The position numbers were made by a program, and so were the translations under genes. 64,000 nucleotides of DNA from Cladopsammia gracilis (Eukaryota > Cnidaria > Anthozoa > Scleractinia > Dendrophylliidae): the NCBI GenBank assembly GCA_022457155.1, contig JAJGOT010000288.1, positions 780,001-844,000 on the forward strand, given 5' to 3'. The notes below the pieces were generated by a model. It had not been told where the DNA came from. It searched no databases and saw only the letters and a program-made list of their open reading frames with translations. Shown here piece after piece: positions 1 through 64,000 of the stretch; the first letter of the stretch is position 1, and every line of letters starts with the position of its first letter.

Positions 1-28
1 CGATTTTAATCTCCTGAATTTGCAGCAG

Positions 29-1239
29 ATGATTATTATCAATGCTTTTCATGGTCTCCGCCGCAGAAGGTTGATTGCCATTGAGCTTCACAGGAGAATC
101 CTCAAACGGCGAAGACGAAGGCCTCGACGGAGGTTTTAGCGCCTGCCTCGAGCTATGAATTCATGGTTTGAAATCCACTATAATAATCCCTTGATTCCCG
201 ACGATTATTTCAAAGAGCAACTTCGGGTTAGAAAAGAAACTTTTGAAGTGATTTTGAACCACCTGAATCCTCATTTAACGAGGCAAGATACGGCAGTGCA
301 CGACTGTATACCATCAGAGAAAGTGCTTGCTATTGGACTTTGTAGACTCAGCCGTGGAAACTCTTATGTATCAATTGGCCCTTACGTTGGCAAAAGCACC
401 GTAATTGAAGCCGTCCAAGACGTCGTAAATGCGCTTTTTGATGCTAGTGATCATTTTATCAAATTCCCCACAACACCGGCAGAAACAGCGGCATCTATAG
501 AAACTTTTCGTGAGAACACACGTTCAGAGTTGGTTAACGTTGCCGGTGCAATCGACGGGACACACTTAAAAGTTATCGCACTCCGAGAAAATGCGCTCGA
601 CTATTTCAGTCGTTATAAGCAACACGATTTCATTATCCAGGCAGTAGTGGAAGGTCGAAGGGGCAAGTTTATCGCTGCAGTGTGTGGTTTTCCGGGGAGT
701 GCACACGATGCTAGAGTGTTACAAAATAGCGAATTGTACTATAACCGGAGAGAGGTAATATATTACAAGCTCCTGTTGTAACTTTTGGAGGGAGAGACAT
801 TCGTCCGTACCTGGTTGGAGATAGTGCGTACCCACAGGCTCCCTGGCTAATAAAACCTTTACCCGAAGGAACAAGGGATCCAAAAGAGAAAACCTGTAAT
901 AAAGAGTTGAGCAGGGCAAGAGTGACTGTTGAACGGGCGTTTGGGATTTTAAAGAGCAGACGGAGGGTGCTACAGAAACGCTTAGACAGTTCCCTTGAGT
1001 TTGCCATTAAATGTGCTGTTGCATGTATAATGCTGCATAACATTAGTGTAGACCAAAATGATCCCTGGGATGACGACGGGGACGATTATGACCGCCGCAA
1101 TGACGATAGAAACGACGATGTAATGGACGACGGAGATGAAATCACAGGTAGCCCAAGCTATATGTGTCACAGTAACCGTTACGAGCGAAATTTATATAAG
1201 GATTTGTATGAGAAAAAACGGTCCACTAAATCGCTCTAA
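29..1239 (+). pseudogene. Harbinger (HARBI1-like, DDE_Tnp_4) transposase, degraded copy 1
   Basis: Reading starts at an ATG at 29 (MIIINAF...) followed by a very arginine-rich stretch. An in-frame TAG lies at 137-139, and the next ATG at 155 opens a 208-codon frame. DDE_Tnp_4 signatures are visible: AIDGTHLKV with the first Asp, then GFPGSAHDARVL with the second Asp. A one-base deletion near 741 relative to copy 2 shifts the frame. The downstream frame carries LVGDSAYP and RARVTVERAFGILKSRRR, which supplies the catalytic Glu and the conserved C-terminal helix, and ends in an Asp-rich tail (DDDGDDYDRR). In intact relatives the protein cuts and pastes Harbinger elements in the nucleus together with a Myb-like partner. 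The stop and the frameshift make this copy non-functional. Confidence 0.9.
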
Positions 1240-1435
1240 ATCGCCCCAAAACCACACAGGAGACAAGGAAACACACAAGCGAAGTAAGGTAGGCAATTTT
1301 TATTGAAATCTTGTTCGTATTTTTTAGCTCTTATAGTGGACCGTTTTTTCTCATACAAATCCTTATAATTTCGCTCGTAACGGTAGCTAACAGTTACTGC
1401 CCGGGTTTCTGTGACACGTATAGCTTGGGCTACCT
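1140..1435. repeat. Hairpin at Harbinger 3' end, copy 1
   Basis: The last transposase codons and 3' UTR (about 1146-1226, including AAGGATTTGTATGAGAAAAA) recur as an inverted copy at about 1331-1435. The two arms could pair over about 80 bases around a loop of about 100 bases. The same arrangement is present at 27645-27915, so it predates the block duplication. It may be a tail-to-tail joining of two element ends. Confidence 0.75.
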
Positions 1436-3080
1436 GTGATGAAATACGGGATTTGCTAAAGGATCTTGTTTGTGGAAATATTTGACTTTACTGCGACTTT
1501 CGAAATAAGAGTCTCATGAACTAGAATGCCGGTTTAACATTTTACTAATATATTTCTTAAATTTATGTACTATTTTAAACAAGAGCCACAGTGTATTATC
1601 ACGAGTTTTTGTCCGTAAAATAAAACCATGTTTAATTCATATATACTACATTTTTCTGATTTCAAATATTTATTGTATATAATTTGATAAAAAAATCAAT
1701 TTGGAAAGTTTGCCGATAAAATTACCATATTTTACATCCCATTCATGAATCAATATTTAAAAAAAGCTTCTAAAAATCTTACACGGTATGATCACGAGTG
1801 AATCTTCTAAATAAAATCTACTTCTGTTGTAAAAATGATTATCATACCCACTCTGATTTGCTTAACAGAACGTACAATATATACTTAAAACAGTTCCATA
1901 GAGGTTTAGTTCAGCAATTTGGTTAGGTGAACCACATACTAAAACAGTTCAGTGTCTCTGTCCTTGCTAATTTTTTTTTGATGTTTTTGCGTCCATGTAG
2001 CCGTTATGATCCCAATAGCTGGGTCATTAACTGATTTTGTTGGGCCTGGGCGGTTTGCATCTCCTCGATGGCCCGACTCAAGGAGTCACCCTCGCTTGAC
2101 ATCCCTGAAGACTTCCTTCTCTGAGTCGCTTTCAGCCGCTCTTGCGCGCTTTCGTCGGTTTTTGCGCTCCAACGCCCCTATTTTGAATTCATCTAGGACA
2201 GAACAGGGAAGAAAAAAAAAGATAAATGAAATATCTTATGAAATGTTGAAAAATGTGTTGTGATCTCCCTTGACCTTTGCAATAACAGTGGAAATGCTCA
2301 AACTATAGATGCTAAGTGTAGTTTTATTAAACAGTTGGCCTGGGGACGAGAATAAGAAAAGGGGCGGGAGCTGGGAACTAACACCGAATTCAAAGATGGC
2401 GTCTCGTCATAGTTCTGTTTCTCGCATGTTTCATCTATTTTCGAAGGTTTGTAGCGATTAATTTGTATGGTTTTTAGCGTAAACTATTTGAGTTTTAGGA
2501 ACTATCTTTTGCTGATGTTTAAAAAGTGGCAAATGCATTTCTCTTTTGTTTCCGTTTAGAATTCAGTGTCTTGACGCTGTGCTCTGAATATTTTATTTTT
2601 AAACAAGGTAAGCTTATCTTAAGTCTTAAATTTAAGTCTTAAGTCTTATGTATCTTAATAATAGCAAAAAGGTCATTTGCGTGTGGTTCCGTTTCCCTTT
2701 CTCTCCTTCACCAACATGGGCTCAGCTCCCAATTAAGCTTATGTTTATTTGAAAAATTATTTAATTATTATCATTCTTGTTCTTTTATGGAAGTTTTTTT
2801 GACTGCATTTTTCCATGGTTTGTACTCTTACTTACCAAAGAAATGAGTTTTAAATCTCGATCGAGCAATCAACAAGACATCATCAACAAGACATCATGTT
2901 TACAGTGTCACATACTATTACTGGGCAAAATTACTGAATGCTGATTGGCTGAGACAGGGCATTTCTTCTAAATCATGAGGACACTTTTGGTAATCGATAG
3001 GGTATGATTACTTGATCCTGATTGGTTAAAAGTTGCTTAGCAACAAAGGGTTGTTGTTGCCGATAAATTTTTTTGCAACA
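1436..3080. other. Non-coding stretch between Harbinger relic and recombinase start
   Basis: AT-rich DNA without a convincing gene. It is conserved with 27916-31443 in copy 2 apart from insertions there. It holds a GC-richer patch around 2370-2450 with AGATGGCGTCTCG, which resembles a transcription start region, and two inverted CCAAT boxes near its end. Confidence 0.6.
3019..3044 (+). promoter_or_regulatory. Inverted CCAAT box plus RFX/X-box-like palindrome
   Basis: GATTGG at about 3020 is followed by the palindrome GTTGCTTAGCAAC at 3032-3044, about 40 bp upstream of the recombinase ATG. X-boxes bound by RFX factors have this half-site layout. Copy 2 keeps it with one change (GTTGCTTAGCAAT near 31390). 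Function is inferred only from the motif, its position and its conservation. Confidence 0.35.
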
Positions 3081-3130
3081 ATGGCTGCCCGTTTTGTTGA
3101 AGCCGATGAGGAATTTATTGAAGAAATTAA
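3081..3130 (+). pseudogene. Crypton-like tyrosine recombinase, first codons only
   Basis: An ATG opens MAARFVEADEEFIEEI, matching the start of the longer recombinase relic at 31444-32520. After 16 codons the sequence switches into the terminal repeat of the DIRS element, so the rest of the gene has been lost or lies elsewhere. It is listed because it fixes the right edge of the duplicated block. Confidence 0.75.
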
Positions 3131-3132
3131 CT

Positions 3133-3590
3133 AGTCACTCATACATGTAATTATGGAGGGTAGACGCCATAACAATATGTGCAGCAAGCAGCTGTATGCA
3201 ACTAAGGAGATAACCATGGCAACCTGAGGCCACGGGTCTACCCCTGGCACCCATCAACACTGATGTCTCAGTGGAATTTATACTTACCTAGCCCTCCGAT
3301 CACCATGGGATGGGAGGGGTGGGAGCAATGTGAAGGCAAGGAGCAAACGCGGGCAGCTAAATCTAGCACGAGGAGCAGGTAGCAGATGCGCATGTGCAGC
3401 ATGGGACAAAACGCTGACCAGTACTTGTGCTCCAAGTTAACTATGATTATGTCATAATCTTATTTAACTCGTCACTCATCGTACATGTAATTATGAAGGG
3501 TAGGTGCCATAACAATATACGCAGCAAGCAGCTGTATGCAACTAAGGAGGTAACCATGGCAACCTGAGACCATGGGTCTACCCCCAAGCC
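3133..3590 (-). repeat. Split direct repeats B2 (3133-3250) and B1 (3468-3590)
   Basis: The two copies share the start AACTxGTCACTCAT, the core CAGCAAGCAGCTGTATGCAA and CCATGGCAACCTGA. They differ at scattered positions and lie about 335 bp apart. They sit downstream of the recombinase frame, where DIRS-like elements keep repeats used for circular-intermediate integration. Confidence 0.7.
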
Positions 3591-3739
3591 ACCATGACTC
3601 CAAGTACAGCACAATGCTTGGAGTAGGAGGACCTATGGCCAAAAGGTCATGGGTACCCAATTGCCAATGTAGACTCCAAGCACATGAGCTAAAAGTGGCA
3701 CCCATTCCCAACGTGAAAGTACACAGTGCATCTTACCGG

Positions 3740-4380
3740 TCATGCTAGCATTTTAGCAGTGCTCGCTAAAACCTCCTGTGGGATGTGAATGTAGTGCTTA
3801 TAAGCTCACTCTTCCAGCGCCCCAAATCCTGTATGAGGTGATCCGGGATGCCATGACGCGCGGCCATTGTGGCACCCCCAATCCTAAAGCTGTGGCTAGA
3901 ATAATTGCCTGGGAACCCAGCAGACTGCAAGTTTGTTTGCAACAACTTGGTTACCAAAGTATGTGTGAGCGGTTGGCCATCCGATAGGCAAAAAAAGGCC
4001 CTGGTTTATCACCACAGAGGGAAAGAAATCTGACCATCGCTTCCACTGCACAGAGAGGGAAGGAACCTTGGCCAGTGTAAATTGAACAACCCTGGCGGAA
4101 TGGATCTGTTTTTGAGGCTTTGATGAAAACTTTCAAGCAGGAGGGGCTGGTGAGGGAATCTATGGCAATATCTGCTAAACTGAGGTGAATGTTTCTATTG
4201 AAAGCTGATAAACTTGGAGTGGTAAATTCAGCAGCTCTGAGGAAACCAAAATAGGCTAAAGAACATGCTGCCCAAAACATAGCATCATTGAAATCGGTCA
4301 AGGTCAAACTTGAAAGCACTACCAGCAAAATGTCTTTGGTCACAGGGAGCCGATGTTGCTGACAGGAGAACCCTTGAGAG
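3740..4380 (-). pseudogene. DIRS tyrosine recombinase (catalytic domain), frameshifted
   Basis: Two overlapping frames cover the catalytic domain. The first (4343-3951) carries LAYFGFLRAAEF with the first catalytic Arg and ASKTDPFRQG. The second (3957-3766) carries SSHSFRIGGATMAA with the H-x-x-R pair and DHLIQDLGRW. After the Trp the frame shifts again: the canonical tail with the nucleophile, read as YKHYIHIP, continues in another frame to a stop at 3740-3742. All catalytic residues can therefore be located, but across at least two frameshifts. The intact protein would integrate the circular DNA intermediate. This copy cannot make it. Confidence 0.8.
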
Positions 4381-4383
4381 CGT

Positions 4384-4777
4384 TTAATACCTCAACAAAC
4401 ACGTTGCAGCTGTAAGCAGTTCAGAAGTGGGTCTGGCAACCATGGTCGATGTGTAGTGAGCAAACCGCTGAGATGTACACTTTAATCGAGGAAAAGCGAA
4501 GAGACTGAGATAAAAAGGTAGCAAACAGGCATACACTCCATTCATTGGCGGGGAGAGGGGAGCCATTCGAATTGAGACAACCACTCATGACACAAAAGTT
4601 CCAGAATTTTTGTTGGGCAGAAGAGTAACAACGGCGAGTTGAAGTGGCCAGACCAGCATACATTAGAGCATAACACTGCGATTCTAAATTACTTGAGACA
4701 CGTGGGCAATTAACTGTGGAGGGATTGCCACCGGCGACTGCTTGGCAGCTGGAACCAAGTTGCGAAAGGCCTGCCAA
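4384..4777 (-). pseudogene. DIRS recombinase N-terminal (SAM-like core-binding) region
   Basis: The frame 4777-4421 reads ATSTRRCYSSAQQKFWNFC and SVCLFATFLSQSLRFSSIKVY. This matches the helical core-binding half that precedes DIRS-type recombinase domains: a Tyr/Ser-rich helix, then a segment on living in the arena of successive helices with the SSIKVYISAV motif. It runs directly on from the RNase H tail and is separated from the catalytic half by a frameshift around 4384-4420. Confidence 0.65.
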
Positions 4778-5515
4778 TGAAATCGAGATAAAGCATCAGC
4801 AATACTGTTATCGACAACTGCGATGTGGACGGCAGAAAAAGTAAAGGAGAATTTTGCGGCCATGAGGAGTAATTTTCGTAGCAAAAACATAATGTTGGGG
4901 TCCCGGGAAGTCCTGGAATTTAAGAGGAAAACCACTGAGATGTTGTCGGTTTTGAATAGAATGCGCCTCTGTGTTCAGCTGTGGCCCCAGATGTGAGCTG
5001 CCAAAACTATCGGAAAAAGCTCTTTGTAAGCGATAGAGAGGGAAGATTGGCAAGGTAGCCATTGATCGTTGAACCAAGAGCGATCCCTGAAAGCACCATA
5101 GCCCAGTGATCCAGATGCGTCAGAGCCGATGTGGAAGTCAGGGAGAGGTTCCAGGCCAGGGAAGAGGAAAAAACTAATTCCATTCCACATGTCAAAGAAC
5201 TCATGCCACCAAGCGAGGTCCTTTTTGAAATCAGAATTTAGTCTAACTGGATGGGTATCATTACGAAAGTGCCCGAGGAGGTTGATCATACGGCAAAGGA
5301 AGGTGCGACCTGGCCAAACGACCTTGCAGGCATGGTGGAGTGATCCGAGGAGAGATTGCAGCTCCTTCTTCCGGCATCACTTGCAGTTGGACCATGCTGA
5401 AAGAAGCTCCTTAATTGCTGCGAACTTGACGGCAGGGAGGCGAGCTGTCTGGTTCACGGTGTCTAACTCGATACCCAGTACAACCAAGCATGTTGCTGGT
5501 CCGATGCATTTTTGA
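4684..5515 (-). pseudogene. DIRS reverse transcriptase C-terminus and RNase H
   Basis: The frame 5289-4975 starts with the RT thumb-side segment MINLLGHFRNDTHPVRL, then LAWWHEF and the RNase H start HIGSDASGSLGYGAF, in which the Asp is the first metal ligand. The frame 4935-4684 holds the RNase H end, VVDNSIADALSRFHWQAF, as in DIRS proteins. Upstream codons to about 5515 (readable as LDTVNQTARLPAVK and RKKELQSLLG) belong to the RT connection and contain a stop. The RT palm with its YxDD motif is absent, so the element is truncated here. Confidence 0.75.
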
Positions 5516-5520
5516 GGGTG

Positions 5521-6200
5521 GTCTGCAGCCGTTTTCTGTGATTAGTTCAAAATACAACCATATGTTTTCCACATTTTCTTCGTTTTAGGAGACGTCTAGG
5601 AGGAAGTCATGATCATTTAAGGGAAATGGCTTTGCTTTGAGATTTATATCCTTTGTATATCGCTACCGTGTGTGATTTTGTTGTGTTTACACAAGTAGTA
5701 TAGCGAACTGAAACCAATAATTAGGCAACTACAATTCAAATATTTACCGTTCTAATTTCCACGGAATTGTTAAACAATTTTCGGATATGTTCTATTTCTG
5801 GTAAAAGGAAAGCGGGTTGATCTTTTCTAACCAAATCAATTGTCAAACAGTTGAGTGTAGATGGAATAAATCGTTAAACACGTCCTGGCAAGTCTAAGGA
5901 CTGCTGAGTAAACAATTCTCATGCATTACGGCATGGAGTCACGCTCAAATTCCACACATCTCGTATTTATATCACGCTATGGTCGACTGTTAATCATTTG
6001 ATCGATCATGTTGATTTTGTTAATTTATTCGCAGCCCCATCACCGATTCTCCAAAATACGTGTCTTTAAACAATCCTGATTAGGTGGTTTCAAGGATTTT
6101 AAAACGAAAAATAAATGTACAAAGTTCTAAACTTATGTTTTTTCTAACAATACCGAGCCGATCAGAGAAAAAAATATAGACCTGAAATTGTAGCCTACTA
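5521..6200. other. Gene-free AT-rich stretch
   Basis: No long frame, RNA gene or recognisable repeat is visible. It separates the DIRS truncation point from a hairpin element. Confidence 0.6.
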
Positions 6201-6201
6201 A

Positions 6202-6323
6202 GGGATGGACGATTTTATTTTTGTGGGGGAGAGAGGGGGAGGGGGCAAGAAATTTATTTTTTTAATAATTGCCCAATACCCCAACCCACCCCTCCCCCAC
6301 TTAACAATAAAATGGTCCATCCC
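6202..6323. mobile_element. Hairpin MITE with GGGATGGAC termini
   Basis: The termini GGGATGGACGATTTTATTTT and the inverse ending in GGTCCATCCC enclose about 120 bp. G-rich and C-rich arms (GTGGGGGAGAG against CCTCCCCCAC) make most of it foldable. No coding capacity. The target duplication is unclear. Confidence 0.6.
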
Positions 6324-6689
6324 AAAGAGGTCCAAAGAAGTGCTTGAAGCGGGCTGTGGAACGTAAATGTAAATGTGAACTGGACTGTGCATACTGATAG
6401 ATTCCAGATTGTATATTGTAAATTGCTGATATAAAACTCTAAAATGAAAGCCGGGTGAAAACTGAGACCAAACGAGCCAGTTTCGAAGCCCATCAGGCTC
6501 CTTGTTTTATTCAATTTTGCTTTTAAATTAAATTAATTCCCTTTTTTGAGTCCAAACAAATTTTGCTGCAGTGAGTACAACAAGTGATATTGCTTCGCTT
6601 TAGGCTTTGTACACAAAGATAGTTGTAAGTAAGGAAAAAAAGAAAGGTACATTGACCAAAAATATGTCATGTACTTATTCTCGGAAGTA

Positions 6690-6850
6690 GATGACGTCAC
6701 GTTTCATTTAGTCACGTGATGTTTTTCATTAGTCACGTGGGTGTTGTCGTTCGTTGGTCATGTGGTTGACGATGCATGGCGTGACAGATGACGCGACAGA
6801 TCACGTGGTTAATGTCAACCAGTGAGTTGGTAAATGACGTGGTAGTTACG
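6690..6850. promoter_or_regulatory. Cluster of CRE and E-box palindromes
   Basis: TGACGTCA at about 6693 is followed by CACGTG sites near 6716, 6735 and 6803 and by several GACGTGG/GTGACAG variants. The spacing is irregular. It could be a binding-site cluster for bZIP/bHLH factors or simply the degenerate end of a repeat. No gene start is evident next to it. Confidence 0.25.
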
Positions 6851-6861
6851 TCAGTACAACG

Positions 6862-6978
6862 TTATTACATTTAAGTCCAAATGTTATCACACTTAGGAGT
6901 TTATTACATTTAAGGTCAAATGTTGTTACATTTAGGACTTTATTACATTTAGGGGTCAGTTATTAAATTTAGGTCTTC
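6862..6978. repeat. Minisatellite, about 40-bp unit, 2.5-3 copies
   Basis: Successive units begin TTATTACATTTA and contain CAAATGTT followed by ACATTTAGGA. Copies begin near 6862, 6901 and 6940 and diverge slightly. Confidence 0.7.
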
Positions 6979-7319
6979 AACACACCGTTTCTCAAGAAGA
7001 CAAAAATATTTATTATATAAATCCACCGAACAGTTTACAAAATAGACATGGACTGGACTAGACTCGAATGGTTACAAAGATGAGGAAGCATCTCTCCCAT
7101 TGTTTTTCTTCCTTGTTCGCGTTTCTTTGGCTTTCATCGCTCCTCTCTTGTGGTTGTTTCGTGTACTGAAGATGTGTTCTTCCAAATACTTCACATCATC
7201 CACTGACAGTTTTCTTAGAGCCAATTGCTAACAAATTGTAAGGATTTCCCAGCAAAGAAGTCCGCTTGTTAAGTCATGTCGTCGGCCATGTGCTTCGACG
7301 AAATTTTCGCCCCATAATT

Positions 7320-7440
7320 CCTTGCGCACCTAGATTATCCCCACCCCCTACCCCCGGGACAAGACTGCTTGCAAAATTCCCCACCCCCGGGCAAGGGGCG
7401 ACTTTGTCCCGGGGGTTGCCCGGATGGGGGGGGGGGGAGG
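7320..7440. repeat. GC-rich foldback patch
   Basis: CCCCACCCCCTACCCCCGGG and TTGTCCCGGGGG are inverted copies, with a second CCACCCCCGGGCAAGG between them. The composition contrasts sharply with the AT-rich surroundings. It is probably a small inverted-repeat element. Short frames across it are composition artefacts. Confidence 0.45.
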
Positions 7441-7449
7441 TAACTGTAG

Positions 7450-7820
7450 GAATTGAACCATGCATTATTGCCCAGTAAACAGAGCGCAGGCGAGGCAGCA
7501 CTTGGGTGGCTCTTTCAGGAGTGAAAGAGGAAAGGCATAAATGTTAAAAAAACTACAAAAATTATTGCTCTTTTCATCCTTAGATGTTGTTATTTGTGCC
7601 AAAATCCCACTCCAAATCAATCAAGCTCAGTACGTTATTATTGAGCACGACTGCCAAACACAAAAACTGGCAGTTTCTTGGTGTTGCAAATGGTGTGATC
7701 ACCAAATGACGTAAAACAAAAGATTCAAAAAACACTGAACAATACCCACACCACAACACAAAAGCTAACCAACAATGGCTTCCGCAACACCAAGAAACAC
7801 CCCAGAAACTGGTATCGCTT
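7450..7820. other. Intergenic stretch downstream of the GPCR
   Basis: No gene recognised. It lies 3' of the GPCR stop codon (minus strand) and would include its 3' UTR. Confidence 0.5.
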
Positions 7821-8004
7821 ATTATTCACAGTACTCGAGGTTGCAGGTGTTTTAACTCAATTTCTTCCGTATTGTTGTCTTTGGGCCATAAATGTAGCAC
7901 TCTCAGAAAATCTTTCAGTCCTTTGTGGTATCTATCATTAAATATAAGGTAAATAAGGGGCGTTATGGCAGCGTTAGAATGAATCAAAGGCTCCTAAGAG
8001 CCAG

Positions 8005-8572
8005 CCCGTGAATAAGAAATGCTTATCGCGGTAAGCTCATTTTTTCACAGACACGGTTAAAAAATTTTTTTAAAATTAAACTTAAGGATTTTGACAAATG
8101 CAAAAAGAAAAATACAGTACATCACTTTCATAATGTTCAGTTCGAAGAAAAAGGAAAAAAAAAGAAGGAAATTCGAACATGGGCCTTTCGATTGTAAGTC
8201 CGTGCGTTATACCACTCGGCCACCGTGACCACTGACTTGAAATGGGATAAATTTCATTACTTGAAGGTAGATAACCATCAAAACGCGTGTCTCGGTGTCT
8301 TTTTAGAATCGATTTTAACGTTGCATTAAAGACTCCAAATGCGACACATCTTTAAGCTTATTGTTGTTTATATTCGTTTACACCAATTTAGTTGTTGTTA
8401 TCGCTGGATTCACGTTGTTCTTGTTATAAAACGCATTCGTAACAAAGCATTACGTCACTAAGTTTACAGCTGATGAAAGGAGGGAGCGAGTGAGTGAGCG
8501 AGCGAGTGAATCATTTGCATATCTGTCGCCGGTGCCGATAACCCGTTCATTACGCATGCGCGTATTCACGGG
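8005..8572. mobile_element. Insertion inside GPCR TM7, short TIRs, tRNA-like segment
   Basis: The insert starts CCCGTGAATA and ends TATTCACGGG, a perfect 10-bp inverted terminal repeat. Both GPCR frames break at its edges. I see no target-site duplication, so the mechanism is uncertain. GT-AG splicing at the nearest donor (CC|GTGAAT) and acceptor (CTCTTAG) would not restore the frame. It has no coding capacity. Confidence 0.55.
8160..8230 (-). repeat. tRNA-like head (possible SINE)
   Basis: On the minus strand, GGTGGCCGAGTGGTATAACG resembles a class II tRNA A-box, and GTTCGAATTTCC further along resembles a B-box, with an anticodon-arm-like segment between. The ends cannot pair as an acceptor stem, and a poly-pyrimidine run follows. 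This is therefore a tRNA-derived repeat head, not a working tRNA. Confidence 0.45.
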
Positions 8573-9479
8573 TTAAAAATGAAAAGCACGGCAAACCCCA
8601 ATTGTTTCATATTGCACGGAATTTTCCACTTCCATACAAAGAAAAACGGGATTTCGTAACTACACACAGGTAAATAGCAAAATGCAAATACCACCATTAT
8701 TACAAAGATGTTCTTGATCACTTTAGTGTTTTCTTCGTGTCTTTTACGCAGCATTCGTGACAACATTCCAGCTGGGATGCTTTCCTTCTTTAAAATCCAA
8801 ATAATACGACTGTACAAGACAGTTAAGATAGGAAAAGGCAACGTGACAAGAAAAACAAACGTCACCATGATATATTGTTCTTGCGCTTTACGTGGATCAT
8901 CAAAATATGGCGCCCAATCGATAGTGCATTGCGTCCTGCCATTGTGGGACACGAGTCGAAACAAATAGAAATATACACCATCCAGACACATTGATAAAAG
9001 CCAAACCAGTGGAATTATAATTTTACAACGTTTGGGTGTTACGATCGCGGGCCGAAATGGGTAAACAATTCCTCCGTATATGTCAACGGCAATAACTACC
9101 AGACTCAGAATTGAAACAGCCGTAGAGATTTCCTGGAGTAAATAAGCTAACTTGCAGGAAATTAAGCCTATAGTTCCATTTATTAACCATCTTCTAGGAC
9201 CAAGAACAGTCTCGCTGAGTTTTATTGGCACAGCACAGATGGAAACGAGCATGTCCGATGCTGCCATAAGGTAGTTGATAGTTCTGTGCATGGGCTTCTT
9301 CTGTACAACAGTTGAAATAATGATGGAGTTCCCAAGTAGAGAAACAATCAGAACTACGCTGTAAACCAAAATCTTTACGCTTTTTATGGAAGGAGCATCG
9401 TCTTCAATCAGTCTGCAATTACTCTCCGCAGTAGAAGTCGAGTTACTTGAAACTGTTGAGATGACCGGCAGCTAAAGAC

Positions 9480-10077
9480 GAGTTGGAATTATGTTGGTTC
9501 ATAATGTACGTATCCGAACTTCCTTCCAGTTACTCTCTTAACTGATGACCAATATTTTTTATAACTTATGACAACCAGTATGCCTTACATGTAGTTTGAA
9601 TTCAACGCAGACCAAACTGTTCCAAGCATTTTTCTAAGCCAGCGAGATTCCTGAGGCTCGAGCTGTGGAAAAATTACATAACAGTCAAAGGACAAATAAC
9701 AGTACAAGCAGATATAATTCAAAATCCAGAAAGAAAAAAAATGACAAGCGAACCGAAGAAAAAGCAGAGCTCCAAATAAACTGCTTTAACCGACATTCGT
9801 GTGATGGACTTAATGAAATATATCAGAAAGTCATCAGAATTAAGAGTACTGATGATGGATTAGTTATTAAACATTCATAAAGTATAAAAAATATGCTTAT
9901 TTTATCGCGGTCGATAACTTCAATTCATAAGTTGACGACAAAGGATCCGGACACGTATCTCCGCTCGGGCAGGAATATTTTTATTCTCACTTTAATCTTC
10001 ACTACTCATTCCTAAGAATAACAGACTACTAATATTAGTGATTAATCATTATTGCCTTTTATACCTCTTATACTTTT
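9480..10077. other. Gene-free stretch upstream of the GPCR exon
   Basis: No convincing frame. It presumably holds the intron or 5' region of the GPCR on the minus strand. Confidence 0.45.
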
Positions 10078-10890
10078 TATACCGGATTTGTTTGATACTG
10101 TTCAAAACAGGAGTTGGGAAAGTTCGCTGAAAGCTCTTTTATGGACAGCATTTTTGTTTAATATTAAAACGAACGAGCGGCCGTTTCGGTGTATAATAGA
10201 AATTACTTTTAATAAGCTCGGTCAAGAGCTATGTTCTCTTGGCTCGGTACAGTATGCTTGTTTTCATAACTTCTTTGTTTGATTTAGACATGCTTTTTTC
10301 TAAGCATGAAATGTCGGTTTTTGTCGGAGCTCACTCACTTCTTGTAGGACTGCAGTGTGAATGGCTTCTTCACTCTCTACAAAAGTTCACACTTTGGTTA
10401 AAATTGGGAAGAACAGGAGTTCACTCTAGATAAATTTATCATTTATCAATGGCATGTCTCTATTTTTCGCCCCAAATCAAAGCTTACTATTTGAAAAGAA
10501 AGTATACATACCATATAAATAAAGTACACAAACATCATCCTTGGAAGATGACATGCAATATCACTTCTCAGGCCACGCTTAATACCCATCGTTATCCAAT
10601 AAGAATGCGAGTTTTCTTTGACATATGCGATTCTAGTGTAAATTCACACGAGTCCTAGGAAGACCATGTGAATATTATGCGATTTCGTGTACAAAATAAT
10701 GATTGATGATTGATTACTTTGCATCTTGATGGGAAGAGAAGGCTACCTGCACGAAGGGATCAGTCTGTAACACTTTTGCTGCCAAAATGACGTAAAAAGA
10801 TGAAAAAAAGCCAAAAACAATTCTTGGTTTGGACTTAAGTCATATCAAAGTTTAAAAGCATTAATAAACATATGTCGATTCCAAAATGTT
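10078..10890 (+). repeat. Left arm of 0.8-kb inverted repeat
   Basis: The sequence from CCGGATTTGTTTGATACTG to GATTCCAAAATG matches the reverse complement of 19065-19880 with scattered substitutions and small indels. No gene is recognised in it. It could be a dispersed repeat in opposite orientation or the terminal repeats of a large element. Confidence 0.75.
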
Positions 10891-11167
10891 CGTGGAATTG
10901 CAGAGAGTGTAAAACTACACATCTGGGCTAGCCTGCGTAGCAGGCGCATGAAAATAAATATGGGCGCAAGAAAGAACGGGGTGCGCGAGGGAGACACGCG
11001 AGGAGAGAAGGAGCGCCTGCCCCAGAGGCCCACGAAAATCGTTTCCCGCTCCAATTACTCCCGCTATCCAATTACTTGGAAGCGTTGCGTGATCATGATC
11101 TGTCAAACATTTTGACAGAAAGCAGATCCCTTCTCGCAAAAGCGCAAATTGTGGGAAATTCTGCAAC

Positions 11168-11556
11168 ATGTCGGTCGAGAGCGGCGGTGAATTGCGATCC
11201 AAATCGAATCGCGAAAGAAAACGAGACAATGAAAATCCTGACATTTTCTGTTGTCTGTGCAAAACAAATTTACGAATAGTTTGTGGGCCGTGCGTTACAA
11301 AGAGGTCTGGATTTATGTCTTACATGAATCTCTTCAACTTTGACCAACTTTAAGCCGTCTGCGAAGGAAAATGACTGTGGCCGAAAATAACTCGAAGTCT
11401 TCATAAGATCGGGATATCTGTTGAGAAAATTGAAGGAGTTTCCGAAGTTGTGTGCTCTCCGTGTGGAAGAAAGCTGATTAAATTATGTGACATGTTTATT
11501 TCCATTTCCTCGGCACTTTCAGAAGATTCTAGCGAAAGCGATGTAAAAGAAAACTA
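11168..11556 (+). pseudogene. ZAD-like zinc-binding domain coding segment
   Basis: From the ATG at 11168 the frame reads MSVESGGELRSKSNRERKRD, then CCLCKTNL and CGPCVTKRSGF. Two stops (around 11351 and 11370) are followed in the same frame by ISVEKIEGVSEV, CSPCGRKLIKLCDMF and an acidic SEDSSESD tail ending in a stop at about 11556. Spaced CxxC pairs followed by a leucine-rich helix suit a ZAD-type treble-clef domain. The stops may be mutations or an unrecognised intron. It lies inside the MULE-like element. Confidence 0.45.
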
Positions 11557-11652
11557 GGGAATTTATAGCAAGAGTCCTGCTCGTCGCTTTGCCGTGTTTT
11601 ACAGCGGTCTGGGTCACGTAACTCGTAGTTTAAAAGAAAAAATATTCTTTAG

Positions 11653-12096
11653 GTGCTGTAAAACAACTGAAACCGTCGGCAAAAACAATTCTACGAAAAA
11701 TAATTCATGAACGTCTGAAATCACGAACTCCTTCGTCATTCAGCTGTCAGGGAGATAATTCCCTCATTTCTGGGACCCCAGAACATATAAGCTCTGATCG
11801 CGAACGCGCCGTCGAATTTAGAACTGACCGAAAGAGTCGGATAAAAATAATTCTGATCAGAAAGAAAACAATAATTGCGAACAAATCGACAAAACTATTT
11901 TTAACCGAGCGACAAGATAGACAACCGATTAGATCATTCGAGTCGCTCGATCCCTTACGGCTTCGCCGCTCACGGGTACAGCTCCTTGTGAAAAGAAAAC
12001 AAAAATCCGCTGCCTCCCCAGGCAAACCACCAAGAAGCTTATTAAAAGGCGATTCAACTCATCCAAGGCATGTTATTCAAAACTTTAGGCATTGAA
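11653..12096 (+). CDS. Basic hypothetical protein segment, probable exon
   Basis: After an acceptor-like TATTCTTTAG a frame of about 145 codons stays open to a TGA near 12096 with no ATG at its start. It includes LKPSAKTILRKIIHERLKSR and DRKSRIKIILIRKK, and is rich in Arg, Lys and Ser. The lack of stops over this length in AT-rich DNA and the upstream acceptor suggest a downstream exon of the ZAD-like gene. No family recognised. It may be cargo or a captured host exon within the 9-bp-TSD element. Confidence 0.35.
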
Positions 12097-12414
12097 TGAC
12101 GAATTCATTGGCAAGTTGTTTACTCACGCATTCGCCAGAATGTCTGGGATTCTGAGAAATATTTCATGTGCTCGCTTACAAACGATCTCGTGTTTCCTTT
12201 GAGCGACAGTTTTCTCGCCCAACGCGACCACTTATTTCCTCGGGAGCTTCTCAACCAATAGGAATTTTCCGCTCTCTTAGAGAGCGGAAAAAGCGATTTT
12301 CATGGTCCTCTCGGGCAGGCGCTACTTTCCTCCTCGCGTGTCTCCCTCGCGCGCCCCGTTCTTTCTTGCGCCCATATTATTTTCATGCGCCTGCTACGCA
12401 GGCTACATCTGGGC

Positions 12415-12845
12415 CAAATTTTGAAGCGCAAAAGCATTTTGTTCAAGAGTTATAGGCAAACGAGTATTAGAAATTTAGTAAAAATGTATATGTCCTTCTT
12501 AAGGACACAAACATGGAGGAGAAAACTTTTAGGTCTAAATTGCACCAAAGCTCTCACGGCAAAAGATTGGATTCATTATAAGTTCCATTAAATCGGCTTA
12601 TAAGCATTTATAATGAATGTATCGACGATACTACAACTTCTTTTCTCTTGGGAATCACGAAGATTTGCCGAGCATGGATGCTTATCGGAAAATAATGTGC
12701 TTCCGTGAAGTAACTTCCAACACAAATCAGGGGCGATACGCAGCTCTTACAAGTTGGCTGAGAAAACAAAAAACAAATAACACAACAATGGTCCCTAGCC
12801 CTAAAAACAATAAAGCTGCGTGATACCCAGGTCCAATGAAAAAAG
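12415..12845. other. Gene-free stretch
   Basis: No gene recognised. Short frames here have no family signature. Confidence 0.45.
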
Positions 12846-13273
12846 AGCTGGGGGTTGGTCGTTTATTACCTGTGAAGGGGGGCCGGCCATTTTGAGAAAG
12901 CTTAGAAGATTTTCAAACCGACCCCCCACTTCATCCCAATTCTTTGAAAGTGACCCCCCATAAATTTGACATATTGTGAAAGTGACCCCCCATCCGAATA
13001 TTTTAGCTAGAAATTGAGCCGAAGTTCACCACATGCTTTAATACTTACAGTAGTGTTAAAAGATCGGTGTTTATTATTCACGGCTGTTACATTACTCAAT
13101 TCACTGCAGCCTACCACTGAACCATTGTACGAACGATCGTTTTGTACGATCGGAAGTACTACTGATTGTTGATTTGCATGCTAAACTTGGTGCTATAAAT
13201 ATGTATGCACTCAGTTACTTGACAAGTTGTATTCTTTGCGGTTTTGATCTGAACACACTGGACAGCTGAGTCG

Positions 13274-13447
13274 TAACCTGAGTATCAGGCTTTCGGGGGC
13301 TATCGGGGTTCGGGGAGGGGGAAACGGGAAGAAAAGGAAAAAAAGAGAGGAAAATACCCCTACCCCCTCCCCCCCTCCCCCCCTCCCCCCATTTTTTCCT
13401 TTCTCCCTTTAGCCCCTCTCCCGAAGGAAGGCCTGATACCCAGGTTA
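13274..13447. mobile_element. MITE with 9-bp target duplication
   Basis: The termini are TAACCTGAGTATCAGGC and GCCTGATACCCAGGTTA. The flanks GCTGAGTCG at 13265-13273 and 13448-13456 are a perfect 9-bp duplication. The interior is a C-rich run with its G-rich counterpart. The element cuts the Penelope-like frame. Confidence 0.75.
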
Positions 13448-13456
13448 GCTGAGTCG

Positions 13457-14432
13457 CCGTCGGCTCCAAAAATTATGCAAACCAAAGTCCTGTTTGAGTG
13501 TTCCAGTTCGCGTCTGACAGAATTTGTGGTACACAACCATATCAATGCCGTTATTTCAGAGTTTGTTTTTAACGCAAGGATTGCTTTGCGTTCATTGTAT
13601 GGCAGATTGTTTTTTGGCTTTTTAATTTGAACTTCTGCGAGTTCTGTTTTAACTTCCTCTAGGAAGGTTTCTAGGGCAACTGATGGATGTACTGGTGGTT
13701 CCCAGTTTGATTTAATGTAGAAGGGGTGCAGTTTATTGTTCTGGCCGTGATAGATGTATTTGAGACGCATTCGTCTCGCAAATTGTCGATAGTCTTTTAG
13801 CAGTTGTCGCCGAACGCGATTCTCAGCTAGAGTCGGCGTAGGGATAAATTTTAGCCCCTTTGATAATAAATTTGTCTCGTCAGTTGACATTTTGTAATAT
13901 GAGAGTTATGAATTTCTAGTTTGTATTCTCAATTGTATATCGTCTCCTGTTTTTTTCGTCTCACTTTATGTCTTTTGTTAATGGATTTGCGCTTTTTTGT
14001 TTCACTCCCCTTTTCCGCACAGTCAGAGAACAGAACAGGGATATCTTTCACTTATTTTGTTGTTCTTTTCCATTGCTTTCATCATTTGATCGATCTTTTC
14101 GATCTTCTTTGCAAGCGTTTCCGCTAAACTAATTCATCTTTGTGTGCCTCGGAATTAGTGTCTTTGGCCTCAAGCGGCCTGTTTTTAATGAGTTTCTCAT
14201 TGTTTGTCTTCTTTCCTTTGGAAACGTTCTTAGCTCTTTGCTCAGTTTTGCTGAGTTTAATCTTGCTTCGTTCCATTTTCCGACAGTGGAAGCATGCTAT
14301 TGCTCCGATGAGTTTCTGCTCCGCGTCCTTTCTGTTCTCTCGGCTTGTGGCGGCGTTTTCTGATCGGCAAACGGTGGCCGGTCTGATGGCGTTTTCTGAT
14401 CGGTGAACGTTGGCCGCTCTCCAGCTCGTCAT
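13457..14432 (-). pseudogene. Penelope-like element ORF, N-terminal fragment
   Basis: The minus frame beginning at 13890 reads LLSKGLKFIPTP, ARRMRLKYIYHG, SNWEPPVHPSVALETFLEEV and NLPYNERKAILALKTNSEI. This is the conserved stretch that precedes the reverse transcriptase in Penelope-like elements. The RT itself does not follow: the sequence loses similarity and meets the MITE at 13447. Upstream (14432-14124) is a Lys/Glu-rich frame with two SENA-containing repeats, probably part of the same element. The element is truncated and dead. Confidence 0.7.
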
Positions 14433-14464
14433 CAGCGGATTCTAACAGCTTGTTTTTTTCTTTG

Positions 14465-14860
14465 TCAAGCTCTTTTTGGCCTGATGTGGATGCCGCGGCC
14501 AGGTAGTAGCATGCCGTCTTTTGAAAGTGTTAAGTTTTCCATTCTTAAACAAGACTGCAGTTTCGATTCTATAGTGAATCTCGTCAGTTGTTTCTTTGTT
14601 AAAGGTCTCAGTGGAATGGCAGTAAAAACTGATAGCATTCCGTAGTTTGTTGGAAGTTTGACAGTTTTATACTCATTGTATCCCGTTGTGAGGATCCAAA
14701 ATTCTGGCCTCTTATTGTCTCTCATTTGTCCAACAGCCAGATGTTTTTTTCGATCCTGAAATGGTTGTGTTTCTTTTGAAGGTCTGCTTTATGGAGCTAA
14801 TTCACGTCTGGCATCTCGTAAAGAGACAGTGTAGTGGAATTGCATATATGTTGCTTGCTA
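14465..14860 (-). pseudogene. Upstream part of Penelope-like element, repeated at 19880-20040
   Basis: A minus frame of 86 codons (RPEFWILTTGYNEYKTVKLP) plus flanking sequence. The segment 14676-14855 recurs in the same orientation at about 19880-20035 (shared TTTTTTTCGATCCTGAAATG), showing it is part of a dispersed repeat. Probably 5' sequence of the Penelope-like family; no domain recognised. Confidence 0.45.
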
Positions 14861-15099
14861 TTCCATGCCTTTTTGAAGGCACCTGTTTTAAACTTGCAGC
14901 CTGATAGTTGATTTTAAAAGCACGACGCAGGACGGAGCTCTGTCTTAAAATTCCATTTCTCATAAGAGTTATTAAAATGACCCCCCAGGTAATGCTTCCT
15001 TTTTCTGAAAATGACCCCCCAAAAACAATCAAGATTTTTAAAATGACCCCCAGCAATATGACCGGCCCCCCCTCACAGGTAATAAACGACCAGCCCCTT

Positions 15100-16423
15100 A
15101 GTTTTGTAACCAAAACGACATTGTTATCCCTCCGAAAACAAACGATGTTTAATTATCTGATGTCACAAAGTTTGAGGTAAAAACATTTCCCAATAACTAC
15201 TTTTAATTAGTTTTAAATCGTATTAATCATGGATATTTAAGGTTATTTAGGTTTTACACATGTTTATTCAAAATACCAACAACTAATAAAATCCAGAAGA
15301 ATATCAACGTTTCGCGAAAAAATGTAAAACATTAAAAATACAAACAAGAATAGAAAAAATGAATATTACTAATTTACTATATACATTGCTAACATATTTT
15401 ACATGTTAAGAATGCTTTTAAGTCTTGACTTAGATATATTCACATTATCGGCGCCCACGCCCTACGTAGGTAGGCTATTCCATTCCTGCTCGGTACGACT
15501 AAAAAAGGAATATTTGGTATAATTACAACAAAGCAGATTAGTAGTAACATTTTTGAAACAAATAGCCCAAATCTGCTCAATTTATAAAATACGACGTAGC
15601 TAGATCAATAGTTCCTACTATTTGTACAGTCGATAGAACTTTTAAAAAAATATGAGCGACAGAACGGTATCGATATTTACAATGATGAACCGCAGGCGAG
15701 CCATTCTAAATATTCTTACCGTTCTGCTGTGAAGATGTTATCTTGCTTACAAAAGAAAAAATAACGGTGAAGCATATTAGCATCCCTATTTTTCATTTCT
15801 GTATCGATGCTACAGTATAGCTGTTCTCTATCACGATTTAAAGGAAAAAACTATACTTCGTGGTAACACGTAAGGGTTTCATCTGCGTACAGACTCAAAT
15901 AATAAAACCATCTTATATATTGGATCCCCCTCTCCTCCAACTTTCACACTTGTGCAGTTTTGCTTCCAAAGAATACACTGCGGAGCTAAGAATTGAACAG
16001 TACCAAAATTAACCAGTACGGAAACAAAATGTTTAGTCAGTGATCATTACATGAAACCCTAGCAACGTGACCGTTTCAGTTTAATCCTCGGACGTACACG
16101 CAAACTTATACCCCAACCAACAATATTTTTGAAATATTGCAATATTTCGGCAATATTTTACATCTAATAGATAGCCCGCGATCTGCTCTACAATATAAGG
16201 TAACTATTATCGGTTGCGGCGCTGCTGGGGCCCGTGACGTCATCCAAAATGGCCACGGCCGCCATCTTATGTTTTGCTAAAAATTCAAATTTATCGGAAA
16301 AATGCGGAAATTGAAAATATTGTTTGCTAGAAACTTGTTGAACTGCAGAAACCGTGGACGAAGATCCTGCTGGTTTTTCGTTGGATCTCACAAGAGGAGA
16401 CCTAATCAGATAAAATGAATCAA
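15100..16423. other. Gene-free AT-rich stretch
   Basis: No gene recognised. A short palindromic cluster of AATATTGCAATATTTCGGCA lies around 16128-16150. Confidence 0.5.
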
Positions 16424-16848
16424 TATACTAACGAGAAGTCCAAGGACTACTGCAGAGCTGATTACAACGAGTAAATATATTTCAGTGAAACAATATTTCG
16501 GCTGGCCAGACCAGCCTTCTTCAGGTTAAAACGTGTTAATAAATTATAAAATGAAAATACAACATTACATAAAGGAGAATGTCGCAATACTGACATATTT
16601 AAAAAATGAGGAGGAGCGGAAATGACCTCACAAGATAATAACTAAAGATAAGGCTAGTTATTCCGCTCCTCCTCACTTTTTAAATGATTGCGACATTCTC
16701 CCTTACATAATGTTGTATTTTCATTTTATAATTTTGTAACATGTTATAACCAGAAGAAGGCTGGTCTGGCCAGCCGAAATATTGTTTCAAATATATTTAC
16801 TCGTTGTAATCAGCTCTGCAGTAGTCCTTGAACTTCTCGTAAGTATAT
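16424..16848. repeat. 425-bp near-perfect palindrome with ribozyme-like cores
   Basis: The left arm (16424-16622) and right arm (16660-16848) are inverted copies with few changes around a loop of about 37 bp. Each arm contains AAGGCTGGTCTGGCC followed by AGCCGAAATATTG. On the minus strand of the left arm this is preceded by CTGAAGA, giving CTGANGA-stem-GAAA as in hammerhead ribozyme cores. The right arm has CAGAAGA. Probably two fused termini of a Penelope-like or retrozyme-like element. Confidence 0.7.
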
Positions 16849-17671
16849 GTTTGCTAGAGTTGCAAAATAACATACAATTAAACATTTTGATGCTTTTGGT
16901 AGCATTTTATATGTTTTTTCGCTGAAAAAAGGTGAAAAGCACGCATTTTTCTTCAAAAATGGGTTGACCACGTGTTATTTATAACGTCATGTCTCGTTAC
17001 CATAGCAACAGGTTGTCGCCAAACTTTACCAAAATGTGTCTCAAGGATAAACGAACCGCTACTGAAAACGGCATGTGCTAATCTTATTGATGTACGTCCG
17101 AGGGTTAATCTTGTACTGAAATATTTTCTTATGACTTAGCCATAATTAGAAATCTGTATATACATTGTTTTGTTACAAACGTTTAACCCTTACCCAGGAA
17201 GGCAGTAGTTAAATTAGGCTTGGTTCAAAGCGACAATTTTTGCAAATAAACACGATTCACTTCAAACAGAAGAAAAGATGTCTCAAGGAACGTTTCGTTA
17301 CTTTCACCCCACTGAGCGTAGAGCCTATACCATCCGTCTGGTGCAAAGTGACAAGTTATCGTTAAACAAACTACGGCACCATAATAGATTAACTCTTTGC
17401 GGATGTGGAGATTAAAAAATTGCTGACCGAATTAACTTAGTAAAGATACAACTACAACATAACAGGGTGTCATTTGTAGGCAGGCAGCCGACTATTATTG
17501 CTAGCAAATGCAGTGAATATAAGCGACGACTCAAAGTTTCAAAATTACGAAAGGAAAACAACCATGGAAAGCTATCTTGAGTTACGACCGTGTTTCCTCG
17601 CGTAGCTTGCAACCTCAAACATTAATAACAGCCCTGGAGTTATTATGATAACAACCACTAAAGACTTTACA
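16849..17671. other. Gene-free stretch downstream of TMEM26/121-like gene
   Basis: Contains the predicted 3' flank of the minus-strand gene at 17826-18677. No other gene recognised. Confidence 0.5.
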
Positions 17672-17677
17672 TTTATT
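17672..17677 (-). terminator. Polyadenylation signal AATAAA
   Basis: AATAAA on the minus strand about 150 bp past the stop codon of the seven-helix membrane protein gene. This is a plausible poly(A) signal for that gene. Confidence 0.45.
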
Positions 17678-17825
17678 CCTAATATATATATTAAAAAAAA
17701 ATTAGAGAGTTATGGGAACATGAATGTAATTTTCTCGACAGCTCAAAGAAATCGTATAACGAAATAGGGGGTAAAAGGTTTTTAGTAAACGCCGGTCGAG
17801 TCAACGAATGAACTAAGCTATTGGT

Positions 17826-18677
17826 TCATGCATCTACTGATCTAGCTAGACAAGTATTTATCGCTTGAAACAAACAAATAGCTATCGATGTAACATTTTT
17901 CATTAGAAAGCCCAAGCTGTACACGTTATATTGAGCCCAAACTACGATTCGAATGACGAGAAACGGGACGTTCTGAAAACAAACTGAAAATATGTGCGCT
18001 AAATGTATAATCCATCCCGTTTGTTGGCCCTGATTAGACTCAAAAACGGCATAAAATAATTGGTAATTAATCAGGAATGACATCACGCAAAAAGCCTGAA
18101 TTGCCCTCTCCGTGTGGCTGTTCTCGGAAACAAATGATCCAATGCCGATGCATTCATTCAGCGAGAGAAGTTCAACCAGATCAAAAATGTCCACAAAATC
18201 AAGGACAGCTCGGTTGAGCAGATCTTTATCTTCCAGTATTCTTGCGATCTTGAATTCTCTTTGCGCAAAAAAAGCCAAGAATATCAAGATGATGAGTCCT
18301 TTTAACGATACAATGACAAATCTAGGACCGTACTTATCTTGTGGGTCGAGGTGATAGTAGGCAAGCCGGGTTAACATTGTAAAACAGCTCATCAACGTTA
18401 CCAAAGCGGAAGTGGCGAAAAACGCAATGGGCACGCTATGGTCAATTGTTTTCTTTATACATCCGACGAACGAAAAAAACAACGCTGTGAAGAACAGTGG
18501 TATCCCTAAGAGAAAATAATAGTAGTTATTTGCTTGTAAGTGTGCAAGTAGCCACGTAAGATATACGCTGTAGCCTAAGCTGCCCAGTGCGAGAAGTCTA
18601 GCTATGCACCAATTGCAACATGACCGATTGCAACATGCCCCTCGACTTTGTTGATCCTCCATTGCCTTGTTTTCCAC
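17826..18677 (-). CDS. Seven-helix TMEM26/TMEM121-like membrane protein
   Basis: An uninterrupted 283-codon frame starting MENKAMEDQQSRG, with a Cys-rich cytoplasmic start (CCNRSCCNWC). Hydrophobic helices lie roughly at residues 25-47, 52-74, 82-103, 119-140, 190-212, 222-248 and 255-276. Between helices 4 and 5 is an acidic amphipathic segment, AVLDFVDIFDLVELL, and near the end FQNVPFLVIRIV and FLMKNVTSIAICLFQ. The order DxxD helix, QxxPFLVxR and xxKNxxxxxxxLxQ is that of the TMEM26/TMEM121 group of multi-pass proteins of poorly known function. Length and full openness suggest a working gene. An AATAAA follows at 17672. Assignment to TMEM26 or TMEM121 is not settled. Confidence 0.65.
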   Translation of the reverse strand: MENKAMEDQQSRGACCNRSCCNWCIARLLALGSLGYSVYLTWLLAHLQANNYYYFLLGIPLFFTALFFSFVGCIKKTIDHSVPIAFFATSALVTLMSCFTMLTRLAYYHLDPQDKYGPRFVIVSLKGLIILIFLAFFAQREFKIARILEDKDLLNRAVLDFVDIFDLVELLSLNECIGIGSFVSENSHTERAIQAFCVMSFLINYQLFYAVFESNQGQQTGWIIHLAHIFSVCFQNVPFLVIRIVVWAQYNVYSLGFLMKNVTSIAICLFQAINTCLARSVDA

Positions 18678-19064
18678 GTCCCTTAATTCTCTAGGTCTAC
18701 TGTCTCTTTGTCTTGGTTATAAGCTTTCAGTTTCCAATAAGCAGCCTAGGTAGCGTTTTTTGGCGGCTTTTTATGCAGGCGAACACCTTAAAACTCCGGA
18801 TTTGGAAAGCTGATCAGATCAGATGATCAAAGTAAAGTTGCAAAAACTTCAGGGTGAGGTTCTGAAAAACAAGAAGCTGGATAAGTAACAGTGGAATGTT
18901 AGACATTTCCGGATCTTTATTTGCTTTTCGATAGTTGCTACGCAACTGTGACACACAAAAATATTTTTAGTTTTCGAGGAAAACATATTTTTTTTATACA
19001 TGTACACAGTTTCTTTTGTTTCGTCGGGTACTAACTACAGTAACATCAAGATTTTGTGATCCCT
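18678..19064. other. Upstream region of the seven-helix gene
   Basis: Presumed promoter and 5' UTR side of the minus-strand gene. No TATA box or other motif stands out. Confidence 0.4.
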
Positions 19065-19880
19065 TTACGCCACATTTTGGAATCGAACTATGTTTTTTAA
19101 TGGTTTTGAACTTTGATATGACTTAAGTCCAAACCAAGAATTGCTTTTGGCTTTTGTTCATCGTTTTACGTCAAAATGGCAGCAAAAGTGTTACAGACTG
19201 ATCCCTCGGCGTGCAAGATAGCCTCCTCTTCCCATCAAGATGCAAAATAGTCAATCATCAATCATTATTTTGTACACGAAATCGGATAATATTTACATGG
19301 TCTCCCTAGGAGTCGTGGGAATTTACACTAGAATCGCAAAGGTCAAAAAAAAAATCGCACTCTTATAGCGGGCTAACGAAGCGAGGGTATTTAGCGTGGC
19401 CTGAGAAGTGATATTGCATGTCAGTTTCGTAGGACGATGTTTGTGTACTTTATTTATATATAGTATGTATACCATATGTATACTTTCTTTTAAAATAGTT
19501 AGCTTGGAGTTGAAGCGAAAAATAGAGACGTGCCATTCACAAATGATACATTTATCTAGAGTGAACTCCTGTTCTTTCTAATTTTAACCAAAGTGTGAAC
19601 TTTTATATAGAGTGAAGAAGCCAATCACACTGCAGTCTAACAAGAAGCGAGCGAGCTACCGGGAAAAACCGATATTTCATGCTTAGATAAAAAGCATGTC
19701 TAAATCAAACAAAGAAGTTATGAAAACAAACATACTGTACCGAGCTCATTAAAAGTAATTTCTATTATACACCGAAACGGCCGCTCGGTTGTTTTAAAAT
19801 TAAACAAAAATGCTGTCCGTAAAAGAGCTATCAGCGAACTTTCCCAACTCCTGTCTTGAACAGTATCAAACAAATCCGGT
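19065..19880 (-). repeat. Right arm of 0.8-kb inverted repeat
   Basis: Reverse complement of 10078-10890 with scattered differences, for example shared GGACTTAAGTCATATCAAAG read on the minus strand. It abuts the Penelope-like repeat copy at 19880-20035. Confidence 0.75.
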
Positions 19881-20039
19881 ATCCCGTTGTGAGGATCCAA
19901 AATTCATTTGTCCAATAGCAAGATGTTTTTTTCGATCCTGAAATGGTTGTGTTTCTGTTGAAGGTCGTTTTGCTGCTGCTTTATGGAGCTAATTCACGTC
20001 TGGTATCTCGTAAAGAGACTGTGTAGTGGAGGTGTTTGT

Positions 20040-21536
20040 ATCAAAAGTTAATTCTACTGTTTAATAATTCATCAACTCAGTTGATGTGTGTTGGGGGGTT
20101 TACAAAGGTATATATTAGATGTGACTCAAATACTGCCTATTTATTGGTCACAACTGTTATGAATTATTAACGAATTTTACAATTAAAGCCAAAGACGTAA
20201 AGATGTAATGTTTTTAGGTATAAAATATTCTTTTTTTTCTTGTAGCTGATTATTGCTTTGTAAATGGTTTATAGGTGTAAAGATTGCAATTTTTTGTGAC
20301 TTATATTATAATTTGGTGAACATGTTATAAAAAGTATTTGTATGGATTAGGAAGAATATTTAAAGAATGAAAGATATTTACTAAGCAAATGTGAAAGTAG
20401 AGAAATCGTAGTATAAGATCAGCACTGATATTAACATAGAAACGGTCTTTACTGGTTGCATTGTTGTCAGAAATTGATTATAAAACGATCAATTCTCACC
20501 AGTGAAAGTTCTCCTTGTTGTAAGTGATTACCTACGTATCAAACGTTTAAATGCAGAGGACCACTCAACACTACGATAAATATGGTAACTTTCTTTCCGG
20601 ATCTCCTTTATAAAGGGATGCGAGTACTAGATGTCACTCAAATTGTTGATAAACCATTTAAAATGCAAGGCTAGTACAACGGAAATTAAGGGCAGGTTTA
20701 ATGGCCAAATGGTTACCTACGCATTTACCTTGTATTGTGATTTCAAGAACAAATTCAACGTAAACCACTGGAGTATTTCACTTTATCTCGTGAATACGTG
20801 AGCGTTAAATGACGAGCAAATTTCCACTATTGGTCGATCTGCTGTTAACATTGAGCCCGCGATATGTAATGGGCACCTTCCTGACCCCTTTGGAGGGCGT
20901 TGGAGAGAAGGGGGGGGGGGCGAATTCGCCTGAGTAGGGTTAGGGGGTCGGTGGAGCAAAACGCCTTGGTGAGGGCAGGGGAGGGTGCGAATGTTTCGTG
21001 TCCATGAGTTGGGTCACATGAGCCTTTGATTATACTCCAGGGTTAGCTACACAATATACTGCAATCTGCAGGTTTATTTTTTGAAGGAGCTTTTGTTCCA
21101 GTTCGCATATTATATAGTTCTGTTCCACTTACGAAGGTACAGTGGAACACCCTAACCCTCTTACAGCCACCTTGTTATAACGTCCGAGTTGTTATTTCTT
21201 TTGGCCCAACCGCCTTATTAGTGAAACTGTTAAAAGCCTCTTGCAGTCGCCAATCATTACACACTTTTGTCATACCCCGTTAACACGACCACTCAAAATA
21301 ATCGATGAGACGAGTGAAAAACGCAACATGCAAGCACAATTTTAATTATCATTTACTAACTTTCTCTATTCAGTACGATTAAAATAATAACAAATCAAAG
21401 TACCGTGTAGCATGGCATTTTTGCCGGATCTATTTTTTGCGATTTTGCCCTTGGTCATAACATCCCGCAGAACAAAACTCTCGTAAAATAATTCTTAAAT
21501 AAAATAAAAGTTGCGTTAGTATTGGACATAACTCAC
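20040..21536. other. Gene-free AT-rich stretch
   Basis: No gene or RNA recognised. A G-rich patch at about 20890-20990 is the only compositional break. Confidence 0.5.
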
Positions 21537-21538
21537 AT

Positions 21539-21676
21539 TATTCGATGGTTTAATGGATAACACGCACGGATATTATATGAGTTGCACAGTATTTGTTTGA
21601 GCCCCGCAGGGACGAGAAAAATGCGAGCAGTGAGGAAAATGTTCACACGTATTATCTGTTAAACCATCGAATAAGG
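21539..21676. mobile_element. Small inverted-repeat element
   Basis: TTATTCGATGGTTTAATGGA near the left end and TCTGTTAAACCATCGAATAA at the right end are inverted copies about 140 bp apart. No coding capacity. Confidence 0.55.
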
Positions 21677-22528
21677 CATTTAGAGAGCGTTTTGTGGGAC
21701 ATATTCTGTCCATTGTAAATACAGAATACCTCTAATTATTGCACCTGTTCCTCTGGTAAAAATATAAAAAGAAGTCACTACTTTGACTATATGACCTGGA
21801 AAGAAATTGGTTTGTGAGAACTGATGTAAACAATGAGTACTCAATAAGTTTGGATTTTATGATTTGTTGATTTTATAGGTTGTTGGGCGTTTGTTGTTGT
21901 TCTTTACAAAGCGTCATTTGTGGCTTAAAAAATCACTGTAATCAGACAGTCTAGCGCTTTTTTACAAAGGTTTTGACCTGATTTTGACTCTATTTAATTT
22001 AAGTGTTCTTATTTTTCTGTTTTTTTTTTTACCTGTGAATTTTCATTAAAAAGTCTTGCTTAAATTTCTCATTCTAGTTTTGTACAAGTTTGTTGTCAAT
22101 AATGAACACGCCATTTCGCGATCGGATTTTACGATTTACAAATAAGAATAGCTCATTTTAAGCTTTCGCCCTGAATAACGCACGACTTTTCTTTAAATAA
22201 ACAAAACTGAAAAGTTTTTAAAGTTAATCTTCAGCTCTCTGCTTTGATGTAGGCAAGAACATTTCTCTATCCTCACCGGAGGCAAACTGAAACACAACAG
22301 CCGTTTATTCTACCGAGAGGCATAAACTGGCGGAAATTAGTTCACTTGGCAAAGTAAGGTTTTCTGTTTTGTGAATGGCGAAAGGTGGTGAAGATTACCG
22401 AGTTAATTTGCATTTTGCGCGCGTTGTGTCAGCTAAGCTTTACGCGTCGCGTAAGAAACATTTCTTGAAAAGTTGTACATGCATGATTTTCTCGGTGAAT
22501 CGTAGAATTAAAGTAGTAAAATAAGTAA

Positions 22529-22670
22529 ATGTTATTTACCGGCCTAGGTTGGTCCGTATAGGAAAAAACTGTGCCCTCATCTTGAGTACGGCCTACGGCC
22601 TCGGGCCGGCGTACTCAAGACCTCGGGCACAGTGTTTTCCTACACGGACCTCCCGGCCGGTAAATAACAT
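22529..22670. mobile_element. Hairpin MITE (ATGTTATTTACCGG termini)
   Basis: Nearly the whole 142 bp folds on itself. TTATTTACCGGCC pairs with GGCCGGTAAATAA, and ACTGTGCCC and TTGAGTAC pair with GTACTCAA and GGGCACAGT. GC-rich arms in AT-rich surroundings. Confidence 0.7.
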
Positions 22671-22884
22671 AATTTTATATATATATTTCCATAAAAACGT
22701 ATTTTGTACTAATACTTTAACTTAAAAGTTCAAAATTCTAATAACCCAAACCTTTCCTTTCTTTTTAAAACATGTATTTTATAAGAATTCTTTAGATATT
22801 TCTATTATCAATTTTAAAACTCATTGTTTTCACATTCCTCAAATCCTTTCATTACAAAATTTAGATGTATAGTTCACTACCAGT

Positions 22885-23058
22885 TAGCCTGTTCCACGCG
22901 TTCAGATAGTAGGGAAAGCGCGAATAGTTGGAAAAGGCGCGAAGAAAAGCGAGCGAAAAAAAAAAAAACAGGGAGACTGCTGTTTTTTCGCTCGCTTTTT
23001 TTCGAGCATTTATACCCATTCGCACTTTCCCTACTATCTGAACGCCTGGAACAAGCTA
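22885..23058. mobile_element. Hairpin MITE (TAGCCTGTTCC termini)
   Basis: TAGCCTGTTCC and GCGTTCAGATAGTAGGGAAA on the left are matched inversely by TTTCCCTACTATCTGAACGC and GGAACAAGCTA on the right. The inner AAGCGAGCGAAAAA also pairs. The flanks CTACCAGTT and CTACTAGCT may be an imperfect 9-bp target duplication, and the termini resemble those of the MULE-like element at 10929. Confidence 0.65.
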
Positions 23059-23310
23059 CTACTAGCTGAGTTTTTAGACCTTTTCTCCAAGAAGTGAAAT
23101 TGTAAGCAAAATAATACCGACATACGAGCTTCGTAGAGTAAAATCAAAAGAGCCGATGTCCTGCCTCGGAGCGGGTCATATCGGGCAAAAGCGGTAAAAA
23201 ACTATGGGGTGCTGTCAAATAATATGTCGACGCCAGGTTTTAAGACACACAGATTTCCTGGTACTTGGGTTTCGCAATATACAGACTCGACCGCACTTTC
23301 AGCTCACCAT

Positions 23311-23545
23311 CATGGCGAACAGATATCCAAACGATCCTTTTAACCAGTACTCTCCTTACTGACTTTACCAACCCGGGTCTTCATTGAACTTTCCTGGAAG
23401 TGGCTCGAGGGAATTTCTCCAATTCCCTGTGTTTTATTATTCTTCAAGTTATGGTATGCAGCAAGGAGCAGAGCAGTTTAATCCCGGGTTTAATCCCACA
23501 GTACCAACGCCATCGCTCCCGACTGAGCCATGAAAGCCCCGGGAT
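23311..23545 (+). pseudogene. N-terminal fragment of a Harbinger Myb-like partner (tentative)
   Basis: From an ATG the frame reads MANRYPNDPFNQYSPY, a TGA, then LYQPGSSLNFPGSGS and a Gln/Asn/Pro-rich tail to a second TGA. Low-complexity Asn/Tyr/Pro N-termini of this type precede Myb/SANT-like proteins of Harbinger elements. The DNA-binding domain itself is missing because a LINE replaces the sequence at about 23545. It lies about 3 kb upstream of a Harbinger transposase in the same orientation, which fits two genes of one element. Family assignment is weak. Confidence 0.3.
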
Positions 23546-24946
23546 CAAAGCCGAATCATCGCACATCTGATCATATATTTACCTCAAGAACACTAACCGA
23601 TAAATACGTCAAACGAGCTACAAAGGGGAAATTGTACACTTGCTTTATTGACTTCAAAAACGCTTTTGATTCGATTTGGCATGATGGTTTATTTTACAAA
23701 CTCCTTCTTTACAACATCGGGAGAAAATTATATGATTTAATTAAAAATCTTTACTCAAAAACGAAATGTTCCGTAAAGTTTACCGATTATAAACGAACAG
23801 AATTCTGTAACTATTGCAAAGATGTTAGACAAGGTTGTATCCTTTCTCCTATGCTATTCAATCTATACTTAAATGACATCCCTTTTTACTTGACAGAAAA
23901 GATTCAGACCCTATTATTTTACCAAATGGAACCCATCTGAACTGTTTACTTTATGCAGATGATCTAGTTTTAATTTCTCATTCAGGCCTGCAAAAGGCAC
24001 TTTCTGTGCTCTCTGAATACTGTAGTAAATGGCTACTATCTATCAATCCCCAAAAAACTAAGGCTTTAATTTTTCAGAAGAAATGTAGGAAATCAGTACT
24101 TAACAAATATCATTTTCAGATAAACAATAACAAAATATAAATTGTCAACAATTATACCTATCTCGGAATTAATTTTTCTACAAATGGAAACTTTAATGTA
24201 TACAAAATAAACTCAAAAGAAAAAACACGACGCTCCTTTTTTGCAATGCGACGCTTCCTTAATTTCTCAAAAACACCAATTGATGTTACCAATAAACTTA
24301 TTGATTCACTTCTCCTCACAATGTTTTTATACTGATCGGAAGTCTGGGGCATCTATGCCAAAGGTGATCTCAACTCCTGGGAAAAGACGTTATTGAAAAA
24401 GCGCATATATACTTTTGCAAACAGTCTCTTGGAGTAAGTAAACGATGTCCAAATGTTGCTGCTAGAAATGAACTAGGTAGATTACCACTGAAACTATCTA
24501 TAGACACCTCAATTGTTAAATTTTGGATTCATTTACAAAACTTGCCAGATAAAAACATTGCAAAACAATGCTTACAAATCTCTAAGGAAATGGCTGATAA
24601 AGACCAACCGGGTTTGATGCAGAAAATAAACTGTAGCAAATACAACTCTTCCAACATAACATTAAATCAAAACAACAAACACGTTTTCGCCTCCCACATC
24701 AAGCAAAACATCAAGAATGCTATAATTGAGCACCAACTAACCCTTCTTAAAACAAACAGAAAATTGATTTTTTTTTATAGCTCTTTTAAGAAAGATACCA
24801 AAGAAGCTGACTTCCTCAATATGATTAAAAATCCTCTTAAGGACGTTCGCGCTAATTGTTTATGCGCATCCTTACTGCGCACGCAATTCATGTCGCAACG
24901 CCATGCTTCGTCATGCACGAGCGCGCGGGCAAGAGAAGAAAACTAA
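23545..24946 (+). pseudogene. LINE reverse transcriptase
   Basis: The first frame contains TSDHIFTSRTLTDKY, CFIDFKNAFDSIWHDGL with the first catalytic Asp, and DVRQGCILSPMLFNLYLND. After a frameshift near 23920 comes LLYADDLVLISHS at about 23950-23985, giving the catalytic Asp pair, then WLLSINPQKTKAL and NYTYLGINFS. Later frames (24542-24837) hold the C-terminal region. Several stops and frameshifts are present. The intact enzyme would copy its RNA at a nicked chromosomal target. Clade is not determined; an L2/CR1- or Jockey-like position is likely from motif style. Confidence 0.8.
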
Positions 24947-25497
24947 GCACATAAAGGACTGGTAGCCGTTGCGTTAACTTTGCGTTGACTTAACTCGCTT
25001 GGATGGTCGGTGACCCCCAATTTTTTTTTGATAGATAATTTTCTTTGCCAATTCTTGACAGATTGTGAAAAACTGAGCAAAAAAATCAATGTAGGAAGTT
25101 TGAATTTTTTCCATTTTTCTACCCGCGCGCCATCGAATCCTGCCAACTTGCGGCTGTCAGAGTTTGCAAATGCTGTTGTTTAAAGATGAAATTTACTTCA
25201 AGGAACGTCACCAGTTGAATGAGTTTGCTGAACAGACCTCCTCGCATAAAATTTGGGAAAGAAAGTTGCATTTTAGGGATTCATTTGCAATAATTTTGGA
25301 GTAACAGACAGTGGGGTCACATCCTGCAAGGAAGACCAATTTTTCAAAATAAGGGTCGCCTTTCAGATAGCTTATCTCAGAAACGAAGTCGGTGACCCCC
25401 TCATTTTTTTGCATTTCTGACACGAGTAACTCATAACCTAGCTGTAGCAAAAGTTTTATCAAAAAATCAATGTTAGAAGATTTTCGCGCGAACGTCC
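24841..25497. mobile_element. TTAA-flanked MITE (GGACGTTCGCGC termini)
   Basis: Left end GGACGTTCGCGC, right end GCGCGAACGTCC, with TTAA directly on both sides (24837-24840 and 25498-25501). TTAA duplication is typical of piggyBac- and Kolobok-type elements. Interior frames have no domain. It sits inside the LINE. Confidence 0.8.
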
Positions 25498-26029
25498 TTA
25501 AATTCACAGAATAGCCATAAATAAATTTCGACTAGGAAATCATCATGATCTACGTCTTGAAACAGGCAGACACACTGTACCAAAGACTCCCGAGAACTTG
25601 AGAATATGTTGTTTATGTCAGTCAAATGAATTTGAAAATGAACTCCATTTTCTATTCTCCTGCAATCGTTATGATAATTTACGGTTAAAATTATTCAATG
25701 AAAATTAATGAAAAATATAAGCATACCCTCTTCAAGGACTTGGATAACAAGTCAAAAATTTTATTTCTTTTTAATAGCATTGATCCAGTACTATTTGTAG
25801 GTCACTTGCTGCTTTTATTTTTGAATATATGCGTTATAGAAACGAGATTTTATTTCAGAAACGAACGTAATTAAGCTTTTTATAGCAATTTCTCGTATTT
25901 CTCCCTCTTTCATAAATGATGTATTTGCTTTTATTTATTTCTTTATTTTATTTTATTTTTTTAATATTTTAGATAGGTAATGCCCTGTGTATATAAGGAA
26001 ATATCTCAATAAAGTGTTGTTGTTGATTA

Positions 26030-26110
26030 CTAATCAATGTCATCGATCACTCATTGATACCATTGATTAGTCATTGATGTTATTGATTAATCATTGATTG
26101 ACCATATTCT
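26030..26110. repeat. ATTGATT-rich simple repeat
   Basis: Repeated CATTGATTAGTCATTGATG-type units. The same vocabulary makes up the arms of the MITE at 30310-31003. Confidence 0.6.
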
Positions 26111-26527
26111 ATTATCCAGCACAACTATTACGAAATTTCCCGCCCTTTTGTGCCAATTTTTCCAGAAATACCGTTCCGTTGGGTGAAAATGATTTTTTTA
26201 TAAATTTTTGTTCTACAATTGAATATTGGAAGGCTTGTGATGAAATTATAGGCAAAGGTAGGGGTCGCGTTCAAAGACATATGTTCATATATCACTACCA
26301 AAAAATGATCGCGGGCAAATCCCGACATAACATAATCCAATTATAATGGCCAGGCTTGCAGTTGCGCACGTACGACATTTAGCATCTCTTACTAGGTATC
26401 GGTTTACTGGCGGGTACTGGCGGGAAACACGTTTCACGTGCAACGCTTTGTTAACATCATGTTCAGAGTACTTCTCCTGCTCGCCACTCCTATGCAGGTC
26501 TACTTTAATCTCCTGAATTTGCAGCAG

Positions 26528-27735
26528 ATGATTATTATCAATGCTTTTCATGATCTCCGCCGCAGAAGGTTGATTGCCATTGAGCTTCACAGGAGAATCC
26601 TCAGACGGCGAAGACGAAGGCCTCGACGGAGGTTTTAGCGCCTGCCTCGAGCTATTAATTCATGGTTTGAAATCCTCTATAATGATCCCTTGATTCCCGA
26701 CGATTATTTCAAAGAGCAACTTCGGGTTAGAAAATAAACTTTTGAAGTGATTTTGAACCACCTGAATCCTCATTTAACGAGGCAAGATACGGCAGTGCAC
26801 GACTGTATACCATCAGAGAAAGTGCTTGCTATTGGACTTTGTAGACTCAGCCGTGGAAACTCTTACGTATCAATTGGCCCTTACGTTGGCAAAAGCACCG
26901 TAATTGAAGCCGTCCAAGACGTCGTAAATGCGCTTTTTGATGCTAGAGATCATTTTATCAAATTCCTCACAACACCGGCAGAAACAGCGGCATCTATAGA
27001 AACTTTTCGTGAGAACACACGTTCAGAGTTGGTTAACGTTGCCCGTGCAATCGACGGGACACACTTAAAAGTTATCGCACTCCGAGCAAATGCGCTCGAC
27101 TATTTCAGTCGTTATAAGCAACACGATTTCATTATCCAGGCAGTAGTGGAAGGAAGGGGCAAGTTTATTGATGGGGTGTGTGGTTTTCGGGGGGTGCTCA
27201 CGATGCTAGAGTGTTACGAAATAGCGAATTGTACTATAACGCGGAGAGAGGTATTATATTACAAGCTCCTGTTGTAACTTTTGGAGGGAGAGACATTCGT
27301 CCGTACCTGGTTGGAGATAGTGCGTACCCACAGGCTCTCTGGCTAATAAAACCTTTTCCCGAAGGAACAAGGGACCCAGAAGAGAACACCTGTAATAAAG
27401 AGTTGAGCAGGGCAAGAGTGACTGTTGAACGGGCGTTTGGGATTTTAAAGAGCAGACGGAGGGTGCTACAGAAACGCTTAGACAGTTCCCTCGAGTTTGC
27501 TATTAAATGTGCTGTTGCATGTATAGTGCTGCATAACATTTGTGTAGACCAAAATGATCCCTGGGATGACGACGGGGACGATTATGACCGCCGCCGAATG
27601 ACGATAGAAACGACGATGTAATGGACGACGGAGATGAAATCACAGGTAGCCCAAGCTATGTGTGTCACAGTAACCGTTACGAGCGAAATTATAAGGATTT
27701 GTATGAGAAAAAACGGTCCGCTAAATCGCCCCAAA
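26528..27735 (+). pseudogene. Harbinger (HARBI1-like) transposase, degraded copy 2
   Basis: Same protein as at 29-1239. The ATG at 26528 begins MIIINAFHDL, then an arginine-rich stretch and the same TAG as copy 1. A further TAA (near 26737) follows, and an internal ATG at 26747 opens 176 codons with AIDGTHLKV. A one-base deletion near 27185 shifts the frame. The next frame (27178-27621) carries GGAHDARVL, LVGDSAYP and ERAFGILKSRRR and ends in an Asp-rich tail. Its frameshifts and additional stop differ from those of copy 1, so the copies kept decaying independently after they separated. Confidence 0.9.
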
Positions 27736-27915
27736 AACCACACAGGAGACAAGGAAACACACAAGCGAAGTAAGGTAGGCAATTTTTATTGAAATCATGT
27801 TCGTATTTTTTAGCTCTTATAGTGGACCGTTTTTTCTCATACAAATCCTTATCAGTAATTTCGCTCGCAACGGTTACTGCCGGGGTTACTGTGACACGTA
27901 CAGCTTGGGCTACCC
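27645..27915. repeat. Hairpin at Harbinger 3' end, copy 2
   Basis: The arms 27645-27722 and 27822-27915 are inverted copies, sharing GGATTTGTATGAGAAAAAAC and CAGTAACCGTTACGAGCG-like segments. Equivalent to 1140-1435. Confidence 0.75.
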
Positions 27916-28671
27916 GTGTGATGAAATACGGGATTTGCTAAAGGATCTTGTTTGTGGAAATATTTGACTTTACTGCGACTTTCGAAATAAGAGTCTCATG
28001 AACTAGAATGCCGGTTTAACATTTTATTAATATATTTCCTTAAATTTATGTACTATTTTAAACAAGAGCCACAGTGTATTATCACGAGTTTTTGTCCGTA
28101 AAATAATTCCATGTTTAATTCATACATAGTACATTTTTCTGATTTCAAATAATTATTGTATATAATTTGATAAAAAAAAATCAATTTGGAAAGTTTGCAG
28201 ATAAAATTACCATATTTTACACCCCATTCATGAATCAATATGTTAAAAAAGCTTCTAAAAATCTTACACGGTATGATCACGAGTGAATCTTCTAAAAAAA
28301 TCTACTTTTGTTGTGAAAATGATTATCAGTATACCCACTCTGATTTGCGTAACAGAACGTACAATATATACTTAAAACAGTTCCATAGAGGTTTAGTTCA
28401 GCAATTTGGTTACGTGAACCACATACTAAAACAGTTCTGTGTCTCTGTCCTTACTCTTTTTTTATGTTTTTGCGTCCATGTAGCGGTTAAATGATCTCAA
28501 GAGCTGGGTCATTAGCAGATTTTGTTGGGCCTGGCCGGTTTGCATCCCCTCGATGGCCCGACTCAAGGAGTCACCCTCGCTTGAAAGCTTTTACATGACA
28601 TCCCTGAAGACTTCCTCCTCTGAGTCGCTTTCAGCCGCTCTTGTGCGCTTTCGTCGGTTTTTGCGCTCTTT
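27916..28671. other. Non-coding part of copy 2
   Basis: Matches 1436-2170 in copy 1. No gene recognised. Confidence 0.55.
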
Positions 28672-28854
28672 GCGCCGTGTGGTCTCGGCATTCGACTCCG
28701 AGATCTATTTGTTAAGTAGACATAGCGTATATCGATAACTTTTTGACCATATTTGGGCAGTGTATCAATGTGTTGAATTATAACTGAAAAGCTTTTAGAC
28801 GCGCAAAGAATCTGAAGGATTTGCTAGTCCATAACAGTTTTTCAGGTTGCTTTT

Positions 28855-28855
<1 letters not shown>

Positions 28856-28885
<30 letters not shown>
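28856..28885. repeat. (CAA)n microsatellite
   Basis: About nine CAA units followed by repeats of AACAATTTATT. It lies at the upstream side of the Penelope fragment. Confidence 0.85.
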
Positions 28886-29039
28886 TTATTAACAATTTAT
28901 TAAATTTATTAACAATTTATTTCAACTGTTAAAGTTGATAGCGCACTGCGAGGATCAAATTTCAGTCATGTTTCATCCGCAGTACACCTGATATATGATT
29001 TTCATATATTCATATCCATAGCAGTTTGCCGTCAGATCT

Positions 29040-29450
29040 CCAACGTCAGGTGGGTACGTTTCCATGCAACCGACGTGACTGCCGAACCTGTCCTTTCATC
29101 AATTCTAGTGACAGTATTAGAACTACAAATAGACACATCAAGATCTGAGGGCATTATACGTGCATCACAAGCCAATCAGTCTACTGCATTTCGTGCCGTA
29201 AATGCCCTACAATTGTCTACATTGGAGAGACGGGCCGTCGTCTTGGAGACCGCTTCCGTGAACACCGATTGGATGTGATCAAAAAGAAAGTTGCGTTGCC
29301 AGTGCCTGAACATTTTACGAGACCAAACCACAACCTCAGCGACATGATGGTAGCGGTGATTAAAAAGAATCTAGGTGACCAGATCAGGAGAAGACGCGAA
29401 GAAATGCCGTTCATTTTCAATTACAAAACTTTGGCGCCCAATGGCTTGAA
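29040..29450 (+). pseudogene. Penelope-like element, GIY-YIG endonuclease end
   Basis: One frame reads QVGTFPCNRRDCRTCPFIN, then one in-frame TGA (29146), then VYCISCRKCPTIVYIGETGR, RLGDRFREH, PVPEHFTRPNH and LAPNGLN. The Cys pairs, YIGETGR and the Arg/His run are the GIY-YIG endonuclease of Penelope-like retroelements, which nicks the target for reverse transcription. The reverse transcriptase upstream is absent, so this is a 5'-truncated copy inserted in the composite block. The single stop suggests moderate age. Confidence 0.85.
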
Positions 29451-29551
29451 CCAATTAACTCGTATGCTAGTCTTGCGCGCGCTTTTCTTTGGCACGCGTG
29501 AATTTGAATTTTTTGAATTTTCGCATACGTTGGCAACGAACACATTTTTAC

Positions 29552-29588
29552 TTCTGATGAAGGCAGCATTGCCGAAACGTCTAGTTTC
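29552..29588 (+). ncRNA. Hammerhead-ribozyme-like motif in Penelope 3' region
   Basis: CTGATGA at 29554-29560 is followed by the short stem GGC-AGCATT-GCC and then GAAACGTC. This is the CUGANGA / stem II / GAAAC-GUC layout with a two-base stem III described for Penelope-like elements. The first stem II position would be an A-C mismatch, so activity is uncertain. It lies about 100 bp past the GIY-YIG frame, as expected for the family. Confidence 0.5.
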
Positions 29589-30254
29589 ATTTTAAACACT
29601 TTTTACAGCGTTAACTTAACACTTTTTCACGTGGCCAAACTAAAGTGTCAGCCCATCGAGAATGATCCACAAACGCCCCTATTTTGAATTTATTTAGGAC
29701 AGAACAGGGAAGAAAACTAAAGAGAAATGAAATATCTTATAAAATGTTGAAAAATGTGTTGTGATCTCCCTTGACCTTTGCAATAACAGTGGAAATGCTC
29801 AGTCCTGAGCAGAGACGTCATGTGTAGATGCCGAGTGTGATTTTGTTAAACAGTTGGCCTGGGGACGAAAGGGGGCGGGAGCTGGGAACTAACACCGAAT
29901 TCCAAGATGGCGCGCTGCGTGTCTCGTCATGGTTCCTTCTGTTTCTCGCCTGTTTCGTCTATTTTCGAAGGTTTGTAGCGATTAATTTGTATGGTTTTTA
30001 GCGTAGATTATTTGAGTTTTAGGAACTATCTTTTGCTGATGTTTAAAAAGTGGCAAATGCATTTCTCTTTTGTTTCCGTTTAGAATTCAATGTCTTGACG
30101 CTGTGCTCTGAAGATTTTGAGCTTAAGCTTATTTTTAAACAAGGTAAGCTTATCTTAAGTCTTAAATTTAAGTCTTATGTATCTTAACAATAGCAAAAAG
30201 GTCATTTGCGTGTGGTTCCGTTTCCCTTTCTCTCCGTCACCATTCTGTCAATTT

Positions 30255-30309
30255 TAGGGCGACAAATTCTACCACGTGGTGAAATTCGACAACCCGAAGT
30301 GGAAGTTTA
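30255..30309 (+). other. Possible short exon, split by MITE
   Basis: After an acceptor-like AATTTTAG the frame GDKFYHVVKFDNPKWK is open and continues beyond the MITE as FNIVPKDGLSS. The stretch is missing from copy 1. No family recognised. Confidence 0.3.
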
Positions 30310-31003
30310 CCCGGCGGTGTCAATCAATGAAAATCAATAATCGATATAATCAATAATAACCAATAATAATTGATTGATTGATATTGGAAATCAATAGAAA
30401 TCGAAGCCACAAATTTTAGTGAGCTTCAATTTTCATTGATTATTATCGATTACCATTGATTGATGTTGATTATCATTGATTAATATTGATTTTCATTGAC
30501 TAGTCAAATCTCGGTTTCCTTTTCAATAAAGCGCATCTTATAAATTGTTTTGACAAATGATTTTAAAAAGTTTATTTGTTCTCATATATATTATTGAGAT
30601 TGCTTTTTACTAAGAACATATTAATTAGCTAAAACGAGTGATGGTCTTAGCAGCAGAATGCTTCCCACATTCTCCTCTCCTCTTGGATGCCAAAAACGTT
30701 TCTCCAACATTCACATCAAAAGGACATTCGTGATAGCCTTTAACGACACAGAATATGGATAGTTCCACGAGATCTTGGTTCAAAATGTTATGGACGTTTT
30801 ACCGCGGACGTTTTTATCTAACTCAAGTGTGTGTTGCATAACCAGTTATTGATTATCTATAAAAATCAATAAAATTAAGACGTGTCGGTGAGTGAGTTTC
30901 GATTTCTATTGATTGGTTGAACCAATCAATATCAATCAATTAATTATTGGTGATTATATTGATTGCAATCAATGATTGATTTTCATTGATTGACACTGCC
31001 GGG
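30310..31003. mobile_element. MITE with ATTGATT-rich arms, 7-bp target duplication
   Basis: Left end CCCGGCGGTGTCAATCAATG, right end CATTGATTGACACTGCCGGG, flanked by AAGTTTA at 30303-30309 and 31004-31010. Long arms of TCAATAAT-type repeats fold back. No coding capacity. The superfamily is not clear; a 7- or 8-bp duplication would fit hAT-like insertion. Confidence 0.75.
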
Positions 31004-31443
31004 AAGTTTAACATTGTACCAAAAGATGGGCTCAGCTCCCAGTTAACATTTAGATTTTACATTTACCAGAATGAGAGCAGTCCCTCTCTTCAAGGCTTAT
31101 GTGCTCTGGTCGCGGTCAAGTTCTTAAGCTTAAGCTTTCTTTCATTCTTAAGCTTAAGCTTTCTTTTGTTCTTAAGCTTATGTTTATTTGAAAAATTATT
31201 TAATTATCATTCTTATTCTTTTACGAAAGTTTTTCTGACCGTATTTTTCCATGGTCTGTACTCTTACTTACCAAAGAAATGAGTTTTAATCTTGATTGAG
31301 CAATCAACAAAATATTTTAAAGATTCGAGACATCATGTTTACAGTGTAACATATTATTACTGGGCATGATTACTTGATCCTGATTGGTTAAAAGTTGCTT
31401 AGCAATGAAGGGTTGTTATTGCCGATAAATGTTTTTTGCAACA

Positions 31444-32520
31444 ATGGCTGCTCATTTTGTTGAAGCCAACGAGGAATTTATTGAAGAAATTATACAAAGC
31501 AGTGAAAATAAAAACACCAAAAGAAGTACCGACAACTGGACAAGCTTTTTTTAACAGTGGGCAAAAAAGAGGCAAAAATAAGGAACTTGAAAGGTATGAA
31601 GTGCCAGAGCTTAACATAGCGCTCATCCAATTTTTGGCTGAACTGAGGAAGGAAAATGGTGAATAGTAGGAACTAGACTTGTTGAAGGTCATGCAAGCAG
31701 CTTTAGATCGATATTTATGAAGCAAAAATTATCCAAAATCTATCTTGAGAGATACCAATCGAGTTCCTGTCATCAAGAAAAGTCTTAGAAGGAAAAGCAA
31801 GGAAGCTTTGAGAGCTTGGAATGGGGAAATGGCCAAACAAAGCCCAATGTCTGACAAAAGAAGATGAGGAAATACTATGGGAGAATGGTCAGTTGGGTGA
31901 CTAAATCCCCCAGTCTCTCATTAACAATCTGGTGGCTTCTAATGATGCACTTTGGATTATGCGGCTGACAAGAGCACCATGATATGAAAGTCGAAGAGTT
32001 CTCATTTCAAAGAGATGATGTAGCATCAAATTTGTCACTTTTTTGAAGGTTTAACATAGACAAGAGGTGGTGGACTGCAATTTAAACTTGGTTAGCAACT
32101 CCAAAAATATTTGCGACCGGTGAGAAGAGATGTCCTGTTGCTTTGTTCAAGAAGTACTTAATTAAATGTCTGGCAGCATTGAACAGGACAGGGCCATTGT
32201 ACCTCGGTGTTATCAACAAGCCATAGACTAGTGTGTGGTACCAAAAAATCCCCATGGGGAAAAACACTACATGTATAAATAACATTATGAAAACAATGAA
32301 AGAAAACTCACCTTTGAAAGATGTTTGCCCAGACAAAAAGCTAACCAACCACAGTTGCAGAAAAATGGTTGTTAAGAAATTAAAGAGCTCCAGTTTTCCA
32401 AAATGCAAGATCAAAAATATCACTGGCCACAGCTCCGAGCGAGGATTAGATGACTACGACTATGACTCCAGTGCTAAAAATGAGCAGAGAATGATGTCCA
32501 ACGTCATCGACAATGCCTGA
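31444..32520 (+). pseudogene. Crypton-like tyrosine recombinase (DUF3504 type), degraded
   Basis: The ATG at 31444 starts MAAHFVEANEEFIEEI, then NKNTKRSTDNWTSFFNSG and ELNIALIQFLAELRKENGE, an N-terminal core-binding domain. The middle part to about 32230 is broken by many stops and frameshifts but still carries readable pieces (LKVMQAALDRYL). The last 95 codons (32233-32520) are open and hold LTNHSCRKMVVKKL with the H-x-x-R box, ITGHSSERGLDDYDYD and QRMMSNVIDNA, the catalytic end of the family. Such genes belong to Crypton-type DNA elements, and related ones have been domesticated next to zinc fingers in animals. This copy is dead. Confidence 0.75.
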
Positions 32521-33420
32521 AATGCACGACAAGTACTCCAACCTTTCTTCTCACTCCCGCAAGTGCAAACAGCTCCCAGTCAAGCGTATAATATTACCCA
32601 TTGCAATGTGACGCTCAACATCGCTGGAAGTCATTTTTCACAATCCAGTCTCAGCCAGTCCAATCAAGGTTACAAGAGAATCTTTCTCCAAGATTCTGAC
32701 TCTGATTAAGCTTATTTTGTTCAGATAAATACATTTTGAGCCATATTTTTGTTGGCAGAAACAATTTGCTGAATTGAACTTTAACCGAATCAAAAATTGT
32801 TGATTTGCTTGCTGACTTTTGAGAATAAAATGTTCATTGAGTTGATTGGTCAGTCGATTGTCATCGCTGCATTGAACAGGCTTCCTAGAAGAGCATCGCA
32901 CATGATCTGTGCATGAATGGATATTCCCTCACTTGTATTTGCAAAGTTCTCACAAAATTGCCTGTTCGCGAAGCAACTGAGGCAATTTTGTGAGAACTTT
33001 GAAAATACGTGTGAAATTAATCCTTAATTGTACATGGGCCCATGCGATTACATGTACATATCGGGGGTATTTTCAAATCAAGCAAGATTTGAAATATGAA
33101 AACGTTCACCACTGTTGTTTTCATAACATGCAAAGCTTGTGCTTGTAAGCGGTTGTTTATTTAACTGGAGATTGCTTCTCTTTTACACAACAGTGCCAAA
33201 CAAAGCAAACTTATGGCAATGAATAAATAAAAATGTACACACTTTAATTTATATGCATCTGTGCAATTGCACATACTCGTTAAACATGTACATGGTTTGC
33301 CTCTGTAAATGTAAATAATTTATCTAGAAAGAACATCAGTTGAGAATTTATATTACTGCAGTGGTTGTTGAGGTGTGTTTAGTGGAATTTTCTGAATAAA
33401 CCAGCTTTTCAGTCCTTGAT
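32521..33420. other. Gene-free stretch
   Basis: No gene recognised. A near-palindromic pair, GCAAAGTTCTCACAAAATTG and CAATTTTGTGAGAACTTTGA, lies at about 32940-33003. Confidence 0.5.
32940..33003. repeat. 64-bp palindrome
   Basis: GCAAAGTTCTCACAAAATTG on the left pairs with CAATTTTGTGAGAACTTTGA on the right around a loop of about 20 bases (CCTGTTCGCGAAGCAACTGA). Confidence 0.65.
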
Positions 33421-33760
33421 TGCTGGGGCAGATCTAGGGGTGGTTTGGAGGGTTCGGTCAAACCCCTTTTGTTTGGAAGTGGAGTCGGAGTTGGAAGCGT
33501 AAGGATCTTGCGTTCTAGTGTAAATTAAAAACGGAGTCACAATCGGAATCGGAAGCTCGATGGAATCGGAAGCTCGATGGAATCGGAATTGGAAGGATCA
33601 GAAGGTTTCCTTTTTCTTCCGATTCCACTTCTGCTTCCGTCTCTTACTATCCGCTTACGTGATTTCCACTAGATCATAAGGTTCTTAAGATTCTGATTCC
33701 GCTTATAATTCCGCTTACATCGCTTTACATCGCTAGTGGGAACCAAGCTTAAGACCATTT
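33420..33760. mobile_element. MITE-like region built from GGAATCGGAAG repeats
   Basis: Left half repeats GGAATCGGAAGCTCGATGGA and variants. The right half carries inverse units (TTCCGATTCCACTTC, GATTCCGCTTA). The outer CTGGGGCAGATCTAGG at 33423 has an inverted partner at about 36750. Confidence 0.45.
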
Positions 33761-34693
33761 GTAACAAAATACATCGCTGAATCATTGTGAATCAAACATT
33801 TCGAATAAATAAATATGCTATCAAGGCGCCTTTAAAAATACATCATTCACATTCAATTCAGCAAGCCGCCTGAAAAACACCACCTGGATATGCATAATAT
33901 ATCAAAATAATTAGAAACTTTCTACTAGCAAGCCGCGATGAAGCTAAGACATATATCCTTCACATTGAAAAAAGAACTTTAAGTAGACGGGCGAACTGCC
34001 AAGCTGATAAAATAAGCTCATAACCTCCACGCGCGATCAATGAACTTCAGAGAAGACAGGCTGAGTCGCCAATGCGCTAATATCATGTAATATACATTGC
34101 TTGTACTACAAATATATCGTTCGCGTTCGATACAATTAAAAAGAAATAACAAAAAAGCCTCTGCATTCAATAAGCTTACAACCCAACTGGCGAACCACTG
34201 AGACGCTGTGCTACTGAAATGTATACCTTTCACGTTCAATAATCTCAATCAAAGTCCGCCTTCTTCATGTTTACTTCCTTCGCTCAAGCACTATGGCAAA
34301 ACTACAGTGGACACGATCATTTAATTTGATCAAGAGTGATCCGAAACTGATCCTCTTCACCTTCAGAGGACTGTAAAGAAACATATTAGGCGCTGTCTGA
34401 CATTTGTACAGCCAAAAACATTGGCAAAATGACCATCACGCTAAAGGATTCCAAGTGAATTATAGTGTAAACAAACCAATGTGTCATACTATTAACATTA
34501 TTTACGTCATCACTCACTCCCACTCGCCCCAGGCTCTCCAAAAATTGGAGCCACTTTTCAACCGAAGCGATGCATCTTCGAGGGGCTAAAAAACTGATTT
34601 TCTTTCATTTCCTCAGGAAATGATTATTGTTTTCGTTCTTTGGACATAATAAACTAATGAAAAACAGAAAACAAAAAACATTTCATAGGCACT
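33761..34693. other. Gene-free stretch
   Basis: No gene or RNA recognised. Short frames have no signature. Confidence 0.45.
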
Positions 34694-34698
34694 TTAAA

Positions 34699-34917
34699 GG
34701 GAACTTCTATTTTCTAACAAATTGATGTTAAATTGTTGGAAATAAAGTCAAAATTTAGATTATATTTTTTCAGTGTACAAAAAATGTAAAAAAAAAACGA
34801 TATGAATATTGTCTGTTTTCGCTTTTAAATTATATTTGCACTTGTTTTTTAAATATTTTAATTTAGACTTTATTTCCAACAATTTAACATCAATTTGTTA
34901 TAACAATGGAGGTTCCC
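34699..34917. mobile_element. MITE with GGGAAC termini and TTAAA flanks
   Basis: GGGAACTTCTATTTT on the left, inverse GGAGGTTCCC on the right. The inner ACAAATTGATGTTAAATTGT is perfectly inverted. TTAAA flanks both ends (34694-34698 and 34918-34922). Confidence 0.7.
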
Positions 34918-34922
34918 TTAAA

Positions 34923-37200
34923 AAATGGTAAAAATTATAATAATAAATGATAAATACAAATTTATATTGCGCAAATATCAAGTAATAGAGTTTTCAAATG
35001 TGCATTACAACGATTAAAATATAATGATTACTAAAACTGCAATTAAAAACATTACAAAACTATTGATATAAAAGATACACAGCAAATGAAATATTGCAAT
35101 CGAATGCATGTCTGTTGATAAGTAATTGTCCAAAAATCTAATATATGTACATGTAAAATAACAAATAAATTAATGCCAAAAAATTCCAAGGAAAGGAAGT
35201 CGGAAAACATACATTTGTTATTATTAAAGCCTTTGTCATTTGATGAAGCCATAGCGATTCCAGGAAATTATTTTTTTTAATATTAGTATGTCATTTATTA
35301 TTTTACCACCTATGCTTTAGCCAACGACCGTACATTTGATAAAAAAATTTTGTTTGTGATTATATTTACCCTCCTGTAAAATTATTTTGCCTAACAACAC
35401 ATGTTGTTATTTTGCAATCAGTTGCGGATGGTTGTTCTGTCTTAAGGAGTTCAAAGTCTGTTGTGCATTTCCAAGGGCTAATATATATAGATAGGCCAAG
35501 CCTAATAGCATCACACTTGAGCAAGCTTAACTAAGGTGAGACTTAACTAAGGTGAAAGGTTGAAAGCACAAGAACTAAGATTAACGACCGGGCTATTTTC
35601 AATTTTAGCAATTCTCAAAAACAGTATAATTTACTCGACCGTCTGCACAGTACATTTAGACCGTACAAAAGTTCACAAAAACAACTTTTCTCTGTCTAGA
35701 ATAACTAGTACGACTACTTTCCAGATAAAATACAGTGTTTGTTTGTTAAAAATTGCCCGAGAAACTGATTTGGAAATCAAAATTGCAAAAATACACAAAC
35801 ATATTTGCATAAGGCGACACGAGTGAAGAAAGAAAATCTAAGTCTTGTTTTGTTTACATAAAATCGCTTTTTAATCTATGTAATGAATGAACGAAGACAA
35901 AAAAACGGACAACACAATCTTTCGAAAAATTTTATTCAAATCTCCATTAATTTATGTTTAAAAGCAAAACACATACCATTTAAGCTTATAGCGCATCAAG
36001 GCAGAGCTGTCCTCGATGAAATTCAAGATAACAACACGACTTAATTTGATCACGTTTAATAAACATGCCTCCAAAACGTAAGAGAACACAAAGGTTAAGT
36101 CAATCAAAAATTAATATCAACATAAATTCCCATTGAAAAATGTGATTTATTTTACCTTTAAAGCACTGGACTGCTTGGAAATTCGTTGAAACTCTGCATC
36201 TTCGGTTCTGAAATCCGTAATAAAAACAAGACATCTCCCCGCATTGCTCCTGCATTGATAATATGAAGTTCCCCAAAGCAAGATTTTATCCCTGAAAGCT
36301 CTTCTTTTTCCACTAAAGCACTTTCTGAGTATCCCTTAATTAGTATCCCTGTCTTGAGTAGCAAAGCACGAAAAAATGCAGGGAAATGACGATTTTATTG
36401 CTCCGCTAAACACCAACTTTTTTAAAACTTTAAAAAGTGTTTACCGAGCTGACGGCTGTGTAGCCGCGCGTGTGGCATCATACGCGCATGTTTTGCGACG
36501 TCACACGCGCCCGCGAGTTTGCCTTGAGCGACTGACACATGTCACAGAGGCGCGCCCGCGAAGCATTCCGCTAGCCATGACCATGAAAAATGAGGGGCAT
36601 AGGTTCTATGAGTATGGTGCTGCGCAGCCAGGCTTGCGGCCCGGCAAGTCCTCCACTAAAATATCAAAATTTTCTGAGAGAGCATGCTCCCAGCCTGCCC
36701 CAGTTACTTCCACCTTTGGCGGTCATTTATTGAAACCCCCTGACAATAAATCCTAGATCTGCCCCAGCTTGGTTGTCATGATAATAGCATGAAGCGGTTG
36801 AAATTTTTCTTTGTTTGTAAAATTTTGAAACTACCGTAGCTTGATTTTTATTTTCCTGTCTCAGATCCATTTCTATAATAAGAGACAAAGGAAAACAAAA
36901 TTCAAACACAACAGCAACAGTACATGATCAATCTGATTATGAGAATAGGAGCCTTCAACCAATTAAAGGCTCACGACAGACTTTTTCCCTATGAGGAAAG
37001 TTGGTGAACCCTAAGGATGTCTGCATTAAAAGATGGGGTAAAGGAAATGGTCATTGTCTATTTTAAGTTATTATTAATGTTTAAGGTTGCTGAACACGGT
37101 CTATGTGGATGTTGCAATTTCTACTGCTGATGCAAGAAAGCTAACATGGCACCTACATACATAGATCATTTTAATTTTGTTCACCAAGTTTCATTTTCCA
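34923..37200. other. Gene-poor stretch
   Basis: No convincing gene. A 126-codon frame at 36376-36756 lies in a GC-richer patch (CpG-containing GCGACGTCACACGCGCCC at about 36496) that may be a promoter-type island, and its translation matches nothing I know. The region ends with the inverted CCTAGATCTGCCCCAG at about 36752. Confidence 0.4.
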
Positions 37201-37261
37201 TTTTCCAGACTGATATAACTATAAATATATTATAATAATTTTATGTTATTATTTTCCAGCT

Positions 37262-37456
37262 GTTCAGTCCTTCATCATCGTAACTGGCACCATCATTGCC
37301 CAAGAATTAAAACATACCTCCTCAGAGAAGTTTAACACGGCAGGTTTTATGATGGATGCACAACACCATTTATAATCCATGTTCCACAGCAACTCACACC
37401 CAAGCTACAACCTGGTCAACCCACTGGTACTGTCGGTGCTGAGGACCTCATCAGGT
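37262..37456 (+). other. Possible exon with AG/GT borders
   Basis: A TTATTATTTTCCAG acceptor precedes about 195 bp that end at CTCATCAG|GTAAAT. Two overlapping frames look coding: VQSFIIVTGTIIAQELKHTS early and PQQLTPKLQPGQPTGTVGAE late. A one-base frameshift separates them, so it may be a broken exon. No family recognised. It lies just before a copy of the tandem unit found at 43850-60700. Confidence 0.3.
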
Positions 37457-37760
37457 AAATACTGCATATCCCATATCCCAAGTTCAAAAACACTTAAGAT
37501 ACTTTTTTGCCTATACATTAACTTTTATACTGTAATGTTCAGCATGTCACAGCTTGTTGTGATTGAATCCAGCATTCAATTAAAAAGTGTTTCAAATGGG
37601 ATTTCATTAATGTGGTCTCTGAAGGGAAATGATCATGTTTGGAGTTGTTGCTGAGAGACAGGAAACTATATCACATGTGTAATTATGAAGAGCTGTAAAT
37701 GGAATAATTTATGCTTGCTGATATTGGAGCTTAATGAATAAAAATAATGTTAACAACAAC

Positions 37761-38149
37761 TGTTACGCTAACTGGAAAGCTTGACAGGGACTGGAACGAG
37801 ACAACAGTACAATCCGAACACAGTATTAAGTTTCCTAAGGCGTGATTATTGTTTTCAATGTAACTGTACCTGTACTTGATGCTGGATGTTCAAAGTCTTT
37901 TGATGTTTAAGCTGTTTTCTGTTTTATATTTCAATGTTCGGACAAGGTTGGACAAACGTGAATTTACATATTATTTCGTCGAACTTTGTTTTTGCCATAA
38001 TATGTTTTCTGATATTTTTTCAAATCGTTTGCACAGTGATTGTTATTTTTCTACAGTTTCAGATTACATATTACTATTGCTACAACTTGTGTTATTTCGC
38101 GAATAAATCCTGAAATATTCCAAGCTTTCCTTGGTCATTCCCTTATTCA
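37761..38149 (+). repeat. Possible 5' LTR of BEL/Pao 1
   Basis: Begins TGTTACGCTAACTGG and ends CCCTTATTCA, contains an AATAAA, and is followed by TGGCCCATTATC, which could be a primer-binding site. No second copy exists to prove it. Confidence 0.35.
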
Positions 38150-38183
38150 ATGGCCCATTATCTGAAAGTTTCTTGTCTCGTTA

Positions 38184-38998
38184 TTGGAAAGGAGAAAGCA
38201 AAAAAATATACAATGTTCTGCCAAGAGCGCGCTAACCCGAGCGGTAAAAGCCATTTACACGTTGATCAATGCAAAGCGTCTGTCTGATGAAATTTTGCAC
38301 AGTTTGGTAGAGGCCAAAGCTACGCATTCGGATTTGGTGAAGAAGCATAAAGACTTTTGTATGTTCCTTAACGACAAGGAATACGATGAAGCTGAGCATG
38401 TTTTGCAATCGAAGTTAATGAGTGCCTAGAGTGCACCAAAGGAGAAAAACAAAAGCAAGATGGTAATGTGGAAAGTGCTGATTCTAACGACAATCGGACG
38501 ATACAAACTGGAGAAGTAATCGTCATACAGAAGAACAAAGAAAATGGAATAGAAGAAGGGGATAGTGCGGCTCTGCACGATAAATCAAATGCAAACAAGC
38601 CACTTTTAATGAAACACAAGAAACCAAAATTGCCAACCTTTCATGGAGACGTACGAAAGTACTTCATTTTCAAAACAGATTTCAAACACGCGGTTGAGAC
38701 GCGAAGTAGCGAGAGAGATGCAATGACCATACTGCGATCCTGTTTGGGAGCAGAGCCAGCTAGACTCGTGGAAGGTATAAGTTCCAATCTGAAAGCAGCA
38801 TGGAGATATTTGGATCAAAATTACGGAGATCCTAGAGTCATTTCCGACACTGTCACTGCCGATTTGGAGAAGTTTAAGGCAATCCAAACTGGTGAAGACC
38901 ACCACTTCTGTGAACTTGTTCGTCGATCTTACAACATTCTAAAGGAAGTAAAGAGGCCTGAGGTCATTGACAAACACGCACGTAATCTCTCTCATTGA
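38184..38998 (+). pseudogene. BEL/Pao 1 gag (DUF1759)
   Basis: The first frame (38184-38429) is a helical segment with LINAKRLSDEILHSLVEAKA. After a stop, the second frame (38468-38998) holds the DUF1759 core: KLPTFHGDVRKYFIFKTDF, AMTILRSCLGAEPARLVEG and AWRYLDQNYGDPR. The similarity continues past a frameshift at about 38990 with MTPDDFKIWARH. The intact product would form the particle shell. Confidence 0.8.
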
Positions 38999-39129
38999 AC
39001 GTAAAATGACTCCAGATGACTTTAAAATATGGGCTCGCCATATTTACCTTCAGAAGCTTGAACCATCTATGTCTAACCTTCTTCTTTGGATGGAAGACGA
39101 AATGACTGCACGTCCATGTTTGGTGCTGT

Positions 39130-39715
39130 AATATGCAAAACTGGCGCACCGTCCCGTTCCTCAGTCCACATGCTTGGTCAAATGGCCAAGAAGAAGAAAA
39201 ACAAAGTTACCCAACAAGCGAAGTAAGGGTCATACATCAGCCAACTGCATGCGCAGGAAAGAATGCAAAGAGAAAGGACGTGACGGTACCATGTGTAAAA
39301 GGCCTCATCATGAGCTCCTTCATTACAAAGCAGAAAGTTCAGATGCCCCATGCGTAGCCTTTGTTCAAGACAGCGGCAAGACGATTCTTCCCATAATCAG
39401 CGGTTTCATCAAAGAGAGAGAAAGTGAACACGTCGAAGCTAACGTGTTCTATGACAGTGGAGCACAAGTTAGCATAATTTGGAGCATGTGTGCAGAGCAC
39501 ACAGCAAACCTATCAAGATTGTAATCACCAATATTGGGGGAGTTGAGGAAGAGCTTGATACAAAGTTTTACAAGGTACCGATGTATGCAGATGATGGAAA
39601 GATGATCCAAATAATTCAAGCATTGGGCATACCCCAGATATCTGAGGAGCCTGCTAGAGTAGATGTTAATCACGTATCAAGAGTCTTTAATATGCCTGCA
39701 GACAAGCTTCATTGA
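39130..39715 (+). pseudogene. BEL/Pao 1 zinc-binding and aspartic protease region
   Basis: The frame 39174-39524 has Cys/His residues (SANCMRRKECKEKG, HHELLHYKAE) and then VEANVFYDSGAQVSII, the retroviral-type aspartic protease active site with DSG. After a frameshift, 39479-39715 continues the DUF1758-like part (KIVITNIGGVEEELDTKFY). Confidence 0.75.
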
Positions 39716-40434
39716 AAGGCTGGTCCCATTGATCTATTCATTGGTATTAATTATCCTCGGTTCCACGTCTGAGAAGCCAAGGTAAAGGATGGTCTTGTGG
39801 CTCAAAGAAGCCCCTTGGGGTGGGTCGTTTTCGGATCGAATTCAGAAGATGCTTTACCACAAGCCATGCAAGTCCTTCATGTTCGTCTTGCCAAGCCAAC
39901 TGACCTTACCAATTTTTGGAAAACAGAATCGATGGGTGTGTCCGTGTCACCATGTATGCGTGAAGCTGCTAAGATGTCCCAAGAGGAGCGCGCCGAACTG
40001 AAAGTAATAGAAGATTCATGTGAATTACAAGGGAGCAAGTGGATTATGAAGTACCCGTGGAAAAGGGACCTAAGTTGTTTACCCAACAACTATGTACAGG
40101 TTTTTAAAAAGGTCGAATGTACTGAATGACATCTCATGAAACAGCCAGATCATGCTAGCAACTACAACAAGCAAATTAAAGAAATGGAAGAAATGAAGTT
40201 TTCGAGAAAGTTGACGGAGCAAGAGAAGAAAGAATGGAAGGCCCTATCCATTATGTCGCACACCATGCAGTTCTGCGTCCAGAAAAGAAGAGTACACCAA
40301 TAAGAATCGTGTTCAATAGCTCTGCATCGTTCAATTGCCATACTTTGAATGACTACTGGTACAAGGGACCTGATTTGCTAAACAGCCTGTTTGGGGTCGT
40401 GTTAAGATTTCGCGAAAATTCAGTTGCTGTCTGC

Positions 40435-41013
40435 TAGTGGCGGGCCGATGATCGATTATAATCAAAAGTTGATCAAAAAGTTCATGAACTCCTAACTTGT
40501 AAGTCATAACAGCAGATATAATCTAATACCCCACTCACACCAACGGTTAAACATGTTTAAATGTTGTTTAGTTTAACTACGCTTTTAGCCTGTATCTTGA
40601 ACATTTTTAAATGTATGACTGATACTCCTAGAATGGTAATAAAAGTCAATAAAGTTGCTTTTAGTAAAGATTTCACTCCAAATATTATGGCACATTTGGG
40701 GGTATTTTTCTGAACCTGTTTTAAACTAAACAACATTTAAACATGTTAAAGCGTTGGCGTGAACGGGGTATAATATTGAATGTGTTTACCTATGCATACC
40801 CTGCGCGCTGTGTTGTTGTCACTTCAAATACATCACGCTTATTTGAAAGATGTGGCATGCTAAGCCGAACATCACTTTGACTTCTATGTAGGTGAAAAAT
40901 ACATGGAATGCTTATTGGTAGATTTTTCCGATTATAATCCATGATCAATCGGTTGGGGCAATCCTATTATTTCCGATGATCAATTGTGAAATGTCAACCG
41001 ATTCCTGCCACTA
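40435..41013. mobile_element. hAT-like MITE inside the BEL reverse transcriptase
   Basis: Starts TAGTGGCGGG, ends CCTGCCACTA, and is flanked by CTGTCTGC on both sides (40427-40434 and 41014-41021). An 8-bp target duplication and a TAGTG terminus fit hAT elements. Non-coding. A second MITE is nested inside. Confidence 0.85.
40529..40768. mobile_element. Nested MITE with TA flanks
   Basis: CCCCACTCACACCAACGG and its inverse CGTTGGCGTGAACGGGG bound 240 bp. Inner arms TAAACATGTTTAAATGTTG are inverted, and TA occurs on both sides (40527-40528, 40769-40770). It lies wholly inside the hAT-like MITE, so it came later. Confidence 0.75.
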
Positions 41014-41519
41014 CTGTCTGCGGTGATATCACAAAGATGTACCACATTGTTACCATCCCTCCAGTTGATCAGCATGTCCATAGATTTCTATGGCGTAATT
41101 TTCAGACAGAACATGCACCAGACACTTATGTCAAGACCGTACTCACATTTGGGGATCGGCCAGCACCGACGATGGCCATCACAGCAATGCATAAAATAGC
41201 AAGGATGAAGCAAGATGTTAAGCCAAAGGTCACCGAAAAGATCATCAACAATGTTTATGTAGACGACATATGTGACTCTGTTATCAATTCAGATGAAGCT
41301 AAAATGCTGATATTGGATGTTGACAAGATACTTGGAGCTGGTGGATTTCAAGTTAAGAGGTGGATGTCAAATGCGACACTGAGTTCTGATGAGGGACAAG
41401 AAGAAGTCAGGCTTGGAGGCGAAAGTCAAATGGAGAAAGTGTTAGGAACGGTCTGGCTTCCCAAGCAAGACAAGTTTTTATTCAAAGTCAATTGAATTGT
41501 CAAGTGAGAAGAATCCATC

Positions 41520-42030
41520 AACTTACAACCCTGTGAGTTGACAAGACGTCAAATTCTCAGCAAGTTAGCAGGGATCTTTGACCCGATTGGAGCTGGAGCA
41601 GCAGTTCTCGTCAAGCCAAAAATTGCCATGCAGGAGCTATGGCAACTTGGCCAAGGCTGGGACGATGATTGAGATAATTGAGATGATTGAGATGATTGCT
41701 CTCAATAATGTTCAGTTTGAATGCTGTCTTACTCCCCCTGATGCAACTCCTCCTTGATTGTCTTCTGTGATGCATCACGATTGGCATTTGGAGCATGTGC
41801 ATATGCCAAATGGAAGCTTATGAACGGAAAGTTTGGTGTCCGATTTGTGGCTGCCAAATCGAGGGTCACTCCTCTTAAGGAACTGACTATTCCCCGCCTC
41901 GAGCTGCAAGCCGCCATAGTTGCAAGCTGTCTTGAAAAGACCATCTTGGAAGACTTGCGGTTTAACTTTGAACTAGTGCGCTATCTCTCTGACAGCCATG
42001 TCGTGGATCAAAGGTGAAACGTGTAGCTAC
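41520..42030 (+). pseudogene. BEL/Pao 1 A17 / RNase H region
   Basis: Readable pieces are TRRQILSKLAGIFDPIG, then from 41754 VFCDASRLAFGACAYAKW (RNase H first Asp), RFVAAKSRVTPLKELTIPR and LELQAAIVASCLEK. The region is broken by frameshifts at about 41500, 41690 and 42010. Confidence 0.75.
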
Positions 42031-43540
42031 AAGCCCTTCATGTCCAGCCGAGTAAGCAAGATTCAATGCAATTCGAAGCTGTCTGATTGGTCCCACTATC
42101 CTACTGAAATGAATGTTGTGAATGATGTAACAAAGGGTATCTCCGTTCAAGAGACAACTGGCAGATGGTTTAATGGTCCAGAGTTTATGCAGTTACCCAA
42201 CAAGCAATGGCCAGTCGAGCAAGGAGTACCAGATATGAGAGAAGTTAACAAAGACAGGAGAAAAGTTCCAATTACTTGTACCGCAACGGTTTCTGAGCCC
42301 ATTTTCAACTGTGAAGATTTCTCAAGATGGAGAAGGCTCCTCAGAGTTACTGCCTATGTGACACTATTCATTCACAACCTCCGTGTGAAGGCACCCTGCA
42401 ACTCAAATGAAACAAGGGTTGGCCCATTGAATGCTGAAGAGATTGAAAGTGTAGAAGAATACTGGGTAAAGATGGCACAAACCAGTCTCGCTCAAAGGCT
42501 AGCCAAAGGTGACTTCAAGACTCTCAGTCCATTCGTCAACAACAGAGGTATCCTCAGAGTTGGCGGTCGAGTTGACCCGTTCCTCCTGTTGTATGATAAC
42601 AGACGTCCAGCTCTCTTGCCGCACAAGCATTGGGTATCCAAGCTTATTACTTGTGAAGCACATCAGTTTGGCCATCCAGGTGTCGCTGCTACCACTGCAA
42701 AAACTCAAAGAAAGTGTTGGATCATTAAAGGCCACAATGTATCTAAGGTTGTCAAATGCCAATGTACCTTTTGCCGAGAGTTTGAAGCAAAGGCCGAAAC
42801 CCAGTTAATGGTTAACCTGTCCCCATGTCGACTGCAACCATGTACGCCGCTATTTCTGTACACCTTGTGCGATTACTTTGGCCCTATGAAAGTGAAGTTT
42901 GGTCAAAACAAGACTACAAAGCACTATGGTGTGGTATTCACATGTCTTAACACACGAGCCATGCATTTGGAGCTTGCCACTGATGCCAGCACTATGGAGT
43001 TTCTTCAAGTCTTAAGGAGGTTCTTCTCATACCACGGTCATCAAAAGCTGATGATGTCGGATAATGGCTCGCGAATGGTAGGAGCAGAGCGCGAATTACG
43101 TACTATGATAGATGGATAGGACAATTCTCAGTTGAATGAGTATTGTGCTAAGAGAGGAATGAAGTGGAAGTTCACCACGCCTTTGGCCCCACACCAAAAT
43201 GGCTGTTCCGAATCCATTGTGAAGTCTACAAAGTCTGCTCTCAAGAAAGCTATTGGTGATGCTATTCTGACTCCGTTTGAATTGTACACCTGCCTTCTTG
43301 AAGTTGCCAACCTCCTCAACCAAAGGCCTATTGGCAGGATGCCTGAAGACCCTGATGATCGGATGTACCTGTGCCCTAACGATATTCTTCTGGGCAGAGC
43401 TACAAATGCTGTCCCTCAAGGACCGTTCCGCCACACGTTAAACCCGAGACATCGGTTTGAATTCTGCCAAAGAATTGTGGATTCGTTCTGGAAGAAATGG
43501 TCGAGAGATGTCCTCCCTCATCTTGTTCCTAGAAATCAGA
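41998..43540 (+). pseudogene. BEL/Pao 1 integrase and start of DUF5641
   Basis: The frame 41998-43119 (373 codons) begins in the linker and holds the zinc-binding domain (LITCEAHQFGHPGVAAT and CQCTFC), then the rve core: DYFGPMKVKFG with the first Asp, GVVFTCLNTRAMHLELATD, and LMMSDNGSRMVGA with the second Asp. A stop at 43117 precedes 43132-43540, with PLAPHQNGCSESIVKS where the catalytic Glu lies, NQRPIG and PNDILLGR. The C-terminal domain is cut at about 43540. Confidence 0.85.
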
Positions 43541-43544
43541 GTTT

Positions 43545-43850
43545 AATTTGTTTGAAATTTTCCCATTTAGTGTGCTACACTGTGAAGATTATAGCGCATT
43601 TATTCACTTGTTGCAGGTGGCCCCAAAATCGAAAGATATATAATAAGGAAAAGCTGTTTTTCACCATGTTTGTTTACCATTGCTATGGAAATGCTGATTA
43701 ACATAAAAAGAGCATCTCCCAAAACTTTCATCTTAGCCTAATTTCTGGTATCAGATCTGGTATTAGATTTAATGAACTACATTGTAAAGTAAGATTATGT
43801 ATAAGTGCATTCAAAAAGGGAAGTGTGACCCCCCAAAAAAACTACTTGGA
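43545..43850. other. Non-coding stretch after BEL/Pao 1 truncation
   Basis: Nothing recognised. It joins the truncated element to the first tandem unit. Confidence 0.45.
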
Positions 43851-44231
43851 GCCATCTTAAGTATTATTAATCCAACTGTTCTATCTGAATCCAGCCTGTG
43901 TGCGAGTATTAGTCTTGAACTTATCATTTCTATTTTTAGAAACCCTTCATATAAAGTCAGTCAAAGGAGAGGAATGGATCTAAGAAAATTGGACTCACAG
44001 GATCAGGAGGAAACATTGTAAAAGTAAGAACAGTCACTAGTTAACTTCAAGTTTGCACTGATTGATAAAAACTAAAATCGAGAGGTTTAATTCAGAATTG
44101 CTGTTTCAGTTAACTAGCTCTATGAGCAGCAACACAAGTGCAAAGGTCACTAAAGGGAAATGATCACATTTGGAGTGGTTTAATACTGAGGGAGAGAAAA
44201 CTGTTCATGTGTGATTATGAATATTAATTAT

Positions 44232-44440
44232 TGTTCTTCCGAGCGGGTTCAAAATTCTAAATCACTCATCGGGTCATGCTTTTAAACTCATTTAATTTAT
44301 CAACATATTTATGGTTCACAGTTCTAGAAAACAAGATGGTGAGTCGAAAAACCCCGTGGTCTCCTTAGCTAATCTTGCACATGCCCGTGACGTAACGAGG
44401 CCACAGGACACCTAACTCTAGTCCCTAGTCCTTCTAAACA
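44232..44440 (-). repeat. 3' LTR of BEL/Pao 2
   Basis: TG...CA-bounded 209 bp, about 92 percent identical to 50563-50770 by hand alignment. Most differences are transitions. Confidence 0.9.
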
Positions 44441-44456
44441 TTCTCCCCTTCTTGAT
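44441..44456 (-). other. Polypurine tract of BEL/Pao 2
   Basis: On the minus strand AAGAAGGGGAGAA sits directly before the 3' LTR, where the plus-strand primer is made in LTR retrotransposons. Confidence 0.65.
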
Positions 44457-44567
44457 TTGACAATATCAATAAAATACAACAAAGCTTGTTACAGAAAAGT
44501 TTGATCGAATAAAGTTCCTTGAAAAACAGTTTCTTTGTCTCTTATTAATGACAAGGGTTCATATGTC

Positions 44568-46295
44568 CTAATCACAATGTTCCAGAGGACAAATCTTCAC
44601 CACCGGCCTTCTCATGATACTCTTCCCAACTTGAACATCCACTACTCGAATCTTTCCATCTTCTCCAGGATGAACTTGCGTGATGCGCCCCAATGGCCAT
44701 CGTCCCCTTTGTGTGTCCGGTGACATCACATTAACTACATTTCCTTCTTGATGGTTCTTCCGTTCGCGAAACCACTTCTTCCTAGTGTTCAAGCTTGGCA
44801 ACCACTCTTTTAACCACCGGTACCAGAAATGGCAAATGAGTTCTTGGACTCTCCTCCAATGTCTGCAAGGATTGAAAGCTGTACTATTCACTGCATCTGG
44901 CACGAATCAACCTCCCAACTGCCCCTGCAGAAAGTGGTTGGGAGTGAGAGGAACTGGATCCTGTTGGGTTCACTGATTGGTAGGTCAGTGGGCGGCAGTT
45001 TATCAGTCCTTCAGCTCCAACAACTGCACTAAGAAGTTCTTCTTCCATGATATCAGCACAGCCTAGGATGGCATAGATGGCTTTCTTTGCAGCCTTTATC
45101 ATCACTTTGTGAACACCACTGAAGTGTGGGGCAAGAGGCAGATTGAAGTGCCACTTGACTCCATAACTTGCTGTACTATCTTCTCTCTGTCTAAGGCTGC
45201 TAATTCTTTCAGTTCGTTGTTTGCTCCGACGAAATTTGTCCCATTGTCTGAAAGGAAGCCATGTCGTGAGGCCATTCGAAAGAATGCATTCAGGAAAGAG
45301 TTGGTATCAAGACTATACGCTACTTCCAGGTGTACCGCTCTAGTGGCTAGTAGCTAGGGTGTCCAGGTGTCCTGTGGACGCCCACTTTTTGAAGAAATTC
45401 ATGAAAATTGCACCTAATCCTTTAAAAATTTATGATGGAAAAATATCTTCAGGACGCCCACTTTTCAATTTCTGGCTAAAAGCCTGGTGGCTAGACAAGT
45501 GAATAAGCACAGGTATCTCTTCTGACAAGTCTTCCCTCTTCCTTGCTTGGTATAGAACGGTCCACCAAAGTCGATAGGTCTGGCTGAAGGCACACAAGGA
45601 CTTCCGAGTCCGAAGCTCTGATAATGGGGCCATAATTTGTTTTGCAGGAGTGACCTTCCTCCGTCTGTACAGCATACACTCTTTCTCCCACTCTCTGATG
45701 GCTTCTCTGGCTGAGACTATCCAGTATCTGCTTGACAGCTGAGCAAGGACTTGGTTGGTTCCTCCATGCTGATTCTTTTCAGACTGTCCTTAATGATCAG
45801 CTTGGTTATCCGGTGACTTCGGGGAAGAATTATGGGATAGCTGGTTTCCCATGGTAGGCAGTCTGCAGAGCTCAGTCTCCCATCACACCTGAGCATTCCT
45901 TCTTCATCCAGTATTGGCTTCAGAGGCAACAACTTTGATCTTCCAGGTAGTTCTTTTCCTGACTTCAGGGCACGGATTTCCTCCCGAAATTCTTCTTGTT
46001 GAGCAAGTCTAATAAAGTGCATTTCTGAAGTGACAATTTCTTCTGGACTTAGAGTTCCTTTCTTGCGAAGAGTCGATGGCAAACGGCAGTTTTCCAGGAA
46101 ACGGTTCACTGTTGCAGAGACTCTTGTGGGCCTAGTACAGCTGGAATATCTGGTCGGTTCCAAGCGATCCTCTTTGGTCGTGGAGACAAATGAGCGCTCC
46201 TGTATATCTTCTCTTTCTCGGTACTGTTTTCGAACGTCCATGTCTGGTACAACTTTGGTTTCAATCTTCTTTTCAGGCCATTCTGCTTCTTGCAC
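44568..46295 (-). pseudogene. BEL/Pao 2 integrase and DUF5641
   Basis: 46295-45717 has LRKKGTLSPEEIVTSE, RCDGRLSSADCLPW and LPRSHRITKLIIKDS, the integrase zinc-binding lead-in. Around 45340-45110 the core reads [15 protein letters not shown] and [17 protein letters not shown] (first and second Asp). The third catalytic position reads GVHK where Glu is expected. 45105-44884 has INCRPLTY. 44903-44568 is DUF5641 with FWYRWLKEWLP, GRWPLGRI and a final RPVVKICPLE. Frameshifts and a 136-bp insertion at 45351-45486 break it. Confidence 0.8.
45351..45486. mobile_element. Small insertion with 8-bp direct repeats
   Basis: GTGGCTAG occurs on both sides (45343-45350 and 45487-45494). The 136-bp insert has inverted GGACGCCCACTTTT-related direct motifs and no coding. 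An 8-bp duplication would fit hAT-like insertion, but the termini are poorly matched. Confidence 0.45.
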
Positions 46296-46379
46296 TACGA
46301 ATGCTGGACCTTTCCACCACTTTTATTCCTCAATGAGAGCAGAGATACTAAGTCCTCTCGTCAGTAGGTCAGCCGGATT

Positions 46380-48328
46380 CTATTTGGTCAGTACATGCCT
46401 CCACTGTTTTGGGTCGGTCAAGGACTGAATTTCACCTACACGATTTGCTACAAAAGGTATGAATTTTCTACTATGGCCACGGATCCAGTACAGCACATCC
46501 ATACTATCGGACCAGAATAACCACTCATGCTTGGAAATGTTCAGAACCTTACCGATAGTTTCAGCAAGTCGGAGTCCAACCACTACAGCCATTAGTTCTA
46601 GACGAGGAATACTGACAGCTTGAAGGGGTGCAACCCTTGATTTCGAAGCTACAAGACGACAAGTGACAGTTCCGTCTTCGTACAGATGTCTTGTATGTGT
46701 AGCCGCACCGTACGCCTCCTGAGATGCATCAATGAAGGTCTGTAAGGTAATACTTCTGACTCCAGTTCTGGTTTGCAGACATCTAGGTATACGAAGAGGA
46801 GGGAGGTCAGAAAGTTCCTCAAACCACTGCTGAGCTTTCCCTGACAAGCTCTCATCTACCGAGTCATCCCAGTCAACTCTGCTTTCCCACATCTCTTGAA
46901 GAATGATCTTGGCCCACGGGGGTCAAACAAGGTAGCAATCTTCCTTAGGAAAGCATGCTTGGTACCCCTGTGATCCCCGCTAGGCTGATGCACTTGGTAC
47001 TTGAACTCGTCTTCATTAGGAGACCACAACACTCCCAGAGTCTTCACAACAGGCAGTTCACCCCTATCAAGATCAACCTCCGCAACACAATCAGCAGATG
47101 AGATACACTCTGACACCTCAGGAACATTAGACAGCCACTTCCTCGCATGCATTCCCGCTGAAGCCCACAACTGCAACAGCTGCTTGTACAATTCAATCCC
47201 AGTCTCAGTCTTCATATCCGGAACTGAGTCCATGCTATCGTCCATGTAGGTACTCTTCAAAACCATTTCAGCTCCAAGGGGAAATTCTGATTGGTGTTTC
47301 TGAGCATGCTGCTGGGCGACAAACTGTGCCAGAAATGGTGACGAATGTACTCCGAACACGATACGGTCAAACTCAAATACATCAGGATCCTCTTGAGTGT
47401 TCAAGTTTCGCCACAGGAAACGGTGATAAGGTCAGTTGTCTGGTTTTAACTTGATCTGTAGATACATTTCCATAATATCACACATTAAGGCCACGGGGTC
47501 ACGTTGAAACCGCAGCAATACAGCAAACAGGTCATTTGGAGCTTGGGACCTTGCAGCAAAACATTATTGAGAGACACTTCCTCATACTTGGCAGAAGCAT
47601 CAAATACAATTCAGGTCTTTGTCTTGGACTTGTCTGAACTCAGAACTGGAAAGTGGGACAGGTACCAGACTTGTCCAGGCTTCTCTTCTTCTGGTGACAC
47701 CTTACAGATGTACCCTTTTGCTTGATACGTCTGAAGCACTTCACTGTAAGCCTTGCCAAGTTTGCGAGGAATTTCTGAAGTCGTTTCTCTGTGTTCTGCA
47801 GGCGGCGCAAGGCCATGTTGAAGTTATCTGGCAACTCATGGTCTTTGGTCTTCCATGGCAAAACCAACACTGTAGCGGCCATCTTCAAAGGTCAGGGTCT
47901 CAGCAACTCTATCTCCGGCAAGCTTCTCCTCTGGTTTGACAGTCTGGATTTCTTTGGGATCTTCAATTTCCCAGAATCGACAAACAAGATTGTTCAGTTC
48001 ACTGCGAGTCATTTACCAGGAATGTGAAATTGGTTTGAATTCTGTCTGCCTGTAACTCGAGGTTGCCAATGCAGGTCCATCCCAGTGGTGTCAATCTAGC
48101 AATGGGCTCTCCGGGTCGTCCTCTAACATCTTCCAAGGAGTACAGCAAGTCAGACTGATCTACTCCAATAAGCAGGTCTACGATGGGCCTGGGCCCCACT
48201 TGTGGGAACTTTATACCCTTCAAGTGCTTCCACTTGGATTTGTACAAGTTCCAGTCCACAACTTGCATGTTGCCGGTGGCTCGTTCAGTTGTGTAAGCAG
48301 AAGCTGGTTTGTGCACCTTGTCATCCAA
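46380..48328 (-). pseudogene. BEL/Pao 2 reverse transcriptase and RNase H
   Basis: 48328-47999 is the DUF1758 end (VDLLIGVDQSDLLYSLEDV and RLTPLGWTCIG). Between 47950 and 47410 the RT fingers and palm are broken into several frames (HFPVLSSDKS, IVFDASAKYEE). 47404-46856 resumes with FGVHSSPFLAQFVAQQHA and KSTYMDDSMDSVPD, the catalytic YMDD. 46892-46380 is the RNase H part with FIDASQEAYGAATH, VASKSRVAPLQAVSIPR and WLFWSDSMDVLYWIRG. Confidence 0.8.
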
Positions 48329-48360
48329 ACTGTTGATCGTAAACTCTACTACTGAGGAGT

Positions 48361-49284
48361 CTAGTTTCTCCTGGTTTCATTAAGCACCTTCACAGTCAGC
48401 TCACGTGGTTTCCCCTCCAGTCCAAGTTCTGCAGCAACATCACTATTTAGATAGGATCTACTGCTACCTTCATCCAGGAGGGCATTCACTTTCACTTGTT
48501 TAGTTCCATTGGTCAGGTACACAGGAACGGTCCGCAGAGCCATGAATTCAGAAGGAACAGTGAGTTTCATTGCAGTGGTCGTCACGTGGGTCCTCTCACT
48601 AAGCTCCCCTTCTACAACAGTTCCACCTGAAGGTGCGCCGGACAGTTCTGGTCTAGTTGCCAAAGCACTGTGACGGTTCCCTGTCTGCAGGTCCGTCTTC
48701 ATGAAGCATTCGATGGTGAGCTGACTGGCATCCATCTGGTCCACACACTCTACTCTTAAAACACATTTCACCTCTATGTCCATCAGCTAGACAACAAAAG
48801 CACAGTTTGTGTTCTGTGGCTACTTCCCATCGCTTTGGCACTGTCATCCTCTTAAAGCTCTCACAAGCCCAAACCCCATGTTGCTCATTGCACACCTTGC
48901 ACGCCCGATTTGACTTCTCTTACTTATTGAGAGTTCCTGAGTTTGAAAGGCTCTTCCTTGATGGACATTCTTCTCTTTCCTAGGGAGGTCTTTAAGAACA
49001 CCAGTTATAGTCTGAGAGGCTGTGATCAAAAACTCAGACTCTTTGTTGACAAACTCTGTAAGTGTTCCCACATTCTCAGTGCGATGGTTGTCGTTAACCC
49101 ACTGCTTGTACTTAGTGAGAAGGCCTTTGTTAAACTTCCGCTGAAGAGTGATGTAAAGTGATCCACTTCCTAGCTCGGCTTCCTGGTTAGCATCCGTCAA
49201 GTTAACAACAATTCCATCAAGGAGTTCAGCAAACTTCTCCAGGTCTCTTTCATTTTCTTCTTTCACTGGTTTGAAAGCGTACAA
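48361..49284 (-). pseudogene. BEL/Pao 2 gag end, zinc knuckles and aspartic protease
   Basis: 49284-48900 continues gag (ITLQRKFNKGLLTKYKQWV). 48895-48653 has Cys-His knuckles (CNEQHGVWACESFKRM and [14 protein letters not shown]). 48783-48361 contains [20 protein letters not shown], the BEL-type protease active site in which DEG replaces DSG/DTG. Frameshifts occur at the joins. Confidence 0.8.
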
Positions 49285-49329
49285 CTCCTCAAGTCGAAGC
49301 GTTGAAGCCCTTCGTTGTCCTCCATACTT

Positions 49330-50524
49330 TCACTCCAGTAGAGTCTTGGCTGCTTCGTTCGCTGCTGCTGAATGTCCCAGGTTCTCAATGACTTTTAGGG
49401 GCTCACCCTGAAGGCACTCTTGCAACCGTAAAAGCTTGTATTCTGACGTAGCTCCAGCACGATCCACACAAGAATAAAATGCTGCCTTCCAAGATTCATA
49501 ATTCTTCTTCTGACCAAAGAACTTGGGGATGCTTACTCTTTTGAGTAGGGCAGAAGAGTCAACACTAATCTGGTCTGAAGAGGACAATGAAAATGGCTGG
49601 TTGCTCCCAGTGGACAAAGACTGGCCTTGGCCCCCGCTGAAGGGTACATATAATTGTTGCGTCGATGAGGGCACAGGTACTGCAGTAAACGGTAAAGCAT
49701 GTGGCTGATTCATTAAATTTCCGACTGAAGCCACAGGTGCCACTGAAGTCGGTTGCTGCAACTGAAGGTGCTGTTCTACCATGGCGGGCATAGGCGGCAC
49801 TGAACTCAGAGGATAAAGCGGAGTAAATGGAGTAGACGAATAAACTACTCCACCGAACGAAGGCAGAGACAGTCTCGTCAAAGTTCCAATAGCGGTCGAA
49901 ACACTCTGAACATATGGAGACGAAGATACAACAGGCTGCTTTTGGTCACCAGAATTTTGTTCCCTTAATGACTCTCTGGACAACGGGTTCTCTTTAAATT
50001 CTTCTGATTTCTTTTTCGACTCTCGTTCTCGGTCGCATGATTCACTGTGGGTAGTTTTTTGCACTCCTTGGTCTGGTTCTGTTTGCAGTTTCTCGCTACG
50101 AAGCTTCTGTCCAAGTTGTCTCTCACATTCAGCATACGTTCGCTCGATTTCTTGTTCGATTCGGCCGAGCTCCTTTTCTCGCTTAGATACTTCTTTCTTT
50201 AACCGCTCCGTTTGGTCTTTGACTGGTGAACTGCTCGCGCTGCCCAAATATCCTCCGTGAAATATCTTCCGTGAAATCCTCCTCAACTGCTTCCAGTTCG
50301 TTCGAGACAGCACTGAGGTTTCCGAAATCCTTCACAGTCTTGTAGTATGTTTCCAACTTTTCACAGGCTCGAAGCATATTCTGATATGCGTCCGTAAAAA
50401 CACTCAAGCTCTCCATTACTTGCATTCTCGATGACAGTACTCCTTCCATCACCATCATGAGCTTGTTTTGGTTCCTCGTGTACGAGCACTTCAATCTCAT
50501 TTTCTCTTTCTTCAGACGTTCCAT
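49330..50524 (-). pseudogene. BEL/Pao 2 gag N-terminal region (DUF1759)
   Basis: 50524-50183 is a helical start (LSSRMQVMESLSVFTDAY). After a frameshift, 50313-49330 (327 codons) has a Lys/Glu coiled-coil-like part, a Pro/Ser/Gln-rich spacer, then SIPKFFGQKKNYESWKAAFY and LRLQECLQGEPLKVIENLG, the DUF1759 core. A stop follows. Confidence 0.8.
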
Positions 50525-50545
50525 GTTGATAAATCTCTCCAGAAC

Positions 50546-50562
50546 CTCACTCTGCTACCAGA
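50546..50562 (-). other. Primer-binding site of BEL/Pao 2
   Basis: Directly inside the 5' LTR, two bases in, the minus strand reads TGGTAGCAGAGTGAGG. The TGG start is complementary to a tRNA CCA end. Which tRNA it matches was not determined. Confidence 0.6.
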
Positions 50563-50770
50563 TGTTCTTCCGAACGGGTTCAAAATTCTAAATCACTTGT
50601 CGGTCATGCTTTTAAACTCATTTAATTTATCAACATATTCATGGTTCACAGTTCTAGAAAACAAGATGGTGAGTCGAAAAACCTTGTTGTCTCCTAAGCT
50701 AATCTTGCGCATGCCTGTGACGTAACAAGGCCTTGAGACACCTAACTCTAGTCCCTTGTCCTTCTAAACA
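50563..50770 (-). repeat. 5' LTR of BEL/Pao 2
   Basis: 208-bp partner of 44232-44440, with TG and CA ends and an ATTAT flank. Confidence 0.9.
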
Positions 50771-51254
50771 ATTATTAATATTCATAATTAATAGTGATTA
50801 TTAATAGTGATTTTTAATACAACTGATTATTAATTCAACTGTTGTATTTGAATCCAGCCTGTGTGTGAGTATTAGTCTTGAACCTATCTTTTCTATTTTT
50901 AGAAACCATTCATATAAAGTCAGTCAATGGAGAGGAATGGATCTAAGAAAATTGGACCTACAGGATCAGGAGGAAACATTGAAAAAGTAAGAACAGTCAC
51001 TAGTTAACTTCAAGTTTGCACTGATTGATAAATACTAAAATCCAGAGGAAAAGAAGTTTGATTCAGAATTGCTGTTTCAGTTTATAACAAGCTCTATGAG
51101 CAGCAATGCAAGTGCAAAGGTCACTAAAGGGAAATGATCACATTTGGAGTGGTTTAATACTGAGGGAGAGAAAACTGTACATTTGTGATTATGAATATTA
51201 ATTATTAATATTCATAATTAATAGTGATTATTAATAGTGATTAGTAATACAACT

Positions 51255-51661
51255 GAAGGGCTCCCTGCAAGAACGTCCTAAGTGCATTTTTGGTAACTTT
51301 CACTAAAATTGTTTTAGGCCTTTAGGCCTTTAAAAGCACAGTTTTGTCAAATGAATGATTTAATATTGTTAAGGTACTTAAAACAGCTCCAAAATGGGGA
51401 AGAAAATCCACATTTTTGAGAAAATGTTTTGGGCCCCTTTGAGACCCTATGGCCCCCAGCACACCCTATGTATCTTTTCAAAAATGAAAATTATTCTGTT
51501 CAAAGATAGAAGATTTGTTGACTTAGTTTAAATCCTTTCAGTCATATTTACATGATCCAGTCATAATTTTGGCAAGTGAGTCCCATTTGAGGCCAAAAAT
51601 CCAAGATTTCAGTGAAAATGTTCCAAAAACGCACTTAGAATGTTATTGCAGGGAACCCTTC
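51255..51661. mobile_element. MITE with GAAGGG(C/T)TCCCTGCAA termini
   Basis: GAAGGGCTCCCTGCAAGAAC on the left and the inverse (TTGCAGGGAACCCTTC) on the right, arms of about 39 bp with CTAAGTGC. Target duplication unclear. It sits inside the tandem-unit array. Confidence 0.65.
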
Positions 51662-51670
51662 AATTTACAA

Positions 51671-51862
51671 CGCCAAACTACAGATAAATACAACCATTTA
51701 GGATACCACAGAATATACAACAGATTCCTAGCCATCTGATCGGCTGTCATTTTGACAACTTGGAATAAAGTAGAGAAGACTTTAGTATAAAAGAGTAGAG
51801 TAGATCAGAGCAGTGGAGTAGACAACCATAGCATAGAGAAGATTATTTAAACAAGGTCAAAG
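51671..51862 (+). repeat. Direct repeat, copy 1 (partner 54512-54706)
   Basis: Shares ATACAACAGATTCCTAGCCA and GTAGAGTAGATCAGAGCAGT with 54512-54706. The two copies flank about 2.65 kb containing the satellite and the paired-domain relic. No TG/CA ends, so these are not typical LTRs. Confidence 0.75.
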
Positions 51863-52039
51863 ATAAAAAAAAAAAAAAGATAATGAATACTAGTTTCTCT
51901 GCACTGGTAGATTATTTGTTAACAAAACTGGACCATTATTTTAAGGTTTCCATTGAAACAAATATGTTTTTTTTTTTGCTTTTCAAAGTGATACTAAAAA
52001 TACAGGCGACTTTCCCTTTAACTTCAAACATGCTTGATA

Positions 52040-52600
52040 ATTTTTACGGTATACGGTGCATGTTACATGTTACACGCTACCACATACACAGTACAGAGAC
52101 ACGGTACGAAATACACGATGCATGCTTACATGGGTATATGATAGTTCAGGGTGCTTGTCGACCCTGCCCTGCATAGACAAATGCATTATGCGTGATGCAT
52201 GCTCTGTGATGCATGATGCGTGATGCGTGATACCTGATGCGTTATGTGTTATGTGTTATACACGATACGTAAAGCGTAATGCTTGCTGCGTGATGCGTGA
52301 CCCTCGGGACACAGTACTTGCTACAAGGTATACGGTATACGACATGGTATACGGTAAACGTTACATGGTATATGGTACACACTACTGCATTCACAGCACA
52401 TGGTACACAGTAAATGCTATACAGCACACGATACATGGTTTGCGATACATGGTACATGCTTACATGGGTATGCGGTTGTCTTGGGGAAACCTCAATGATA
52501 CCTCAGGGTGCTTGTTGACCATGCCCTGCATAGACAAATGCGTGATGCCTGCTCTGTGATGCTTGATGCGTAATACGTAATACTGCCGCAAAATAATTTT
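52040..52600. repeat. Cryptic satellite of TGATGCGTGA and TACACGGTA words
   Basis: Degenerate short words (TGATGCGTGA, GTATACGGTA, CACGATACATGG) run for over 500 bp. A larger duplication of about 330-bp spacing is superimposed (both copies with CTGCCCTGCATAGACAAATG-like core near 52165 and 52520). Translations are compositional artefacts. Confidence 0.7.
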
Positions 52601-53380
52601 ATTGTGAGATTTCCGGCTTGCTCAAGTTTGTGTTGACAAATGGTTGCTTATCAACTTACAGGTATGTCGATCGAACTGCTTAGTATTATTCTGTGCAAGG
52701 CATAAAACAGCTTCTTCTGTGTTTAGTTAAAGCAATAGTGCCTTAGATAACCCATTCTGGGTTCAAGGCAGGCGAATTCTACACTGATTTATCTTCAGTG
52801 AACGTTTTGCTATGAACCGTATAGTTTGACATGCTAAAAGGTCATTATTTGTGTACTTTCCAAATGTTGTTAATTTCATTGCAAAGCGTTGTCACTTTTG
52901 CTGAGAGCAACTTGTCGTGAGTTGCCAGCAATTAAGATGTCATTTCATATCCTAACTAGATACTTTTAAATGTTTTTCATTCGCCTTGTGTCAAATTGTT
53001 AAAACGCACTTGAAATTTAAAAGTAAAGTAAAGTAACCTTTATTTATGCAGGGTAGCCCATTCAGCTCTAGACTGATATCCATTGGGGCCCTGCGTAATT
53101 AATATATCATTAAACAAATTACATTTATAAATTATTGTAAAAGATGAATATATACAAAAATAACTTATCCTAATTAAACTTCTAGAGACATGTTTTAACA
53201 AATCCAGTTTGATATACATGCATACATACACTTTATTGTGCCTTCCTGAGAAGAGCTTTCTAAATATAATGTAATAATCTTTTCAGTTCAGAAGCATTGG
53301 AACGGAAAAAAATGAAATTATATTGTTTACTGCCTATAGCACTTACAGTGAAACTACCTCAACCGGGGCCACCCGAGGAC
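52601..53380. other. Gene-free stretch
   Basis: No gene recognised. Confidence 0.45.
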
Positions 53381-53506
53381 TTTCAGCCAATCAGAGACTG
53401 ATCCTTAAACAAAGAATTGGGCATGCGGATCTCATGGGAAACTGTATGACCGTTTGTTCAATTTTCACCTGTTAATGTTCCCTTCCCGAAAACAGAAGTC
53501 AAAATT

Positions 53507-53880
53507 ATGTCTGTTCAGCTCAGAATCAATCAGGCTGGTGGACTTTTCGAAAACGGGAGAAATTTGCTTCACTTTATTCGCGAAAGGGTCTTGGATCTGC
53601 ATCACAATGGGGCATCACAGCGCCAGATTGCTCAAGAACTTGAACCAGCTGTCATTTTGTTCAAAATGTCTTACGCGACTATGATTTGACCAACTCGTGT
53701 TTTCAAGCTCCAAAAGGTCACAAAGGGCGCACCGTTCTCACACCAAATGCAGTTGAATGCATTTAAATTGAAAAACTTTGTAAACCAAAAATAAAAAAAG
53801 ATCCTTTCGTCGACAACGAAGTGTTTTACGGAAAAATTGGAACCCTCAACATTTGGTTTAGAGAAATTCATTCGGGAAAT
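53507..53880 (+). pseudogene. Paired-domain-like (PAX-type HTH) coding relic
   Basis: The frame from 53507 reads LRINQAGGLFENGRNLLHFI, RERVLDLHHNGASQRQIAQEL. This matches the PAI half of paired domains (NQxGGxFxNGR, then two helices). A frameshift near 53645 moves the similarity to RDYDLTNSCFQAPKGHKGRT and VLTPNAVECI before a stop. The setting inside an inverted-repeat element points to the DNA-binding end of a transposase rather than a developmental PAX gene. No DDE region is readable. Confidence 0.55.
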
Positions 53881-54170
53881 GAAATCGTCACGCAACATTG
53901 AGCGGCTTTCCAGCGATTGACCCTGCTATTTTTTCTCTTCGATTGCTATAAAACCATTTCTACTGAAATGGAAATAGAACGCTTTTTATTTTGTGACGAG
54001 ATGTTTACGAATTTCATACAGTAACGACATGTAATAACGTTACTGTCGTAACGACAGTAACTGAACACTTGTCTTGTTGACATAAAAACATCGCAGCCGC
54101 TTACCAAGATGATTTTTTTCTGATACACAAGCGCTTCCGATAACGGGAATAATTTCCTGTTGTAGAAGTA

Positions 54171-54328
54171 CAGTGGAAATCCGATTTTTCGAATACTCGA
54201 TTTTTCGAAACTCCCGATTATTCGAACCAAAACTCGTTTCCCTTGGATTTGATTTCAGTCAATAGCACCTTCGATTTTTTGAACCAATTTCCGTTCCCTT
54301 GGAGGTTTGAAAAATCGGGATTCCACTG
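54171..54328. mobile_element. pogo/Tigger-like MITE
   Basis: CAGTGGAAATCCGATTTTTC on the left, inverse AAAATCGGGATTCCACTG on the right, with TA on both sides (54169-54170, 54329-54330). The termini and TA duplication fit Tc1/mariner-pogo elements. Confidence 0.8.
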
Positions 54329-54511
54329 TAAAATCAATAGCTTTTGCAATTTAGCCGTAAAGAAAACATGCAAAGTTTTCGAAGACGGCCAGAAATTTAG
54401 GATCGAAATTAACCAATCAAAAAATGATACAGTTTCCCATGAGGTCCGCATGCCCAATTCTTTGTTTAAGGATCAGTCTCTGATTGGCTGAAATTCCTAT
54501 TTCCATTTATG

Positions 54512-54706
54512 ACACCAAACAACAGATAAATACAACCATAAGGTTACCGCAGAATATACAACAGATTCCTAGCCATCTGATCGGCTGTCATTTTCACAAA
54601 TTACTTGGAATAAAGTAGAGAAGACTTTAGTATAAAAGAGTAGAGTAGATCAGAGCAGTGGAGTAGACAACCGTAGCATAGAGAAGGTTATTTAAACAAG
54701 GTCAAA
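54512..54706 (+). repeat. Direct repeat, copy 2 (partner 51671-51862)
   Basis: See partner. Differs by a few substitutions and a short insertion (ACAAATTACTTGG against ACAACTTGG). Confidence 0.75.
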
Positions 54707-55673
54707 CATGTTTAACTACCTACAGAGACTTGTGCTGAAAGTGTTCACATGTTCATCACCTCATACCAAAGGGCAGGATTAAAGTACCGGTACTTTAAAG
54801 GGGCATTGTCATGCAGATTTTGCTGTGTTTTGGTCAAAATACACTAAATGTATGACAGAGTACCTTTGCTCAAACATAAAATTGCTTTAAGAGCACCAAT
54901 AAGATAATATCAAGTGATTTCTTCAAGAAAGAACAGACCATAATAAGTTTTTCTGCCATTTTTCCACAACTTTTAATCTTGAACCTGTCTTTTTCTATTT
55001 TTAGAAACCCTTCATATAAAGTCAGTCAATGGAGAGGAATGGATCAAAGAAAATTGGACTCACAGGATCAGGAGGAAACATTGTAAAAGTAAGAACAGTC
55101 ACTAGTTAACTTCAAGTTTGCACTGATTGATAAAAACTAAAATCCAGAGGAAAAGAAGTTTGATTCAGAATTGCTCTTTCAGTTTATAACAAGCTCTATG
55201 AGCAGCAATGCAAGTGCAAAGGTCACCAAATGGAAATGATTACATTTGGAGTGGTTTAATACTGAGGGAGAGAAAACTACATGTGTGAGTCAATCAATCA
55301 AAGGAGGAAGGAGAGGAATGGATCAAAGAAAAGCTGGAATCACAGGATCCTATAGGTAAGAACTTTGATATTGTGCAGTAACTAGTTAACTTCAAGTTAA
55401 CAAAATGCTTGCTGACAAAATTTGTAAAGTTTTGGGGATACCATTACCAGATTTACATGTATTGATTGTTTGCATTGATTGATTAATACATGTACATGTA
55501 AAAAACAGACTGAACAATCTACCAACCATCTAATTATTGTTAATTTCATTTAAACTTTACAAATCTAGGGGGGAAAAGGATAAATTCATAATTGCTGTTT
55601 CAGTTAATAAACTGTATATGTATAAATATGAGCGAATGCAACTGAAATGATTGCATTATTTTGGAGTGGTTGC

Positions 55674-56080
55674 TTATGGTCGTCCATATGTTTCAATATT
55701 CGCTAAATTTTAATTTGTAGACGCTAAACTGATGTTGCTTTTGCTAAACTAAATTCACTGTTGCTAATTTTAATTTGTTAATGCTGAATATCAATTAGCT
55801 GGCGCTAAATTCAATTTGTTGCCGCTAAATTCAAATTTGAAGTCAATAAAATTAATTCTGTGTAGCTAAATTGATTCATTGAATACGCTAAAAATGAACA
55901 CAGGGTGACCCCTACGGGAAGGTTCATCTTAATTTGTTCCCAGGCGGTTTTACCGGAAAGACAAGAAGCTCAAAGATGGCGACCCGAGGGCCAACATCAC
56001 TCTTGCTGCTAAAGTGTGTTTTGTTATTGTGTGCAAAGCATCGTAATTCCTCCAGGTTTTAATAATTTCCTTGCATCAGT
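55674..56080. repeat. Left TIR of the 4.5-kb transposon
   Basis: Inverted partner of 59635-60209. Outer half has CGCTAAATT-type subrepeats, inner half has AGGGTGACCCC, AAGATGGCGACCCGAGGG and the CTCCAGGTTTTAATAATTTC stretch. Shorter than the right TIR because it has fewer subrepeats. Confidence 0.8.
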
Positions 56081-57410
56081 TAAAGAATTAGTGACAGTGA
56101 ACAACTGGCGAATACTAACAGTCCACTCCTACTGTGGTGGATGGCATCATAGGAACAACTTGCTATATTAGAAAGATGTGAAAACAGAGGAAGACACATC
56201 AGCCACTGCTGTGCAATGACGGGTATCGAAAACTGTACAGAGACTTCATCTGACACAAATTTGACAGAAGCAGGAAGCCTCGAATAGATCAAAACGGTGA
56301 ACGGATAGAATGCCTCAGGAGGGGATTCACTTGAGCTACATTGTGAATGAAGTCTCCGTATAGTTTTCAAAACTCTTAACTGCACGTCAGTGACTGATGT
56401 GTCTTTCTCAGTTTTCCCCAACCTCGTTCCCAGGGTCTCTCATCTTCCCGCCCCCTGGAGCGAGAGAAGAGAGACCCTGGTCAACTCTGGTCACGTGCGT
56501 CCCAAAATCTGCAGACTTCAAAACATATCCACATCGACTGGTTTTGAGAGTGCAAGTTGCTTTAGGATCTGTAAATTAACAGTTCGGGAATTGTCACGGC
56601 GCTTGAAGATTTGTCTCAGTATTAAAAGCTAATTTTGGACTCGCTACACAATGAGTGAATGCAGTCCAAACAGTTATTACTGGACGCCGCCGCTAAGCTC
56701 GGTCTCGGCAGAAAATGCTTTTGATTTATGGCATTGTTCCGAACTGGAATGAATTATCGCTACATTCTATTTAGCAGGCGATCTTCAAGCTTCATTCGAC
56801 AGGCACATTATTAAATAGTTTTTATTCTTCGTAGGTGAGGTTATTGTTTTGTTCAACATTTACCAGTTCCAGTCATTTGAATGTCTATACAAGATTTTTA
56901 CATTTCATTGTTTCATTATACGCCTGTGAAATTATTGAACGATAACCATTTTAATCCTTGCGCATAATTCATTTGCTTCTGTTTGAATCGTTTGATTGAA
57001 CTGTTTCCGGACATCAACCAACTCGCTCACAGCACGAGCCACTGTTAAGAAAACGAGACAAAGTTACAAACACTGTCGACCCCTCCTTAGGAATATAATT
57101 GTCCAAGAGGCACGTGACCAGAGTTGACTAGGGTCTCTCTTCTCTCGCTCCAGGGGGTGGGAAGATGAGAGACCGTGGGAACGAGGTTGGGTTTTCCCAT
57201 TTTTCTAAAATAGCAATTAGTTACTGATAGTGTTGACAGATCCCTTGCTACTGCATCATTGTCAACTCGCTGAAGAAGTTGATGTGTAGTATCAACTGCA
57301 TACTGCAATCGGCTGACGACACAGTAGGACTGTTGGTATTCGCCAGTTGTTCACTGTCAGTAAGTAACTCTTCAACTGTAGTCCAGTCAATCTGTGGTTC
57401 AAGATCGAAC
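56080..57410 (-). pseudogene. Second coding region of the 4.5-kb transposon, split by an element
   Basis: After an acceptor-like TTGCAATTAG (about 57410, minus strand) a frame stays open: FDLEPQIDWTTVEELLTDSE, then QYAVDTTHQLLQRVDNDAVA, to about 57195, where inverted-repeat DNA begins. A frame on the other side (56421-56080) starts at the far edge and ends in a hydrophobic tail. Whether these are one protein is uncertain, because segments near 56070-56130 and 57325-57390 are inverted copies of each other. No domain recognised. Confidence 0.3.
56417..57195. mobile_element. Inverted-repeat element (CCAACCTCGTTCCCAGGG termini)
   Basis: Left end CAACCTCGTTCCCAGGGTCT, right end inverse (GGGAACGAGGTTGGG). 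Each end also folds on itself through CAGGGTCTCTC and GAGAGACCCTGG. TTTTC-type flanks on both sides suggest a short target duplication. It lies inside the 4.5-kb transposon. Confidence 0.65.
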
Positions 57411-58389
57411 TAATTGCAACAGAATTTATTTTACCCACAATTGACAGTTTGAGGTGACCTTAGTAACATACTAAAAATTCCAGAAAATTCCATTGGTGGA
57501 ACTTCTAGAAATTCCGACTTAAAGATTTTGATCAATTTACCACAGGGTACCCAAGTCTGGAAAAATTACAATATGCAATATTAATTAAAATTACCGCAAT
57601 ATACAGATTGTTTGGGGGTATAAACTGTTATTTAAGTGTTTTGCAAACAATATGTTGAAAACCCACGAAAATGTAACGTTAAAACGGCATTTCTTAGAAA
57701 TTCCCACCACAGGGTACCCAAGCCAGAGAAATATATTCATTTTTTCCTGTTGTTTTTCTTCTTTTTTTCTTTCCTTTCTAGTAGAACGAAAAGTGTTTGA
57801 CTGAATTTGAGATTATTCATTCGCAAAGTTCTGCACTCTTAAGACTTTGAATCGAATGGTAAGCTCTAGAAATAAGGCAACCTTTTAGGGAAGAGGTCAA
57901 AACAACGGTACTGGATAGGTATCCAGTCTTGTCGAAATAGGTGGTGGGTGGCGGGTTGTACAACCCCACCCCTTTTCAGAGGTTTATTTTCTCGAAGCAC
58001 ATAATAGGGGTACTTAAATTTATTGCATAAATACGTTGCTCTGCGTGTGTAGAGCGCATTGATAGGCTTATCTTCTCAATACGTTGATTATGTTCCGAGA
58101 TATTTGGAGTCAAAAATCGCATTTTGCTAAAAAATCGACCCTAAACTGGATACTTATGAAGTACCGTTGTTTTGACCTCTTCCCTTACTAATAATCCTCA
58201 CTTTATGGAACAAATGCCATGGTGATAGCAATTACCGTTTTACATCACGAGGGTAAATGATCATAACTTCTTTGACCTGTTCCTTGTCTGTCTGTAATTT
58301 TCCCAACTACACAAAAAATGCTGAACAAGCTACTATTAAAACAATACTTGTAATAGGTATGAGGATTACTACTGGCTGGTTGCCTCCCG
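57411..58389. other. Intronic or spacer part of the 4.5-kb transposon
   Basis: No coding signature. The repeated phrases CACAGGGTACCCAAG (57543, 57713) and a C-rich CAACCCCACCCC patch are the only features. Confidence 0.4.
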
Positions 58390-59154
58390 CTACACTCTAT
58401 TGCCGTCCACCTCACTGTCTGTGAGTTCTGGCTGTGGTGAGTTGACACAGCTGACACCTTTGCATGCTCCACAAGCAGCCGAGCAGTCCAAGCCATTTTT
58501 TCGGCAGGAACATCTTTGCGTACTGCAGTCGGTTTTGCAGTTGCAGCGAATGATCTCCAGCAGTGATGCATGGGCAGCAGGCAGGTTGGTGCGTGTCGGG
58601 GATAGGTTTCCACCCTTCATCTCCCATCCCCATTCTTGTGGCGGTAGATCAGTTCTTTTCCATTGCTGCACCTGATGATAGACTCTTAGGCTGTGAAAGC
58701 GCGCAGCAGCAGAAGTCGGTGGAAGGCTTTCTGGCTGGACACAGGTATTGCCTGTAGCAACCTTCAGACAATAACGGGAGTATCGCAAAGAGTCGAGGGA
58801 TTCTGTAGCTTTCCCGTTATACATAGACACCAATAAACTCTCGCCCGCCGCCATCACCTCATCCGTTGTTGCAGCTGTTTTGTCAAAGACACTGGCTTGA
58901 TTACGAAAATGCTCATCGGTCTTGAGCTTGCGCAGGGCTACTGGTTTCCCAAGTCCATGGATCCGAGATGTGGTATCAGAACCAAGAAGCGCATGCCCAA
59001 ATAATATGTGAGTGCATACGCCTAGTCCCAATGCAGACTTTGTCTTCTTGATGTTCCACACCCTGCGGTTCTTCGATCTTTGCTTAGGCTCTGGGATAAA
59101 GAAAAGATCACTCGCATCCATCTGGAAAATTCGCTTTTTTATGTTTCCAGGCAT
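58390..59154 (-). CDS. PIN/XPG-like C-terminal half fused to a CXC domain
   Basis: 254-codon uninterrupted minus-strand frame. Residues 10-70 read DASDLFFIPEPKQRS, VWNIKKTKSALG and HALLGSDTTSRIHGLGK, resembling the helical part after the active site in PIN/XPG-type nucleases of a large invertebrate family. The middle has ESLDSLRYSRYC, LPPTSAAARFHSLRVYHQV and QEWGW. The end (about 205-242) is a Cys-rich CXC-like module: CNCKTDCSTQRCSC and CGACKGVSC. The N-terminal half with the catalytic acidic residues is missing. An acceptor-like TTTTCCAG stands just before ATGGATGCG, so it may come from an upstream exon or be deleted. The domain names are inferred from remembered family patterns. Confidence 0.6.
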   Translation of the reverse strand: MPGNIKKRIFQMDASDLFFIPEPKQRSKNRRVWNIKKTKSALGLGVCTHILFGHALLGSDTTSRIHGLGKPVALRKLKTDEHFRNQASVFDKTAATTDEVMAAGESLLVSMYNGKATESLDSLRYSRYCLKVATGNTCVQPESLPPTSAAARFHSLRVYHQVQQWKRTDLPPQEWGWEMKGGNLSPTRTNLPAAHASLLEIIRCNCKTDCSTQRCSCRKNGLDCSAACGACKGVSCVNSPQPELTDSEVDGNRV

Positions 59155-59634
59155 AAATCAATAGGATTTTAAAGAAACTTTGATTATTTCAAATCAAAAT
59201 GATCACAAAACACTATTCTCTAACTTTTTCAAATGAAAAAGACACTACAAGCCTACAAAAACGATAAAAACATGATTTTGCTGTTTTGGGATACCTGTGG
59301 TACACAAAACACCCTTTAGACTCTAAAACAACAAACATTTAAAACAAACATCACGTTTTCTTGTTTTCTTGTGCTAACATTACTGAAACGAAACCAACTA
59401 GGTATGCCAAAAACCTAAAATAACTAATATCTAGTTGATTATCGCTTTTGTACGGCGTGGGTACCCTGTGGTACAACCAATACATTTTCAAACCCAATTT
59501 TTATCATGTTCCACCAAGCGAATTTTGTGGAATTTTCAGTATGTTGTTTATATAGCTACTCTTAACACTAGAACAGTGAAAAACATTTTGTTGCAATTAG
59601 TTTGATCTTCCCCTATAAAATCTCATAGATTGAC
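59155..59634. other. AT-rich spacer upstream of the CXC gene
   Basis: No frame with a nuclease signature is visible here on the minus strand. It is likely intron or promoter of the transposon gene. Confidence 0.4.
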
Positions 59635-60209
59635 TGGACTACTGATGCAAGAAAATTATTAAAACCTGGAGGAATTACCACGCTTTGCATACATAATAAC
59701 AAATAACACTTTAGCAGCAAGAGCGATATTAACCCTCGGGTCGTCATCTTTGAGCCTCTCGTCTTTTTGTAAACTGCCTGGGAACGAGTTAAGACGAACT
59801 TTCCCTTGGGGGTCACCCTGTGTTAATTTTTAGCACATTGAATGGAGCGATTTAGCAACAGCAAATGAATTTTATCGACTTCGAATTTGAATTTAGCACC
59901 AACGAATTGAATTTAGTGCAGGGAATGGACTTTAGCACCAGTGAATTGAATTTAGCGGCAACAAATTCAGTTTAGAGACAGCGAACTGAATTTAGCGGCA
60001 ACGAATGGAATTTAGCGCCAGCGAATGAAATTTTATAGCAACAGCAAATTTAGTTTAGTGGCAACAAATCGAATTTAGTGACTGTGAGTTGATATTTAGC
60101 ATTAACAAATTAAAATTAGCAACAGTGAATTTAGTTTACTGAAAGCGAAATCAGTTTAGTGACTAGAAATTAAAATTTAGAGAATATTGAAACATATGGA
60201 TGACCATAA
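59635..60209. repeat. Right TIR of the 4.5-kb transposon with subrepeats
   Basis: About 12 units of roughly 24-30 bp with the theme GAATTTAGCGGCAACGAATT between 59820 and 60190. The inner part matches 55900-56080 inversely. Confidence 0.8.
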
Positions 60210-60941
60210 TTGCTGAGAGAGAAAGAGTTAACCGTACGCATGTAACTACATGAACAGCTGTAAATAGAATATACATGCAGATATTGGAGCTTAAAGTCAT
60301 TATACAACTATCTGAATCTAGCCTGTGTATCAGCATCAGTCTTTAATCTTTAATCTTTGATCATTTACTCCTAAAACAGTAAAAACTATACTAGGAGATA
60401 TAAATAACTATAAATATAAAATTGTAAACATAGATTAATACATCAAAACAATGGAATTATGGCTAGAGTGACAGCGGTCTAAAAATTGAATAAAAAAGTA
60501 ATTAAAAAGAAAAACTATACAAGACTATACTATCATTTATATTTTTAGATACCGTTCATATAAAATCAGTCAAGCATACATTTAAGTGGGATTAAGAGGA
60601 ATAGAACAAAGAAAAGCTGGACTCGCAGGATCAGGAGGAAACACTGTGAAGGTAAGAGCTTTGATATTGTGCAGAACATTAAAGGTCTCAAGGATGTACA
60701 GTGTAACACACATTTAAACAATCTATGTAACTTTCCTTAGCAACATTTGATCAAGTCAGGTTTCTTCGTCACTAGAAAATATAGACAAGTACAGTGTAAA
60801 CACACTATAATGGATTCAAATGCAATGAAAAGAATGTGACCTACACAAATAAATATTGGGTGCATTTATGGCCTCAAATTTAAATCCATCATAGACTTAT
60901 CACCCATACCCATATCACTGATACCACCATAGTAAAGTAAT

Positions 60942-61112
60942 CATTCACATACAACAGATCAGCCTGAAAGAGTAAGCATCTACACACAACAGATCAGTCT
61001 GATAGCGTAATTATTCACACTTAACATATCAGCCTAATAGAGTAATCATTCACACAAAACAGATCAGCCTAAAAGAGTAACCATTCACACAAAACAGCTC
61101 AACCTAATAGAG
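60942..61112. repeat. Minisatellite, about 38-bp unit, 4-5 copies
   Basis: Units follow ATTCACACAAAACAGATCAG then CCTAATAGAGTAATC, repeated with small changes just before the first (AAT)n run. Confidence 0.8.
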
Positions 61113-61120
61113 TAATAATA

Positions 61121-61155
<35 letters not shown>

Positions 61156-61209
61156 CCAAAGCAATACTTTATTAACAAATTTCTTAAAAATCGATTAAGC
61201 CTTAACATC

Positions 61210-61247
<38 letters not shown>

Positions 61248-61339
61248 GGAACAGGCTTTAAGAACAAACTCTATCAAGTACAGCATAGATAAGACCTCAG
61301 AGACACCACTGTGTAGATTGTGTGGAGAGTAGAGTAATA

Positions 61340-61374
<35 letters not shown>

Positions 61375-61375
61375 G
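61113..61375. repeat. (AAT)n microsatellites with duplicated LINE scraps
   Basis: Three (AAT)n runs (about 61113-61150, 61211-61247, 61336-61373) separate short copies of the start of the following LINE sequence (TAAGAACAAACTCTATCAAG). Poly-Asn and poly-Tyr frames here are artefacts. Confidence 0.85.
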
Positions 61376-62008
61376 GAACAAACTTTAAGAACAAACTCTA
61401 TCAAGTACAGCATAAATAAGACCTCAGAGACGCCACTGTGTAGATTGTGTGAGGATGCCACTGAAACAGTACGACATATTGTCAGTGGATGTAAGAAGCT
61501 TGCCCAGAGAGAGTATAGGAAGCATCACGACAAGGTAGCCCTGCGGGTACACTGGGAGATGTGCAGGAAATATGGGATAGAGTGTACTGACAAGTGGTAT
61601 GACCATCAACCCTTGCCAATGGCAGAGAATGGAGAAGTGAGGATTACCTGGGACATGACTATCCACATAGACAAAGTGCTGAAGCTTAATCGGCCAGATA
61701 TAACTCTAGTGCATAAAGGTACACAGAAATGGACACTTATTGATATAGCTGTGCCAGCGGACCAGAATATCACCAGGACTGAGGAGGAGAAGGTTGAGAA
61801 GTACCAGGAACTAGCATTTGAAATTAGAAGGATTCACGGAGCCTCAAAAGTCACAATAATACCTATCGTGATTGGTGCTCTTGGAAGCATATCGAAGGGT
61901 GCAAAGACCTGGTTAGGAAAGTTAGATGTACCTGACTTCCTTGGAAGTGTACAAATATCAGTCATTCTCGGAACTGCGCACTTGTTGAGGAAAGTGTTGT
62001 GTCTCTAA
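61375..62008 (+). pseudogene. LINE restriction-like endonuclease domain
   Basis: Open frame (about 210 codons to a TAA at 62006). It contains a CCHC knuckle, CRLCEDATETVRHIVSGC, then WEMCRKYGIECTDKWYDHQP. Next is LNRPDITLVHKGTQKWTLID followed by IAVPADQNI, giving the RPD...D pattern of a PD-(D/E)XK nuclease, and then VTIIPIVIGALGSI. This is the endonuclease end of R2/R4/NeSL-like LINEs, which nick a target site. The reverse transcriptase is absent, but the surviving part has no stop, suggesting a fairly young insertion. Confidence 0.75.
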
Positions 62009-62073
62009 GCTACGGGGAGTGGCTGAGACACAATAAACATTACCCAGTAGAACATCCGGCAACTGGAGAGAAT

Positions 62074-62123
<50 letters not shown>
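61375..62123 (+). mobile_element. RLE-type non-LTR retrotransposon, 3' fragment
   Basis: 5'-truncated LINE tail comprising the C-terminal coding region, a short 3' UTR (TAAGCTACGGGGAGTGGCTG) and an (AAT)n tail at about 62080-62122. The DIRS element begins directly after the tail. Confidence 0.75.
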
Positions 62124-62598
62124 TAAACTCATCACTAATAGATGAGCTTGGGAACTGGTGCCTTAAAGGTTATCGGGGGGGCAAAGCAAGGTGCGGAAAC
62201 GGAGGTATCCATGGCAACCCTGGAGGCGGGAACCACCCAAACCAGCAGCCGCTAACCGGGCACTGTCACACTGAAAATTCAGTGGAAACAACTTACCTGT
62301 GGGGATACTTACCAAGTTACCATCAGACAACGAGGGAGGGAGGAGAGGTGCAAGAATCTGCCAAGATTCATTAGCAAGAGCAAATGCCAAGAGCTATGAT
62401 TCGCAATGATCAGCCATTAAACTGCAAGCGTAGCGAAACAAGCAACAAAGGCCCTGCAAGGCCTTAAGGGTCGCCCTGCAGGTCACGTACTATGCAGAAG
62501 ACTGCTGGCCGCATTAGTTACAGTTTAACTTTGCCTAAATAATATTAGCCACATTTAAACTCATCACTAATAGATGAGCTTGGGAACTGTTGCCTTAA

Positions 62599-63055
62599 AG
62601 TGCACCTAACCCTCAATTTTTTTTTCGCTTAATCAACTCTATGTACGTTGAAAAGTCGAATAGTGAAATATTTCTTGTTTTTAACGTAGCGATTGTGAGT
62701 TATAGAGATTTGAATTTACAAAATGCTAATTTGATGACGTCATTTTAGGATTTTGCCATTATTTCTACGTCAATTTACAATACGCAGTATACGGCTTAAG
62801 GAAAATCAATTTGAGAAATACTAAAATATAAACTGTGGACACTCAATTGATTCGTAAAAAATATTCCTTGGAGGTAAAAACAAGTAGTTGTATAATAAAT
62901 GAATCCTAAAATGACATCATCAAATTAGCATTTTGTAAATTCAAATCTCTATAACTCACTAACACGACGTTAAAAACAAGAAATATTTAACTATTCAACT
63001 TTTCAACGTACATAGAGTCGATTAAGCAAAAAAAAATTTTGGGGTTAGGTGCACT
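62599..63055. mobile_element. TTAA-flanked MITE (AGTGCACCTAACCC termini)
   Basis: Starts AGTGCACCTAAC, ends GTTAGGTGCACT, with TTAA on both sides (62595-62598, 63056-63059). Arms of about 180 bp fold back (AATCTCTATAACTCACTA pairs with TGAGTTATAGAGATTTGAAT). It splits DIRS repeat B1, and the other repeat shows the empty site GCCTTAAAGG. Confidence 0.9.
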
Positions 63056-63539
63056 TTAAAGGTTAGCAGGGGGCCAAAGCAAGGTGCAGAAACGGAGGTA
63101 TCTATGGCAACCCTGGAGGCGGGAACCACCCAATCGAAACCTTCACAGGTGCTTGGAGAACGGAGGAACCCGCAGACAGGGTGACCGATCCCCAGACTGG
63201 GTGACCAAACATGAACCCCAAGCACCAAACGACTGTATACACACCTAAGGCCCAAATGTATCTGTGAGGCTTGGCCGGCCAGTCCTATGTTGGGGCAGTC
63301 CGCTAGATGAATGCAATGTTCAGAATAGATGACATTTGCCGGAGTGACCATGGTCAGCTATGCGAACTTCCTGCCGTGCAGTCAACAGATATGCTAGGCT
63401 TTGAGCAATGAGCTACAGTGCGTAAGGGTCGCCAAGCTAGAGGAAACCGAGCTGATGGACCTGCAACAAAAACCAGAGGTAGGCATTGAAGGGCCCGTAC
63501 GCAAACTGGATACTTTGATCAGGTCAGTTTTTTGATAGT

Positions 63540-64000
63540 GCGGCTAAGGTGCCGGACAGTGTCCTTATGCAGAGTTGGTAGGCATTGCTGGATCAATGGC
63601 CCGTAGATTGGATGAAGTGATCGGGAACTCCATTACAAGCTGTGACAGTGGTGGCCCCTATGCGAAAGCTGTGGCTGGAGAAATTTCCCCGTATCTGCGC
63701 TGCGGCCATAATCTGCCGAAGCCATTCCGTGAGTATGGTGTGTGATAGCGGCTGCCCATTTTGGAGCATAAACAAACGGCCTGGAGCCTCTCCCCTGATG
63801 GCAAGATAGTCCATCAGAGAATGGACTGCGCAAAGTGGAAGTTGGTCAAGGCCAATGTGTATGAAGCAGCCTTTCCTGAAAGGGTCGGTCTTGTAGCCCT
63901 TGATCTCTATCCGTATGCAAGATGGGGAAGAAGGTGAGTCCACCGCAATATCCGAAACACCCAGATGGAGGGATGGAGAGAAGCTGGACAAGTTTGGGAC
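63540..64000 (-). pseudogene. DIRS 2 tyrosine recombinase
   Basis: Minus frame 63991-63593: SPSLHLGVSDIAVDS, IEIKGYKTDPFRKG, PLCAVHSLMDYLAIRGEAPG and GNFSSHSFRIGATTV with the H-x-x-R pair, then DHFIQSTGH and a TGA. In the same frame beyond the stop it reads SSNAYQLCIRT, where relatives of this family have YQLYI, so the catalytic Tyr is Cys (codon at 63569-63571). The N-terminal part lies outside the window. Confidence 0.8.

Follow-up and report, generated by a model that had tools for sequence, protein, structure and literature searches.

Organization of the locus

The window analysed here (64,000 nucleotides; positions 780001–844000 of contig C814 in the 878 Mb source genome, G000) contains, at 55674–60209, an open reading frame lying between long inverted arms. 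Reading of this stretch directly established two sets of transposon ends, two target-site duplications and the order of the two elements, one inside the other, and comparison with a longer copy fixed the endpoints of a deletion in the inner one. The features are listed below, with the strand where one is assigned.

55669–55674, plus strand: left target-site copy of the outer element, GTTGCT (contains TTGC); an empty paralogous site has a single GTTGCT
55675–60208: outer foldback-like transposon, probably IS3EU-like, interrupted by the inner element; ends TATGG...CCATA, recognized from the arms, 15 other genomic ends and a copy on contig C642
55675–56124, plus strand: left arm of the outer element, with subrepeats of about 20 bp outermost and a unique inner part; from inverted-repeat comparison
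56418–57190: 773-bp insert within the outer element, with 85-nt inverted arms (95%) and 7-bp GTTTTCC flanks
57327–57378, minus strand: inner part of the right arm, separated by the inner insertion; from inverted-repeat comparison
57376–57378, plus strand: left target-site copy of the inner element, CTG (perfect 3-bp duplication)
57379–59641, minus strand (that of the gene remnant): inner element of 2,263 bp, a putative AcademX-type internal-deletion derivative with its own TAGTCCAGTCAATC inverted-repeat ends
57888–58184: short inverted-repeat insert with GGGAAGAGGTC ends and TTA flanks, also found in the copies on contigs C1085, C958 and C1131
58405–59115, minus strand: putative AcademX-type gene remnant, comprising the C-terminal part of a nuclease domain and a CXC motif; 63% identity over 237 positions to residues 1293–1529 of protein P0165
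59122–59124: deletion junction with 3-bp microhomology, CTG; 4.17 kb absent relative to the C1085 copy
59642–59644, plus strand: right target-site copy of the inner element, CTG (perfect 3-bp duplication)
59645–60208, minus strand: outer part of the right arm, continuing at 57327–57378 when the inner element is skipped
60209–60214, plus strand: right target-site copy of the outer element, ATTGCT, read at the locus and identical to the left copy at 5/6 bases

The outer foldback-like element

The inverted arms at 55674–55837 and 60046–60209 (164 nt, 87%, with further inner blocks) carry tandem subrepeats of about 20 bp, and the long terminal repeats mixing such subrepeats with unique inner parts were thus present as the first-pass annotation had described. 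A 16-mer from the outer terminus, searched with up to three mismatches, matched the window four times, always at these two ends, against 0.22 matches expected by chance. When 57379–59641 was skipped in silico, the right arm was rejoined, and its alignment to the left arm then ran through the point of insertion, which places the inner element within the right arm of the outer one. Without the inner element, the outer element measures 2.27 kb. The 773-bp insert that it also contains had no match among the other genomic loci compared.

The first-pass annotation had assigned a 4-bp TTGC duplication to this element, and both of its flanks in the window do carry TTGC without mismatch. On that reading, which is also consistent with the empty site, the ends would be TTATGG...CCATAA and the element would not belong to IS3EU. 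The empty paralogous site, found through a diverged piece of flank at 37626–37734, contains GTTGCT once (73% identity, 119 columns). Two observations are at odds with the 4-bp reading and favour a longer duplication: at 15 other genomic ends, chosen by their similarity to the outer end, the base preceding TATGG was A, T, C or G, in some cases with duplicated flanks, and the 2,527-bp copy on C642 lies between two identical 6-bp GTGTTC flanks. Of the two copies with both ends, C642 has an exact 6-bp duplication and the window copy one that matches at 5/6 bases. The duplication is better read as 6 bp (GTTGCT/ATTGCT, one mismatch), and the 4-bp alternative is unlikely.

Complete IS3EU families are described as having TA..TA termini and usually 6-bp duplications (PMC10045372), and TAYGG..CCRTA ends are given for IS3EU of rust fungi (PMC12730594). 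Since the TATGG...CCATA ends match these published features, and the 6-bp reading of the duplication would match them too, the outer element is probably IS3EU-like and non-autonomous. It differs from the published families in its long arms of subrepeats of about 20 bp, and no transposase was recognized by eye, either in open frames of at least 130 aa in the scanned loci, which cover parts of elements, or in a 7.2-kb stretch of C750. Foldback elements have long arms in which tandem subrepeats are mixed with unique inner parts, and the outer arms are alike in being long, inverted and built of tandem subrepeats. Foldback thus describes a shape here and not a family, as the termini and the duplication length fit IS3EU.

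Other repeats were noted around the element. Diverged pieces of its flank recur at 37626–37734, 44083–44113, 51038–51087 and 43881–43919, which suggests a locally duplicated or repeated region. Degenerate short-period repeats of the GATGCGTGATGC and TACACGGTAC types were seen by eye at 52100–52580. An inverted repeat (81 nt, 93%) at 53376–54498 surrounds a decayed paired-type helix-turn-helix fragment (Pfam PAX, E 1.6e-4, with stop codons translated as X) and is probably a Tc1/mariner-like remnant. Elsewhere in the genome, three ends of the outer family on C750 (L003–L005, at 2432530, 2464512 and 2494281) lie about 30–32 kb apart with an identical 12-base flank, pointing to a tandem segmental duplication.

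The inner element and its copies in the genome

The inner element has the termini TAGTCCAG...CTGGACTA and a family of relatives of different lengths. The longest of those aligned, on C1085 (2333705–2340140, 6,436 bp, duplication GAA), has ends about 99% identical to those of the window copy and matches residues 1 to 1529 of the 1,531-aa protein P0165 in two frames, with stops present. The window copy consists of the two ends of this element (99.3% identity across 1,747 aligned columns for one and 99.4% across 520 for the other) and is without the 4.17 kb between them; the gap falls between two CTG triplets, which overlap at the junction. Copies on C958 (4,070 bp) and C1131 (3,345 bp) have the same ends (99.1–99.5%). 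Across nine loci representing eight other copies (C1131 in two loci), the left part was 98.6–99.5% identical to that of the window copy, which is young. The short insert at 57888–58184, which may be PIF/Harbinger-like, given the 3-bp duplications of such elements, sits within stretches common to the window copy and those on C1085, C958 and C1131, so it predates the spread of the AcademX-type copies.

Among eight distinct two-ended copies of the inner family, window included, six had exact 3-bp duplications: TTC (C16), AGC (C592), TTA (C958), ATA (C311, in two duplicated stretches), GAA (C1085) and CTG (window). A 3-bp flank match is expected by chance once in 64 by simple arithmetic. The remaining two copies had no 3-bp duplication: C1131 matched at 2 bp, and C1201, whose ends differ too, had none.

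The source genome was searched with each component. With the outer arm, 33 candidates yielded 48 matches, including the window's own; P0165 gave at least 51 matches (31 scored of 1,872 candidates); and the inner end gave at least 40 (40 scored of 141 candidates). Ends were then read in 47 loci, leaving out the window's own three; these are not 47 independent insertions, as they include overlaps and duplicates (C16; C1201 and C592, where one element appears in two loci; three loci on C750; C1057; and C311). Every locus fetched for the protein contained a TAGTCCAG-type end with at most three mismatches (20/20) and none an outer end (0/20). Conversely, the outer-arm search supplied 27 loci, which contained the 15 outer ends in total and no TAGTCCAG-type end. 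The outer terminal repeats are multi-copy.

These results bear directly on the view that the whole stretch is one 4.5-kb foldback-like element of an uncharacterized superfamily, with a nuclease/CXC protein serving its mobility. The position of the open frame, with long inverted arms to either side and a repeat flanking them, would fit that view, and the arms that gave the element its bounds are real. Against it, 57379–59641 is a separate element with ends and a CTG duplication of its own, and in the stretches examined outer ends are missing from all 20/20 loci with inner ends, just as inner ends are missing from all 27/27 loci of the outer family. A single element is thus extremely improbable, and the nuclease/CXC gene belongs to the inner element, not to the foldback-like one that had been thought to carry it.

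The gene remnant and its full-length relatives

On the minus strand of the inner element, a frame with a CXC motif is open from stop to stop at 58390–59157 (255 codons). The gene remnant within it corresponds to profile positions 1239–1478 of about 1,480, and the nuclease/CXC part is the C-terminal end, the last 240 codons or so, of the inner family's own protein. A CAG before the ATG raised the start of the frame as a splice acceptor; this was ruled out by the C1085 alignment, which places the deletion junction at 59122–59124. The point where homology begins in the frame is accordingly no gene start either.

The full-length relatives are single chains of about 1,500 aa. Their N-terminus bears cysteines, a putative DDE core and a FEN/XPG-type nuclease follow, and the chain closes with a CXC end. 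The nuclease domain of one relative was modelled as a FEN/XPG-type fold. The core contains conserved D motifs, with an exact DN.DHN in 39/43 sequences and a candidate third acid (GGxHxE) in 25/43 by pattern, and the order of its strands and helices is read as RNase H-like; the core may thus be of DDE nature. A model of the core alone was weak (pLDDT 68.6, pTM 0.43) and gave no fold match at E 0.001 or better, and a fold search with P0134 gave no match for the core, its results being filled by the nuclease. In a Pfam scan of 11 proteins, the core matched DUF6589 in five, each time below the cut-off, and gave no such match in six.

The identification of a PIN/XPG-like protein with a CXC end in the first-pass annotation therefore stands, as does the proposed tie of this protein class to mobility: in the source genome the protein of about 1,500 aa sits between its own transposon ends. 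The proposal of an uncharacterized superfamily without a DDE transposase was not supported, given the putative DDE core of the full-length relatives and features that fit AcademX. Accidental capture of the CXC gene, which had been named as a possible refutation, was rejected, as in the relatives this C-terminal part and the core belong to a single chain.

We also considered whether the remnant is a working small protein under selection, such as a repressor of AcademX movement. Its frame is open over all 255 codons in a young copy, 98.6–99.5% identical to the left parts of eight others; youth alone accounts for such an open frame, and of the seven invariant acidic residues of the nuclease domain (A2 list) only the last lies within the retained part. 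A selected function is accordingly very unlikely. Short P-element products act as repressors, and by analogy the truncated frame, with the nuclease end and CXC motif and most of the catalytic acidic cluster absent, might be expressed and repress full-length AcademX copies by titration, which we regard as similarly improbable.

Comparison with AcademX and related transposons

Ds of maize and KP of the P element are examples of internal-deletion derivatives, which keep their ends and miss the middle. The inner family is alike, with copies of 2,263, 3,345, 4,070 and 6,436 bp sharing the same ends, and differs from both in superfamily. XPG was reportedly given as the nuclease type of AcademX by Kojima in 2020. 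According to PMC10045372, AcademX has 3 or 4 bp duplications and a nuclease, whereas AcademH has 9 or 10 bp duplications and a helicase; the two are placed in the same superfamily (PMC10045372, PMC10799480). By these descriptions, the inner family resembles AcademX in its nuclease (by the FEN/XPG-type model) and its 3-bp duplications, and is unlike AcademH in both respects. The window copy itself differs from AcademX, compared by published description, in being an internal-deletion derivative without the transposase core.

A nest in which the inner family forms a separate superfamily, with a fusion of core and nuclease, would be in keeping with a core known to Pfam only as sub-threshold DUF6589 and with an AcademX label drawn from published descriptions. 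However, the pairing of a nuclease with duplications of 3 or 4 bp is a published trait of AcademX (PMC10045372), and bivalves, a clam and fish are named in the literature as groups with Academ, groups in which relatives of the protein are also named. A separate superfamily is thus unlikely. The names AcademX and IS3EU would follow here from termini, duplication length and domain content, and the inner copy may be described as an additional member, within a nest, of an already published lineage.

Discussion

With a probability of about 0.9, the region 55674–60209 is a nest of transposons, in which a foldback-like IS3EU-type element was present first and a young AcademX-type copy, now lacking 4.17 kb, lies in its right arm. 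The middle of the window copy would have been lost probably by microhomology-mediated repair. The AcademX-type protein may act on TAGTCCAG ends, cutting and joining them via its core, while ends or flaps may be processed by the FEN/XPG-type nuclease to which that core is fused. Because the middle is lost and no transposase core is left, the window copy would move, if at all, in trans, by cut-and-paste with protein supplied by longer copies elsewhere in the genome. In the parts covered, both elements fit non-autonomous copies; the non-autonomous alternative of the first-pass annotation is retained to this extent, without the role of gene carrier, the gene being that of the inner element.

The locus is ordinary genome layering and no new mobile system. 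An apparent new transposon superfamily is thereby removed, explained by nesting and internal deletion, and the case cautions against assigning an open frame to a transposon merely because long inverted repeats lie on either side of it. A young AcademX-type family, with longer and shortened copies together in one genome, could serve the study of the fused FEN/XPG-type nuclease in transposition.
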